64,000 nt of DNA from Meghimatium bilineatum (taxonomy: Eukaryota > Mollusca > Gastropoda > Stylommatophora > Philomycidae): assembly GCA_034231615.1 (NCBI GenBank), contig CM067298.1, positions 27,063,196 through 27,127,195 of the forward strand, in the 5' to 3' direction. Below are positions 1-64,000 of this stretch, in pieces. The number at the start of each line of letters is the position of its first letter. Position 1 is the first letter of the stretch. The position numbers were made by a program, and so were the translations under genes. Below the pieces are notes generated by a model. The model worked only from the letters and a program-made list of their open reading frames with translations. It made no database searches and had not been told where the DNA came from.

Positions 1-237
1 AATACATCTCGGCAATGCACGCAACTTTGCTAGTGTTGGGTGCAGCGTCACACTGGCGATTCCAAGTGACAGATTCCCATACTGTGGTTTCAATGTTGAA
101 ACTCTTTAGTGACACTTTTAGAAATTCTTTCAACGCGTTTTTTCTGTCAACCCTCAATCCTTTCTCATGAAGAAGCTTACCATACATCAGCTGTTTTGGA
201 ATGGGTTTGTCAAGCTTGCTCACAACAGTCCACTCAG

Positions 238-675
238 TTGGGCTTTCTTCAGTATTGTATAAATGTCTGGGACATGAGTTCTAATGAGGACTTCAGTACT
301 GTATGAATGCTTGGGACATCAATTCTAGTGAGGACTTCAGTATTGCATGAATGCTTGGGACATGAGTTCTAGTGAGGACTTCAGTATTGCATGAATGTTT
401 GGGACATGAGTTCTAGTGAGGACTTCAGTATTGCATGAATGTTTGGGACATGAGTTCTAGTGAGGACTTCAGTATTGCATGAATGTTTGGGACATGAGTT
501 CTAGTGAGGACTTCAGTATTGCATGAATGTTTGGGACATGAGTTCTAGTGAGGACTTCAGTATTGCATGAATGTTTAAGACATGAGTTCTAGTGGGAATT
601 TCAGTATTGTATGAACGCTTGGAATATTTGTTCTATTGAGAACTTCTGCATTATATGAATACTTGAGATATTGGC
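238..675. repeat. 44-bp minisatellite, about 10 copies
   Basis: A 44-bp unit built around the phrase GTGAGGACTTCAGTATTGCA followed by TGAATGTTTGGGACATGAG repeats head to tail. The central copies (about 328 to 590) are nearly identical, while the outer copies on both sides are clearly diverged, the usual pattern of central expansion with decaying edges. Because 44 is not a multiple of 3 no reading frame is preserved. Bases 1-237 before it hold nothing I recognise. Confidence 0.95.
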
Positions 676-1279
676 AAACATGTACTTTATCTTGTCACTT
701 TATCCTGAGAAGTTTGCGGATACGACACGCGTGGAAGAGATTCAACACAGTCGCGTGTCTGCTGTACAGTGTTCAGATCTCACAAGCCCAAAGCAAAATA
801 GTAAACTTAATGGAGCGACATACATTTAGTTTTGTGGCGAGGATAATGCTGAGTTTGTCAAATGTAATAGTTGAATTAAAGATTCAGATAAGTGAATATG
901 TCGACTGGTAGGAGGCAATTGTTATTTACCTTCATGAGCCAGTCTTACTGCTTCTGCTACTACCTGTCATGTTCAGGTAGTCTTTGATGTCTTGCGTCCA
1001 TCTTCTTCTTGGTCTGCCTCTTGTTTATCACCCTGACATCATCCCTCCATTACAGTCTTCTCCTGGCTGTCACGGCGTCGTATATGATTACAATATTGTA
1101 GTTTTCAGGAAAGAACCATGCTGTTTAGTCAGTTTTCTTTTACATTCATATTTCTAAGGATGGCTACATTGGTGATCTTTTTGGTCCATGGTATTCTCAG
1201 TATTTTTTTGTAACATTTTGTTTTAAATGATGCTGTTATTTTCTAACTTTATGGTTAATTGTCCAGGATTCACACCAAT
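676..1279. other. no recognisable feature
   Basis: Stretch between the two tandem arrays. Short open frames exist but have no recognisable family motifs and no codon signature. I see nothing supportable here. Confidence 0.5.
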
Positions 1280-2775
1280 ATATTGCCAATGAAACTACTA
1301 ACTACTATGAACGACTGTTATCTAACTACTAATTATTATCTAACTACTAACTATTATGAATTACTATTATCTAACTACTAACTATTATCTAACTATTAAC
1401 TACTAACTACTATTATCTAACTAATAACTATTATCTAACTACTAACTATTATCTAACTACTAACTACTATGAATCACTAGTCTCTAACTACTAACTATTA
1501 TCTAACTACTAACTATTATTTAACTACTTACTATTATCTAACTACTAACTATTATCTAACTACTAACTATTATCTAACTACTAACTATTATCTAACTACT
1601 AACTATTATCTAACTACTAACTATTATCTAACTACTAACTATTATCTAACTACTAACTATTATCTAACTACTAACTATTATCTAACTACTTACTATTATC
1701 TAACTACTAACTATTATCTAACTACTAACTATTATCTAACTACTAACTATTATCTAACTACTAACTATTATCTAACTACTAACTACTATCTATTATCTAA
1801 CTACTAACAATTATTTAACTACTAACTATTATCTAACTACTAACTATTATCTAACTACTAACTATTATCTAACTAGTAACTATTATCTAACTACTAACTA
1901 TTTTCTAACTACTAACTATTATCTAACTACTAACTATTATCTAACTACTAACTATTATCTAACTACTAACTATTATCTAACTATTAACTACTAACTACTA
2001 TTATCTAACTAATAACTATTATCTAACTACTAACTATTATCTAACTACTAACTATTATCTAACTACTAACTATTATCTAACTACTAACTACTATGAATCA
2101 CTAGTCTCTAACTACTAACTATTATCTAACTACTAACTATTATCTAACTACTAACTATTATCTAACTAGTAACTATTATCTAACTACTAACTATTTTCTA
2201 ACTACTAACTATTATCTAACTACTAACTATTATCTAACTACTAACTACTAACTAGTCTCTAACTACTGACTATTATCTAACTACTAACTATTATCTAACT
2301 ACTAACTATTATCTAACTAGTAACTATTATCTAACTACTAACTATTTTCTAACTACTAACTATTATCTAACTACTAACTATTATCTAACTACTAACTATT
2401 ATGTAACTACTATTATCTAACTACTAACTATTATCTAACTACTAACTACTAACTATTATGAATTACTATAATCGAACTACTAACTACTAACTTTTATCTA
2501 ACTACTAACTATAATCTAACTACTAACTATTATGTAACTACTATTATCTAACTACTAACTATTATCTAATTAATAACTATTATGAATTACTATAATCTAA
2601 CTACTAACTATAATCTAACTACTAACTATTATGTAACTACTATTATCTAACTACTAACTATTATCTAATTAATAACTATTATGAATTACTATAATCTAAC
2701 TACTAACTATAATCTAACTACTAACTACTATGAATTACTATAATCTAACTACTAACTACTATGAATTACTATTAT
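1280..2775. repeat. 18-bp satellite array, about 1.5 kb
   Basis: The unit CTAACTACTAACTATTAT is repeated roughly 80 times. Variants (TACTTACTATT, AACTAGTAAC, GAATCACTAGTCTC, GAATTACTATAATC) recur in the same order in blocks, for instance near 1470, 2090 and 2240, so larger segments were duplicated after the basic array formed. The 3' third (2440-2775) is more degenerate. There are no G residues in the core top strand, giving strong strand asymmetry. No protein or RNA gene is present. Confidence 0.97.
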
Positions 2776-3178
2776 GATTGGCTTTAAAAGATATTGTCTC
2801 AGCTCTAATAATTCATATTCAGTTAAATAAATTATTGCTTCTTTATGTTATAGAAAAACTATTGCTTGTTTTCAAGACGGGAATTGCCAAGTTTTACAGT
2901 AAGAAATGTAATTGGTTGGAAATATTTCATATAGTGTACAATAAGATGTTTACAATATAATAATTGACTTGATTGCACTAAGTAAATCACGTTCACAATT
3001 ATATTGTTTGTTGTGTCTTGACCAAAGTATCGAAAGACAGGAACGCCGAGAAGTTATCCAATAATCCTTATGTAAACATCACATCATAATTTGGACATTG
3101 TCAGATTTCTTAATACTATCTATTGTGGACATAAACAATAAGTACAGTGGTTTAAATCTTGATTCTTATCCATTAAAG
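2776..3178. other. no recognisable feature
   Basis: AT-rich unique-looking DNA between the 18-bp satellite and the target duplication of the next SINE. Nothing supportable. Confidence 0.5.
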
Positions 3179-3187
3179 ATACTGCGT

Positions 3188-3463
3188 GGACCGTGTATTG
3201 ACGAGACCCAAGAGGGGAGCAAAGAATAACAATACTGTTTACCTTCCATGCATGTCGTAAGAGGCGACTAAGGAGGTTTTGGGATGATGTTCGCTGTCCC
3301 ATCCCATATAGTGTCAGCTACCCAAGACCATGCCGAAGGCGGATGTGTCAGGCTGAAATGCGAAGATATCGCAGTAATGCTGTAAACATGACAACACATT
3401 CCGTTCTCCGGATTACATCCTGTTAATCTGCAGGAATTTGAGAACGAACGCAGAAGAAGAAGA
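3188..3463 (+). mobile_element. SINE-B copy with (GAA)n tail
   Basis: A roughly 276-bp member of a dispersed family found five times in this window. Shared landmarks in order are GAGCAAAGAATA, GCATGTCGTAAGAGGCGACTAA, CTGTCCCATCCCATATAG, GGATGTGTCAGGC, TTCCGTTCTCCGGA, CATCCTG, AATCTGCAGGA, TTTGAGAACGAACGCAGAAG and a (GAA)n tail. It is flanked by ATACTGCGT (3179-3187) and ATACTCCGT (3464-3472), a 9-bp target-site duplication with one mismatch. The element has no coding capacity. Variable-length duplications and a simple 3' tail point to LINE-driven retroposition. I cannot name the published family. Confidence 0.85.
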
Positions 3464-3881
3464 ATACTCCGTCAAATTTACGTGACACACAAATGACTTA
3501 CAATACTGCAAAATGTAATATTTGGTTCACGTATCTTGTGTAATCTCAAAATGATTGAAGCATTTCGCCTTCGTGCAAAACAAAAATTCTCTATGAATTG
3601 TTGTATCTCATTTATGTTCATCGGTAATATAAGGCTGCAAGTAAACATTCAATTCAAAATATGAAATAGTTTGCAATAAAATATCAACAGATTGAAAGTA
3701 CGAATTTAAAAACGAACTATAGAAAACCTAGACCTGACTCAAAGACAACATTTAAAATAGTCGTGACGTGGAAATGACAAGGATTTTATAATTTTCTATC
3801 ACATTGTGACATATTTATCAGCGAATCGACTACTCAACAGTGAGGAACAGTGGGGTTTTGAATATGCTTATTATAGAGGAA

Positions 3882-4126
3882 GGGTGGCTGGTGAATACAA
3901 TTTCATATAGAACATTGAAATATGTCGGACATATAAAAAACACAATGTCATAGAAAGACACATATTGGAGGGCAGAATTCCGGGAAGTAGAAGAAGAGGT
4001 AGACCTAGATGGACAGATGGCATTAAAGACTCTATGAAGTTATCGCTGGAGGAGGCAGGCAGATTGGCACAGGACAGAGTCGGGTTCATAACATCAATTG
4101 CAAAGACAACGTTCTGGAAAGAATAA
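3882..4126 (+). pseudogene. LINE reverse transcriptase C-terminal tail (5'-truncated)
   Basis: The forward strand encodes the tail region found at the end of many non-LTR RT proteins: a basic ILEGRIPGSRRRGRPR block, then WTDGIKDSMKLSLEEAG, LAQDR and a terminal TTFWKE followed by a stop. The same ending occurs, on the other strand, at about 54.0 kb and in the RTs near 47.0 and 56.8 kb, so this is one LINE family. The upstream part (YVGHI equivalent) is damaged by frameshifts. Only the last 80 residues or so remain, as expected for 5' truncation during target-primed reverse transcription. No function is expected. Confidence 0.8.
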
Positions 4127-5570
4127 TCACGTGATGATGTATCTACTACTAAATAACGTAAACCCTGTTTGACTAGAGATTATCATGTATACACCATCTC
4201 AGAGTAACCAAAAATAGAACAAAAAACATATCAGTATATATAACATATTTACAATATAAAAAACATATAAAATGAGCAATAGGTCAACAGGACAGTATGC
4301 ATTTTACAGAACAGGTGGGCTCATTTAGCGTATCTCCTATTGTGTAACTCACGCGTACACTCACGGCATTTCGAAACACGTGATTTGACCAACAGTGTTA
4401 GAAACGGCTATTTATTAGCCAAGGCATAATTCACATCACATGTTTTATCACGATGACGATTGGAAATCTGAAGTAAATAAACAAACAAGTAAATATACAA
4501 TTATACAAAGAGTTATATACAAACAAGTTATTGCCATCTAATGCCTTGTGGGTAATGCAGATCTATAACTGATCATTAGTAGTGGAATCTAGAATATAAT
4601 ATGGAGTCGTGCATAAATTATAACAATCAGGGGGAGGGGTCGGACAATGATTGTCAGTTGACAAGGGGGGGGATGAGTAGAGGTTGAAAAATTTGACGTT
4701 ATCATTACAGTTTTTATACGTCAATTAAATAGTTAGAATTAGAGAACATGTTTTCTAAACAAAATCTCAAACAGAACTTGTATTATTTTGGACATTTTAA
4801 TAATTTGGTTAGAGCGGATGCTTTGAAATAATTAAGCACGAGGGAGGGGTCAATGAATTTTTGACAGTTGTTGACAAGGAAGGGGAAGGGCTAACAAATT
4901 GGCAACAACATTTTGACGTAAATTATGTGAACTCGTGTGTTGTTATTTAACTAGGACGCCATTTTGTTCACTACTGCAGGGCCATAGATAAACTCTTCGA
5001 CAGTGGTGAGGGGGTTCCTAAAAAAGTTAATAGCCTTGTATTCGCAGTTTTTATCTCATTAGCCTTAAATGTTTGGTGCCATTTTCTTGGAAAATAATCA
5101 AAAGAGAATGGAAAGGTACCAGCATTTTAGCTTGCTTCTCAGTACTAAATGTGATGCTGATTTCTTAAAGATGGGAGAGGAGAGAGGCATCCAATCCACC
5201 TCTACCATTATATACGGGCTTGCCCCTGTGAGACCTGAACAGTATACAGAAGACATGTGTTAAAACACGTCCACACTTGTTGTATAAGCATACTTCTCAG
5301 AATCTAGTGACAAGATAAACTGCTAAATTTCCCATGAGAATCAGTACCCCAACCATCCATACAAAGCTGAAGAGAACTTAAACGAGTCCCTCGCCAATTA
5401 TACAATCTTGTGGACTCATTGGAAGTCATTCATCTAAAGTGACGTTAATTGATTTTGCGTATGATTTTCATTGATCATTTTATGTCAAGAAAGCAATGAA
5501 ATTCACAGGTCTATTGTGACGGATGAGCGTCGATGAAGTCACGGAATTGTATCATTGACGAGGAACTCTT
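4127..5570. other. no recognisable gene; diverged internal duplication
   Basis: Mostly unrecognised AT-rich DNA. Two G-rich blocks (about 4625-4710 and 4840-4925) resemble each other: each has a GACAGTTGTTGACAAGG-like string, a purine run, then TTTTGACGT. This suggests a small diverged internal repeat, possibly part of an old non-autonomous element. No coding evidence. Confidence 0.4.
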
Positions 5571-5571
5571 T

Positions 5572-5706
5572 CAACTAAGGTTGGCCGGACATGTGCACAA
5601 GTCCGATAGACGCATGCAAAAACAGTTTCATGGCGAGATCCCGGATAACGACTGGTCGTTTGTCAGAAAACAACTCTTCAAGGACTCTCAAGTGTCCCAA
5701 AAATAG
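5572..5706 (+). pseudogene. LINE RT tail fragment
   Basis: A 45-codon open stretch begins QLRLAGHVHKSDRRM and continues to LFKDSQVSQK before a stop. The LRWAGHV-x-RM-x-x-RLPK signature followed by a KDSLK-type string is the hallmark of the C-terminal tail of a widespread animal LINE group, and a related fragment lies on the reverse strand at 17.4 kb. Weak similarity continues after the stop to about 5745. It is isolated from any RT domain and is a 5'-truncated relic. Confidence 0.6.
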
Positions 5707-6093
5707 CTTAAAATCGACGTTACATCTTGAGAATCTCCGTTCAGAATCTCTTCATGTTGCATAGTAATACCAGCAAGGGTTTTCACATCGCTGATAAGAA
5801 TTCTACTTCAGGGATGTATGCGTTGTGCTGTTGTTTATAATTCTGCCTGACATCTACGCCTTTCTGCCGGATACATTCAACTTCAGTATAACTTCTAGGT
5901 CACTAAACTTCACACTAATACATGGGAAGGGACAGCCGATTCTAGCCCCAGAACTTGCTTAGTCGCATCTTACGGCGTATATGGCAGATAACAGTGCCAC
6001 TATTCTGTGCTCTCCTTTCGAGCCTCAGCAACACAAGGCAATTATCTAGTTAATTTTAACTGATTTATTGCTTTTGGACGGTCATGATTCCTG

Positions 6094-6172
6094 GGAGTTG
6101 CGCATGGCTGAGAGGTTAGAGCTCTGGTCTCACACCAGTGAGATCTAGATTCGATCTCAAGAACACAGCAAG
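6094..6172 (+). other. tRNA-like sequence (pseudo-tRNA or SINE head)
   Basis: The stretch contains an A-box-like TGGCTGAGAGGTTAGAGC, a short CTGG/CCAG anticodon-like stem with a seven-base loop, and a B-box-like GATTCGATCTC. A T-arm CTAGA-TTCGATC-TCAAG pairs at four of five positions. The acceptor stem does not pair convincingly, so I call it tRNA-like and not a functional tRNA. Confidence 0.4.
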
Positions 6173-7476
6173 AACACAGCAATCTGTGACAGCAAGACCA
6201 CAGCTACAAAATCCCCCCCCCCTCTGCAACTCCTTACATGCAGTATTTGGCAGTTTTTATTCCTGGGGACTTTCTTATTTTTGGTTTCAGTATTTTACTA
6301 TTCCGTTTCTGTCTAAGAATGACAATTATGGGCTGTTCTTACACTTAGATTATAATCTGCTACTAGCCAACATTTATCCTTAGGATCAACTCTGTAATAT
6401 GGAATGAGCTTTCAAAATTTGTTGTACTTCAAAATATACAGCATTTGAAATATTTTAATAACGTGTAACACTCGTATGCTAATGTGGATGTGATTAGTGT
6501 TCGTCGGTCGAGTTGCTAATGTTACTTTATAGCAATTGTCTCAAGCGATAACTTGGCTATATCACTTCCAAAATTATATGTCTGTGTTTCTTCCGTTCTG
6601 TAATTGATGTGCAGTTCCCTGGACTTATCTATAGTGTTGCAGTTTCTTTCATATTCTTTTTTTGTAAACATGTGTATAAAGAGTGGTTTGGTAACATCCT
6701 TCTTTGATAGTATGTTATTCACATAATTGAGTTCCTTAGAAATTTACCAACGTAATGAAATACAATGGCACAGAATTTAGCGATGATGTCAAGAAGATTT
6801 ATACTCCCCATTACAATTTTGACTTACTACATTACGAGACATAGCGAAACAAAAAATGTGTATCTGTCCACGTTACAGGTTAAGTAGAAACTAGCGTCAA
6901 AATGTGATATTTTAGCTCCACGGGCAAGTTCTGACTTCGACTCGTGCATCGTTGCATAAACTAAATACATTTTTAATGTTGCCACGGTGGCACCTGGCAC
7001 TAATGTCGTCGCTGATTATAGTAATTAATGATAACAGATGTAGTAACAATATAAAAGTTTCACCACGACCTCTGTTGCTTAGTGTCAGGTGTAACGACCA
7101 CAGACTGAAATATGAAGCTAACCTTAAAGTACTAATATAGATGCACAATTCTGATTTTTTTTAAAAAGTAGTATGTCTGTATGCAATAATTGCGTTTTGA
7201 CATCTCAGACTTTACAACATGGCGACTCGACGCACAGATGTATTGTTTACTTGTTGTCATATTTATATGTTGAAAGAAAATCAAGTCTTATTGAATAAAA
7301 TGATATAATAGTAACATTGAAGACTTATGTTGAAAAGTTGATATTTTACTGTCATGATTGTATTTGATTTTCATCCCTTACCGAGGAATGCATTGCTCTA
7401 CAAATACGATAAATAAGCTGAAATTTTGCATCGATGATTAATGAAACGAAGTGTCAAAGTGTTACACACCGTCAAG
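6173..7476. other. no recognisable feature
   Basis: Unremarkable AT-rich DNA on both strands. Short opposed frames near 6.9-7.15 kb are mirror images of one another and lack family motifs. Confidence 0.45.
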
Positions 7477-7484
7477 AAGCAGTG

Positions 7485-8850
7485 CAGTGGTTCTAAACCA
7501 GATATTGGTGGGGGGGGGGGGGTGGGATGGGGAGAGGGGGGACTAAACATGTCAAATACACAAACTTTTAAAAATACAGAATTTTTTTGTAAAATGCATC
7601 CAGAGAACAAGAAAATTTATGAAAACACGAAGTGACACCGAACAAATTCGGAACTTATGTTTGCTATGAACATATATTATGAATAACCAGGCAATTTTTT
7701 GATGGTTTCAAGAGGAAATGTGGTTGAGCTCATACACGAGCTTAGAGATGAGCTCAAATTATTTCTTGAAGTTCGAGGTATTTGTAATTGTGTCCTGTTT
7801 GATGATTTGTAATTGTGTCCTGTTTGATGATAGAAATGGATCATGTGTCTTGTCTATATGGTTGATGTCTCTGAGCAGCCGGATAAACTTAATCTTCGGG
7901 TGCAATACAAACATAACAGTTTTCTCTGATTCCTTGAAGTTTTCATGAGCAATATGGAAAGTTGAATGAGAAAGGTGATTATAAATGAATGCTACATTGT
8001 TTAAGAAACTATCATCTATTCTTATTTCTGTTGGCAATGTGCTTCCAGAATTTGTCCCAAAATGAAAATACATTTTGCAATATTCGATAGTACTGGATTA
8101 TAATTCAACTGATATTTTCCTGAACCTTGTAATGAACTTTATTTAGTACAAAATCCATTCACATTGTCTGTTGAAATAATTTCTGAAGATTATACAAATG
8201 AATTTCTGGAATTGAAGACTGATTCGAGATTTATAGATACTTTCGATGAGAAATAATTATTGGATTTTGGTTCTTCATGTGCGATTTGTACTCAATTGAC
8301 TTGAAAAAGAGTTATATATTTAATACTTCCATTTGTAATGGCATATTGTTGTCAGGCATGATTTCATATCTAGTGCACGTGAAAAGAGTCAGTGAGGTAG
8401 ATCAAAAATCGCATGTATTGTGTCCATTTAAACACTCCTACACATATACAAGAATTGATCAAGAACAAATAATCCAAAGTGCCTCGTTGATTGCAATCTT
8501 CAACTGTTCTGACTCAACAATAGTTTGAGATTCTATTGAACTTCTAGTTAAAGTATGACATTTTGTGATTAGTTTGTTAATGTTATGAATATATTGTTAA
8601 AATACTTTAATTCCAGCTTAAGCATCCATAAAACATTTATTGATATTAAATTTGAAAAACTCCGCTATAAAAATAATTCAAAGGAATACTGTAATTATTA
8701 CAATATAAATTTACTTACAGTATTACAATGTAATTATAGAGGAAAACAAAAGACTTTCAGTTATATATGAAATGTCTTTGGGAAGAGTGGAATGGAAATT
8801 GTTCATATGGTGAAAGGAGGTATGGGGCACAAAAAAGTTGAGAAACACTG
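7485..8850 (+). mobile_element. degenerate hAT transposon
   Basis: The left end reads CAGTGGTTCTAAACC and the right end reads, as its complement, CAGTGTTTCTCAACTTTTTTG. This matches the terminal inverted repeat style of hAT elements (CAGNGGTTCNNAACC). Between them the forward strand keeps a hAT transposase relic. A poly-G run follows the left end. I could not find the expected 8-bp target duplication, so the element is old or the ends are approximate. Confidence 0.65.
7695..8275 (+). pseudogene. hAT transposase remnant (ZBED/SCAND3-like)
   Basis: In shifting forward frames the sequence reads SRGNVVELIHELRDELKLFL, then CVLFDD, then LVYMVDV followed by DKLNLRVQYKHN, FLEVFMSNME, and finally QNPFTLSVEIIS with FLELKTDSRF. 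These are the helical-domain landmarks of hAT transposases of the ZBED5/SCAND3 type (RGKVL..ELRDEL, LAYLVDIF..LN.LN, L.WVQNPF, L..LR.D). At least three in-frame stops and a 24-bp tandem duplication (7781-7831) break it. The catalytic C-terminal FPSSY motif is not found downstream. Related remnants occur at 11.5-11.8 and 47.5-48.3 kb. Confidence 0.65.
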
Positions 8851-9148
8851 CATTAGAGACTGTCGACAAATCAAGATATGGAGAGCTCACGATGTGTGTC
8901 ATAGAAATTTGAAGGCGTATATGAAAATAAAAATAAAAAAAATAAATAGCAGTGGTCGCACATGAACATGGACAAGAGCTGTCACTTTAAATTTTGATTT
9001 CTCATCGTCAATTTTCATTATATGCTATCAGCTCTCTTTGATATTTACCATTTGCTTTATGTTTCAATCTCTGTAATTCATCTCAAAGTACACGAACAAT
9101 ATAATTAGGATACAAAGATGAATTATTTAACATATCAGAAGGTAGCAG

Positions 9149-9217
9149 ATGGGATTTGAACAAGTGTTTTTGCGATGATAATTTGTGTCTGTCCAACAGA
9201 TCTTGTTCAAATCCCAC
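9149..9217. repeat. 15-bp inverted repeat (hairpin)
   Basis: TGGGATTTGAACAAG (9149-9163) is exactly reverse-complementary to CTTGTTCAAATCCCA (9203-9217), separated by 39 bp. Both arms contain the GTTCAAATCCC word typical of a tRNA T-arm B box, one on each strand. Confidence 0.75.
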
Positions 9218-9364
9218 CTTTCCAAAAAAAGAAAAAATAAGTGAAGGGAGTACAACCACTAGCAAACTCCCTTCTCTTATCTGCCGTCTTCTTGTCTTCG
9301 TTAGGGTTTATATACTAATCTTCAAAGGGAAGATAACAAATAAAGAGGTCATGCTTTTAGTATA

Positions 9365-9600
9365 AAAATATCTAGGAAAGAAGAATGAACATTAAAAATA
9401 TTGTAGACATTAAAAGGCATGATAACAGCATGAAGACCTTACAAATAACGTTTACAGACTGAGAACAATAGTTAGGTAGAAGTGGGAGAGAAAGATCACG
9501 AGATGGATCAGATAGAGTCTGTCAGAGTGCACCACTAAGACAAGCGACAGAAAATGTTTTGCTCAGGTTCTTTGCAGACAACCTTGCATGTGGAGAGTGA
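9365..9600 (+). pseudogene. LINE RT tail remnant
   Basis: Shifted forward frames give DIKRHDNSMKTL, then KWERKITRW, and SECTTKTSDRK, ending near a CADNLACG-like string. This parallels the better-preserved copy at 14117-14514 (HIKRH..LLKTLLEG..YKWESNITRW..AECTTKTRDRR). It belongs to the same LINE family but is much older, with several frameshifts and no RT core. Confidence 0.6.
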
Positions 9601-9639
9601 ATTTATAGATAATTAATTTCCTTTTCCTTTTCACATCAC

Positions 9640-9905
9640 ACGATATTTTTCAGGCCCTAACCACTCCTTGACCTCACACTCCACCTATTGATCTTCTTTC
9701 TGATGTGACTCTTTTTCCTTAATTTTTTCCTATCATATCATCTTCTATGGTTAGCTACCTTCGTACCATATATGTGTTATCATGTAGACTCGCTGAATTT
9801 CTTTTGTTTTTCCTGATGAAGGTTATATAATCGAAACGTTGTTTATATTTAATTTTTCTTAGTGTGTGTTTTTACTATTGACAATTTAATTTACCTATTT
9901 CCTTA
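9640..9905 (+). mobile_element. Penelope-like terminal fragment with GAAACG motif
   Basis: A pyrimidine-rich stretch leads into TTTTTCCTGATGAA, a perfect small hairpin GGTT-ATAT-AATC, and GAAACGTTG. The same arrangement (pyrimidine-rich lead, CCTGATGAA, short hairpin, GAAACG) occurs at 33.66, 41.35 and 42.13 kb. I infer an old terminal repeat of a Penelope-like retroelement, families known to carry hammerhead-like motifs. There is no coding capacity. Confidence 0.45.
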
Positions 9906-9984
9906 CAGACATGCATTTGTTCTGTGCTATTTTATATCCAGCTATTTTGTTTAACCCCCCTTTCCCCTGAAGCTCTGGTGATTT

Positions 9985-10270
9985 GATTTTGTTTGCCTTG
10001 GTTGTGTACTCTGCTAGACTAACCTGCCCATCTCCTGATCTTTCAAAATGTATCTCTGTCTATCACTTGATAATCTTCCATCGATTCTACCCTCAAGTAA
10101 GGTCTTCAACAAGGTGTCATGACTTTTATTATGTCCAAAAAAACTTTGATCCTTTTTTTCGTTAAGTTATTTTTTATACGAAGTTTTGCTAGAACCTCTT
10201 TGTTCGTCTTCTTCTCTTTTCATGAAAGTCTCCATATTCTTGTATGTGTGACCATCTCAAACACATAGAT
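9985..10270 (-). pseudogene. LINE RT tail remnant, reverse strand
   Basis: Reading the reverse strand gives KREEDEQRGSSKTSYKK, then HDTLLKTLLEGRIDGR, RQRYILKD and an AEYTTK-like ending. This is the same tail as in the 14117-14514 copy (KEKKTNKEVLKTLNMKKEL, LLKTLLEGKVKGK, RQRYKWE). It is tail to tail with the fragment at 9365-9600, and the Penelope-like fragment lies between them. Frameshifts and stops show it is inactive. Confidence 0.6.
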
Positions 10271-10284
10271 TCAATCGTCTAGAT

Positions 10285-10330
10285 AATAGGTTCCTAAAGT
10301 GGGCGGTATCGCTCCCCTATGGCCGATGGT
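10285..10330 (+). other. possible hAT terminal sequence
   Basis: TAGGTTCCTAAAGTGGGCGG resembles the sub-terminal sequence of ZBED-type hAT elements. It could be the left end of the hAT whose transposase tail is at 11465-11825, with the Tc1 element inserted between. The right end is not visible, so this is tentative. Confidence 0.3.
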
Positions 10331-10631
10331 GGGTTCAGATGCAAATGATGGCGCTCAGACTGTCTAGGGTGGTGAATATTTATGATGAAATTAACAATAT
10401 ATATTTTCAATTAATTATTTACGTGAATGTGCTATTGGATCATATAAAATGTAAATTTTACATATTAATTAATCGTATGCTCGTCATACACGATCAATTT
10501 TTTTAATCAATCTTTAATTTCAATTATTTATTAATTTAAAAATTGACCATATCTGACAGAAAAAGATGTCAATTTTATTAGATGTTGTCTAAAATTTCAA
10601 ATTTTCTATGTCAATGAGAGCACAGGATATG

Positions 10632-11185
10632 TATATATACTGTTAATAAAAAAGAAACGCAACTTTTCTTTAGTTACTTTTATAAAGGATATTCGCTGAT
10701 TTGACATCATTCAACCTATCGACTGTGTCGGTTGGTTGCTGATCCTACGGTTTGAAAATTCAATGCGCATGTATGGCTCACCTCACTACAGAACAACGAT
10801 ACTTCATCACTGGACGCTTACAGACTGGACAATCACAAAGTGTAGTGGTCAGACAATTTAATGTGGTTAGAAGCACCATTAGTAGCATTTGGTGTCTATT
10901 TCATCAACTGGCTTAGTGGAAGTCCGGAAACGCTGAATGACAAAGAGTCAACGTTTGACGAATACGGTTTCATACGGCTGCGTCACCTCTACTACGGCAG
11001 TAGCTCGTCGAATTTCAAATCAAATGGTCAGGAACCGGCTGTATGAGGCTGGTCTTTGGGGAGGATTCTACATAGGTCCTGTTCTTACGGACCAGCATCG
11101 CCAGAACGGACTGCAGTGTGAGAACCAGCATCGTTAAATGGCCGTTGGACATGCCTGGAGATGTGCTTGGTTTAGATTATACCTG
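10632..11185 (+). pseudogene. Tc1-like transposon, 5' part of transposase
   Basis: The left end TACTGTTAATAAAAAAGAAA followed by CGCAACTTTT is a typical Tc1-family terminal repeat beginning at a TA. About 140 bp in, the forward strand starts MAHLTTEQRYFITGRLQTGQ with VVRQFNVVRSTISSIW, a paired helix-turn-helix DNA-binding region. A second open stretch gives ISNQMVRNRLYEAGL and IGPVLTDQHRQN, the linker preceding the first catalytic Asp. Stops and shifts separate the pieces. The DDE catalytic domain and right end are absent, so the element is 3'-deleted. Confidence 0.75.
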
Positions 11186-11280
11186 AAAGTTTCTTCATGC
11201 CAAGGGTGAAACACTAATTCCGTAAAATGAAATTGTGGTACACGTTTGAAAACGTGTTTTTTAACAGAATATTTATTCAT

Positions 11281-11303
11281 GTATATATATATATATATAT
11301 ATA
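11281..11303. repeat. (AT)n microsatellite
   Basis: Short AT dinucleotide run followed by an imperfect ATA/ATG trinucleotide run to about 11330. Confidence 0.9.
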
Positions 11304-11464
11304 AAATGATGATGATAATAATAATAATAAAATATGCATTTCTTCTGTTCAAGCGAAATTTGCCGAGGAGAATATAGCCATTTTCAAATTCATCAGAAGT
11401 GTCTCTCAAACAAAACGATTTACTTACATACTGTCAACACTTGAAGGTTTTCTATATTGGTTTC

Positions 11465-11825
11465 AATTGAGGAATTCGGTGATATTCTAAACATGAATAT
11501 ACCCAATTGGGCTCTGTATCTTTTCTCACATGTAAACACAGCAGGGTCGTGAAATTTAGAAGATGGTCTCATAGAAGTCACAACAAATGAAGAACTAAAT
11601 ATAAAATATAAAAGTTTTGGCTTCAGAAATCAATACTGACACTGATTATTGGAAAATAGTGCAGAAATTATGAATTGCATTTCCATCTTCTCATTTGGTT
11701 GAACGTGGGTTTAGTGTTGTAGCGAATTTATTATCGAAGAAAAGGAACCGATTGCATATAACTGAGCGTTTCGATTTACGAATGTCTTGTAACGAAATTA
11801 AAACCCAATTTTAACAAAATTTTAA
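11465..11825 (+). pseudogene. hAT transposase C-terminal remnant
   Basis: The forward strand reads DILNMNIPNWALYLFSHVN, then LIEVTTNEELNIKYKSF, WKIVQKL, IAFPSSHLVERGFSVVANLL, SKKRNRLHI and DLRMSC. The FPSSYL-x-E-x-GFS-x-LL-x-KKRNRL string is the diagnostic C-terminal dimerisation region of ZBED5/FAM200-type hAT transposases. Two or three stops or shifts interrupt it. It lies directly after the Tc1 fragment and may be the 3' half of a hAT that starts near 10285. Confidence 0.75.
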
Positions 11826-11830
11826 AAATG

Positions 11831-12294
11831 CGCCAGGCTCCTCATTCACATTAAATTGTTATTCTTGCTTTATAATTTTACTTTATAAGTTAGACATAAA
11901 CAATTTTGTAATATTTTTTTATAGTGTTTTACTTATTACAATAAAATTCTTACTACTGTAATTCAACCTCTTAATATGTATTCCGAAATTTCATATTTAA
12001 CCCTTTGTATGAAGCTATATAATATTATTAGAATATGCACTTTACAATCTTTCACATGGGTTATGTTTCATCAAAATCGGTATATCAATAACTGTGTTTA
12101 ATGGCATCTTCTTCTCGTTCGGAGTTTAACGTGTCTACATATCAAGTTCGTTTTATTTATAAATGCCGCTGTATTTGAAATATTCTCATTGTTCTCATGT
12201 AGGATTCTTTGGACATATTTCTCTGTGTGTCGGTGTTAGAGTAATGTTAGAGTAATAACAGTTTAGAGTAATGCATGATATGTTCCGTGATCTG
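11831..12294. other. no recognisable feature
   Basis: AT-rich sequence that may include the 3' part of the preceding hAT. No terminal repeat is seen. Confidence 0.4.
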
Positions 12295-12480
12295 TGCTAC
12301 CTGTCCATATAGATACAGAGGTGATGGAACCAGTCTTAGTCTGTTTAAGTGGCTGTTTAGTCTACTGTGTCATGTCCTAATGTAGAAGATGATAACCTGC
12401 TCAGCTCTGTCAAGGATGCGATAGTTTTCTTTTGGGTGGTTGACTGTCTTAATAGCTTTGATGATGGTCGTCTTTTCCTA
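12295..12480 (-). pseudogene. LINE RNase H C-terminal remnant
   Basis: The reverse strand gives AIKTVNHPKENYRILDRAEQ, then VIIFYIRT and HSRLNSHLNRLRLVPSPL. The pattern LDRA-x-QVIIFRLRTGH-x-RL-x-x-HL is the end of the RNase H region and start of the zinc-knuckle tail in I/Jockey-type LINEs. One stop replaces the G of RTGH. It is a short relic on the same strand as, but probably not contiguous with, the RNase H at 12926-13435. Confidence 0.55.
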
Positions 12481-12509
12481 GTAGGTGATTTCGTGGTATT
12501 TTTGTTCAT

Positions 12510-12925
12510 GTGTTGCTAAATCATTTGCCAGAATATCTATCTCTACTTTTTTTTCCTTTCATTTATGGGACAGATCTTCTTGACATCTGTGATATGGTGA
12601 AATACTTATTTTGTACCTTTTCCAGAGCTTGTAGATGGGAATTGGCTGAAGTTTATATTGTTGCTTCGTATATTACTGGTCTAATTGCACATACATATAC
12701 CTTCTTTAAGGTTGCTGCATTACACCCCCCCCCTTTTGCAGATTGTACCTGCCAATTTCCTCAGGTTGATATGTCTTTCTTGCCTATGCCTCTATTTTTA
12801 AAATGTGAGGCCTTCATTTCAGTCTCTTATCTAGTTAGTTAGTTAGTCGTTGGATCATCGTCACTGTACTCCAGACAAGTCCATAGGTGATCAGATCTCT
12901 CCTTTAGTGTAGCCGCCATTACACG
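12510..12925. other. no recognisable feature
   Basis: An open forward frame here (12510-12842) has no recognised motif and overlaps a C-rich run at 12725. I do not support it as a gene. Confidence 0.35.
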
Positions 12926-13435
12926 TTAACTGACAGTCCCAGTACGCAGCTGATTGACCATCATTCTTTCTTGACCACGAAACCGCTCCTTTCTATCGAC
13001 ACCACATTTCAAACACAATTCCTTTATTCTAGTCATGGAACAAGATTCATCGTCACTTATGCAGTCATTTGCTCGTTCGTTTTCCCGTAGGGCGTTCAAA
13101 ATGTCTGCTCGATCCATCGCTCCACCAACAGCCGTAGTAGCAGCGTGTGCGGCCAACCTATCTGCTCTCTCATTACCCTGGACTCCCGCATGTCCCGGCA
13201 CAAAAATGAAAGTCACTTTACGCATACAGGAATTCCTCACTGCATCCAACCACTGTTCCCGAATGTATCCCGCCTGAACTTTCAAAATCATGCTTATCGA
13301 ATCACTGAGTATGCAGGCATGCTCGCAGATAGTCTGCAAGCAGAGCCTTTGCAAAGCTTTTGTTACTGCCAAAATCTCCATTGTCATGCTGCTTGTCGTC
13401 TGATCGAATGCACCACATTCATCTCTGATGGTTTC
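12926..13435 (-). pseudogene. LINE RNase H domain
   Basis: An open reverse-strand frame of about 170 codons. It begins after a stop at 13436-13438 with RDECGAFDQTTSSMTMEI, which supplies the catalytic Glu, and continues through LSDSISM (second acidic residue) and FIFVPGHAGVQGNERADRLA (conserved His and the last Asp). This is the RNase H domain of Jockey/I-type LINE ORF2. The N-terminal strand carrying the first catalytic Asp lies beyond the upstream stop. The frame ends prematurely after NQLRTG. Beyond that stop similarity continues as ATLKERSDHLWTCLE, so a frameshift or nonsense change broke an originally longer protein. It is one of the best-preserved coding stretches here. Confidence 0.85.
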
Positions 13436-13734
13436 TTATCTAGTGAGATGCCCAAGTACCCGTTCCTTTTCTATATGTTATTTTCTGCTTTGTGTATTTT
13501 CTTGTTGGCGATCTTTAGATGTTATTCAACACACAACCAAGTCATCAGCATACATGGAAACTGAAAAGGCATAAGCAGTAATGTATCATTTGTTGCTATT
13601 AACGTCGAAAATATCAAACGTCTTGAACGTGGAAAACTGTTATAATGAGGGGGTGGGTCGGGGGTGGAGAGGTACGTTATAAGATTTGTGTCTTACAAAG
13701 TGGGCAGAGGCCTTCAAAAATGTTTGAGAATCTA

Positions 13735-13735
<1 letters not shown>

Positions 13736-13795
<60 letters not shown>

Positions 13796-13809
13796 GGTGT
13801 GTGTGTGTG
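13736..13809. repeat. (AT)n(GT)n compound microsatellite
   Basis: About 46 bp of AT dinucleotides run into about 28 bp of GT with one interruption. It abuts the YGSETWT end of the antisense RT fragment, whose last codons read into the CA repeat on the reverse strand. Confidence 0.95.
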
Positions 13810-14588
13810 GTTTTTGTCCATGTTTCTGAGCCATAAATTAATATAGATAGAATCGATGTAGAATTTTATAACAGCCATTTTAGTTTGACTCTTATTTGCT
13901 TAAATGTCCATATTTTCCTTATGTTATTGAAAGTATTTTTAGCCACTCATATTCTCCTTATTTCTGTTTCACATCTATCATCATTTATGATTAAATGTCC
14001 AAGATATTGGTAATAATATAGTTGTTGTAGTATCTCGCAAGGTACTTTTAGTTTAACGTCTGTTTTTTTCTGTGATTTTGCGTATTGTCATGATCATGTT
14101 TGCTATTGGATGTTTAACATGGACACTAAATAAACAATTAGAAGACAAAATTGATGCCTTTGAGATGTGGGTATATAGAAGAATAGGGAGAACATCATGG
14201 AAAGAGAAGAAAACAAATAAAGAGGTGCTAAAGACACTTAATATGAAGAAAGAACTACTAAGAGAAATAAAGATCAGGCAAATAAAATACTTTGGACACA
14301 TTAAAAGACATGTCACCCTATTGAAGACCTTACTTGAGGGTAAAGTCAAAGGGAAGCGAGCAAGAGGTAGGCAGAGATACAAGTGGGAGAGTAACATTAC
14401 ACGATGGACAGGTTACAGTCTAGCAGAGTGCACCACCAAGACAAGAGACAGGAGATGTTGGAGATACGTTGCAGCCAACCTTCGTTGCGGAGACGGCACT
14501 TGATGATGATGATGATTGGATGTTTATATCTAATCCATATTTACATGCACAATATTTATGCTTAAAATGTCATTGATGATAGAGTGTC
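13810..14588 (-). pseudogene. LINE reverse transcriptase fragment, split by a later LINE
   Basis: On the reverse strand, sequence before and after the insertion at 14117-14514 reads as one RT segment. Upstream pieces give DINIQ, IMTIRKITEKNRR and LKLKV. Then follow YQYLGHLIINDDRCETEI, VAKNTFNNIRKIWTFKQ and a terminal YGSETWT. These are the thumb-region landmarks (K-x-EYLGS, EI-x-x-RI-x-x-A, YG-x-ETWT) of RTE/Jockey-like RTs. Several stops and shifts are present and the YADD core is missing. The 35-bp minisatellite begins exactly where it ends on the right. Confidence 0.65.
14117..14514 (+). mobile_element. 5'-truncated LINE insertion with 12-bp TSD
   Basis: ATTGGATGTTTA occurs at 14105-14116 and again at 14515-14526, bracketing a 398-bp insert. 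The insert encodes an almost intact RT tail: TWTLNKQLEDKIDAFEMW, then RRIGRTSWKEKKTNKEVLK, YFGHIKRH, LLKTLLEGKVKGKRARGR, YKWESNITRW, LAECTTKTRDRR and RCGDGT. It stops at TGA and continues as (TGA)n, the family's 3' tail. One 12-bp duplication, a 5' truncation and a simple-repeat tail are the full signature of target-primed reverse transcription. The reading frame stays open for about 130 codons, so this is a young copy. Its target is an older antisense RT. Confidence 0.9.
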
Positions 14589-14872
14589 ATTTCCACATCG
14601 AAGGCATCTAACAAATTCATTACATTTCCACATCGAAGGCTTCTAATAAATTTATTACATTTCCACATCGAAGGCATCTAATAAATGTATTACATTTCCA
14701 CATCGAAGGCTTCTAACAAATTTATTACATTTCCACATCGAAGGCTTCTAACAAATTTATTACATTTCCACATCGAAGGCTTCTAATAAATTTATTACAT
14801 TTCCACATCGAAGGCTTCTAACAAATTTATTACATTTCCACATCGAAGGCATCTAATAAATTTATTACATTT
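14589..14872. repeat. 35-bp minisatellite, 8 copies
   Basis: Unit ATTTCCACATCGAAGGCTTC followed by TAACAAATTTATTAC. Copies differ at two sites (GGCTTC/GGCATC and AACAAA/AATAAA) in an irregular order. Confidence 0.95.
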
Positions 14873-14979
14873 ACCGACAGTTAATATATTAATATTATCA
14901 CCGGACATGTACTTTCTCATTACTTAGAGTTTTCAACTCAGCATAATCTTCCTTAGGCTAGGCACTGGTTCAGAGTTGC

Positions 14980-15256
14980 AGGACGACCGTGTGTTGCTGG
15001 GGCCCGAAAGGTTAGCAAAGAATAGCAACACTGTTTACCTTCCACGCATGTCGTAAAAGGCGACAAAGGAGGTTATGGGATGGAGTTGGCTGTCCCATCC
15101 CATATAGGGCCAGTGACACAAAACCATGCTGAAGTCGGATGTGTCAGGCCGAAGGCGCAGATATCGCAACAATTCTTTAAACCATGACACAACGCATTCC
15201 GTTCTCCGGTCTACATCCTGCAGGAGTTTGAGAACGAACGCAAAAGAAGAAGACGA
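14980..15256 (+). mobile_element. SINE-B copy with 8-bp TSD
   Basis: A 277-bp member of the SINE-B family, well preserved through GGGCCCGAAAGG, GCATGTCGTAAAAGGCGAC, CTGTCCCATCCCATATAGGG, GGATGTGTCAGGCCGAAG, TTCCGTTCTCCGG, CATCCTGCAGGAG, GAGAACGAACGC and the (GAA)n tail. The flanks carry AGAGTTGC at 14972-14979 and 15257-15264. It lacks the short CTAATCTG segment seen before the final CAGGAG in other copies, a small internal deletion between direct repeats of CTG. Confidence 0.85.
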
Positions 15257-15264
15257 AGAGTTGC

Positions 15265-15725
15265 TTCATTCTTTTCTCGAAGTTGAAAGTTAATTTTTCG
15301 GTTGATCAAAAGATTGATCATAAAAGCCTCCTGGATAGTTTCATGCACAGGAAATGACAACTAGAACAAATTGGGGAAAATAAAGATAAACAGTGTATGT
15401 TTTTGTCCTCATCATTCGTAAACATATAGGCATGTACTCGAAATATATTCTGAAAAAATTAACGCTAGGACTGAGTATAGATTGACGAATAGTAATTAAG
15501 GTTCTATATGCCAGTTTGATTGGCTGAAACTGAAAACGACTTGTAAATGCTAATGGTGCTGGTCATTAAAGACAGAACACAAATATCGATTGTACATCAA
15601 TATGCAGAATGTGAAACAAACAAAAACAAACAACCGGTGATCGCTACACAAAAAGACCAGCAATCGTTAAATTTAAAAGCGCGGATGTATAGTAGAAAAA
15701 GTTCAAACGTTTGCATATCTTCGAC
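15265..15725. other. no recognisable feature
   Basis: No family motif on either strand. An 83-codon forward frame at 15547-15798 is mostly unremarkable and runs into the next SINE. Confidence 0.4.
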
Positions 15726-15727
15726 AC

Positions 15728-16788
15728 TGCCATTTGTTGCCGGTACAGAAAAGGGAGTAAAGAACATAAACCTTGTTTACAATTCGAACATGTCGTAAGA
15801 GGCGACTAAGAAGGTTATAGGAATGGATTTGACTGTCAGATCTTACATAGGGTCAAAATGTCCCAGAAACCAAGCTGAAATCGGATGTGTCAGGCGGAAA
15901 AGCGCAGATATGCGGCAAAACCTTAAACCATAACAAAACGCATTCTATTCTCAGTACAACATCTAATGACAAAATCTTAGGACAATATCTCAGGACAACA
16001 TTTTAGGACAACATCTCAGGACATCATCTCAGGGCATTATCTTAGAACATCTTAGGAAAATATCTCAGGACAATATCTCAGGACAACATCTTAAGAAAAC
16101 ATCTTAGGACATCATCTCAGGACAACATCTTAGAACAATATCTTAGGACAACATCTTAGGACAACATCTTAAGACATCTCAGAACAATATCGCAGGACAT
16201 CTTAGGACAACATCTTAGGACAACATCTTAGGACAACATATCATTACATCTTCTTAGGACAATATCTCAGGACATCTTAGGGCATCTCAGGAAAATATCT
16301 TAGGACATCTCAGAATAAAATAACAGGACAACATCTCAGGACAACGTCTTAGGACACCATCTCAGGACAATATCTCAAGACAAGATCTTAGGACAATATC
16401 TCAGGACAACATCTCATAGCAATATCTGAGGACAACATATCAGGACAACATCTCAGGAAACATCCCAAGAATCTTAGGACACCATCTCAGGATAAGATCT
16501 CATGACAACATCTTAGGACACCATCTCAGGATAAGATCTCATGACAACATCTTAGGACACCATCTCAGGATAAGATCTCATGACAACATCTTAGGACACC
16601 ATCTCAGGATAAGATCTCATGACAACATCTTAGGACACCATCTCAGGATAAGATCTCATGACAACATCTTAGGACACCATCTCAGGATAAGATCTCATGA
16701 CAACATCTTAGGACAACATATCATGACAACATCTCAGGACAACATCCTGCTAATCTGCAGGTGTTTGAGAACCAATACAGAAAAAAGT
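15728..16788 (+). mobile_element. SINE-B copy split by internal minisatellite
   Basis: The 5' three quarters of a SINE-B lie at about 15728-15957 (TGTCGTAAGAGGCGACTAAG, GGATGTGTCAGGCGGAAAAG, CGCATTCTATTCTCAG). The family's end resumes at about 16740 (CATCCTGCTAATCTGCAGG, TTTGAGAACCAATACAG). In other copies these parts are joined by CTCCGGACTACATCCTG. Here that junction is replaced by about 785 bp of a 13-bp repeat whose unit, ATCTCAGGACAAC, is a variant of the SINE's own sequence. The 3' (GAA)n tail is decayed. Confidence 0.8.
15958..16739. repeat. 13-bp minisatellite with 39-bp higher-order repeat
   Basis: Basic unit ATCTCAGGACAAC or ATCTTAGGACAAC, about 60 copies with irregular short deletions. 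From about 16474 to 16720 three variants (ATCTTAGGACACC, ATCTCAGGATAAG, ATCTCATGACAAC) form a regular 39-bp trimer repeated about six times almost without change, the youngest part of the array. Confidence 0.95.
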
Positions 16789-17402
16789 AATCTCTAGGAC
16801 ACATTCGATGTAATGATCTTCTAGGCAATATTTACTGTCAGTAGGTTTCCACTACTTTTTAAATGGCCCGGATGGATCAACCCTTGCGGCAGAAACTGAA
16901 TATGGTAACTTGTCGTAGAAACTTGCTGTGCTCCACACGCCACGGAGATGGACAAAAAATATAGTGTAAAAATGTACAATATAAGAATCAGTGGACAAAT
17001 CACGTGACAACAGTCCGACTTTTTAATTTCATATTGCACTGAGCTTCCGTTTCTTGAAGATATACAAAAAATGTGAATGAAGATACTGATCTAGCGATTT
17101 GCGCGCAACGGACTGGACAACCACACCCCCCCCACCTCAGTGTGTAGCGCGCATATCGACTGATAGGGGGTTCTTATTACTAAACGTATTGAACGTTGGC
17201 TGTGACGCAATATGTATTATTATCGGAATTTCGTTCCATTTAATTATATTAACTTATTGTTCCGTAGAAACCTGTCCACTGATTCGTGTATAGTGCCATA
17301 TATATTAGATATAGTCAATCATCAATCAGTTTTTTAAATCATCAAGATAACAGTACTACACAAACAGATGAATGAAAACAGGGAATATCGTAGAATGTAG
17401 CT
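16789..17402. other. no recognisable feature
   Basis: No supportable gene or repeat family. A C-rich run occurs near 17125. Confidence 0.4.
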
Positions 17403-17588
17403 TTATATATTCAGTTGTAGATTGTACAGCGAATATAGGTGATAAGGAAGATCATTGAGAAAGTCTATCTTTGCTAGGCGTTGATTTGGCATATGGACTA
17501 CATGACATGCCCAACGTAAATGTGTCTGCATCAGAACAGTGTTAATGCTAGGGATACCAGCGCTTTTACTGACTATCTGGCGTCTCAT
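17403..17588 (-). pseudogene. LINE RT tail fragment
   Basis: The 61-residue reverse-strand frame reads AGIPSINTVLMQTHLRWACH, then VVHMPNQRLAKIDFL. This matches the common LINE tail pattern (I-x-S-I-x-x-x-L-x-x-x-LRWAGHV-x-RM-x-x-x-RLPK-x-x-x-YGEL). G is replaced by C in LRWAGH, and YGEL has decayed to LNDL. Only the tail is present, so this is a truncated copy, related to the fragment at 5572-5706. Confidence 0.75.
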
Positions 17589-17705
17589 CTTCTCACCTCA
17601 TACTCAAAACTTTTCTGAGACAAGTTGTGTGAAAGTGACTTAGTTTTCTCACCTATAAACAGTCATCGTTTAACTGGAAGTACCCCTGTTCTAACTTACC
17701 ACAGT

Positions 17706-17885
17706 ATATTTCGTTAATGAAATTCATATCAGAGTCTGACTTTGACTGGAAAACGAGAAAATATTTAGTTCATTGTTGAAATTCATATCAGCGTCTGACT
17801 TTGACTGGAAAACGAGGAAGTATATAGTTCATTGATGAAATTCATATCAGAGTCTGAGACTTTGACTGGAAAACGAGGAAGAACA
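17706..17885. repeat. three copies of a roughly 59-bp tandem repeat
   Basis: GAAATTCATATCAGAGTCTG followed by ACTTTGACTGGAAAACGAG and TATTTAGTTCATTG occurs three times in tandem with few changes. Confidence 0.9.
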
Positions 17886-18221
17886 AGAAGAGTAAATACG
17901 ATCTGTTTTCCGGCTATGTCACGTTTAGTCACTTTAATGTGCAATAATATTTTGATGTCTCAGAACGTTGGTAACTCCTTCATACCACTTTCTTCTTGGT
18001 TTTCCTCTGCCTCATGTTGCGTGCTTTTGATAATGGCCAATATCTGTTTATTTTCATTAGGTGGCCGAACCATTTCAGTCTTCCGTGGACAACATCTAGA
18101 TATGAACAAATGAAAAACGAAACTACACCTATTAGAGTATCATCAAGGCAACAATAATCTATTAAGAAAAAAAATAAGTATAGGTTGTAATACATAATCT
18201 ATCTATCTATACACTGTGGCC

Positions 18222-18425
18222 CTTGTTTACCTTGCGGCGTCAGGGGTGGAAGAGTTCTTTGGAGATGACCTTCTTGTGTGCTGTTTGTAAGCTTGTTCCT
18301 GTGGCTTCTTCGATTTCTGTTATCCATCTTTTACATGGTCTGCCTCTGGCTTTATAGCTGTTATGTCTATGTGTCATGGCCATTTGTAGCATGCTGTCTG
18401 TCGGTAGTCTGGAAGCGATAATCAG
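18222..18425 (-). pseudogene. LINE 3' end (tail plus microsatellite)
   Basis: The reverse strand encodes SRLPTDSMLQMAMTHRHNSY, then KARGRPCKRWITEIEEATG and TSLQTAHKKVISKELFHP, followed by a stop, GCCGCAAGGTAAACAAGGGC and a (TAGA)n run at 18194-18212. The forward-strand fragment ending at 27525 has the same layout: RYSEGRPKGKPRKRWTTEI, SRKLFNP, stop, GGCAACAAAGGG and a (TAG)n run. These are two 3' ends of one LINE family with microsatellite tails. Only the last 60 codons are intact. Confidence 0.8.
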
Positions 18426-18959
18426 TAATAAATAATAAATCATATAAAGAGGGACAAATAACTATACGGTGGATGAGCATTTATCACGAGACAAACAACA
18501 TCACAAAAGAAAATAATGAATGACTAATAAATAAGCTATGATGCCCCACAAAGCTTTAGCGCAGGAGTCACTTGGAAGATGTATTAGAGTAAAGTAGTAA
18601 TGGGTAACGTGTGATATGGTGTATATTAATACAGATTCAAATAAAAACAATAATGCTCTGTTTATTGGGACGATCAAATGTCTCGACTATTGAACACGTA
18701 ACAATCAATATTTCTGCTATGGAAAAACAGATATTAGATGTAGCTACTTTCAAGTCTTTCTACAAAATAATAATGCGAACAGATAACCATACAGTGTCAC
18801 TTATCTTGGCTGATGAGATATATTACTTATTTGCCAGCCAATGAAAAGCATGGTAGAATTCAGACCAGCCACGGCAAGTGGCTCTGTTTGCTTATTGATA
18901 CCAACATATGCAACCCCTACATAGATATAACATTGTCTCAATGGACAGTAGTGTAATTT

Positions 18960-19035
18960 AGTTAGAATCTGGGACAGCCGTTGGGTAGTGTTTCAACCAT
19001 TTGCCTTGTATTCAAGAACTCACGAATTCGATACT
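18960..19035 (+). other. weak tRNA-like sequence
   Basis: GTTGGGTAGTGTTTCAACC and ACGAATTCGATACTGG lie at A-box to B-box spacing. The arms pair poorly. It may be the head of an old tRNA-derived SINE. Confidence 0.25.
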
Positions 19036-19254
19036 GGATCATGGCGTTTTATTTACTGATGCACTTTTTTCGAGATATTTCTTAATTATCTTTCGAATTT
19101 ATATATTTCTTTATTGATAGAGATACTGGCGGAAGAAATTTTGATGTATTGTAGATAGGTACGACGTACTTGTGGGAGTAGTCGAGTACAACCTATGTTA
19201 ATCGCTTTCGCCTTTTGACTCCATTTTAAGCTAAGATGATGTACATAGTATATT

Positions 19255-19320
19255 TTACAGGTTCAACTCATTACTTATAGGTTCAACTCATTACTTACAG
19301 GTTCAACTCATTACTAATAG
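19255..19320. repeat. 20-bp tandem repeat, 3 copies
   Basis: GTTCAACTCATTACTTATAG repeated three times with one or two changes. Confidence 0.85.
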
Positions 19321-20042
19321 ACCGTTCGTAATCTGTAACATGGTAGATGCACATGGCAGAGAAAAAGGTTCATCACGAGAAGATGTGGTTTATCTCTCGG
19401 TTCCATATCATAAAAAATGTCCAGGCAGCCAGAATCTGTCTTGGCCGTGCGCGAATATACTTAAAAAATAAAATAATGGGAGGAGTTTTAGCCCAGTAAT
19501 CTGTATTCGATTTCCTCTCAAAGAATGTCTTGCAGAAAGCACGTCCCCAATATTTTCAGGATGGATGATAGGAAACTGCCTTATCGATTACATCCACAAA
19601 TGCAAAGAAGGAAAAATGCACTTTAATAAAAGAAAACAAGTTTGGAAAGGGGTGTAGCCTATCTAAAAGTAACTGTCGATATTCTTCATAAATCTGAACA
19701 TGCAGCAAACTACAAGTAGTTTTCGTGTATCTGCCCATACAATGAACTGGGCAGTAGCTATCGTGTATCTGCACAGCGAACTATGAATAGTTTATATGTA
19801 TCTGCACATACAACAAACTACGAATAGTTTGTATGTATTTGCACATAAAACGAACTACGGGTAGATCTCGTGTGTCAACGAAAAAGGAGTAGTGTTTGTG
19901 TATCTGCACATAAAACGAACTACGAGAGCATGAAATGACTTATGAAGTGAAATTCACGAAGTACACCCAACATCAAGCATGCAACTACACAAGTTCTAAT
20001 CTTTTCAGATATTTGTGGTATCTTTATATAAATATACTCTAA
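19321..20042. other. irregular diverged repeat, no gene
   Basis: From about 19680 to 19930 the phrase GTATCTGCACATA followed by AAACGAACTACG and a GTAGTTT-like word recurs four or five times with heavy divergence, an old degenerate tandem repeat. No coding support. Confidence 0.4.
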
Positions 20043-20075
20043 GCCAGTGGTTCCCAAACGTTTCCCAACGTGTTT
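20043..20075 (+). other. possible hAT terminal sequence
   Basis: CCAGTGGTTCCCAAACGTTT is a textbook hAT end. No matching opposite end or transposase was found nearby, so this may be a solo end of a deleted element. Confidence 0.4.
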
Positions 20076-20149
20076 TGTGAATTCTAATTTGTATGTTTTC
20101 TTGTGTGCACATCATTACCCACTAGATTTAGTTATAGTCCGTCGTGTCT

Positions 20150-20576
20150 GAGTGAACCGATTATATAAACTATGGATGTGAAGTATGGACGGTATGCAAA
20201 AGAGCTAAGATGAACTAAAGGCCACTGACATGTGGTTTGTAAGAAAAGTGATGAAAATTCCATGGACAGCCAAGAAAACTAATGTTGAAATAATGCTCGG
20301 AAATGCTGGAGTAAAAGGAAAAATTATAGCAAATATGTTATAAGCAGTTAGTCAAGATGTTTACGGCACGTGATGAGAAAATTAAAACTTGAATATTTAG
20401 TAACCAGCGGAAAGATCAGAGGGAGAGACGGATTAAGATAAAAAGAGAAGTTGCTGGGTTGGTTATCACTTTGGCACGAGATAATCGAGATAATATCCTA
20501 CTGAATAATTAACAACACACGAGGCACAGAGTTGTGGAGAAACATGATCGCCTACGCCACTCGTAATGACACTTGA
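20150..20576 (+). pseudogene. LINE RT tail remnant
   Basis: Through several frame changes the forward strand gives INYGCEVWTV, then ATDMWFVRKVMKIPWTAKKT, NVEIMLGNAGVK, YLVTSGKIRGRD, GTELWRNMIAYATRN and a terminal stop. This follows the RT-tail order seen in other LINEs (YGCEVWT, K-x-x-EMW-x-x-RR-x-x-x-I-x-W-x-x-x-x-TN, LE-x-x-x-x-GK-x-x-GRRGR). The family differs from those at 14.1 and 54.0 kb. At least five stops or shifts make it a dead copy. Confidence 0.65.
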
Positions 20577-20639
20577 CTGGTTGATTGAATATAGTTTTGC
20601 TAGTCACTAGCAACAGACATAAGTTCCGAATTTATTCCG

Positions 20640-20800
20640 TCTAGCGATAAATATATGAACGTGAACTGTGCCGTTTCTTTCTCGTCTTGTGTTAGTTGTG
20701 TTATTGATAAAGTTCTTTTGATAGAAACGTTGTTATTTGTGTTTTATTACTGTATTACCAGTAACTAGCAAGTTTTTCATGTTTCGCCTTTCATACACAG
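20640..20800 (+). other. GAAACG-motif fragment
   Basis: ATTGATAAAGTTCTTTTGAT directly followed by AGAAACGTTG is a weak copy of the CTGATGAA-hairpin-GAAACG motif. It lies in pyrimidine-rich sequence as at the better copies. Low confidence. Confidence 0.3.
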
Positions 20801-21156
20801 AAGACTAACTTTCTGTGTTATTAAATACTCCGGTTTAACATGTCATATACACCTGTTTCTGTGATACCTGATTGTTCAACAATCACAAGCGGTTATGACT
20901 ATTTGTTACTTTCACTTTTAATATATTCAGTTATGTCCTTGACTATGAGTTCGTAAACCGTTAATAAGTTATATGTTGGTTCCAAAATTCCATGATCAAA
21001 CAGGCATAGTATGACTACTATCAGCGCCGTATTTAGACTTGATAACGCCCTAGGCTGTGTGAGATATGGGGCCCTTTATAAGTCCAGATATTATATGTCA
21101 GTGCCAAATATGATTTTTTTAGGCCCCCCACAAAGTGGAGGTCCTAAGCTATAGCT

Positions 21157-21778
21157 ACGCATGTGGTTGCATCTGTGGGTCTCATCAATGGCCCACTAGA
21201 GAAACCACCCATGCAACGGAAAACCTTAGTGGATGACGTGCCGTTATGTTGAGGTTATCTTCTTAGAGAAGCTTCATGGCACGTCATCTATACAATTGTG
21301 CATTTATTTTGTTGTTTAAATGTATTATATTTTGTTGTTTAAATGTGTTTCATGTTTACCTGAATATATATGTAGTTGGGAGGGAGCCAGAGATCTACTG
21401 TGCAGCACTGGGGAGGAGGAAACTGACAGCACTGTTTTTTCCTATGGCTTAGACCCATCACAGAGGCACAGTGACCCAGGACGTGACAATCCTTTTGACT
21501 TTAACATTTGGTTGCATGCCTGGAGCAATAGAGAAGTTTGGCCTAACCAGTAGTCAATTGGTGGCGGGGAATGAGCACAGCGAACCCTGTCTTGGCTGCA
21601 GTGGCTGGGAGCAGTGCATGGGTTGAAACTTACCTTCCTGGAGGTGTGATAGTTATTCTCTGGCTCTGTCCCGGTGTGGGCCGAAAATCCACAGACTTCC
21701 CAGCAATATAATGCCATTTAATGGCATTAGGTCAAAGGGCATGAGCCCATGGACCGCTGGATCAGCAACCAACCAACA
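21157..21778 (-). mobile_element. 622-bp retroposon-like repeat, copy 1 (11-bp TSD)
   Basis: AAGCTATAGCT at 21146-21156 and 21779-21789 exactly brackets a 622-bp unit. Another full copy lies in the opposite orientation at 24295-24918, and a partial copy at 28757-28895. In its own orientation it starts GTTGGTTGGTTGCTGATCC and ends CAACCACATGCGT. Flanking duplications differ in length between copies (11 versus 8 bp) and no terminal inverted repeat is visible, which suits LINE-mediated retroposition better than a DNA transposon. It contains short open frames but nothing recognisable as protein. Confidence 0.8.
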
Positions 21779-22057
21779 AAGCTATAGCTTGTTTAGCTTA
21801 TAGGCAAATCCTACACTGACAACCATAGATGGTGTTTGATCTGCCAGTGTCTTTCTAGCTAGTCTCCGCTGTTGAGTTGCTCCATTGCCGCTGTTCCTAA
21901 AAAGATACAGCGCCTTTTTTTAGTGTAGGCCTAGCGTATAATGTAGCTCTGTTTCTGTTATTTGCAGTTTTCTCTTGTACCATGGTTTAACATTTTCAGA
22001 TTGTGAATATCCTGTATCTCAAGTTGCGCTTTCTAATATTACAGACGACAGTCAGCT

Positions 22058-22216
22058 TACTGCTAGATTGTTTAACTACTGCCAGATTGTTTAACTACTG
22101 CCAGATTGTTTAACTACTGCTGAATTGTTTAACTAATGATGAATTGTTTAACTACTGCTGGATTGTTTAACTACTGCTGGGTTGATTAACTACTGCTGGA
22201 TTGTTCAACTACTGTT
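22058..22216. repeat. 19-bp minisatellite, about 8 copies
   Basis: Unit CAGATTGTTTAACTACTGC with variants TGGATTG, TGAATTG and ATTGATTAA. Confidence 0.92.
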
Positions 22217-23865
22217 GCACTCATAGCGAGCAAAAAAACAGAATTCCAAACATCTTTACAGTCACTATTTGCTTCTGTAGCCACAAGAAACTGTCAGAAA
22301 CAAGGTCTGAGTTTATGTTTAAGTTCATGAACAAATGTATATTGTAAAATGTAATATTTCTGGAACGAATATATTTTCCCGACAGCTCAATTACACGCTT
22401 GATATTATTAGAAAATTGAAGTCGTGGTCAAAATGTCATATACTACTCAAAAATAGATGTTACTGACAAAAAACGCATACATCAAATGTTTACATACTTC
22501 CCAAGCAACTGAATCGTTGTAAATATTCCAATCACACAGTTATAACCTTGCAAAAATCTCTGCATACTTATCTGAAAGCTGATTACTCAGTTCCTTGACA
22601 CGACTTTCACTTGACATTAAGTCAAACTATTGAGACATCGCATTAATAAATTGAGCAGTTGTCAGATTATTAAAACGCATGTTCTCTTATTCTGCTAATG
22701 TAGTGGGTTCCAGCACTGGCATACGTATTTAAAATTTAAAGTATGTATGTGACATCTTCATCGTATCGAGATGTACAACCAGACCTGGTTATATCATTAG
22801 TGAGATCTATAGTTATTTTCAATTTCCCCCTTTTTATTCCAATCTTTCATCTACTAAACTTTGGGTTTTTTACATTTTATCTTTTCGAGACCGGGGAGCG
22901 TTGTAGCCTAGTTGTAGCCTAGAAACACTAGTCGTCTGGTGTTTTCATTTCGGATTTTTTATTACCTCTTATTATAACTCCGATAATTCTACGTAGTCAA
23001 GCCATTTCTGTTGTAACACGTTTTCTATTATCTTTTGTTGTTAGTGTCCACGCTTGGCATTGATACCATAATGATAATGATGGTATGGTGATCATCTAGA
23101 GATGAACAGAATCAATATTGATCATTTATGGGAGGCAATAGTTATTAAAAAGTGGTTGCGAAAGTTAAAATTCTGATTATGTATCGCCATCGAGAGCTTG
23201 ATTGAGAGAAGGTGTCTCTATAAGGATAACCATATGTGTGACCATTGACTGAAAGCGTAACTAAATAACTTGATTACCTGTACAACTGAAATATAAAGGA
23301 ACTTAAATTTATCCCAGTAAAGACCACCAGAACAATGAAGTAGCTATAAGTAGCCCCCAATAGCGCAGCCAAAATGAACTACAGAAACTGATCCAGTTTA
23401 TAAACTTACTAATTTTCTATAATGAATCATCCGAGTTGGCTTTGTGAGTTGATTGTGCAGTGTACTCACAAAATAGTCCTTCACATAGGACCTTAGATAA
23501 TTCCTTTCATGACAGGTCTGAGACTCAGACTCAAGAGTTAAGTCATATGAAGTAAAATATAAACTAATCAAGACTTGTCTCTTGGTTTTAGAACACAACC
23601 GGTGACTATGACACATTCACAAGGCATGTAATTTCACTCAGATAGCCAGGGAAGTGTCCAGCCACACTAGAAATCACTGCCTGTTATATCAAATGTATTA
23701 GTCGTCAATATGAATAAAGAGGGAATAAGAGAGAGAGATAGATAGAGAGAGTACTATAGGAAGAAATAAAAACATAAGCGAATTGTCACATGTAGATGCA
23801 AGCTAAGTTTTGTACTATAAGTCAGTGAATACAATCACATTACATTTAATTCAAATGTAGTATTC
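22217..23865. other. no recognisable feature
   Basis: Includes a reverse-strand stretch (about 22540-22700) reading FNNLTTAQFINAMS and SSESRVKELSNQLSDKY, which may be a decayed transposase exon, but I cannot place it in a family. A purine-rich GA/GATA run occurs at 23725-23750. Confidence 0.35.
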
Positions 23866-23867
23866 TT

Positions 23868-24020
23868 CTTCTTCAGCGTTCATTCTCAAACTCCCGCTGG
23901 ATCTCTCTTGCAGCAGGACAATGGTCCTACTATATTTCCAGCAGGATGTAGTCCAGAGAACGAAATGAGTTGAGCCTCCGTTTTACCTGCACTAATGGTC
24001 CGACACATCCCTCTTTAGTT
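23868..24020 (-). mobile_element. SINE-A copy, reverse strand
   Basis: The complement carries the SINE-A order: GATGTGTCGGACCATTAGTG, AAAACGG, GGACTACATCCTGCTGGAAA, TAGTAGGACCATTGTCC, GATCCAGCGGGAGTTTGAGA, ATGAACGCTGAAGAAGAAG. SINE-A shares its ends with SINE-B but has an extra GGAAATCTAGTAGGACC block and lacks the 5' GCATGTCG module. No clear target duplication. Confidence 0.8.
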
Positions 24021-24134
24021 GTGATATTTTTGGTATGTTTCTATGATTAAGATGATTATATACGGTAATAATTTCCATTAATAATAATGCAATCTTTGGT
24101 GGCTCTCGTACCATAATATAACTAAGGTGGACTA

Positions 24135-24990
24135 ACGTATACGACTGAAACATGACCGTCTACAATATAAGACCTATTGGCTAATGGAAAATACAGCCTT
24201 CTTACTGACTAATTTGACTATTATTTGTATTGATTTGTATTGGTCAATACGATTGAGCTTTGTGTGACAGCTAATGAAAATTAAAAGAATAGTCGGTTGG
24301 TTGCTGATCCAGCGGTCCATGGGCTCATGCCCTTTAATCTAATGCCATTACATTGCATTATATTGCTGGGAGGTTTGTGGTATTTCGGCCCACACCGGGA
24401 CAGAGCCAGAGAATAACTATCACACCTCCAGGAAGGTAGGTTTCAACCTGTGCACTGCTCCTAGCCAATGTAGCGAAGATAGAGTTCACTGTGCTCATTC
24501 CCGACCACCAATTGACTACTGGTTATGCCGAACTTATCTATTGCTCCAGGTATGCAACCAAATGTTCAAGTCAAAATGATTGTCACGACCTGAGTCACTG
24601 TGCCTCTATGATGGGTTTCAGTCATAGGAAAAGACAGTGCTGTCAGTTTCCTCCTTCCCAGTGCTGCACAGTACATCTCAGGCTCCCTCCCAACCACATC
24701 TCTGGCTCCCTCCCTCCCATACATATTTATTCAGGTAAACATGAAACACATTTCAACAACAAAATAAAAGCATAATTGTATAGATGACGTGTCATGAAGC
24801 TTCTCTAAGAAGATAACCTCAATATAACGGCATGTCATCCACTACGCTTTTCTGTTGCATGGATGGTATGTCTAGTGGGCTATTGGTGAGACCCACAGAC
24901 ACAACCACATGCGTATGGGAATAGTCAAATGAGTCATTTTGAAAGGTTGAAAGAAATTTTCCATTAGCGGCTGTCCATGAATTACGTCAA
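24135..24990. mobile_element. MITE-like element split by the 622-bp repeat
   Basis: Sequence left (24135-24294) and right (24927-24990) of the inserted 622-bp unit forms a small element with inverted ends: TTGGCTAATGGAAAATACAG on the left and, as complement, CCGCTAATGGAAAATTTC on the right. The similar element at about 36730-36945 keeps both ends uninterrupted. No coding capacity. Confidence 0.45.
24295..24918 (+). mobile_element. 622-bp retroposon-like repeat, copy 2 (8-bp TSD)
   Basis: GAATAGTC at 24287-24294 and 24919-24926 brackets a 624-bp unit that is the reverse complement of copy 1 over its whole length. It begins GGTTGGTTGCTGATCCAGCG and ends CAACCACATGCGTATGG. A 94-codon open frame at 24491-24775 has no counterpart of comparable length in copy 1, so I do not treat it as a gene. 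Confidence 0.82.
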
Positions 24991-25317
24991 CCAGTACCCA
25001 TTCTCTCTTGCTTAATTATATAAACATTATTTAGCCTCCTTCTATAAACGTTTTTTAAACAGAAAAAAAGAACAAAATAGTATAATTTTTTTTCAAATGT
25101 TGAAATTTTTGTAAATTAAAACTATTTGGTTACTGTATACATATACAATTAAGTAGCGAGATATAGGCTTGACAGAATTTGTACATTTTATGATCAAATT
25201 TGACACATGTGATCATTTTAAAATGTCGATAAATAAATACTAAAATGTCATTGATTATGAACTTATATTTTGGTCAGTCTTTTTTTCTGTGTGGTCAATT
25301 TGTACATGTTTTCGTCT

Positions 25318-25480
25318 TTTCTTCATCATTCATTCTCAAAATCCCGTTGGATCTCTTTGTAGCTGGACTATGGTCATACTAGATTTCCAGTAGGATGTAG
25401 TCCAGAGATTGAAAAAAAAAACGCGCCGTGCCGCCGTTTTATTTGCGCAAATGGCATCACACATCCGTCTTCGGCGGCGC
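25318..25480 (-). mobile_element. SINE-A copy, reverse strand
   Basis: The complement contains CCGAAGACGGATGTGTGATG, AAAACGGCGGCACGGCG, TGGACTACATCCTACTGGAA, ATCTAGTATGACCATAGTCC and GATCCAACGGGATTTTGAGA followed by ATGAATGATGAAG. A poly-A run interrupts it near 25417. The 3' (GAA)n tail is short. Confidence 0.75.
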
Positions 25481-25729
25481 AAATGTATTTGAAGTTGAAA
25501 GTTTGGCCATTTCTTGTAATATTTTATATGAGACCTGATTTTTACTATCTGTCATTCTGGCAAGTAGTCAAATAGTAAATGTATCCTATTGTAATGTTTT
25601 TATCTACGACAGCGCCGCTATCTGACTGGAATAATGCATTATAAAGCAGATGTATCACGTGACCAACACCATGATCGACTGTAGATAAATGAATACATCA
25701 CCTAGTCTCTGTAACAACAACTCTAGTTG

Positions 25730-26014
25730 CCCGTGTGTTGCAGGGGCCCGAAAGGGGAGCAATGAATAGCAATACTTTTTATCTTCCACGCATGTCATAA
25801 CAGGCGACTAAGGAGGTTATGGGATGGAGTAGGCTGTCCCATCCCATATAGGGGCATAGACCCAAATCCATGCTGAAGCCGGATGGGTCAGGCCGAAAGG
25901 CACAGATATCGGAGCAATGCTGTAAACCATGACACAACGCATTCCGTTCTCCGGACTACATCCTGCTAATCTGCAGGAGTTTGAGAACGAACGTAGAAGA
26001 AGAAGAAGAACGAC
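25730..26014 (+). mobile_element. SINE-B copy with 17-bp TSD
   Basis: A 285-bp SINE-B bounded by the 17-bp duplication AACAACAACTCTAGTTG (25713-25729 and 26015-26031). This gives the best definition of the family's ends: 5' CCCGTGTGTTGCAGGGGCCC, 3' GAACGTAGAAG(AAG)n. Internal landmarks are intact, including GCATGTCATAACAGGCGACT and CTGCTAATCTGCAGGAG. The perfect 17-bp duplication implies a fairly recent insertion. Confidence 0.93.
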
Positions 26015-26319
26015 AACAACAACTCTAGTTGTTGAGTAGAAATGATTAGTAAATCATTCGGTTGTTAGGTTGTTAGACTTCCAGTAAAATGGCGCGAAGT
26101 TACAGCTGTGTTATTTCTTGTGACCATAAATGATGGCAACGGAAGAAAACAATCCGAAGGAATACTTAAACGAATTATTATTTGCAGACGAACAAGAACT
26201 AGTAGCATCATCAAAAAGAGCAACTGCACAGACAAATTACATCAAACATGCCAAACCGTTAATATGAAGATAAATATAGAAGCGATCGAAGTAATGAAGA
26301 TAGGAAGAACAGAAAGAAA

Positions 26320-26343
26320 CACACACACACTCACACACGCGCG

Positions 26344-26384
<41 letters not shown>
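26320..26384. repeat. (AC)n microsatellite
   Basis: About 60 bp of AC with a short GCGC interruption at 26340. The open frames crossing it on both strands are by-products of the repeat. Confidence 0.95.
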
Positions 26385-26388
<4 letters not shown>

Positions 26389-26435
26389 TAATATATTTAT
26401 TGGAAACAACAGACTTAAACAGGTGACAGAATTCA

Positions 26436-26731
26436 TCATCATCAAGCGCCGTCTCCGCAATGAAGGTTGGCTGCAATAAATCTCCAACATCCCCTGCCTC
26501 TTGTTTTGGTGGTGCACTCTGCTATACTGTAATCTGTCCATCTTGTGATGTTACTCTACCACTTGTATCTCTGTCTACCTCTTGCTCGCTTCCCTTTGAC
26601 TTTACCCTCAAGTAAGGTATTCAATGAGATGTCATGTATTTTAATGTGTCCAAAATATTTTATTTGCTTGATCTTTATTTCTCTTAGTAATTCTTTCTTC
26701 ATATAAAGTGTTTTACTCTATATGTGATATA
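26436..26731 (-). mobile_element. 5'-truncated LINE insertion with 12-bp TSD
   Basis: TGACAGAATTCA occurs at 26424-26435 and 26732-26743. The 296-bp insert, read on the reverse strand, encodes LYMKKELLREIKIKQIKYFG, then LLEGKVKGKRARGRQRYKW, AECTTKTRGR and a CGDGA-like end followed by (TGA)n. It is the same LINE family as 14117-14514, truncated slightly further in. One nonsense change follows YKW. Duplication, truncation and tail together make this a clear retrotransposition event. Confidence 0.9.
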
Positions 26732-27164
26732 TGACAGAATTCACATATCTATAAACTCTTTTCACTCTAAGAATGAAGTGGGATGGTGCTTCTGATTGGT
26801 TGTTGGACGCGGAACGCATTAATCGATTGTTAAATGCCCAATACTATTGTTGTTTAAATATTGTTGTTAGTTGTTTATAACTATTTTAAATAATATTGTT
26901 ATTACATGTCATCAACTGTTTAAAAAAATCTGTTGTCGCGGAGTAATGTTGATGTGTGTTTTTATCCACTTCATTGTTAGAGTGAACAGAATATAGGAAG
27001 CAATATAACAACAGACGACAAGAGCAGCAAAGAAATAAACAATAGATGTAGTAAAGCATACCAGCCGTAGGGTAAATGACACCAATCTTCAGAATTTCTT
27101 TTTAGATTTAAACACCAAATAACACTATTGAAACGATTATTATGCTAACGCTGTGTTACCAATG

Positions 27165-27550
27165 TCAAATATGGAGAACGACAGCACAAGATAAACGTAA
27201 ATTTATGACAGTTGAAATGGAATGATTACGAGGAATCCTAGGAATATTGCTAAGAGACAGAGTGAGAAATGAGGACATTGGACAAAGACCCGGTATCATT
27301 CCAATCTTGGAGTATGTTAAGAGCAAACAGATCAAAGGGTTTGCACACATCAGCAGACTGCCATCAAACAGCATACCATAGCAAGCTATGTTACACAGAT
27401 ACAGTGAAGGCAGACCTAAAGGCAAACCTCGAAAACGATGGACCACAGAAATAAAAGAGGCGATTAATTCCACAATATACTCAACACACACACGGGCCAT
27501 CTCCAGAAAACTCTTCAACCCCTGACGCTGAAAGGCAACAAAGGGTTTAG
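27165..27550 (+). pseudogene. LINE RT tail with one nonsense codon
   Basis: The forward strand reads RNEDIGQRPGIIPILEYVKS, then KQIKGFAHISRLPSNSIP, a TAG stop, QAMLHRYSEGRPKGKPRKRW, TTEIKEAINSTI and SRKLFNP with a natural stop at 27523-27525. The order is that of a LINE C-terminal tail (W-x-GH-x-x-R-x-P, GRP-x-G-x-PRKRW, LFNP stop). A (TAG)n run follows at about 27547. A second stop lies upstream after VEME. It pairs with the reverse-strand copy at 18222-18425 as the same family. Confidence 0.82.
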
Positions 27551-27560
27551 CGAATAGTAG

Positions 27561-28220
27561 TAGTAGTGGTAGTACTAAATTGTTAGGTCAACTGTCACAT
27601 ATGCCAATATTTCTGTTATTTTCTTGATCACGTCTAATTCTTGGGGAAATGAGACAAGGAAGAACTGATAATATGGGTCAGGGTTTGCGAAATAAAAATC
27701 ACAACTTCTGATATTTGTTTCTTTGATGACCCTTATCACGTGATATACAGGAAAGCATCAAGGAATTGTCTATCGATTATCTCACACTCTCTTTGATGAA
27801 GCATGCAAAATGTATTAGCAGACTATTAACTGGCGAAACGTTTAGCAAAGGACACATCGCAAGCAGATTTTTTAAAACAACAGAAAAAAAAAATCAGTGA
27901 TCATCAAATGAACTCAATTTCGAAATTGTTTATATATTTTTGTTTTCTATTAGTTTTATGCCGCTTTTTGTGAAATCGTTATAATGGTATATTTATGTTT
28001 TGTCGGGTGTAGTAGTAGTGAATTACTTAAACACTCCCCTAGGAATTGTCGGTTCGAACCTCGCTCGAGACGTCTTGTTAATATAGTGACTTTTTTCGAA
28101 GAGCTCAGAATTACATAGCTACCTAATATGATTGTTACTTTAGCAAACGCTTCGTTGAAAGGGACTGAGTAAATATGGGACAAATGCTCTTTAAAAAAAG
28201 TTTGTAATGTAAAGAAAACG
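27561..28220. other. no gene; two weak motifs
   Basis: Mostly unrecognised. ACTGGCGAAACGTTTAGC near 27831 is a weak GAAACG-motif candidate. TGTCGGTTCGAACCTCGC near 28045 is a B-box-like word without a convincing tRNA fold. Confidence 0.3.
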
Positions 28221-28300
28221 TGGTAGGCGGGATTCGAACTCGTGATAGCTTGAACACATAGGTAACGGCTTTGGGAGGCCATTATGCTAAGGAGATCAGC
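28221..28300 (-). other. tRNA-like sequence, reverse strand
   Basis: On the reverse strand TTAGCATAATGGC fits an A box and GAGTTCGAATCCCGC a B box at normal spacing (about 50 nt). A T run lies about 15 nt downstream. The T-stem and acceptor stem pair only in part, so this is a tRNA pseudogene or a SINE head and not a confirmed tRNA. Confidence 0.4.
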
Positions 28301-28387
28301 TTTTTGTCATTTGTTTATGCGTTATTTTTCAATTCCTAACGAATTCGCCCGCCTACAGACCATGCAACATGTCTTTCAAAATTACTC

Positions 28388-28500
28388 GTAATTAGTGGTT
28401 TGTCGTAATTAGTGGTTTGTCGTAATTAGTGGTTTGTCGTAATTTGTGGTTTGTTGTAATTATTGGTTTGTCGTAATTATTGGTGTGTCGTAATTAGTGA
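28388..28500. repeat. 17-bp minisatellite, about 7 copies
   Basis: Unit GTAATTAGTGGTTTGTC with TTAT and GTGTG variants. Confidence 0.93.
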
Positions 28501-28756
28501 TTTGCAAAAGAATAGTTTTTGGTTTACCAACATAAAAGATCGATGATTGTCGCCATCGCTGCTGAGTAATTGCTTGTGAGACAATAGTCAAGGGGGGGGG
28601 GGGGCTAATCAACCGCTGTCTAGGCCGCGGAGCACTTATATATTATTTGTAGTCTTTATCATTATTGTTATAATATTATTATAGTCTGTATTTAGTAACC
28701 GTGTGCTATGATGATGATTCATAGTTTAATTAGTTTTACTTCTAACTCGCTCTTTA

Positions 28757-28895
28757 CGCATGTGGTTGCGTCTGTGGGTCTCACCAATTGCCCACTAGAC
28801 AAACCACCCACGCAACAGAAAACCTTAGTAGATGACATCCAATTATATTGAGACTCTCTTATGGAAGCTTTTCAGCATGTCATCTATACAATTAT
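28757..28895 (-). mobile_element. 622-bp repeat, truncated copy 3
   Basis: Begins ACGCATGTGGTTGCGTCTGT, exactly the 3' terminus of the family in reverse orientation, and continues for about 139 bp to the GTCATCTATACAATT word before similarity stops. Keeping one terminus and losing the other fits 5' truncation during reverse transcription. Confidence 0.75.
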
Positions 28896-28967
28896 AGACC
28901 CCCTCTGAGTAGAAGGCTTCTTCAATAGGCATCTGCACTATGCTGAAAGCTGAAGTCTCCTTGATGG

Positions 28968-29185
28968 ATAAATGTTCCATTGTAGGGTAACAACCCTAAA
29001 CAGGAGTGGCTGGAGTAACACATGACAAATATCAAGATAAACAAGAGTAGGTATAAGTATTACCAAAATAAATAAATAAGTTTATTTAGTCGAAACGTCG
29101 TTTGTCTCTGTATCTCGTTGTAAGTTTGTTTTACGTCTTATTTTTGGTAACACTTTTACCTATTTTTGTTTTTGGAAGTCGCCTT
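28968..29185. mobile_element. Penelope-like terminal fragments
   Basis: GTAGGGTAACAACCCTAAAC followed by AGGAGTGGCTGGAGTAACAC is the complement of the right end of the 41257-42299 element. At about 29088 the strand sense changes and TAGTCGAAACGTCGTTTGTC plus TCTGTATCTCGTTG follows. This is a rearranged pair of terminal fragments in inverted order. Confidence 0.6.
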
Positions 29186-29380
29186 GGTATGAAAGAAAGC
29201 TCAGAAAAACCACCTGCACTATACATAGGCAGGAAGCAAGAGATATCGCTCGCAATTCCTGCGGTTCTCAATCAATCAATCGATTTGCTCTTTATTGCAA
29301 CAATTATTATTATACAACTATCTTATCAGCTTTTAAAAAATATATACGCTCATTACACGAAAAAAATTAGCATGAAATCT

Positions 29381-29636
29381 CATTTATTATGCGAATATAG
29401 ATAGCGACATTTATTATGTGAGCGTAGAAGGTGGCATTTATTATGTGAGCGTAGAAGGTGGCATTTATTATGTGAGCGTAGAAGGTGACATTTATTATGT
29501 GAGCGTAGAAGGTGGCATTTATTATGTGAGCGTAGAAGGTGACATTTATTATGTGAGCGTAGAAGGTGGCATTTATTATGTGAGCGTAGAAGGTGACATT
29601 TATTATGTGAGCGTAGAAGGTGGCATTTATTATGCG
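29381..29636. repeat. 27-bp minisatellite, 9 copies, with 54-bp alternation
   Basis: Unit CATTTATTATGTGAGCGTAG followed by AAGGTGG. Copies alternate GGTGGC and GGTGAC in the central part, so the true recent period is 54 bp. Since 27 is divisible by 3, the forward strand stays open as VSVEGGIYY/VSVEGDIYY repeats and the reverse as SHNKCHLLR repeats. I see no promoter, signal or homolog that would make either a gene. Confidence 0.95.
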
Positions 29637-30108
29637 ATGATTGCCTATTCCGCGTCCGCAGGGACATTTTTAAAGGGAACTTTGATCGTTGAACATGGAA
29701 ATGGAAAGTATCGAAAAGTATAAAGTATGCGCAACCAGAATGGTACATGAATCCTCAGTATGTCTAGATTTAAACATAATGAGAAAGAGAATTGTCGCCA
29801 GCGAGATTTTCAACAATGCGGCGAAGACCCTTCTGTCTACTATCGTTTTTTATATTTAAAAACGATGAAAATAAACTTTATAATGTTGTGAATATGTGTA
29901 TGTTAATGCTGATGTTTTTTATTCCATAGGACCTATATATGTAATTTAAAATACTGTAAATACTATAAGAACAAAAGAACATACAATAATTGAGCCTACT
30001 GTCCTTTGAAAGTTGAGATACGTATAAAATATGTACTTGATTGTCACTGTGAAAGAAGTAAGAAATAACTAACAATTCCAACATTAATATACACTTCCAT
30101 TTTCAATA

Positions 30109-30372
30109 CATGACTGGTCTCCACTGTATACTGTGAATAGCCATCATTACGCGGTCAACGTATTAGAACATGACTGGTCTCCACTGTATACTGTGAATAG
30201 CCATTATTACGCGGTCAACGTATTAGACCATGACTGGTCTCCACTGTATACTGTGAATAGCCATCATTACGCGGTCAACGTATTAGAACATGACTGGTCT
30301 CCACTGTATACTGAGAATAGCCATCATTGCGCTTTCAACGTGTTAGAACATGACTGGTCTCCACTGTATACT
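30109..30372. repeat. 60-bp minisatellite, 4.4 copies
   Basis: Unit beginning ATGACTGGTCTCCACTGTAT and containing GAATAGCCATCATTACGCGG. The 60-bp period keeps the forward frame open (20-residue repeat with NSHHYAVNVLEHDWSPLYT), giving an 85-codon frame. The last full copy is the most diverged. Confidence 0.93.
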
Positions 30373-31094
30373 GCTGGTGGTCTCGGTTAGAAAGCAAAGA
30401 TATTGACCGCAATGATATAACACTGGAATCAAAGAGCTAGTACCAAGGAGCGTGTTATTCAAATATTGTTCACAATACTTAAGATTCGTGTTAGGAATGA
30501 CACTGTCCGGAAAGACAACTTTAGACATGCAAATGCGTTTAGTAAATTAACATTGAACAGTTAGCGTGAGCCTCTTCCACTGGGTGGATTCAGAGACAGA
30601 TATAAGAACACCAATAGAGCTGTCCGCAGTTCTGTGACGATAATTTCTCGCAACATACACCTCGTAACTAACCGGACATGAAGTCAGCGTTCGGTGATTA
30701 TTCTAGACAATTTTATATCAGTATTATATCTGGATAACATCGTTTGGTTGTTTTCATTAATGAACATAGACAAATTATAATGTGTTTCCTGTTTAAAAAT
30801 AACCTTACGTATTTGTTCTACTTTAGCTCGCAAAGTTAGACGAATTGGAAAATAAATTAAAGCATTAGTTACGGCATCTTATTTTGTTTTTAAATAAGTA
30901 ATGGAATTTCAATAGCTTCCTGATGTAATTTCCATCTGGCGTGCTTAACATGTCCCTTGTTCTTGTGTCTGAATGAATCAATATTGAAAATGTGTATATT
31001 GAGGACCTAGAAAAGAAATTAATGTAATATATCACTATAATTAGCTCATTGTGTCTTTTATACAGTTTATTTAACAATTGAGTAGACTTGTGTC
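30373..31094. other. no recognisable feature
   Basis: AT-rich unique-looking DNA. No supportable gene. Confidence 0.4.
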
Positions 31095-31735
31095 TTCAGG
31101 TAGCCTTTGGTGTCAAATTCCATTATCAACACCATTATCTTCTCTAGTCCATTGTTTGGTTCTAGGTTCAGTCCATCACTACTATTAGATTCACTATCCT
31201 ATTGTTTGGTTCTAGGTTCAGTCCATTACTATCATTATTTTGTCTCTTGTTCAATGTGTCGTCCCAGGTTCAGTCCACCACTAGCACTATCTTTTTTTGT
31301 TCAATTCCTTGAACCATGTTTATTCGAACACTGCCGTTATCTTCTCTTGTCCATTGTTTCGTCCCATGTTCAGTCCGTCACTAACACGTTTTTATTATCC
31401 ATTGTTTGGTCTTAGGTTCAGTACTTTACTATCATTTACTTCTTTTGTCCATTGTTTTGTCCCAGGTTCAGTACTTTACTATCATTTACTTCTTTTGTCC
31501 ATTGTTTTGTCCCAGGTCCAGTACTTTACTAACATTAACTTCTCGTGTCCATTGTTTTGTCCCAGGTCCAGTACTTTACTAACATTAATTTCTCGTATCC
31601 ATTTTTTTGTCCCAGGTCCAGTACTTTACTATCATTTACTTCTTTTGTCCATTGTTTGGTCCTAGGTTTTGTCCATTACGATCATTTACTACTCATGTCT
31701 AGTATTTGATATCAGGTTCAGGCTATCTCTAGCAC
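31095..31735. repeat. 50-bp minisatellite, about 12 copies
   Basis: Unit TCTTTTGTCCATTGTTTTGT followed by CCCAGGTTCAGTACTTTACT and ATCATTTACT. Copies from 31430 to 31660 are the most regular. Earlier copies have 53-65 bp spacing and TCCATCACTA variants. Long open frames across the array come from the repeat and are not conserved between copies. Confidence 0.93.
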
Positions 31736-32037
31736 TATATTTTCTCGTCCTGTTCTGTGAATTAGTATTATTATTATTATTTTTTAATACGCGAAATCTT
31801 TACGAGCAGATTTTTTTCCGCGTTATTAGAACCTGTCCATCAACGAGCTCATTTCACATTGCTGATTTTCCACACTTTACCTTAACTCTCACACATCATT
31901 TCTCTTACTTGTCAATCTTCTTACTTACTGCCTTTTAAAAATTACCTTTAAATTGAAAATCTATGTCTCACTTGCCTTATATAATGTTATATAATTTCCT
32001 CAAATAAAATCACCATCCACGTATATTAAGTTATGGA

Positions 32038-32140
32038 ATAAATGGGTAACGACTCTAAACAGGAAATGGATGACTGAGGTAACACAGGGCAAATATCGAA
32101 ATGAACAAAAATAGGTATAAGTGTTACCAAAATAAGTCTA
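32038..32140 (-). mobile_element. Penelope-like end fragment
   Basis: GGGTAACGACTCTAAACAGG, GGTAACACAGGGCAAATATC and ATAGGTATAAGTGTTACCAA match the outer end of the 41257-42299 element in reverse. It stops before the GAAACG motif. A tandem TCTAATAAAAGT run (32135-32172) follows. Confidence 0.6.
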
Positions 32141-32275
32141 ATAAAAGTTCTAATAAAAGTTCTAATAAAAGTTCAATAGAAGGTGGTACTGCTAGTAGAA
32201 CATAATGGAAAATAATACTCACGTGTAAGACAGGTAATGAAGTCCTACTTAATGACGACTAAAACACTACACACT

Positions 32276-32634
32276 ATCACTAATGGATGTAAATATGGTA
32301 CATATAACAAAACAAAACACAGAATATAATCTACAGATGACAATACACCAGGACAAAGTCGACGTTTCGGACCAATAGGCCTTTTTCAAGATACGGACAT
32401 AACATACAAACATAAAAAAACCACAAGTAAAAATGTATGCGTATCCGAGTATGCGTATTACTCGGATACGCATACATTTTTACTTGTGGTTTTTTTAATG
32501 TTTGAATGTTATGTCCGTATCTTGAAAAAGGCCTATTGGTCCGAAACGTCGACTTTGTCCTGTGTATTGTCATCTGTAGATTATATTCTGTGTTTTGTTT
32601 TGTTATATGTACCATATTTACATCCGTTAGTGAT
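32276..32634. mobile_element. near-perfect 359-bp palindrome with two outward GAAACG motifs
   Basis: Left arm 32276-32449 and right arm 32461-32634 are reverse complements over about 174 bp with roughly four differences by eye, separated by the 11-bp spacer TATGCGTATTA. Each arm, read outward, has CTTGAAAAA, the hairpin GGCC-TATT-GGTC and CCGAAACGTCGAC. The right arm abuts the antisense RT within about six bases. The layout (two inverted copies with the motif pointing outward) is the same as in the 41257-42299 element but with different sequence, so I infer a second Penelope-like terminal-repeat family. Confidence 0.85.
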
Positions 32635-33315
32635 GCAATATGCCATTGCCAATCTCTTCCTTATTTCTGCCATGCAGTCTCCTGCACCATTGATGTTTGC
32701 TCCTAAGTATTCAAATTTATGAACACATTCTATCTCGGTATTGTCTATTCTGATTTTTGGTTGTTGTGTTGTTATATCTGTTGACATTATTTTTGTTTTC
32801 TGCGTGTTTAAATACAAATTTTGTGCTTCGCTATATTTCTTTGTGTTCTTGATTAGTTGTTCCAATCCCTTTATATCATTTGAAAGAAGCACTGTGTCGT
32901 CTGCTTAGCGTAGTTCCGGGATTAATAATCCACCTATGTTTAAAGCGTGGTAGTCAGCGTTGTGTATGTCTTCTCTCACATTCCTCATTATACTTTCTGC
33001 GTAGATGAGCAGGTATGGGGAGAGTGTGCATCCTTGCCTTACTCCACTCTGTACCTCAAACCACTCTGAGAGATCGTCCTCTAGCTTCACTGGAACCTTT
33101 TGATCTTGGTAAAGTTCCTCTATTAGATGAATCAGATGTCTTGGGAAACCCATGCTGTTCATGATCTCCCATAGTTGCTGGTGTTGGACGCAGTCGAACG
33201 TTTTTGAGTAATCTATGAAACACATGTGCAAGCCAGTTGAGAATTCCCTACACTTTTCTATGATCAATCCTAGAGAAAAAAGTTCGATTAATCCATTGGA
33301 AATTTCTAGGCACAA
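32635..33315 (-). pseudogene. LINE reverse transcriptase core with a stop at YADD
   Basis: The reverse strand carries an almost intact RT palm: EKCREFSTGLHMCFIDYSKT, then FDCVQHQQLW, GVRQGCTLSPYLL, IYAESIMRNVRE and IPELR. A TAA codon (32905-32907) stands where Tyr of YADD is expected. Then ADDTVLLSNDIKGLEQL, LNTQKTKIMST and FEYLGANINGAGD follow in the same frame up to IRKRLAMA. There the palindrome begins and the rest of the thumb and tail is lost. Apart from that stop I see no frameshift in about 220 codons. It belongs to an animal LINE family of the endonuclease-reverse transcriptase type. Confidence 0.9.
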
Positions 33316-33459
33316 TATTCCCGTAGGTTGCCATTACTTTCGGGAAGGAACAACCGGTTAATCGAGCACCGTAAAGAGAACACATTCGTTCTAGTCGGCC
33401 ATTTTGGCGGAATTTGAGATAAGTACATTAAAACAAATTATTTGCATTATATCTTATCA

Positions 33460-33775
33460 ATTTCCACTTCTTCTGTGCACTTTCTCTCCTTACTTACCAC
33501 TTTCATCTTCCCCTCACACCCTCTTTCTTCCCTGTCATGCTGCCCTATCTTTTCTTTCTCCGTCATCCCCTTGCTACAGTCCTTCTTTATTTTCTCTTTT
33601 CTACCACCACCATATATGTCTCCATGTAATATTTGTTTACTGTAGTCTTTTGTTTGTCCTGATGAAGTCTTTTTAATCGAAACGACGTCTGTCAATATCT
33701 CGTTGTTAGTTTGTTTTATCGACATATTTTGGTAACAGTTATACTTATTCTTGTTCATTTCGATATCTTAATGTA
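33460..33775 (+). mobile_element. Penelope-like terminal repeat, diverged copy
   Basis: Follows the right arm of the 41257-42299 element in order: pyrimidine-rich CTTACTTACCACTTTCATC, TGTCATGCTGCCC, TATATGTCTCCATGTAATAT, TTGTTTGTCCTGATGAAG, ATCGAAACGACGTCTGTC and ATCTCGTTGTTAG. The hairpin between CTGATGAA and GAAACG is decayed (GTCTTTTTAATC). A solo, degraded terminal repeat. Confidence 0.65.
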
Positions 33776-33854
33776 TATTCTCCTATTTCTACGCCGAAAC
33801 TGACAATTTAACTGGCGTGATTTTAGTTTTCACATGCAGCTCTTGATTTACCTC

Positions 33855-34014
33855 CATCGCCGAAGACGGGTGTGTCGGGCCATTGACCATAAATAAAACG
33901 GCGACACAATGCATTTCCATTCTCTGGAATACATCCTGCTTGAAATCTAGTAGGACATTGGTCCGGCTACAAGGGTGATCCAGCGGGAATTTGAGAATGA
34001 ACGCTGAAGAAGAA
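33855..34014 (+). mobile_element. SINE-A copy with 10-bp TSD
   Basis: GATTTACCTC at 33845-33854 and 34015-34024 brackets a 160-bp SINE-A: CATCGCCGAAGACGGGTGTG, AAAACGGCGACACAATGCAT, CATTCTCTGGAATACATCCT, AATCTAGTAGGACATTGGTC, GATCCAGCGGGAATTTGAGA, ATGAACGCTGAAGAAGAA. This copy defines the full SINE-A unit. No coding capacity. Confidence 0.93.
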
Positions 34015-34024
34015 GATTTACCTC

Positions 34025-34354
34025 TGTTGCAGCGATCTTTGCCATAGTGCCTCAATATCTATCAGCTGCAAAGTATCAGCTGTCAAAGCGACTTCTAGTC
34101 TTACGACTTAAATGTTTATGTCGATAATTGACTCATTCAGTCACATTTGAAAATCACGTGATGTAATAATATCGATTTATATTAAATAGTTATTATTCCA
34201 GGTCTTTTCCAGCTTATTGTAGTAGCATTGCAGCACATCCTACTTGTTGTATTAGCATCAGCATAGACAATTAATGTGACCTGGAGACTGCTGTAAAATT
34301 CTGCACCAATTGGTAAGTAAATATAGAAAAATAGAGGTAAAAGAGAAGTGAACA

Positions 34355-34358
<4 letters not shown>
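34025..34358. other. no recognisable feature
   Basis: Nothing supportable between the SINE and the TA microsatellite. Confidence 0.4.

Positions 34359-34445
<87 letters not shown>
34359..34445. repeat. (TA)n microsatellite, about 86 bp
   Basis: Uninterrupted TA dinucleotides, the longest in the window and able to form a cruciform. Confidence 0.97.
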
Positions 34446-34449
<4 letters not shown>

Positions 34450-35028
34450 AGTGTAAGATATACAGGTAGGTGTTTTATTTTACTATCATTGTTTGTAAAT
34501 GAAGCACAAAAAACTGTATCTAGAATACTTAAATCTTGTATTCAAGTAATCTTCAAGAATCTTCAAGACTCTGAATCTTGAATCTTCAAGATTTATATCA
34601 GTATAAAGCGAAAAGTTTATAATTTTGTGTGACCGGAAGAGTAAGCACCGCCGGTTTTCTGATGTCAGTTTTGCCGTTTAACAAAAATGAAAAACACCTC
34701 CTATGGTCAGATACACAATGTATATCTATATATACAAAATGGCATGCCATGCGCTTGTGAAATGTCACAGAAAGAGTCAGTTGTTTCCAAAATAGCCGAA
34801 AATTTTGCGAATAATATTTACCAAGTCCTTTTCCACAATGGTGCTGCAGGCTTATCCAAGTCAGCGTCACTGATATTGGTTATTGTGACTTATTATTATT
34901 CGCTTTTATTTGATTATTTGTTTCTATGTTGTGGCAGCAGCTAATGAATGATACGAAAAAAGTCTCATAAACAAAGATAATGGAATATGCATAAGATCAA
35001 CACGCAGGAATATGTTGAGTTAGAGCTT

Positions 35029-35329
35029 GCTATACACACTTCTCATACATTTCCAGCTATACACACTTCTCATACATTTCCAGCTATACACACTTCTCAT
35101 ACATTTCCAGCTATACACACTTCTCATATATTTCCGCTATACACACTTCTCATACATTTCCAGCTATACACACTTCTCATACATTTCCAGCTATACACAC
35201 TTCTCATACATTTCCAGCTATACACACTTCTCATACATTTCCAGCTATACACACTTCTCATACATTTCCACCTATACACACTTCTCATACATTTCCAGCT
35301 ATACACACTTCTCATACATTTCCAGCTAT
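35029..35329. repeat. 27-bp minisatellite, 11 copies
   Basis: Unit GCTATACACACTTCTCATAC followed by ATTTCCA. A two-base deletion in the fourth copy (CATATATTTCCGC) shifts the otherwise open frame. Unrelated in sequence to the 27-bp array at 29.4 kb. Confidence 0.96.
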
Positions 35330-35502
35330 GCTTCTGAAAAAATGGTTCAAGGACGGGACATTTTGGCAATGCTACTTGACAAGACTCGTTTTGTGATGCA
35401 GTATCATGACTGTATGTGTATCTAGACGACCGTGGATACACTAAATCCAACCATGGACATCAGTCCAATTTAGTTATAGAAGAGCTGTGATCTTAAGAAA
35501 TA

Positions 35503-36720
35503 ATGGATGTTGTAATTCAGGTAATTCTATCACCACGACCTCCTAGATGTAATAATATCTTCGTATGTGTGCAATACTATATTACTATAACATTACTCAA
35601 GATAATACAAGAACGAATTAAAAATAAGATAGATATTGAAGACGGTGAAGGACAATTCAGTTTAAATAAAAACATAGGAACCAGAGAAGCTATACTTAGT
35701 GTCCGCGTATAGGTAAATAAATATATAGAAGCCCAAAAAAATGTATATATATATTTGATTCATTACAGCAAGGCCTTTGACTGTGACATGAAAAAATTAA
35801 TTGAGTGTCTTCAAGAAATAGGCGTAGATGGAAAAGACATCAAGCTGATTAGAAAATATATGTGGAGCAAATTGTATCAATAAGGTGTGAAATTAACTAC
35901 TCACCGTACATAGAAATAAACAGAGAATATTAGAACTTAAGATCATTGGGAAAATAATGAACAACCTGAGATATGAAGATGACACTGTTCTTTTAACAGA
36001 AAGTGAACAAGAACTATAAAGACTAATGGATATAGTCGATAAATCAAGTAAAGAATATGCACTAGAAATAAACATGCAAAAAACAAAAATCCATGATAAT
36101 CAAAAAAGTGACAGAACTGGTGCTAAATATAAAAGTACATGGAGAGAAACTACGACAAGTAAAACATTATCAATATCTTGGACACATAATCACAAATGAT
36201 GGCAGATGTACTTTTAATGACATTGGGAAAAAGATAATAAGATCTAAACAAATTTCAAACAACTTGAAAATTTGGAAAATGCTATATATTCTATTTTAAT
36301 GTATGGCTCAGAAACATGGACAATAAACAAACAATTAGAATACATAGTTGTTGCCTTTGAGATGTGGATATAAAGAAGAATAGGGAGAACATCATGGAAA
36401 GAGAAGAAAACAAAGAGGTTCTAACAACACTTTATATGAAGAAAGAACTATATATATACCGGGTAATTAAAGGAAATAAAGATTAAACAAAATATTTTGG
36501 ACCGATTAAAAGATATGGTACCTTGTTGACGACTTTACTTGAGGGTTTAAGTTGAGGGGAGGTTGAGCAAGAGGGAATTAGAAATACAAGTGGGCCATTA
36601 ACATCACGTGAGGGACAGGTTACTGTCTAGCAGAGGGCACTACCAAGACAAGAGTCAGCAGATGTTGGAGATCTGTTGCAGTCAGCCTTCGTTGCGGACA
36701 TAACACTTAATAGTGATGAT
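35503..36720 (+). pseudogene. decayed LINE reverse transcriptase with 3' tail
   Basis: The forward strand carries an RT in many pieces. ITLLKIIQERIKNKIDIEDG with GQFSLNKNIGTREAIL gives the RT entry (QFGF..G.GTR.AI). HYSKAFDC is palm motif A, and QEIGVDGKDIKLIRKYMW follows it. The MQKTK region and YQYLGHIITNDGRCTFND with IGKKI give the thumb. MYGSETWTINKQLE, RRIGRTSWKEKK and a degraded EGTTKTR region give the tail. It ends near 36720 with a TGATGATG-type tail, so it is a longer member of the 14117 LINE family. More than ten stops or shifts are present. Confidence 0.8.
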
Positions 36721-36729
36721 GCGTATACA

Positions 36730-36945
36730 CCAACCGTGACCCTCGACGCTATACGACATATTGGCTAATTGGAAATCAAGCCTCATAAATTCACTCGTTT
36801 GACTATTCCCTTGATTTTCATTTGCCGTCACACAAAGTATAATCACAGTGACCAATAAAATTCACTTGAATAGTGAAATTAGTTATTAAGAAAGCTTGAT
36901 TTCCCGTTAGTAGGTCTTGTAATATAAACGGCCACACACTTACGT
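36730..36945. mobile_element. MITE-like element
   Basis: The left end contains ATTGGCTAATTGGAAATCAA and the right end its approximate inverse TTGATTTCCCGTTAGTAGG. The interior has CACTCGTTTGACTATTCCC and CCGTCACACAAAG, shared in part with the split element at 24135-24990. About 200 bp, non-coding. Confidence 0.45.
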
Positions 36946-38820
36946 TGACGAATGAAGGGATTGTTTGTAACCCGAGCTAATGAATTTGAATAACTTAACA
37001 GATCTATAACAATATATCAACTCTGTTCAATATTGCATGTTTCCCGTTAGAGAGTTGCAACATGTCCAGCTGTCATTGTTATAAATGCCGAATGCCTTTG
37101 CTATCACCACGTCGTGTACAGGGTGATTTGAAAAATAAATGATTCGTCCAATAGAAACAAAATTCCAGTCATTATCGAAAGTAGAACCCTGAATGGAAGA
37201 GAGAACAATGTTCTGACCTTTCGGTCGTGCGACACGCCACTGAGATATTTAATTTATTTGGTATGAATATCGTCTCTGATGTGCGTCATATTGCTGAAAT
37301 AGCGAATTCTCACATATATGATTATGTTTGGTGTATGTCATATTGTTGAAATAGCGAATTCCCACAAATATGATGATGTTTTCTCTAAAGTTGCTGTATA
37401 AAGCACCTGTATAATCATCTAGTATGTGTCGTGTGTTCATTTTTTAAGGTAGAACATTAGCGTTTAATAGGAGCACAGTTCGAAATAAAGATTGCAGATA
37501 TTCCTGGCGTAGTAGGTAATCACCTTCTTCAATAGAAGACCTCTCAACAGGACCCCATTCGTAATGTTTTTGATTATTTTCGTGATTCTCGTTGGTAATT
37601 ATTTATATACTTGGAGTACATGCCAAAAAATCCAATGCCGACCAATAGATCGCACAGAAACGGCCCTATAGGTTATGTTTAGTTGAGATGTCTTCTATTG
37701 AAGAAGATGGTGAGTGGGTAACTGTTTGCTTTGTGATCAAGAAGTCGCGGGTTCGCCGACTTCTGTCATTTTGTTCATGAAGTTGATTCTTTTTCATAGA
37801 TCCGTGAGGATTATCGCTTGAAGCTACGGAGTACGTGCAAAGAGTGGTACTCTATGCAAGCACCGTGCTGTTTCGTAGAGAGGTATTCCATACCTACTGG
37901 ATATTGGGTAATCCGAGCACCATAAGCTCAATCCTCTAAGTATTCTAAGCTGTTTCAAATGAATATTACGTATGTAATTGTAGTCCTGCCCATTGAATTC
38001 CAAATATGTCTTTTCAGACGATCTTTTTTATGGTGTCCTTTTCTACATTATTATGATTTTCGTATCTTGTATGTGATTTAAACTTGAGTCACTGTTTTAA
38101 AACTATAAATATTGATGGCTCAAGTCTTTTGTGTACAGTATTCATTTACGACAGTGAATCCATGTTCTGGTAAGGTCATGGATTCAAACCGCAGTCACAA
38201 AGTACACCATCACGAAAACACACTGAGATTGACATATTCAGTTTCATAAACCTTCTGCAATTCAAATATTTAAATACATGGAAGTATTTATTGTGCAGCT
38301 AATCCAATGAACAGTAAACAAACTGGTTAAGATTCATGTGCTAGCAATAACAATAACGAACAAGAATGTCTTTTAGTTCCATCTCTATATTAAATACTTA
38401 TTGACATATAAACTACATCAAGGGATGTTTTTATCAAATTAAAATCGTAGTTATTACCATTATAATACCTCCATTACATTTTTTTTGTAAAAAGCTATGA
38501 TTTAACCAAATTAGACAACTGTCCACATACATTAACTAGCGCACATAAATGTATAGTTATTTACTATAAATATGACAGAAAATAATAACTGGTTAATTGT
38601 TTATCTGAAAGTTCTCATCAATTTCTTCTGAAGACATAGTGGGAATACCCGTTGATCTTTTAATATCTACCGAATTGTCTTCCATACGTTGGCTTCGGGC
38701 CAATCACACGCTTATAAATATTTTATAAGGCTAAAAAAGGTAAATTCCCTATCTTTTACAATATTTTATCTGTGTACAAGCATAAGCTGTTTGTTTTGAT
38801 TTTTGTGTGTGTGTAATTAA
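36946..38820. other. no gene; two small structures
   Basis: A 54-bp stretch containing CATATTGTTGAAATAGCGAA is present twice in tandem (37280-37390). CACCTTCTTCAATAGAAGAC (near 37529) and its inverse near 37690 form an inverted repeat about 130 bp apart. CGGGTTCGCCGAC near 37748 is a weak B box. The rest is unrecognised. Confidence 0.4.
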
Positions 38821-38822
38821 TT

Positions 38823-39245
38823 GTGCAATGTATAACTACACAAATAACAAGCAGATTTAAATATCCTCTTCATATTAAGTTTCTTGAATCAGTATATGGG
38901 AGTAAATTTAAAGATTACAGAAATGAATTTCCCCAGAAATCATTTAATAATTTAATAAAGCAATACCGATTCTTTAATAGCAGCATACTACAAAATGAAC
39001 TTCATAACGTACATGCAGATGAGACAATACATTTACCTACTAAGGAACTCCTGTGACATTTTGTTGTAAATGACATAGACTCAATCTATCAGGAAGTAAC
39101 AAAACTACTTCGTTTAGTGTTGCCTATACATACAAACTACACTAGCAATGAAATAAATATGAGCAGCCTGAAGAGAAACAAAACATCTGAGAAAATTCAC
39201 GGACAACAATCGGCTGTCATGTTTGAATTCATTGGCGATTGAGAA
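38823..39245 (+). pseudogene. hAT-type transposase C-terminus (zf-MYM1-like)
   Basis: A 77-codon open frame gives ITSRFKYPLHIKFLESVYGS and FNNLIKQYRFFNSSILQNEL, then ends with TGA at 39054-39056. The same frame continues as HFVVNDIDSIYQEVTKLLRL, VLPIHTNYTSNEINMSSLKR and KTSEKIHGQQ. The string E-x-x-KLLRL-x-L-x-IP-x-x-x-x-x-SER-x-FS-x-LKR-x-K-x-x-x-R-x-x-x-GQ is the hAT dimerisation region of zinc finger MYM-type 1-like transposases. The SERSFS motif has decayed to NEINMS. One nonsense codon is the main lesion, and the N-terminal two thirds are missing. Confidence 0.8.
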
Positions 39246-39583
39246 GAAACTTATTACATGCTCCTTCATCGGAATCAACATTTATTGACATGGTACTAAC
39301 TGTGTCGTAGATATGCTTAACTTACAGAGGGGATTTTACCTAAAAAGAAATGGCATCCATTAACCCATTATCGTGTGTAAATCTCACTGTTTGACGAAAA
39401 TGTTTAGGACTTTCTTGTGTAACAATAAGGGTGGGTTTTTTTAATTGTTAAATCGACCTTTTGGTTAAGTTCCTAGTGATACAATTTATGTTAGATTTGC
39501 TAAGGGGAGAGTTTGAACACCTCAAGGACCCCCACCCAAACTACGGGCCTGGGTACTGAACATTTTCGCAGAAAAAAACAATG

Positions 39584-40010
39584 ATCCACAGCCCAACTAA
39601 ATACACAACTCTAATAGATACACAACGCAACTAGATACATAGCCCAACTAGATACAGAACCCAAATAGATACACAACCCAACTAGACACACAACCCAACT
39701 AGATACACAACCCAACTAGATACACAGCCCAATTAGATACAGAACCCAAATAGATACACAACCCAACTAGATACACAACCCAACTAGATACACAACCCAA
39801 CTAGATACACAACCCAACTAGATACATAACCCAACTAGATACAGAACCCAAATAGATACACAACCCAACTAGATACACAACCCTACTAGATACACAACCC
39901 AACTAGATGCATAGCCCAACTTGATACAGAACCCAAATAGATATACAATCCAACTAGATACACAACCCAACTAGATAGACAACCCAACTAGATACACAGT
40001 CCAATTAGAC
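39584..40010. repeat. 17-bp minisatellite, about 25 copies
   Basis: Unit ATACACAACCCAACTAG with recurrent variants GATACAGAACCCAAATAG and GATACATAGCCCAACT. The variants recur as blocks, so multi-unit duplication occurred. Confidence 0.96.
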
Positions 40011-40444
40011 AGATGGTCAACAAGAACAGTCAGATAGAAATGACAAGGCACGCTATAGTCATTTTATAAATTCTTAATCACACATTCAGTCGAATATCTC
40101 AGAAACTGTTTGATTGATTGCAGAGATCTTTGACATGCAATATTAGATTTTATCCGACACAAAAATACTTTTATCATTTAGTCCATACCTGCTCTGGATT
40201 TTGCACATCGGCTATATTCTTTGAAGTTTTTGGTCCATTGCAAATAAGTGGGGTTAAATTTTAGATAATACAGTAAACATTTTGCGGCCAAACAACATTA
40301 CATTCAAATGCGTATTGTCTGAAAATACTTGATACGTTAAATTGCTGTATGTGTTGTGAATTGTATGTGTTGTCAATCGTATATGGAGTAGTAGACGCCA
40401 CTGCAATATGCAGTAGTTAGTCTGCCCTTCGGTCACCATTAGAC

Positions 40445-41256
40445 CCCAGGGTTTCTTAACTGCGCTTAAATACTTTATTATTTTAGCCGATATTGGATGA
40501 GATATATTGTGTTGGCACTGTATATGGTGTGTTTAATATACACTTATTTAAATAGGGCCATTATGTGGTCTGTCCACGAAATAATTTCTTCAAAATTCCG
40601 AATCTGATTATTCCAAGAGGTTGATTATTGTTAATGGTTGCAGAAATTGTAATCCATCTCGGTGACAGTAATCTTTTTCGCTGATTACATGATCCGATAT
40701 TGTTTTTACACAATTCCATGTCTATTTTGAAGAGGTGATCGCGTATCAGAGCATCGATATCCCACATTTTAGACGTCGTATATGGTTCGGCAACTTGCAC
40801 TTTGACCTTAGCTCAAACTAACTTTATCGGGTTAATGTGAGCATGTTATGCCGGTAGTCGCTGAGAAGTCTGGTCATATTGTTGAATGATTGTATCAATA
40901 TAATACAACTTTGTATTATTTATCTTATTCGCAAGCTGTAACAATTTGGGCTTCAAAAAACATCGCCGAAATGGACATGTTCCTCAGTAGGCCATGCCTT
41001 TATTTGGTCTTTTGTGTTTAATGCATTTGTTGTATTTTGTCTTCCTGCGATAATGCACTGTGACAGGAAGTAGTGTCCATTACTAAACATAGTGGTCCTT
41101 CTAGAATTGGAAGAAGATAGTTTTCATCTAATGCCTGAAAATATGCCCATTCATTTCAGCATGATAGTCCCTGCCATTTGAACATTTTCATTGGAAAATA
41201 AGTCTAGCTTCATAGACTAGGCCGCTGGTGCTATTTCCAGCGTACGTGAGTATAAT
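40445..41256 (-). pseudogene. Tc1/mariner-type transposase, catalytic C-terminal half
   Basis: The reverse strand reads AGNSTSGLVYEARLIFQ, then GRDYHAEMN, FQALDENYLLPILEGPLCLV, MDTTSCHS (second catalytic Asp), NTKDQIKAWPTEEHVHF, then RLPAYHAHINPIKLV and VQVAEPYTTSKMWDIDALIR. LNPIELVWAKVK is the family pattern, so the third catalytic residue Glu is Lys here. The first half of the protein is at 42301-42740, cut off by the 1,043-bp insertion. Several frameshifts are present. The same family appears at 55.3-57.6 kb. Confidence 0.85.
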
Positions 41257-42299
41257 GTCAAGATATAACAAAATAGGTAGATGTGTTCCCAAAATAAAAC
41301 ATAAAACAACTTAACAACGAGATACAGAGACAGACGACGTTTCGACTATAAAGCCTTCATCAGGAATAACAAATGACCACAATAAAACAAATCTTACATG
41401 GAGACAAATAGGGTTATAATGAGGAGGACAATAGCAGATAGGTAATGAGGGAAGAAAAGATGTGGAAGCATGACAGGTGAGAAAAACGTATGGGGAGAAG
41501 TTAGTAGTAAGTAGGGATGAGAAAGTAGACTAAATAAATTGAGATTAACAAAGGAAAAGATATGGTAGCAAGTAATTTACATTAAAAATCTGGCTTTCAC
41601 TGTCTATTATTTACTCTGTTGCCATTATGTGTATGTTCATTCATTTGGAAAAACGTAGAGCCAGTCGCTGCATCAGTAAAGTTATTTTACTATTTTATTC
41701 TCATATATCCCCATTATCTGTTCATATTCCCTTCCTGCTGTTCGCTCTTTCTCTTCTGTTCCTGCCTTTTTTGGCCTCTTTCTCTGTCCCCTTTCAATCT
41801 CTCCCACCTGATCCCTCGTACCATCTCATTTTGCTCTTCCCTTACATCATGATTGCTTGTCTATAGCATTCATTCTCTGTTGCCACTTTTGAGGTGAGTA
41901 TTTTTTATGCAATTTACTTGCTACCATATCTTTTCCTTTGTTGATCTCACTTTATTCAGTCTACTTTCTCCTCCCTACTTACTACTAACTACTCCCCATA
42001 CGTTTTTCTCACCTGTCATACTTCCACATCTTTTCATCCCTCATTACCTATCTGCTATTGTCCTCCTCATTATAACCCTATTTGTCTCCATGTAAGATTT
42101 GTTTTATTGAGGTCATTTGTTTGTCCTGATGAAGGCTTTATAGTCGAAACGTCGTCTGTCTCTGTATCTCGTTGTTAAGTTGTTTTATGTTTTATTTTGT
42201 GAACACACCTACCTATTTTTGTATATCTTGACATTTTGCCCAGTGTTACCCCAGCCACCTACTTCCTGTTTAGGGTTGTTACCCTACACTGGTTGATTT
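41257..42299. mobile_element. Penelope-like inverted-repeat element, 1,043 bp, 15-bp TSD
   Basis: GTACGTGAGTATAAT lies at 41242-41256 and 42300-42314, giving exact limits. The left arm (41257-41575) and right arm (41914-42232) are each 319 bp and reverse-complementary with modest divergence. Between them is 338 bp of pyrimidine-rich spacer, and beyond the right arm a 67-bp tail ends with CTGTTTAGGGTTGTTACCCT and ACACTGGTTGATTT. Each arm, read outward, has CCTGATGAA, the hairpin GGCT-TTAT-AGTC and GAAACGTCG. Inverted terminal copies, one shorter than the other, around little or no coding sequence recall deleted Penelope elements. Removing it rejoins the flanking transposase in frame. Confidence 0.9.
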
Positions 42300-42300
42300 G

Positions 42301-42740
42301 TACGTGAGTATAATTCGTTGGAATTTGCTGCTTGGAATGTTTCTTTTATGTTCACCGTCCACTGATTGCCATTCTGTAGTATTTGTGTGGTAATCATTTA
42401 CCCACGATTCGTTTAAATCTTCAATATCATAACATTGGTTTCTCCGCTTCCGGATCTGTATCAAGTATTTACTTCGGAACGCAATCAACTGTGACTTTTC
42501 ACAAATAATATTCCTACAGCCTAAGGTTTTTCTGAAAGTGAAGACGGCGTTACTTCAATTTTCCACAAAGAACATTTAGATTTTTCAATATCGCAATCGA
42601 TCTGCAATTTTACTTTTAATTTCCGAAGAATAACAAGTTCATCTTTTAGCAAACATTTTCAATATCTCCTGCCTTATGACATCTATGTCAAAATCGTCAA
42701 CTTTTATTTTTCTTCCTTGCTTGAAATGAGTACTTTTTTA
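42301..42740 (-). pseudogene. Tc1/mariner-type transposase, N-terminal half
   Basis: The reverse strand reads DDFDIDVIRQEILKMFAKR, a damaged linker with KLQIDCDIEKSKCSLW, then LIAFRSKYLIQIRKRRNQ, DLNESWVNDYHTNTTEWQSV and NIPSSKFQRIILTY. The family pattern around the first catalytic residue is Y-x-DETWVN; here Asp is Asn (AAC). The SSKGQR-x-I-x-x-HAGS region continues across the insertion into the other half. Stops and a frameshift are present upstream of LIAFRSK. Confidence 0.8.
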
Positions 42741-43800
42741 ATCCTGTTTCATCCAGCGGAAAAAATAATGATATATCCAGACCAAGAGCTAATTGAGTTC
42801 GCTTTTTTGTGTTATTAATACCACAATATAAATGATCCATCATAGATTCTGTGCAAAAAATGCTTGTAGAGTAAAACATAGACGTTCTGCATTGTAATAG
42901 ATTTGCACTTTAAACTCATTTTGAATTATATATGAATACAAATTACAAGAAACAAATACGATACCACAATAACCACACGTCGAATACGACTTTGAACGAC
43001 AATTTCAAATTTATATTTGAGACACAGAGATTTCGATGTCTTTGAAAAAACAAAAAATTTTGAAATTCAATGTACTGTTTGCATCACTGCTGTTGGTCCA
43101 ACTGGCTATTTTGGTGCTTTTTATTGGTCACTACGTTGACAACACGCTGGAGTGACCAATTAATAGATAATTGTGTCAATATAAGTGACGTATGACCGTC
43201 AAAAAAAGGTTTTCACTCAGGAAATAATGTTCCAATTCTGAAAAAGGGATATATTCCTGTGAAAAAAAAAAAAAAAAAAAATAAGGGTACCTAGTTTTTC
43301 TTTTAACACAAACAAAATCCCCTGTATTTAGATTACACGACAGCTTAGCCCAGCACGTAGATAGGGAAAACGCCGTGATTGGTGACGTGCTTAATTAGTA
43401 TCATCTTAATTTGGTCAATATATTTTTGCTTTCCGTCACAGCAAATGAAAATATCTCTGCAATCAAATATACAATTTCTGAAATATTCGCTTGAATGTGT
43501 GATTACGAATTTATAAACGGACCATACTAAAAGGAAATGTCGTCTAGAAAATCATTTTACCAAAAAATGATATGTTTATCTATGCGTGAAGATTGCATTC
43601 AGGTTACGAATATTAAACGACCATTAAAAATACATTGCACAAGACACTGTGCAGGTTCTACATTGTGCATCTGTGAAGTATGTAGGTGCCCAATGATGCC
43701 TGATATGTACTTTTTGTAAAATTTATTGTAGTACACATCGATACTAGTACAGTGTGTCTGAAATATAATACTTTTAAAATAAAATTGACAATTGTATTTA
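42741..43800. other. no recognisable gene
   Basis: May hold the N-terminal DNA-binding region of the transposase in unrecognisable form. A 20-bp poly-A run lies at 43263. Otherwise nothing supportable. Confidence 0.4.
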
Positions 43801-43803
43801 GAC

Positions 43804-44017
43804 CAGAGGTAAACAAAATATGACTCACGGGTCCAATCCGGCACATAAAGCCATTTTCTTTCCCGTCAGGCAAATTTTAATTAACTATATACACTGACTC
43901 ATATGGTAAAAAAACATTACGTGCAGCTCCAATGCACTACAAAACAGATTTTTAATCCCATACTGCATGAGAAAAACTCAATCCGACCCATCGAACCAAA
44001 AAGGTTCCCCACTTCAG
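43804..44017. mobile_element. hAT-type MITE
   Basis: Left end CAGAGGTAAACAAAATATGA followed by CTCACGGGTCC; right end, as complement, CTGAAGTGGGGAACCTTTTT followed by GGTTCGATGGGTC. About 214 bp, non-coding, with hAT-style ends. TTGTAT just outside each end (43792 and 44018) may be what remains of an 8-bp duplication. Confidence 0.55.
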
Positions 44018-44040
44018 TTGTATACCAGTCAGATCAATAC

Positions 44041-45051
44041 CAGTGGTGTTAAGGGAATCGTATTTCTCTCGGTGGTCCAAGGTTAGCAGATAACCAAGAT
44101 CCCAAAATTACCTCCTCATGGTGCGCCCTGGAAAGAGAAGTACAGGGGCTCGTGTTTCTTCTTGCCAACACTTTTGGGGATTGTGTTTGTCAATGTGGAG
44201 ACTGAAGACGTATTGAGAATTGACTGCACAAACAAGACAAGCAGTGTCTCCGCGTCTGTGCCAGCACATACAGCGTCACCGTTGACATACAGTGCTACAA
44301 GACAGTCCTGCTGGAGAATGCAATTGTCACGAAATGGGAAGATGTCAAGACGAAAAATGAGATCGCAAGGATGACATATTTAGTACAATGAGAGGTTGGC
44401 ACATCGCTAGAGGGCAGCGTTATCAGCAAACGGAAAGGGAAAACGTTAAAAGGAAATCGTAAATAAATTTTCTTGAGCTCGAGAACAAGCTTCTAGTCTC
44501 CTTTGCTCCTAAAACAAATGTGTGGAGCCTCAGACATGGCATGATGTCGGCGAATTGCATCTCGGTTAAGAGGGCGAACGAACCCGGGCCAAAATCTACT
44601 GTCAATGATTTTCTATCTTGGAATAATTCTTGCAGAGTTAAGAGATTTAGAACCCGATGAACACAGGCACAATATGTCTAATTACTGGAGTCGAGTTCAC
44701 TGGCAGCGGAACACCTCTTGCGAGACTGACGTATGTCGACCCAAGCCTAAATTCTTGACGACTGCTGTCCAGGGAAATGTTTTGGCATATAAAGTCTAAG
44801 GGCACAGTGGGTGGAAAACGTCACAGTGTAGAGTCGATAAATATCCATCACCTGGTAACAGATGGGAAGTCTGCCACAGGCAAAAGAAGCCTACCACCCG
44901 AATTAAAAGCATAACGTAAATGGATGTGCTAGACCTGAGGTACAAATAACGCAGCTATGATGTAAACTAGCAGCACAACGTACTTCACACTCCCCTGCGG
45001 AAATCACACACACTTTCGTACTGAATATCAGAGAGCGAACGCAGAAGAAGA
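44041..45051 (+). mobile_element. 1-kb unclassified dispersed repeat with SINE-like 3' tail
   Basis: Roughly 1 kb of GC-richer sequence. Its first 370 bp align with 62781-63170 (shared AGATAACCAAGATCC/GGATAACCAAGATCC, GCCAACACTTT/ACCAACACTTT, AATGTGGAGACT/GATGTGGAGACT, CTAGAGGGCA). Its end, GAGAGCGAACGCAGAAGAAG, matches the 3' tail of SINE-B. It could be the 3' part of the LINE partner that mobilises the SINEs, or a long SINE. Open frames in it have no recognised domain. Confidence 0.55.
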
Positions 45052-45053
45052 AG

Positions 45054-45305
45054 ATCTATTCCAGTCAGATCTATACCTGTCAGATCTATACCAGTCAAAT
45101 CTATACTAGTCAGATCTATACCTGTCAGATCTATACCAGTCAAATCTATACTAGTCAGATCTATGCCTATCAGATCTATACTAGTCAGATTTATGCCTAT
45201 CAGATCTATACTAGTCAGATCGATGCCTATCAGATCTATACTAGTCAGATTTATGCCTATCAGATCTATACTAGTCAGATCGATGCCTATCCGATCTATA
45301 GTCAG
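45054..45305. repeat. 15-bp minisatellite, about 17 copies
   Basis: Unit CCAGTCAGATCTATA with CTAGTCAGATCGATG and CCTATCAGATCTATA variants, partly in a 30-bp alternation. The reverse frame stays open as five-residue repeats (LTSID, LIGID) within a 112-codon frame. It begins at the 3' tail of the preceding element. Confidence 0.95.
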
Positions 45306-45439
45306 ATATTTTTGCTTTGACATTTTCTCAAGCGTCCGCTAGTTATTTTGTTATCTCATCTTGTATATCATAAGATTCAAACACATTCACAATGACGAAC
45401 TAACTAATAAAAATAAGGAAAAAATGAAAGATAAAGAGT

Positions 45440-45511
45440 GAGTGAGAGAGAGAAAGAGAGAAAAGAGAGAGAGAGAGAGAGAGAGAAGGGGGGAGAGAGA
45501 GAGGGAGAAAG
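45440..45511. repeat. GA-rich low-complexity run
   Basis: GAGA/AGAG run with a short G stretch. The arginine/glutamate-rich frame over it is an artefact. Confidence 0.9.
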
Positions 45512-45879
45512 ACTGCAGCGAGTATAGAAGACCCTGGACTATTCATGTCTCACTTAATTGTCTAATGAAAGGAATCCCGTTACACGTAATCTTCGTCACT
45601 GAGCGAGCAAATTACTCAACGAATGTCGACTCTGATTATACTTCTCCGAGTTTTATTACTTCTCTCGACCGATCCTCTAGATTCAAAGCGTCTTCAGATT
45701 TTCATCCCTTTCTTTTGTTGTCTTCTGTCAGTAGACTATCTGGCTACAGAAGTCTTTATTCTACCATCAGAGTTCCCAGATTGTCCATCTTATGGTCACA
45801 ATTTGTAAAAATTCTTCAAGTTTAAAATGTTATGGGCCATGGTACTACCATGGTACATGAGACATACAATAGAGAAGCG

Positions 45880-47200
45880 CAGAGTTTTTAATGCACAAGT
45901 TTCATAGACTACTCAAAAGCATTAAGTAATAAAGACTGTAACACACCAGAAATTATGGAGCAAAATGAAAAACATGTGCTTCCTACACCATCTTATGTCA
46001 CTCATTAAAATGCTACTCAAGAGCAATATGCTTCTGGTCGCCTCGAGGAAGAAACATCTTACTGGTTTGAAGTACAAAGAGGAGTCAGGCAGGGAATCTC
46101 ACAACACCTGCTTAACATATACGCAGAAAACAGAATACAAAATGTATGAGAAGACCCACATTATGAAAGTTTCAATTTATACAAAGTCTCAATATCAAAG
46201 GACACGAGATCCAAAAAATTAGGTATGCAGATGACATCACCCTAATATCAAGGAGCCTCATAGGATTTGAGCAAATGATTATGTCAGTCAAACATCATAG
46301 AGAAACACAAAATATGTTCCCTAGTGCAAATAATGAAAAACTAATGCATTTAAACAGAGAGGAACACTCATTGACAAAGAACAACTGGAAAATGTCAGTA
46401 ACTTTTAATATCTCGGGTCAACCGTCAACACTTCAGGAGATTGCTCAGCAGAAATCAGAAATAGATTAGCAAAGGCCTTAACAAAAAACACAGATTACAA
46501 ATCTATCACAAGTAGTAAACAGAATAACAAAGTTACAACTATTAAGAAGCTATATTTTTACAGTGGCATTATATGGTTATGAGAAGTGGTCAGTGACAGC
46601 CATGGAAAAGAAAATATCGGTATTCGAAATCAAATCCCACCGAAGACGGATGTGTCAGGCCATTAGTGAAAATAAAACGGCGACACAACGCATTTCCATT
46701 CTCTGGACTACATCCTGCTGGAAATCTAGTAGGACCATGGCCCTGCTACAAAGGAGATCCAGAAATCAAATGTTATAGAATGACAAAATATCACGTACGG
46801 AAAGACGAATCAATGCAGACATCCCAGAAGACTTGAACATATACCTATTTCATAGAATACTCAACGGATTTGACTGCGTAACAGACCAGTAATTATGGAA
46901 AATAATGGAAAAAAATGGGATTCTCACAATATCTCATATCACATCAAAACTATAAAAAAACGCAAGCTGACATATATCGGACATATTATGAGACACATTT
47001 ATTTAGAAAGATTAATCACGGAGGGAAACGTTCCCGGGAAGAGAACAAGAGGCAGACCAATACCGTGATGGGCATTGGATATCGACGACTTTCTGAAGAT
47101 GACACTGGAAGAAGTTGGGCAGCTTACACAGAACCAAGAGACTTACAGAGTGCCAGTGAGGACAACGTTCTCACTGTCAGATTTGTAAAGAATGCATAGA
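45880..47200 (+). pseudogene. LINE reverse transcriptase carrying a nested SINE-A
   Basis: The forward strand gives an RT in pieces. HQKLWSKMKNMCFLHHLMSL with LIKMLLKS, then a shifted LEEE-type strand, then VSIYTKSQYQRTRD are palm. LMHLNREEHSL and FNISGQPSTLQEIAQQ are thumb. VALYGYEKWSVTAMEKKISV follows. The tail is YETHLFRKINHGGKRSREEN with TNTVMGI and a VRTTF-like end. A SINE-A (46636-46761) sits in it with a 10-bp duplication. The family is the same as at 55.7-56.8 kb. At least six stops or shifts are present. Confidence 0.82.
46636..46761 (+). mobile_element. SINE-A fragment nested in LINE, 10-bp TSD
   Basis: GAAATCAAAT at 46626-46635 and 46762-46771 bracket 126 bp of SINE-A (CACCGAAGACGGATGTGTCA to AAGGAGATCCA). 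It ends before the usual TTTGAGAATGAACGC and (GAA)n tail, so either the tail was lost or this is a tail-less insertion. Confidence 0.88.
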
Positions 47201-47429
47201 AATTCATGTCCCGTATGTAGTTCGTTAAAATAAACCTCAACAATAGATAATAGCTGCAGCAAAACTGTAATCCAACAGGCGAAACTAGAGAATAAAGTAA
47301 TGAAATTGTCCTTATAACTGGTAACACACTTTGGTAGCATATCCTATTCAGGACGTAGTTATCAACCCAGCATTTGTTGGCTGTGGTGATTTTTCTAGGC
47401 AATATAAATATGTTCAGTAGTTTGCCATT

Positions 47430-47520
47430 TCTTTCTGAACGGTCTGGAACATACTTTATAACACATAAATAGACGCTTCGACCAAACTGTCTTTATCAAG
47501 TGCACAACATAGCACACATC
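47430..47520 (-). other. GAAACG-motif fragment, reverse strand
   Basis: The complement reads CACTTGATAAAGACAGTTTG then GTCGAAGCGTCT: CTTGATAAA, a GAC/GTC hairpin and GAAGCG in place of GAAACG. A degenerate copy of the recurrent motif. Confidence 0.35.
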
Positions 47521-47539
47521 GAGTTAGAAACGGTACTGT

Positions 47540-48280
47540 CCACATTAACATAATTATTATTTCCGATTCAGTGTAATTCGCTGACCCAATATCACATGCA
47601 ACAGAGATAAAAAGCCTGTATCACAAATATATGTTGCCACAAATAGAAGAAATGTATCGATAGCTATTTTTGCCAAATTTGGTTAGAAATCGAAGATCGA
47701 AGGCTAACATTCAGTGATTGAATTTTTATACAACATATCTCTAGCTCCCGAATGTCTTCAGTTCCATGAATTCATACTGATAATCTTAAGAAACTATTTC
47801 AACTAATAACTTGAGTAGATTTCGTACTAAATACAATTGACCATTACTGCGTTCTCGAAAGTATCACTTAAATTTATATGTCAGTGCTGTCATATATTGC
47901 AACATTTTTTTCCATCTTCCAGTAGCATTTGATCACTGTCACCAGCTACATGTGATAATTTCTCGAACACGGCAACATATTTTAGCTTGACAAGTCTCTT
48001 CCAATTTTCATCTTGCTCATGAGAGCTTTCAAAGAGTCAACGAATTATTATATGTATATTTCTTGCTTGCATCGGAAGATTCAGTTTGTTTATCTACTAA
48101 AAATATCAACAAAACAGGAAAGTCGTAAAAGTAATTCTTTATCATCAAACAAGACACACAATGGAATCCCACCTTGAATTTCAACAAATTATTTCAGAGT
48201 TCAGCTCTACTCTCAAATATCTTAATACATTTCCTCTTGAAAGCCATCAAGCATTCGCTAGGAAAAAGAAGTAACTGGTG
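47540..48280 (-). pseudogene. hAT transposase remnant (ZBED/SCAND3-like)
   Basis: The reverse strand gives WLSRGNVLRYLRVELNSEI, CVLFDDKELLLRLS, CFVDIFS, SLKALMSKMKIGRDL, a NPF-equivalent region, LPNLAKIAIDTFLLFVATYI and CDTGF. The last part corresponds to the A-x-x-x-LLPF-x-x-TYLCE-x-GFS-x-L signature near the C-terminus of SCAND3-type hAT transposases. Order and spacing match a normal transposase C-terminal half of about 240 residues, with several stops. It complements the forward remnant at 7695-8275. Confidence 0.72.
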
Positions 48281-48595
48281 GTATGCATCCATATTAATGC
48301 ATAACTGATTGAGAAATCATGTGGTCAGATCACATCATTTGACAAAATTCACAATTTGATTTATTAGCTGCATAACCCTCTACACATTTTCCCACAACAT
48401 ATTTTTAGATTCAATGGAAGATGACACAGTTTCCAAAATATCTGAGCTCTGTGCAGTTGTTTCATGAGTAGAACAAAAGATAAGCTCTTCTTTAAATTAA
48501 CATGAGTAAAAATATATCATGCAACAGATAGGGGAAAACAACAAATAGGCTGTTGATAGGTCGGTCCACTTGGAGTTAAACTGTTTGCAGTGTGA

Positions 48596-48895
48596 AACAT
48601 AAGGATCGCGGTAATCTAGTTCATAGTGAGCTTGCTTGATATCACCGGTTTACAACGTGCCGGGTTTGAAACCACGTCCGCACACAAAAAAAGCCGGGTT
48701 GTGATTTCTCACTTGACACGACCACTCCCACAGTAGACTCAACTGTAAATGAGTACCTGACGCATGAGTTAGGGGAGGTAAAGACAGCAAGGAAGGGAAC
48801 TGGCCACCCCACCTAATAGTTACTGCGGCTTAGTACATGAAGAATTATCTTCATCTCCGACGGCAGGTTGCTGAAATGGGTTATACCGTTACCTT
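48596..48895 (+). mobile_element. tRNA-derived SINE with conserved-looking body
   Basis: A-box-like TCTAGTTCATAGTGAGC and B-box-like CCGGGTTTGAAACCACG lie at tRNA spacing, followed by a body containing ACTCAACTGTAAATGAGTAC, CTGACGC, GGGAACTGGCCACCCC and ATCTTCATCTCCGACGGCAG. The ACTGTAAATGAGTACCTG word is reminiscent of shared central domains of tRNA-derived SINE superfamilies in invertebrates, though I cannot name which. It ends in an A-rich stretch. Single copy here. Confidence 0.5.
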
Positions 48896-48989
48896 TTAAA
48901 AATATATCTTGCAGAAAGCACATGGAGAGCTACTGGACCACGATGCCACATTAGTCAATTCAAGTTCAATTAAAAATAAGTGAAATAAT

Positions 48990-49345
48990 TGTGCAGACTC
49001 CATCTTCTACACAACCTACCTTCATGATGTTATGTTGCAACTCCATCTTCTACACAACCTAGCTGTTCAGATCAGACTTATACTCCATCTTCTACACAAC
49101 CTACTTCATGATGTTATGTGCAGACTCCATCTTTTACACAACCTACTTCATGATGTTATAGCTATGTTACTGATTCTACTTTGAAAAATACATATTCATC
49201 CTTCTGTATTATTATCTATCTGCATACATATTCATCCTTCTGTATTATTATCTATCTGCATACATATTCATCCTTCTGTATTTTATCTATCTGCATACAT
49301 ATTCATCCTTCTGTATTATTATCTATCTGCATACACATTCATCCG
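48990..49345. repeat. two adjacent minisatellites
   Basis: First, ACTCCATCTTCTACACAACC followed by TACTTCATGATGTTATGT, about four irregular copies (48990-49160). Then a 36-bp unit CATATTCATCCTTCTGTATT followed by ATTATCTATCTGCATA, about 4.5 copies (49187-49345), one lacking ATT. Confidence 0.92.
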
Positions 49346-51280
49346 CATGCAAGTTTGTCTGTTTACATATCTAACTGGAATGAGTGTCACAATCTGGGAG
49401 GTCGTAGTGACATGACTACTACAATCTGTATTATTTCTGTAAGGTCACAGATATAATGAAAACAAATTTGATAACGCCCTCCTCTGTTAAAAGAGTACCT
49501 AACAATAAACGATACTTTCTATTTGCAGAATAATAAAATAACATTGGCATGAGCCCCTATCTCACCGAGTTTGGAAAGCGAAGTCAGCCAGGAAGATTAT
49601 CATTTACTTTCAAATTAATTAGCCCCTATTATAAAGTGGTTATAAGGTAATACTTATTTTCAATCAAACATAACCACACACAGGAGATGAACATGAGATG
49701 AACGTGAAATGAATATGAGATCAACACGAGATGAACATTATAATAACATGAGATCAATATGAGATTGCTTTATGATAAATTCAGAATTAAATGGAAAATA
49801 CAACTTTGTGAAAGTGAAGTTGCTGTACACAGCCATAAACAAGGGACGTGAAGAGGTTTGAGGGTTACACTTCGCCTTCTTCCTTGGGGCGTGAGGAGGT
49901 TGGGTGGGGGTACTCACATTCTTCCTCTTCCTTGGGAAATGGAACTTGACATTTACTATTAGTAAGCACGCCAAATAAGCGTATAACAGCGTATAGAACC
50001 CATTTCCTCATGATAATCCTTTTCCTCGACAAAATTCATTAAGAATATCACAACTAGAGGAAATGAATTTTTTCATAAGGTGAGGTCCGTTACCGGAGAC
50101 GTATAGACTGTGCTTACTCATACTTGGATAGACTAGGTGTGCCCAATCAGCCTCGATAACAAGGAGGAAAAACCAAAACTTTGCTTGTATTTTGTTGTTT
50201 ACGGGAGTAAGGCAAGTCCCTGTTCGGGATATTCCTATGTCAGATTAATGTGTTATTAGACATTTTCCGCGCTGTTATTGGCTGATAGCATAAAGTGATA
50301 GCATAAAGTGATAGCATAAAGTGATAGCATAAAGTGATAGCATAAAGTGATCAATGAACAGTTTTGTCACCCTCGATGAATGACTCAGCACGTATTGTTA
50401 TACTGAAGAAGATGGTGGTGAAAGCCCATATAACTGAGACGAGGCAAATCTCTTTCAGCCCATACAACTTTATAATCGTATTGTTATAACGTAGAAGCAG
50501 CTTTGGTGATTCAAATATCAGCAGTCTTTGTGGAATGTTGAGACCCAAGTTGTTAGCACCCCCCCCCCTCCAAACCAGAAATCCCATTTAGCTGCTGTTT
50601 TTGTTTGTTCTATGCTAATATGTCATTACTCTCACTCCATCCTCATTTTTTATTTATACATTTTATTGCTATCGATATTTTAAATTAAAAAATATGTTAT
50701 TGTGTTTTTTATATTTAATATAATACTTTTCGTGCTTTCGAAATTTAGGCTGACCTATATGCCAACATTGACCGAGAACAAAAAAATGCATACATGGAAT
50801 TCTGACGTTCATTTTAATTGCGTCATTTCTGGAATTTCTCTTCCTGAACACTTCCTGGAATTTAGTCAGTGCACATTTTTTTTTATCACTGGATTTGTGA
50901 GATTGCTAATTACGGAGAGACAAACAGTCGATAAACTCGATATGTGCTCTGCTTACGAATGCTATGGTTCCTTCCTGTTTATGTTCTAGGAAGTGTAGTT
51001 CGTCGAAAACGTACACTGATATTTCTTCTGTCTTATTTCTTCCTCTTGTGAATTATACTTCCCGTCACGTAGACGTAGTACTTGTATTATTGCAATAAAA
51101 ATAGTTCCAAATTGTACGAATTCGTTGCAATACTTTAACAACACATTAGTACCTAAGTGAAACTTTCAAGTATCATTTCATGTCATTTATAACATATTTC
51201 CATTTAGTTTATTGTATTTGACTCAAAATAATTTCGTATACACATAACAGTATAACGTTCACTCACACATATGCGTCGTT

Positions 51281-51282
<2 letters not shown>
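49346..51282. other. no gene; short tandem repeats only
   Basis: Contains an irregular ATGAACATGAGATG run (49684-49765) and five copies of the 13-bp AGCATAAAGTGAT (50287-50351). A 95-codon forward frame at 50702-50989 has no recognised motif. Nothing else supportable. Confidence 0.45.

Positions 51283-51322
<40 letters not shown>
51283..51322. repeat. (TA)n microsatellite
   Basis: Uninterrupted TA run immediately 5' of a LINE tail. Confidence 0.95.
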
Positions 51323-51324
<2 letters not shown>

Positions 51325-51556
51325 AGCATATCGAAAACAACAAGTAAAATGGTTCGGTCACCTTATGAGAATGAACCCGAACCATATATCAATAAGAGCA
51401 TATAATAAAAGAACATCCGGACGTAAAGCGAAAGGTGGACCAAGAAAACGGTGGATAGAAAACATCAAGATAACCTTGAACAAAAATGGATTAAATACAA
51501 CCACGGCGACACATCTGATCTTGGAACGACAACTGAAGTTCCCAACCTACTCTTAA
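51325..51556 (+). pseudogene. LINE RT tail, open frame
   Basis: The forward strand reads VKWFGHLMRMNPNHISIRAY, then NKRTSGRKAKGGPRKRWIEN, IKITLNKNGLNTTTATHL and LERQLKFPTYS with a stop at 51554. No internal lesion is seen in about 75 codons. It is the tail of a LINE family also seen at 52905-53220. The 5' truncation point coincides with the TA microsatellite. Confidence 0.8.
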
Positions 51557-51651
51557 CGGCAAATGTGAATACGATCAACCATTGTTCAATCTTTTAGTGG
51601 GAACAGACAATAAACAATACAATAACAATCAAATATTGCAATCCCTTCTTG

Positions 51652-51654
<3 letters not shown>

Positions 51655-51707
<53 letters not shown>
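51655..51707. repeat. (TA)n microsatellite
   Basis: About 53 bp of TA. A CA-rich run follows at 51808-51863. Confidence 0.95.
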
Positions 51708-51710
<3 letters not shown>

Positions 51711-52189
51711 AATACAGCTGACATATATTACATATATTACTAGTACAAGGAGTACATGTATAAACACTATAACACACTTATTATATACGTATATAATACA
51801 TTGTAACACACACGCACGCACGCACATCGCACATACGCACACACACACACACACACACACATATAACATGTATTCTAAAGTTGATACTTTAATATTTTTG
51901 TCTTTGCCCCAATTTGAAAATAATAAGGAATGGCTGTCGTGTCATTATTTGTGACAGATACGTCAGACGCACTAGAGACAGCATATGTCTGTTGAGAGCT
52001 TTCTCCATAAGCTTCTTCAGATCGTGAATCCATAATTAGGACCTGGGATATTGACAGAAACAATGTTTCTTGACCTTATTTTCATCTGTCATTGTCTCTC
52101 ACTGCAAACATAATTTTGCTCCCGGCAGATGACATTTCTATTAAGGAAACAAACTTCAGAAATGTAATCAATACATTATCATAACCACA

Positions 52190-52556
52190 GCAGTAACAGT
52201 TCATACAGGAAAACTGGTACAATAACAGTAGCGACAGTTCATACGGTGATAACTGTGTACAGTAACAGTAGCGACAGCTCATACGGTGATAACTGTGTAC
52301 AATAACAGTAGCGACAGCTCATACGGTGATAACTGTGTACAGTAACAGTAGCGACAGCTCATACGGTGATAACTGTGTACAGTAACAGTAGCGACAGCTC
52401 ATACGGTGATAACTGTGTACAATAACAGTAGCGACAGCTCATACGGTGATAACTGTGTACAATAACAGTAGCGACAGCTCATACGGTGATAACTGTGTAC
52501 AGTAACAGTAGCGACAGCTCATACGGTGATAACTGTGTACAGTAACAGTAGCTAAA
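52190..52556. repeat. 40-bp minisatellite, about 9 copies
   Basis: Unit ACAGTAACAGTAGCGACAGC followed by TCATACGGTGATAACTGTGT. It contains CAGTAACAGTAG internal repeats, and the central copies are nearly identical. Confidence 0.96.
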
Positions 52557-52669
52557 GTGCATACGTGCATAAAGTGATAATAGATGCGATAACAGTAGTT
52601 ACAGTAGAGAAAGTGATAACGGATACGATACAAGGAGCATCAGTACATACATTGATACACCTACAGCGC

Positions 52670-52870
52670 AACTCCAACATCCCTTGTCTCTTTTCTTGGA
52701 GTGCACTATGATAGACTGTATCTTGTCCATCTTGTGATGCGTCCATCCCACTTGTATCTCTGACTACCTCTTGCTCGCCCACTCCACTCAACTCTACCTT
52801 CCAACAAGATCTTCAACAAGGTGTTATGTCTTTTAATTTGTCACAACTATTTTATTTGTTTGTCTTTTTT
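52670..52870 (-). pseudogene. LINE RT tail remnant
   Basis: The complement reads, in shifting frames, an IKRHNTLLKILLEGR-like block, QEVVRDTSGMDASQDGQ and a CTPRKETRD-like ending, corresponding to LLKTLLEGKVKGK..ECTTKTRDRR of the 14117 family. Old, with stops, and no TSD found. Confidence 0.5.
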
Positions 52871-52904
52871 ATTTACTATAATGACAGAGAAACTAGAATA
52901 AAAA

Positions 52905-53220
52905 CTCGAGCCTGAGAACAGCACGCCATACATAGGGTAACATAGACACACAAAAGATCAAATGGTTCGGCCACCTAATCAGAGTGAAACCAGGTCGCAT
53001 TCCATTGAAAGCCATGAATAAAGGATCATCTGAAAAGAGAAACAAGGGAATACCCAGACGACGATGGAGACATCAGAGAAATACTAGAACACCAAGGCTG
53101 CACAATGGCAGCGGCATCACAGTTAGCTAAATAAAGACATCGACTCCCCATGACGCCTAGCGGCACACATCGACACCCCATGATGCCTAGCGGCACACAT
53201 CGATGGACAAGACAAGACAA
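52905..53220 (+). pseudogene. LINE RT tail plus duplicated 3' end
   Basis: The forward strand reads TQKIKWFGHLIRVKPGRIP, then LKAMNKGSSEKRNKGIPRRR and W, followed by a shifted QRNTRTPRLHN region. The end CATCGACACCCCATGATGCC followed by TAGCGGCACA is present twice to three times in tandem (53129-53203), a local duplication of the 3' end. The family is related to the 51325 copy. Confidence 0.7.
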
Positions 53221-53978
53221 CACTAATATTTCGTATTAAATACGCAGCGTTGTCAGAACCTCTTTGTTTTCTCATCCCACGAATTTATATCTTTCTTCTA
53301 CATAACAACATCGTAAAAACATATATTCTGTCTTATAGCTGTTCGATCATTATCCGAATTCCTGAACCATACATTCATGTAGAGTAAGATGTAAATAAAA
53401 AAATGAAGGAAAGTTTTTTTGCCATTTTCACGTCATTGATGGAAATACAATGTCAGGTCATTATAATTATTATTTCTAGTTTTGTGTGCTATTTTGAAAT
53501 GTTAACAGTGTCTTCATCTAATAGAAAGTACCTTTTGGCCATTCCTATTTTCCTTTCAACTCATGTTTAATATCTACGATAATTTAGGAATATGTACCAG
53601 TTATAGGAAACTGATTGTTTGGGGAATTTCCCCACATACTTTTATGTTTAGTATTAGTGTCTCCTCAATTTTATTTATTATCGTAGTTTTTTTAATGTTG
53701 ATATCTAAACGATATTCCCTACATGATATATGTCTACATGATATGTCTACATGATATGTCTACATGATATGTCTACATGATATATTACATTTTGTAGTTC
53801 CTATTCACTCTCTGCTTCTAGGACTGAGTAATATGCACATTGCAGATTGTTTAGTATTTTTCCACTGATTCCTATACCACGATTCACTAACTTTTCCCTG
53901 AAACAAATATAATTATTTGATTAACAATCTAACGTATAAATGCCAATTTTCGTATATAATGTTATATGTGGTTATATA
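53221..53978. other. no gene; short tandem repeat
   Basis: Four copies of the 13-bp CATGATATGTCTA occur at 53723-53775. The remainder is unrecognised. Confidence 0.45.
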
Positions 53979-54530
53979 TCAAATGACATATTCTTTCCTG
54001 AACGTTGTCTTCGTCGTAGATACTCTGAGCGCATATTTGTTCCCGGTAAGCAGGCCTGCATTGACCAGAGACATGTGCATACATTCTTCGATGTCACTGG
54101 TCCATCGTCTTCTTGGGCTTCCTCTTCTTCTCTTGCCTGGCACTCTTCCCTCTAGAATCAACTTTTCGATACCATCATGTCGCTTTAAGTGTCCAAAATA
54201 CTGTAACTTCCTTCCTATGATGGTATTTAGAACCCACCCTTCATTTAGTTTAAGTATTTTCAAAACTTTAATGTTCTTCTTTTTCTCTGTCCATGCTATA
54301 CGTAGGATCTTTCTGTAGCACTTCATTTCAAATGAATTTATTCTTTTGGATATTGTCTTGTCCAAGTCTCGCATTCTTATGTTGCCATTGGGAAAACACA
54401 AATCTTAAAAGGGTTACTTTAGTGTCATTATTACTACTTTGCCATAGCTTTCTCATTTGTGTTAGTTTAAGTGTTACAATTGCGAGTCTTCTTCTAATCT
54501 CGACTGACTAATCTCCGGAACTGTTTATTA
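53979..54530 (-). pseudogene. LINE RT tail, 140-codon open frame
   Basis: The reverse strand keeps a long open tail: KTISKRINSFEMKCYRKILR, IAWTEKKKNIKVLKILKL, QYFGHLKRHDGIEKLILEGR, VPGKRRRGSPRRRWTSDIEE and STTKTTFRKE. Upstream, shifted, IRRRLAIVTLKLTQMRKLWQ and FPMATYECETWT continue the thumb region. The terminal TTF-x-KE links it to the families at 3.9, 46-47 and 56 kb. Only one frameshift is evident in about 180 codons, so it is relatively young. Confidence 0.85.
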
Positions 54531-55035
54531 TTGCTCCAATATATTTGGTTAGAACAAACAAATATACACTTTATATTTATCCTCATGTCCAGTTTTGATG
54601 CACGAATGAAATCATTTGATCTTTTTCGGCATACTAATTATTACAATAATGTGTTCACAATGTTCGGATATAATACCTATTGAAGATGATTTCTCAAGTG
54701 ATCGGCATGGAGACATTTGTGACATTGTTTGTCATTGATAATTATAATTAGTGCGATACCAGGGACGTGCCGAGATATGATTTAGATAGGCGTCGAATCA
54801 GGCGTCAGCAATCAAAATATATTGTCGGGGGCATCATTTCGTAGAAAAAACATTTAAAGGGGGCGGCATTTCGAAGACCTGCATTATACTGAAAAAATCT
54901 ACCGCACAGCCCTGTGGGATACCATACTGAGCGTTCATTGATATATATATGTTCGTTGATGTTGTAATAGTCCTTGTTTCGATTGGTCTGTTCTCACTGA
55001 CTTGAGTACACAGGCTGAAATTCTTGACCGGGCCA
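54531..55035. other. no recognisable feature
   Basis: GGGGGCATCATTTC and GGGGGCGGCATTTCGAAG near 54.8 kb form a small internal repeat. No gene. Confidence 0.35.
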
Positions 55036-55039
55036 CATC

Positions 55040-55140
55040 TTTTTCTGGGGATGTGGTTGGTCAAGTACGGAAAACCTGTTTACTTGTATTGCATTCGGTG
55101 CTGTTAGAAAGACCTGGTTCAATTCCCGTCAGCTGTAAGA
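55040..55140 (+). other. weak tRNA-like sequence
   Basis: CCTGGTTCAATTCCCGTC is a good B-box word and GTTGGTCAAGTACGG a loose A box upstream. The fold is incomplete. Confidence 0.3.
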
Positions 55141-55339
55141 ATTATTTTCATTTATCCTCATGCTTCCTACTTGAATTTACTTATATATAGGTAGCACCAC
55201 TTTGCTGTTCATAAATATAATAATATAACGTTGCTCATGTAATGTGCTTGTAAGGTAAACTGTAAGATAACTTTGAAAGAAATTACACTTCATATGAAAC
55301 ATAATCAGATGTCTCTGAGAAACTATAACTTATTTCGGC

Positions 55340-55640
55340 TGAATGAAGGGTAAACCATCAGTCTTTCAATATTTCTCTTCTTATTGTAGTAACACATGGT
55401 TCTCCCATTTCTTCCAGTACATTGACTATATTAGAGATGGCGGCATTTGTGATTATAATACATTTTAATTTGAAAGTTTTATTTTCTGTTGCTACATGTT
55501 CCTTAATTTTAGCCCAGACTAATTCTATTGGGTTTAGGTGAGAATATTAAGCTGGTAATCTTAAACATGTGACCGTGTTCCTGGATTGCCTTGTCTGTGA
55601 CCATGTTCCTGTATTGCCTTGTCTATATGAAATATCTTTT
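55340..55640 (-). pseudogene. Tc1/mariner-type transposase, C-terminal part
   Basis: The reverse strand reads IFHIDKAIQEHGH, then (shifted) CLRLPA and YSHLNPIELVWAKIKEHVAT, ENKTFKLKCIIITNAAISNI and EEMGEPCVTTIRREILKD with a stop. LNPIELVWAKIK retains the catalytic Glu. A 28-bp tandem duplication (ACCGTGTTCCTGGATTGCCT and ACCATGTTCCTGTATTGCCT copies, 55568-55622) causes one frameshift. It continues the protein interrupted at 56838 by a LINE. Confidence 0.82.
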
Positions 55641-55669
55641 TTCACAATTCCAAGTAATTTCCAAGAATC

Positions 55670-56828
55670 ACATCTTCACCATGAGAAACATAATAGCGAA
55701 GTGCATAGAGTTCAATGCAGACATATACATCTATTTAAAAGATTATCCAAAAGCATTTGACTGTCTAATACACCAGAAATAATAGGAAATGAAGGAAAGC
55801 ATGGGCTTCCCACACCATAGCATATCGCTTGTTAAAATGATTTATCCGGAGCAACACTTTTCTGTCCGCCTCGAGGAAGAAATATCTGATTGGTGTGAAG
55901 TCCAAAAATAAGTCAGAGATGGATACATTTTCTCACCAAATCTATTCAACATTTACAGAGAAAACATTATGCAAAATGTACGAGAAGACCCACATCATGA
56001 ACAGTTTTAACCCTTAATATAGGAGGACACAAAATCCCAGAAATTATGTATGCAGATAACACCTCACTAATATCAAGGAGACCTACAAGTTTAGAACACA
56101 TGATTATGTTAGTCAAACATCATAGCGAGACACAATCTTTGCCTCAATGCAAAAAAATACTAAAATAATGCATATCAGCAGAGATGATTTCACATCTACA
56201 ATAGTCATTAGCAAAGATAAACTAGAATATGTCAAAAACTTTGAATATCACGGGTCAACTATTAACGCCACAGAAGATTGCTCTGCAGATTAGAACGAGA
56301 TTAGCAATGGCCCTACAAGAAGCATCACAATGCAAATATATGGCAACGGGCAAACAGGAAAACAGGAAGATGGTTACAACTATTTTCAAATTATATCTTT
56401 CCAGTTGCAGCATATGGTTGCGAGATGTAGATAATGACACCCGTAATGGAAAAGAAAATATCAGCATTCAAAATTAATTGTTCTGGAAAGGTTTTAAGAA
56501 TTTCTGTCCTAAGTGGACAGAAAGACGAACTAACGCAGATGTCCTCAAAGATCTGAACATAAATGAATAATGGCTCCTCAAAACTATCAAATAACGCAAA
56601 CTAACATATTTCTAACATATAAAGAGACACAATGTTTTAAAAAGATTAATTGTGGAGGGCAAATATTCAGGAAGAGAGCAAGGGTCAGACCAAGACTAAG
56701 ACGGAAGCATGACGTCGAAGACCTTCTTCTGGACATTATACTGAAAGATAGTTAGCAGCTTGCACAGAACCGAGAGGCTTACAGAATGATAGTGAGGACA
56801 ACGTTCTGTAAAGGACACGTCACATAGA
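55670..56828 (+). mobile_element. LINE RT inserted inside transposase
   Basis: The forward strand reads CIEFNADIYIYLKDYPKAFD, then MGFPHHSISLVKMIYPEQHF, SVRLEEEISDWCEVQK, FSPNLFNIYRENIMQNVRED, a damaged YADD region (KLCMQITPH in place of KLRYADDI), thumb pieces, FPVAAYGCEM, KISAFKIN and a tail ending near an SEDNVL string. It starts mid-RT (5'-truncated) and ends around 56828. The transposase resumes on both sides in the opposite strand sense. Many stops show it is old, yet it is younger than the transposon it split. Boundaries are within about 20 bp, and no certain target duplication was found. Confidence 0.78.
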
Positions 56829-56837
56829 TAGAAGGAA

Positions 56838-57640
56838 TTAAGGCTTCAGAGACATTTCGTTGGTGTTTTTGGTAAACCAAATCTTTATTACATCTTTAGT
56901 CATTAATGAATTAGAAACTTTACCTTCTGCCGCAACAGTGCTGTAATATGAAGCACTATCCATTATCAAACACGGCGGTCTACCCAATGAAGGAAATACA
57001 TTATTCATAATCCAATCTTGAAATATCTTGTCATTCATCTTTTTATGATGATCCATATTGTCTGTAAATTTCTAAACAAATATGAGTTCAGTTACTATTT
57101 AGAAGACCATGATGACTGCTTCTTGTTTTTTGCTGCTTGGTACTAGTCTCTTAGTTGTTCCATCAGATGATTGCCATTCTCATTCATTTTTGCTTCTCAT
57201 TTGAAACTATATGAGGTTTCTCACAAATAAGGTTTCTACCATCACTACCATGAACATAATTTGAAAAAGGGAATCCTAAACTCCTATTAGTTCTCCATAG
57301 AGTAGATTTGGAAATATCAATGGCATTATTCTTTCTTAACCAACTTTTCAATTTCCTTAGTCACTGCCTCATTATTGTGAAATATATTGTAAATTTCTCT
57401 TCGGATCAATGTCAAAATTATCCACCAATCTTGGCCTAATGTTCGTTCGTAAACGACTTGAATTAGACATATCAGATTTTGCTATCCAGCTGTTCAATGT
57501 TCGTTTACTTATCCCTAAGTCATTAATAGTCCTCTTTTCTGGATTTGAAATAGAATGATATAGTTTTAATCGAGTAGCTTCATGGCAGAAATGCTTAAAA
57601 ATCTTACTTGTGCTGTGTTCTAATGTCATAATCTTTACTC
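56838..57640 (-). pseudogene. Tc1/mariner-type transposase, N-terminal and DDE part
   Basis: The reverse strand starts MTLEHSTSKIFKHFCHEATR, then KRTINDLGISKRTLNSWIAK (a helix-turn-helix), RPRLVDNFDIDPKRN, a shifted NNEAVTKEIEKLVKK, AIDISKSTLWRTNRSLGFPF, a decayed first-Asp region, MDHHKKMNDKIFQDWIMN and PPCLIMDSASYYST (second catalytic Asp). It ends IWFTKNTNEMSLKP at the LINE boundary. Lesions are concentrated between 57100 and 57370. The family is the same as the transposase at 40.4-42.7 kb. Confidence 0.85.
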
Positions 57641-57799
57641 ACAGTGTTTCTACTAAACTACACACATTATGTAGAAATCCACCGGACTGAGAGTGTACGA
57701 GTGACACCGGATACAACCTTAAACACCTTGTAGCTTGTGTTCAAAAGTACAAAATTGTGCAATTTTATGTTTAAATCGCGTCAATTGTATAGTGAACCT

Positions 57800-58077
57800 G
57801 TCTGTGTGTTTCCAGGGCCCGAGAGTGGAGCAAAGAATAGAAGCATTGTTTACCTTTCATACATCTCGTAAGAGGCGACTAAAGAGGTTATGGATGGAGT
57901 CGGCTGTCCCATTCCATATAGGGTCAAAGTTGACCCACTACCATTCTAAAGTTGGATGTGTCAGACTGAAAGGCGCAGATATCCCAGTAAAACTGTAAAC
58001 CTATACACAACGCAAGCCGTTCTCCAGACTACATCTGCTAATCTGCAGAAGTTTGAGAACGAAAGAAGAAGAAGAAG
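57800..58077 (+). mobile_element. SINE-B copy
   Basis: Landmarks GGGCCCGAGAGTGGAGC, ATCTCGTAAGAGGCGACTAA, CTGTCCCATTCCATATAGGG, GGATGTGTCAGACTGAAAGG, CGTTCTCCAGACTACATCTG, CTAATCTGCAGAAG and TTTGAGAACGAAAGAAGAAG. Somewhat more diverged than the copy at 25730. The target duplication is unclear. Confidence 0.82.
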
Positions 58078-58143
58078 TATGACAAACCAATCATGTGTAA
58101 ATGGGGGGGGGGGGTCTTATAATTGACTGTAAACATATTTTTA

Positions 58144-58236
58144 AATGTGTGCAAGATGTGTATTAACAAGTAGGCTTGTGATATATTTTAAAATGTGTGC
58201 AAGATGTGTGTTAACAAGTAGGCTTATGATATATAT
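58144..58236. repeat. 46-bp tandem duplication
   Basis: AAATGTGTGCAAGATGTGTA followed by TTAACAAGTAGGCTTGTGAT is present twice in tandem. Confidence 0.9.
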
Positions 58237-58239
58237 CGA

Positions 58240-59160
58240 AAATAAGGAAATCTGAAACAAATGGCTGCTTTTTAATACAAAATTTATTTCATAGGGTCTA
58301 TACCATTTCGAATTCACACACATTTTCAATTATATGCGTTATATATTTGCTGAGATACATCATTTTAAAGAAGGGCAAAGCTAGTGTAATGCGCTATAGC
58401 ATTACTTCTGTATTAAAAAGTTCTGTCAAGATGTCAGCTAGGTTTGATGATGAAATACATCCATTTCTTCTCCTTTTCTTGAGTTCTATTTATGGTGAGT
58501 AGCTACTCTTACACCTTATTTAAATCACCTGTTTTGTACACCTTATTTCCGGTATATATTTCTGATCAGTCTGGTCTCTTTTCCATTTATGCCTATTTCT
58601 TTGAAACATTAGATTACATTTTCGTGTTGTTAGAGTCAGTTTAGAGCCTATCTGATGTCTATGAAGCAAATGTATGCCTCTTCTTTTTAACATCTATGTC
58701 GGCAAATAACGGATACGGAGTGTAACTAACTACTCCAGTGTTTTACTTTTACTAATATCAAATTGTTCTTCTCCTGTTTTTGTATATGTCATTTATTTAT
58801 TTTTTTCAAATGTGATCTTCTGCAATTTTTTATTTTATGGTTCATCACTGATTATTCTGTACTAGATTCGATCGGATCCACCCGGGACCCGTCGTCCCGT
58901 CGGGACGATATTTATTGGGTTGCTTACCCTGATATGGCCAATGTGCTTGACAACCCGGCTCAACGTATGGGAACAAAAGCGAGTATGAAATCATACAGTC
59001 CATAACCAATTCATGGAATACAGTCCCTAACCCTTTTTTATGAATGAATAAATGCGAATGTCTTGAGAAAGTGTGATTCGCCATCTTTGTTGACGAAAAC
59101 CATTGATATTGGTTCATTGTAGTGACTTTGATCAAACTGACGATTGCGCTTGAAGACGAT
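58240..59160. other. no confident feature
   Basis: A GC-richer island at 58862-58990 (CGGATCCACCCGGGACCCGT) stands out from its AT-rich surroundings. The reverse frame through it (HWPYQGKQPNKYRPDGTTGP) has no family I can name. It may be part of the element whose arginine-rich trace follows. Confidence 0.35.
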
Positions 59161-59164
59161 GTTT

Positions 59165-59660
59165 ATTATTATTTTAATTTCTGTTACAGTTTGAGCAGCA
59201 TTCTGAATCTCTCTTGTTTCGATATCAGCAACATGATGCTCAGCACAGTTTTTTGCTTCATTTGAAATTGCTTAACTTCGACGCATTTGTGGCAATGAGT
59301 GCTTCTCGCATCTGTAGCTCGACGTCTCTGCGTTTACTCAATAGTTTCATGCTGTCTATGACGATGTTGATATTCTCTATTCATAGATTGTCACCTTTCT
59401 ATTCGCGATAGTGATTCTAGCATAGATCGACGTTGATGTGTCAGCATCCTTAGCAAGTCGTGTTTGTCTTTGTGGAATAATTTCTTGATCATTTCTTTAC
59501 ATATTTCTTTCAATGTTATGTCTATTTTCTGTTGCATTTACTGCACGAATTCGAGCTAATGACTCTTGACTTTGACGACTCCACTATTTAACTTTCCGCT
59601 CTTTTGTTTTTTGACGGTTTCTTGCGATTGGATCATCTTCATCCATCATTTAATGCAAAT
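59165..59660 (-). pseudogene. possible Helitron N-terminal remnant
   Basis: The reverse strand begins MMDEDDPIARNRQKTKERKV, then SRQSQESLARIRAVNATENR, and in shifted frames HQRRSMLESLSRIER, MNREYQHRHRQHETIE and TQRRRATDARS. Arrays of short R/E/Q-rich repeats of this kind (RR-x-ET-x-EQ-x-x-RR, RRATDA) are typical of the region before the Rep domain of animal Helitron replication-helicase proteins. Neither the Rep HUH motif nor the helicase is seen, so the assignment is tentative. Confidence 0.4.
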
Positions 59661-59689
59661 TATATGTATAGTTTAAATATAATGTATTT

Positions 59690-60780
59690 TAGATAACTTT
59701 TACCATATGCCGATACAAAAATGCACCTGTTAGCTCACCAATAATATTTATATATAAAAATGTCGTCTACTTTGAATAACCTCGCGACACCAATCGTTTT
59801 GATTGGATGTCGCATGAAATTCCGTTATGTAAATTCGCTATTTATAGAGTGTTCGGCAGAGACTGACAGAACACGGCTATTATATTTAAGATTATGTACA
59901 GTCCACTGTTTTGGACTACGTGGATAGTGGTATGAATACTGATGACTTAAGGTTATGTTTATCTCCTGAGATCGTGGTGACTGGTTTTCCAGAAGTTCGA
60001 CGTCCCATATATTCTATGTTAGAAAGCCTAACATATTCTATATTCTATATTCTATATTCTATGTTAGAATATAACCTAGTTGTACTAACTGTCGTGGCTG
60101 AAAGCAGCATACCTCAACGTACGTACGATAAGATTTACCAAGATACCCGCGACATTCAGGTCACTTTAATAAAATCTTGCTCCATTGACCATTGAACTAG
60201 GTTCATTCATTCATTTTCCTTTAAAGAAATTAGCGCATAGGGCGAAGGTCAGATCTTTCCAATTCTGTCTGTTCAAAGTATTCTGTGCAGTTCTTTAATA
60301 GTGTATATATTTTTTATATAGTGTGTATGATTTTTTTACTTTCTCTAAGTATTGTTCTTCTGAGTGTTTCTTTTGGTCTACCCCCTGGCTCTTTTGTCTG
60401 TAGGTATCCATTCAAGAGATTGATAGTGCATTATAGAATTAGGTACGACCTTGAAAATCACTATATATTTCCGTATGGAACCCTTAAGCTATTTGATCTT
60501 AATACAAATCATTTATTATTTTTAATGGGAGAGGAGTGGGGATCTTGGTTCTGTTGCAATTCCATGTGTTTATAGTTCTAGTTGTTATAATTATTTCTAA
60601 TGTTCCATGTTTTTAATATTCATTTCTAGTATAATACGCGAGGTCCGTGTGGAATTAAGTCACTACTATCTTGCATGTTTATGTTGTTAAATGAATGCAG
60701 TCTAGTCCCATTTATGGAATTACTATTATTTTCAACGTTTTTTCTCTATTTATCCTGTATGTTATTGATAAAAAAATCTT
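59690..60780. other. no recognisable gene
   Basis: A short TATTCTATATTCTA repeat with a palindromic TATGTTAGAAAGCCTAACATA sits at 60017-60065. No supportable coding region. Confidence 0.4.
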
Positions 60781-60789
60781 CTGGTTGAG

Positions 60790-60990
60790 TCGTACTTTAT
60801 CTACATTTAACAACTCACACTACCTCCCTCTCGCCTCCCCTAGAATATTTTTGCTGTATCCATGATCTGTCAATTCCCACATGGTTGTCATGTAGTCAAT
60901 GCTTAGTTAGGTTGTTCCATTTTGTGTTTGTCCTCATCTTGATAAGACCTTTTGGCCGAAACGGCATTTCGTGCAGTTTTTTTAATTTTA
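60790..60990 (+). mobile_element. Penelope-like terminal fragment
   Basis: Pyrimidine-rich CACTACCTCCCTCTCGCCTC leads to CATCTTGATAAGACC-TTTT-GGCCGAAACGGCATTTCGTG: CTTGATAA, a short hairpin, then GAAACG. It abuts the antisense LINE at about 60985, as the palindrome abuts another LINE at 32634. Confidence 0.45.
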
Positions 60991-61440
60991 CAATTTCTAT
61001 TTCAGCTAACAATATATTTGTTTCTAACTTTTCCGTAATATTGTTTAATATGGTGTCGCGGTCTCCGTATTTTAGATTTAACAATTCTTTAAAATAATGT
61101 TGCCACCTATCCATAATTCCTTTCAGGTCATTGATTCTCTTTCAATTTTCATCATTTATTATTTAGGTTGGTTCATATTTAACTTCCCTGTTTTTTATAT
61201 TCTTGATTTTCGGGTAGAATTACTTTAGCGTTTGTTTGTAATTTGTACTTAATGACTCGCTATATTCTTGTCAATCTTTAGCTTTAGCATCGTTAATGAT
61301 TTTCTTTGTTATTGATTTAGCTGACCTGTACTCGATATACTCTTCTTATGCTGTTCTTGCAGCCCATTTCTTAAATTTTGTTTCTTATTTCTTATATCGT
61401 CGTTGACTTCCTTGTTCCACCATGGTGATTGCTACATCAT
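60985..61440 (-). pseudogene. LINE endonuclease-RT linker fragment
   Basis: The reverse strand reads PWWNKEVNDDIRNKKQNLRN, LQEQHKKSIS, a damaged KIINDAKAKD, then MDRWQHYFKELLNLKYGDRD and IEIVKLKK. WWN-x-EV-x-x-x-I-x-x-K..RW-x-x-YF-x-ELLN..E-x-x-x-A-x-x-K-x-K is the linker between endonuclease and RT in RTE/Jockey-like ORF2. It stops at the Penelope-like fragment just before the expected NGKAPG motif. Confidence 0.75.
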
Positions 61441-62760
61441 GTAATCAAAGAAGCAAAAATTAATTAGTGGAAAAAAGTATGGAGAACATTTAACTGACAT
61501 ATGTAAAACAAACCCAAGAGAATTTTTCAAAAGTATTAACTCTATGCATGTGAGAGAAGAGAGCTATAATCCCATAACAATCATCAATGAAAAAAATTAC
61601 GAAACCTTAGTGAACAGCATAAATAGGAAAGCAAGATGGAATGAATACGTCCAGGAATTATACAACCCAATCATCACAACAGAATATAGACTCACCTACG
61701 ATCTAATAAACCTAGAAATCGCAGAACCTTATATACTACATAAAGAAATAGATGAAGCCTTCAACATAGCCGAAGTAATGGATCACAAGGGGGAGTATAC
61801 CTTGCGAGGCAATAAAAGCCTGCAGGAACACAAAGAACCGGTAGCCAGATTATTAAGTATAGCCTTAACAGAAAGAAAAGTACCAGACGAGTATAAAAAA
61901 TCAGTAACTGTACCATTATGGAAACACAAAGGAAGAATGTGAATCATGTAGAGGAATATCATTATTAAGTCATATAGGTAAATTCTACGTATAAATAATA
62001 AAACAGGGAATACGATACACTGCAGAGGCTCAGCTAAGTCCCGCTAAATTTGGCATCAGACGAAGAAGGGCAAGCTGTGCTATATTCATACTGAGACAAC
62101 TAAGTGAAAAAGCAATCGAATACAATCAAGATCTAAACACAGTATTTATAGACCAGACAATGAAATTATACATAGTAGATAGAGACATTCTCTGGGAAAA
62201 CTTAGAAAATTATAACATTAGAGCACAGCTGTTAGATAATAAAAAAGCTTTATACCAAAAATGTCAAACCTCAGTAACAACAACAGATGGAACGACTGAA
62301 CCTATTGAAGAAAAAAGATTTGTAGTAAGACAAGGTTGCATGCTCTCGCATCTACTTTTCAAATATATTACATGGACAGAATAATAAAAGAAGTTCACAT
62401 CAACAAAGAGAAAAATATAACAAATAAATCTGATAAGAAACTTAATGAAATCAACGAACTACTATTTGCCAACGATCAAAGTCTAATATACTGAGATGAG
62501 GAAAATTTTCGAAACCACATGAATGCATTGTTGTTAAAAGTACAACATAGAAATTAATGTACAAACAGCAGAAGTTATGAAAATTAGCTAGTGTGCATCA
62601 CCAATGGATATAACAATAGATAACACTAAAGTGAACAAAGGCAAACAATTTAAATATCTGGACAGCATTCTTTCTCGAAAGTGGTAAACCATACAGAGAA
62701 ACATAAACCAGGTGTGATAAAGCAAACACAGTGAATGACCAGCTTTCATCATTACTCATG
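61441..62760 (+). pseudogene. LINE linker and reverse transcriptase
   Basis: The forward strand starts with KKYGEHLTDICKTNPREFFK, then RKARWNEYVQELYNPI and a 132-codon frame reaching IALTERKVPDEYKKSVTVPL. After a stop it continues EAQLSPAKFGIRRRRASCAI (RT entry), RQLSEKAIEYNQDLNTVFI, VDRDILWENLENYNIRAQLL, VRQGCMLS and (shifted) LNEINELLFANDQSLIY. The catalytic YADD equivalent reads FAND (62465-62476), with the first Asp changed to Asn. The tail is absent past about 62700. Head to head with the reverse-strand LINE at 60985-61440. Confidence 0.85.
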
Positions 62761-62780
62761 GGGTGCAAATGGTACCGAAT

Positions 62781-64000
62781 AGTTCTCAGCGGAACAAGGC
62801 TTAGCGGATAACCAAGATCCTAAAAGTATCTTCCTGCGGTGCACCATGGAAACAGAAGACAGCTGTTATTGAGGTCTTACTGACCAACACTTTCAGGTTT
62901 GTGTTCGTGGATGTGGAGACTGTAAATGGAATGAGAATTGCCTGCAAAAGACAAACAATATCTCCGACACCTCTACGCCAACACGTCCAGCAGCACTGTC
63001 GGCACACAGTAAAGTAAGACATCTGTGCAATCCGTCTCGGTCAGCCAAAAAAATCAGTAACATTGAAGGGGCAGCTAGTGTAAATGTCCCGATATGAGTA
63101 GATCCCTCCAAGATATGGAGATGCAATCAGTACACACAGAATCTGGAAAAAGCAGCACACGCTAGAGGGCATCGTTGTGTACGTAAAATCGATATAGTGA
63201 CGCGAAGCTAGTATTGTCCAGAACGAGACTGAATGGCACAGATGCTGATCATGCTCGAGAACAAACAGTGTCCACATGACCCACCAAAATTGACCCAATT
63301 CAAAGTAGGAGTCATGACTCAGGTATTGGATACGCCAACTATAACAGTCACTCCTGAGTATGGACAAAAAAACTTTGATTACAGCTCACCATTGCACATA
63401 GGACATGAAAAAATGTCAAGGAGCACATTGTTCAAACTTCTGACCACAAAGTGTTGAGACTCAGAATCTGGGCAACGTAGAGGGGGAGCAAGTCTTTGTC
63501 ATTGAGGACACTGAAACCTAACCCAACTCGACTGTCGCCGCTGCCCAACACGGCTCATACAGAGAGAATTGGGTTCAGTATCCAGGGGTCTACTGCAAAG
63601 CTCATCGTCCGAGATATGCATAATCTACCCACGGCTTTTGGTTATATGCGCAATGGCGAAGAGTACAAAAACAAGGGCCGCGCCTGACGATGGATCGGAA
63701 GGCCATCTCATGCGACGAGACGAGTGCGTGAGAAATGCATAGATCTAATCCCAGATCCCCGACTTGTTTTGTAAAGCAGCACCTCGTCTTGGAAAGTGTA
63801 TCAACGCTAATCTGACTGTCGTCGATGCTCAATACTGCTCATACAGAAGAAAGTTGGTCTGGGACCTAGGGACATGATGGGTGGTAATGGAATGGTCTTC
63901 TTACAAGAGGAATAGCTCGATGAATGCGAAGCAGCCCGTCGGATGAAAGACACAATGGGTGACCCAAACAAACTATCAGCTCGTTTCGTGGCATGCACCC
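62781..64000 (+). mobile_element. second copy of the 1-kb unclassified repeat, runs off the window
   Basis: About 390 bp align with 44041-44430 in the same order (GGATAACCAAGATCC, GTGCACCATGGAAA, ACCAACACTTTCAGG, GATGTGGAGACTG, CACGCTAGAGGGCA). From 63480 on, an internal pair of similar 80-bp blocks (63500-63590 and 63795-63885: GACTGTCGCCGCTGCCCAAC and GACTGTCGTCGATGCTCAAT) is visible. Base composition is distinctly richer in GC than the surroundings. No recognisable protein domain. The end is outside the window. Confidence 0.5.

Follow-up and report, generated by a model that had tools for sequence, protein, structure and literature searches.

The 1,043-bp insert found in a transposase gene of Meghimatium bilineatum is very probably a double-primed, 5'-truncated insertion of the host's own autonomous Penelope-like element (PLE). 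It lies in the window, i.e. the 64,000-nt stretch of DNA that we analyzed (C1:27063196-27127195), and it preserves one insertion event with base precision, which bears on the steps of PLE insertion that follow the first cut. The value of this locus is that the target can be restored by homology and that an autonomous relative is present in the same genome.

Anatomy of the insert and its target

The features of the window that are needed below are as follows, with the strand where one applies and the basis of each assignment in brackets.

9639-9959, + strand: old related copy, E (nhmmer)
28966-29174: second head-to-head pair, C, with a tailed left arm and a tailless right arm (own target-site duplication)
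32044-32147, - strand: tailed related pLTR end, D, possibly the opposed partner of B (nhmmer)
33426-33790, + strand: tailless related pLTR copy, B (nhmmer)
40831-42919, - strand: decayed DDE_3-type transposase, the target split by the insert (tblastn with P0001-P0003; DDE_3 in P0001)
41242-41256: left target-site duplication, GTACGTGAGTATAAT (exact repeat of 42300-42314)
41257-41589, - strand: 333-bp pLTR copy on the left, without a tail and in inverted orientation to the right copy (gapless inverted match, 94.9%)
41334-41363, - strand: hammerhead-like core of the left arm (identical to 42126-42155; no Rfam match)
41583-41589: 7-bp overlap TAAAAAT at the junction of both copies (genome matches of the right copy begin at 41583; the last base of the left arm is 41589)
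41583-42299, + strand: right 5'-truncated PLE copy, 717 bp, made of spacer, right arm and tail (colinear genome matches of 91-95%)
41900-42232, + strand: right pLTR arm (inverted match to the left arm)
42126-42155, + strand: hammerhead-like core of the right arm, CTGATGAAGGCTTTATAGTCGAAACGTCGT (most strongly conserved block of 30 columns in copy E, which is divergent)
42233-42299, + strand: one-sided 67-bp tail, bounded by two putative RT start sites (most genome copies have it at the 3' end, and the array copy L057 contains it)
42300-42314: right target-site duplication (exact repeat of 41242-41256)

The exact 15-bp direct repeat brackets an insert (41257-42299) in which two inverted arms of 333 bp each, aligned without gaps and differing at 17 sites, are separated by a spacer of 310 bp, and only the right arm is followed by the tail. 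The preliminary description of this DNA had given the 15-bp direct repeat around 1,043 bp and the 67-bp one-sided tail, all of which were confirmed, together with arms of 319 bp and a spacer of 338 bp, which we measured as 333 and 310 bp without any change in the total of 1,043 bp. The best 11-mer match between the two flanks was equalled by a fraction of 0.00015 of 19,808 random flank pairs. As had also been noted, the insert encodes neither RT nor GIY-YIG; it has no coding capacity, and two of its frames gave no match in Pfam. At the 17 sites where the arms differ, copy B agrees with each arm at 8 and thus favors neither as the younger one. Judged from these alignments and from the genome copies described below, the insert is a 717-bp 5'-truncated copy joined head-to-head to a shorter copy of 333 bp over a 7-bp overlap.

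When the insert and one repeat are removed, the rejoined flanks form an open stretch of 102 codons on the - strand, and each of three homologous transposases (P0001-P0003, 3 proteins among 60 candidates) crosses the rejoined site in one tblastn segment, with E values of 2.4e-53, 2.9e-67 and 4.9e-38 and with zero residues lost, P0003 extending no more than about 8 residues past the site; as long as the insert is left in place, the alignments are interrupted at it. Because the homologs cross the joint without a missing residue, the insertion added exactly the insert and one 15-bp repeat, and the in-frame rejoining that had been proposed from the letters of the sequence holds. Pfam DDE_3 is present in the homolog P0001; the transposase fragments of the window alone gave no significant Pfam transposase match, and a PDB sequence search with the rejoined piece gave no match. 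The target contains further stops and frame shifts and is therefore a pseudogene.

Parent element in the host genome

We searched the host genome (1.61 Gb, 32 contigs) with the insert and obtained 3,210 candidates at first look, of which 40 were scored, and all counts for the family are therefore lower bounds. On contig 25 (L042, L057, L043), a frame containing RT and GIY-YIG is followed by a pLTR unit and then by the next such frame. This unit (L057:836-1548) is 88.5% identical to window positions 41583-42299 and has the same core and tail; the upstream frame ends 1.7 kb before it, and the ATG of the next frame (L043), which is open for 914 codons, lies 279 nt past it. Contig 9 has an RT match that is followed after 2.6 kb, in the same orientation, by a unit of 91% identity. 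These arrangements on contigs 25 and 9 are what the preliminary description had proposed to look for, namely copies flanking a Penelope RT, and its assignment of the insertion to Penelope-like elements is supported by the occurrence of the same unit as the pLTR between RT and GIY-YIG frames in this genome. Features by which EN-containing PLEs are recognized were thus found in the family: RT and GIY-YIG in one frame (that of L043, between pLTR units), tandem or partial-tandem copies forming pLTRs, and 5' truncation combined with an opposed pLTR, a one-sided 3' tail and a short target-site duplication. On this comparison of sequences, we identify the insert arms as the pLTR of an autonomous PLE that this genome contains; the direct parent of the insert may belong to a sister subfamily, because the array unit is 88.5% identical rather than near-identical.

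The L043 frame matched Pfam GIY-YIG (E 1.7e-4) with 22.2 bits, below the curated cut-off of 22.6, and RVT_1 (E 4.5e-4) with 20.4 bits, below the curated cut-off of 29.6, and it gave no match in NCBIfam or in a PDB sequence search. A protein search with this frame yielded 1,617 homologs among 7,987 scored candidates. Among the 120 homologs listed, 27 carry PF01541 and 23 of those carry PF00078 too, and the five organisms named among the listed homologs are all gastropods (Physella, Arion, Biomphalaria, Littorina and Bradybaena), in agreement with a gastropod host. RT frames stand in tandem arrays with steps of about 5.4 kb on C1 (L028-L030) and C25 (L042-L044); the arrays contain long open frames with nearly equal scores to one query. 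Six family copies were read about 9 kb upstream, and in one of them (L026) the region upstream of the unit contains pieces that, by their motifs, we take to be PLE-type coding sequence, although Pfam gave no match for them. A genome search with the RT piece of L026 produced 7,828 candidates, of which 150 were scored, and open frames of at least 900 codons were present in 31 of these 150 scored rows, some of which belong to the arrays with 5.4-kb steps. The tandem PLE arrays on C1 and C25 suggest recent activity in this genome.

Ends of the family copies

The window copies B, C, D and E were detected by blastn and a profile search. In the genome, apart from the window's own copy, the long matches cover the 717-bp part. 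Among 19 fetched copies, the unit is followed by ATCCC in 16 and by a variant in 2 (L004, L018), and L010 stops earlier; upstream, shared element sequence continues in 15 of the 19 (in L016 only briefly), with varying endpoints of homology. The copies have, in other words, a nearly fixed 3' end and variable 5' ends. Query position 342 was considered as the 5' end of the family and rejected, as it is merely where the right copy of this locus begins. The preliminary description had regarded the insert as a compact non-autonomous form; the spacer turned out to be the upstream part of the right-hand copy, not a separate module, and since 15 of 19 copies extend beyond it, the insert reads as a 5'-truncated copy of the autonomous family, not as a distinct non-autonomous lineage.

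In 19 of 20 tailed ends, the sequence that follows ATCCC agrees with the continuing RNA over 0-4 nt, and in the remaining one over 7 nt; this count describes only what comes after ATCCC, the 20 ends having been chosen by this motif. Primer-template microhomology at the distal RT start site is a possible reading of these ends. At L057:1553 and in other copies, the host bases past ATCCC are often the same as the 1-4 nt that come next in the element RNA (TTGA).

One tail per head-to-head pair

Eleven head-to-head pairs have both outer ends visible, and in 11 of 11, a small and partly biased sample, one arm is tailed and the other is tailless. They comprise this insert, pair C of the window, and pairs at C2:90.66 Mb, C4:9.76 Mb, C11:37.77 Mb, C15:25.78 Mb, C16:34.02 Mb, C14:11.73 Mb, C1:100.55 Mb (L017), C1:45.55 Mb (L021) and C7:61.1 Mb (L025); L009/L019 (one duplicated locus), C12, D/B and L036 were left out of the count. 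The tailed arm is on the left in 4 pairs and on the right in 7. Of the 11 tailless ends, 7 coincide with CTTGAC, the proximal site, or are a few bases away from it, and 4 are about 10-45 nt upstream.

A clear target-site duplication was found in 10 of the 11 pairs, with lengths of 11-15 bp where clear. In a random-flank control of nine pairs, whose boundaries were placed by hand, which slightly favors matches, 8 exceeded random expectation at p < 0.01 and C4 did not (p 0.21; its repeat needs an indel); L021 and L025, which are outside these nine, have exact repeats of 14 and 11 bp, respectively. The duplication of pair C (28952-28965 and 29175-29188) matches at 12 of 14 positions, a level that 5 of 1,500 random window pairs also attained. 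For D and B taken as one insertion, we found no convincing target-site duplication, and a joint origin is possible.

Because the genome search ranks tailed copies first, it is in part a product of this ranking that every pair has a tail; the absence of pairs with two tails is not. When 53 rows of the genome search were classified, the tail was the endpoint in 41 and the proximal site in 5, while 7 ended elsewhere, and all five proximal-site rows were partners of tailed arms. Pairing is not universal: among 19 loci, 5 showed opposed unit matches, and among 6 longer stretches, 2 did.

We put forward tentatively, as a possibility that we hold to be somewhat less than probable, that in this PLE family each two-sided insertion uses both RT start sites, one per strand: one target strand would prime at the distal site and keep the tail, and the other would prime at the proximal site or just upstream of it and lack the tail. 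If so, the integration complex would have an asymmetric build, with each strand served, so to speak, by its own RNA-bound subunit in a set order, and opposed pLTRs would record ordinary priming on two strands, not accidents. In PAc (Poseidon of the green anole, Anolis carolinensis), start sites on the top and bottom strands did not differ in vitro (PMC11167929), so that a fixed strand assignment is disfavored, at least in that element.

Hammerhead-like core and RNA features

The 30-nt core is unchanged in both arms, and in the divergent copy E it is the best-kept block of 30 columns, with 26 of 30 retained against a mean of 16.7 over 286 windows. It contains what we take to be the conserved letters of the hammerhead. 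Rfam scans of the window and of the insert gave no match, either at the gathering threshold or at E up to 5, helix I was not evident, an attempt to place the helices by hand gave nothing that we would claim, and the three helices of a hammerhead ribozyme were not recovered by covariance model. We call the core hammerhead-like only, because no Rfam family matched at E 5 and helix I is not evident. Core patterns were found in none of the viral and prokaryotic contig collections, which say little here. RNA folds of the tail region had z from -0.6 to -2.1, and a stem of 8 bp that surrounds the proximal start site has 8/8, 8/8 and 6/8 positions paired, in three copies only.

Other features of the window

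A near-perfect palindrome with a 7-nt center (32276-32634), which has CTTGAAAAAGGCCTATTGGTCCGAAACGTCGAC on both strands and adjoins a LINE-type RT fragment, probably represents paired pLTRs from a second PLE family; a search for its target-site duplication found none. At 60957, CATCTTGATAAGACCTTTTGGCCGAAACGGC is a third PLE-like hammerhead-type core, for which no opposed partner was seen. The window also contains an inverted repeat pair of 624 bp (21156-21777 and 24292-24915; 87% identical, 2.5 kb apart), whose end parts recur near 28755-28895, and many minisatellite arrays with periods of 13 to 60 bp (e.g. 1314-2762, 15949-16746 and 39583-40009).

Proposed mechanism and alternatives

The mechanism that we favor starts from the anatomy, the target duplication, the restored target, the identity with the pLTR of an element coding for RT and EN, the recurrent 3' ends and the single tail per pair; priming on both strands, the order of events and the type of joining are what it would add to them. 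The RT and GIY-YIG protein of the element would make two cuts in the transposase gene, one on each strand and offset by 15 bp. The 3' end of the bottom strand would then prime reverse transcription at the distal RNA start site and give the 717-bp right copy with its tail, and the 3' end of the top strand would prime at the proximal start site of another pLTR template and give the 333-bp left copy without a tail, the two start sites lying about 67 nt apart on the RNA. Both copies would stop short of the full element, their 5' ends would be joined over the 7-bp overlap, and gap filling would produce the 15-bp target duplication. The geometry of the duplication is compatible with 3' overhangs, the primers that a two-strand model requires, and the left primer ends with AAT, ATT being the RNA sequence just past the proximal site.

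The alternative closest to this mechanism keeps the same family and the same truncation and derives the inverted arm from self-priming or template jumping of one cDNA, i.e. from a fold-back. Self-priming has been proposed for PLE palindromes in a report on rotifer elements (PMC3846280), and the second family in the window does form a near-perfect palindrome with a 7-nt center; here, however, the arms are unequal in length and outer end and are joined across a short overlap, their outer ends fall at start sites beside the target-site duplication as two initiations would, and a copy of a single cDNA would not omit the tail on one side, so that we consider a fold-back unlikely.

Highly improbable, in our view, is the reading of the insert as a compact, non-autonomous derivative of a PLE, mobile as one 1-kb unit and ending in inverted pLTRs. 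The insert lacks coding capacity and has defined ends with a target-site duplication, as such a unit should, but no second match to the whole insert was found among the 40 scored candidates, the long matches being to the 717-bp part only, and 15 of 19 copies continue upstream into element sequence that the insert does not have. A DNA transposon or MITE with long terminal inverted repeats would account for the long inverted arms at both ends, and an origin of the arms from a DNA transposon had been named in advance as the result that would speak against a Penelope-like insertion. What we saw was a nearly fixed 3' end with variable 5' ends, and in place of symmetric ends and an own transposase there are asymmetric outer ends with a one-sided tail, variable inner borders and identity with a PLE pLTR; target-site duplications of other pairs also differ in length and sequence. 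The contig 25 array overturns this explanation, which is effectively refuted and has a negligible probability.

Comparison with known systems

A close parallel to this insertion is found in the EN-containing Penelope elements of the rotifer Adineta vaga, where copies (Pen2a_Av and others) have opposed pLTRs, a target-site duplication and an optional tail at the 3' end of one of these pLTRs (PMC3846280). The present family resembles them in its RT and GIY-YIG frame, its pLTRs, the opposed pLTR on the 5' side, the duplication and the single optional tail; as given there, the rotifer tail is 31 bp against 67 bp here and the rotifer duplications are 8-10 bp against 11-15 bp here where clear, and unlike the rotifer copies, the right copy here is truncated to the pLTR and upstream non-coding sequence (PMC3846280). 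Opposed pLTRs and short 3' extensions are also described in a curation guide (PMC8969392).

PAc cuts and extends both target strands in vitro, starts at two adjacent sites that bound a 'tail', and prefers cleavage at 5'-ATT (PMC11167929). Our family is similar to PAc in that a pLTR with a hammerhead motif (hammerhead-like here) and a tail is associated with two adjacent RT start sites (putative here), and the ATT preference may be compared with the left primer, which ends with AAT, and the ATT that comes next in the RNA. In PAc the start codon is at the hammerhead and the start sites are in the reading frame, whereas the unit here ends 279 nt before the next ATG; the start of PAc is reported as non-homologous, and the distal start site in our family may involve microhomology.

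Minimal type I hammerheads without helix III occur in PLE pseudo-LTRs, according to two reviews (PMC7761336, PMC6155905), and the present core is similar to them in its CTGATGA...GAAAC sequence, in having at most a very short helix III, and in its location within a pLTR; it differs in lacking an evident helix I and in giving no Rfam match at E up to 5, and its cleavage is putative. Animal retrozymes (PMC7229834) likewise have a hammerhead-type core within non-coding retro-inserted sequence, but they are direct tandem repeats of about 170-400 nt, whereas the core here belongs to a pLTR, that of a coding element. In its basic anatomy the insertion offers nothing new, a tail on one of two inverted pLTRs having already been published, and the insert is an ordinary member of the PLE kind, the value of which is mainly that of a clean record of insertion.
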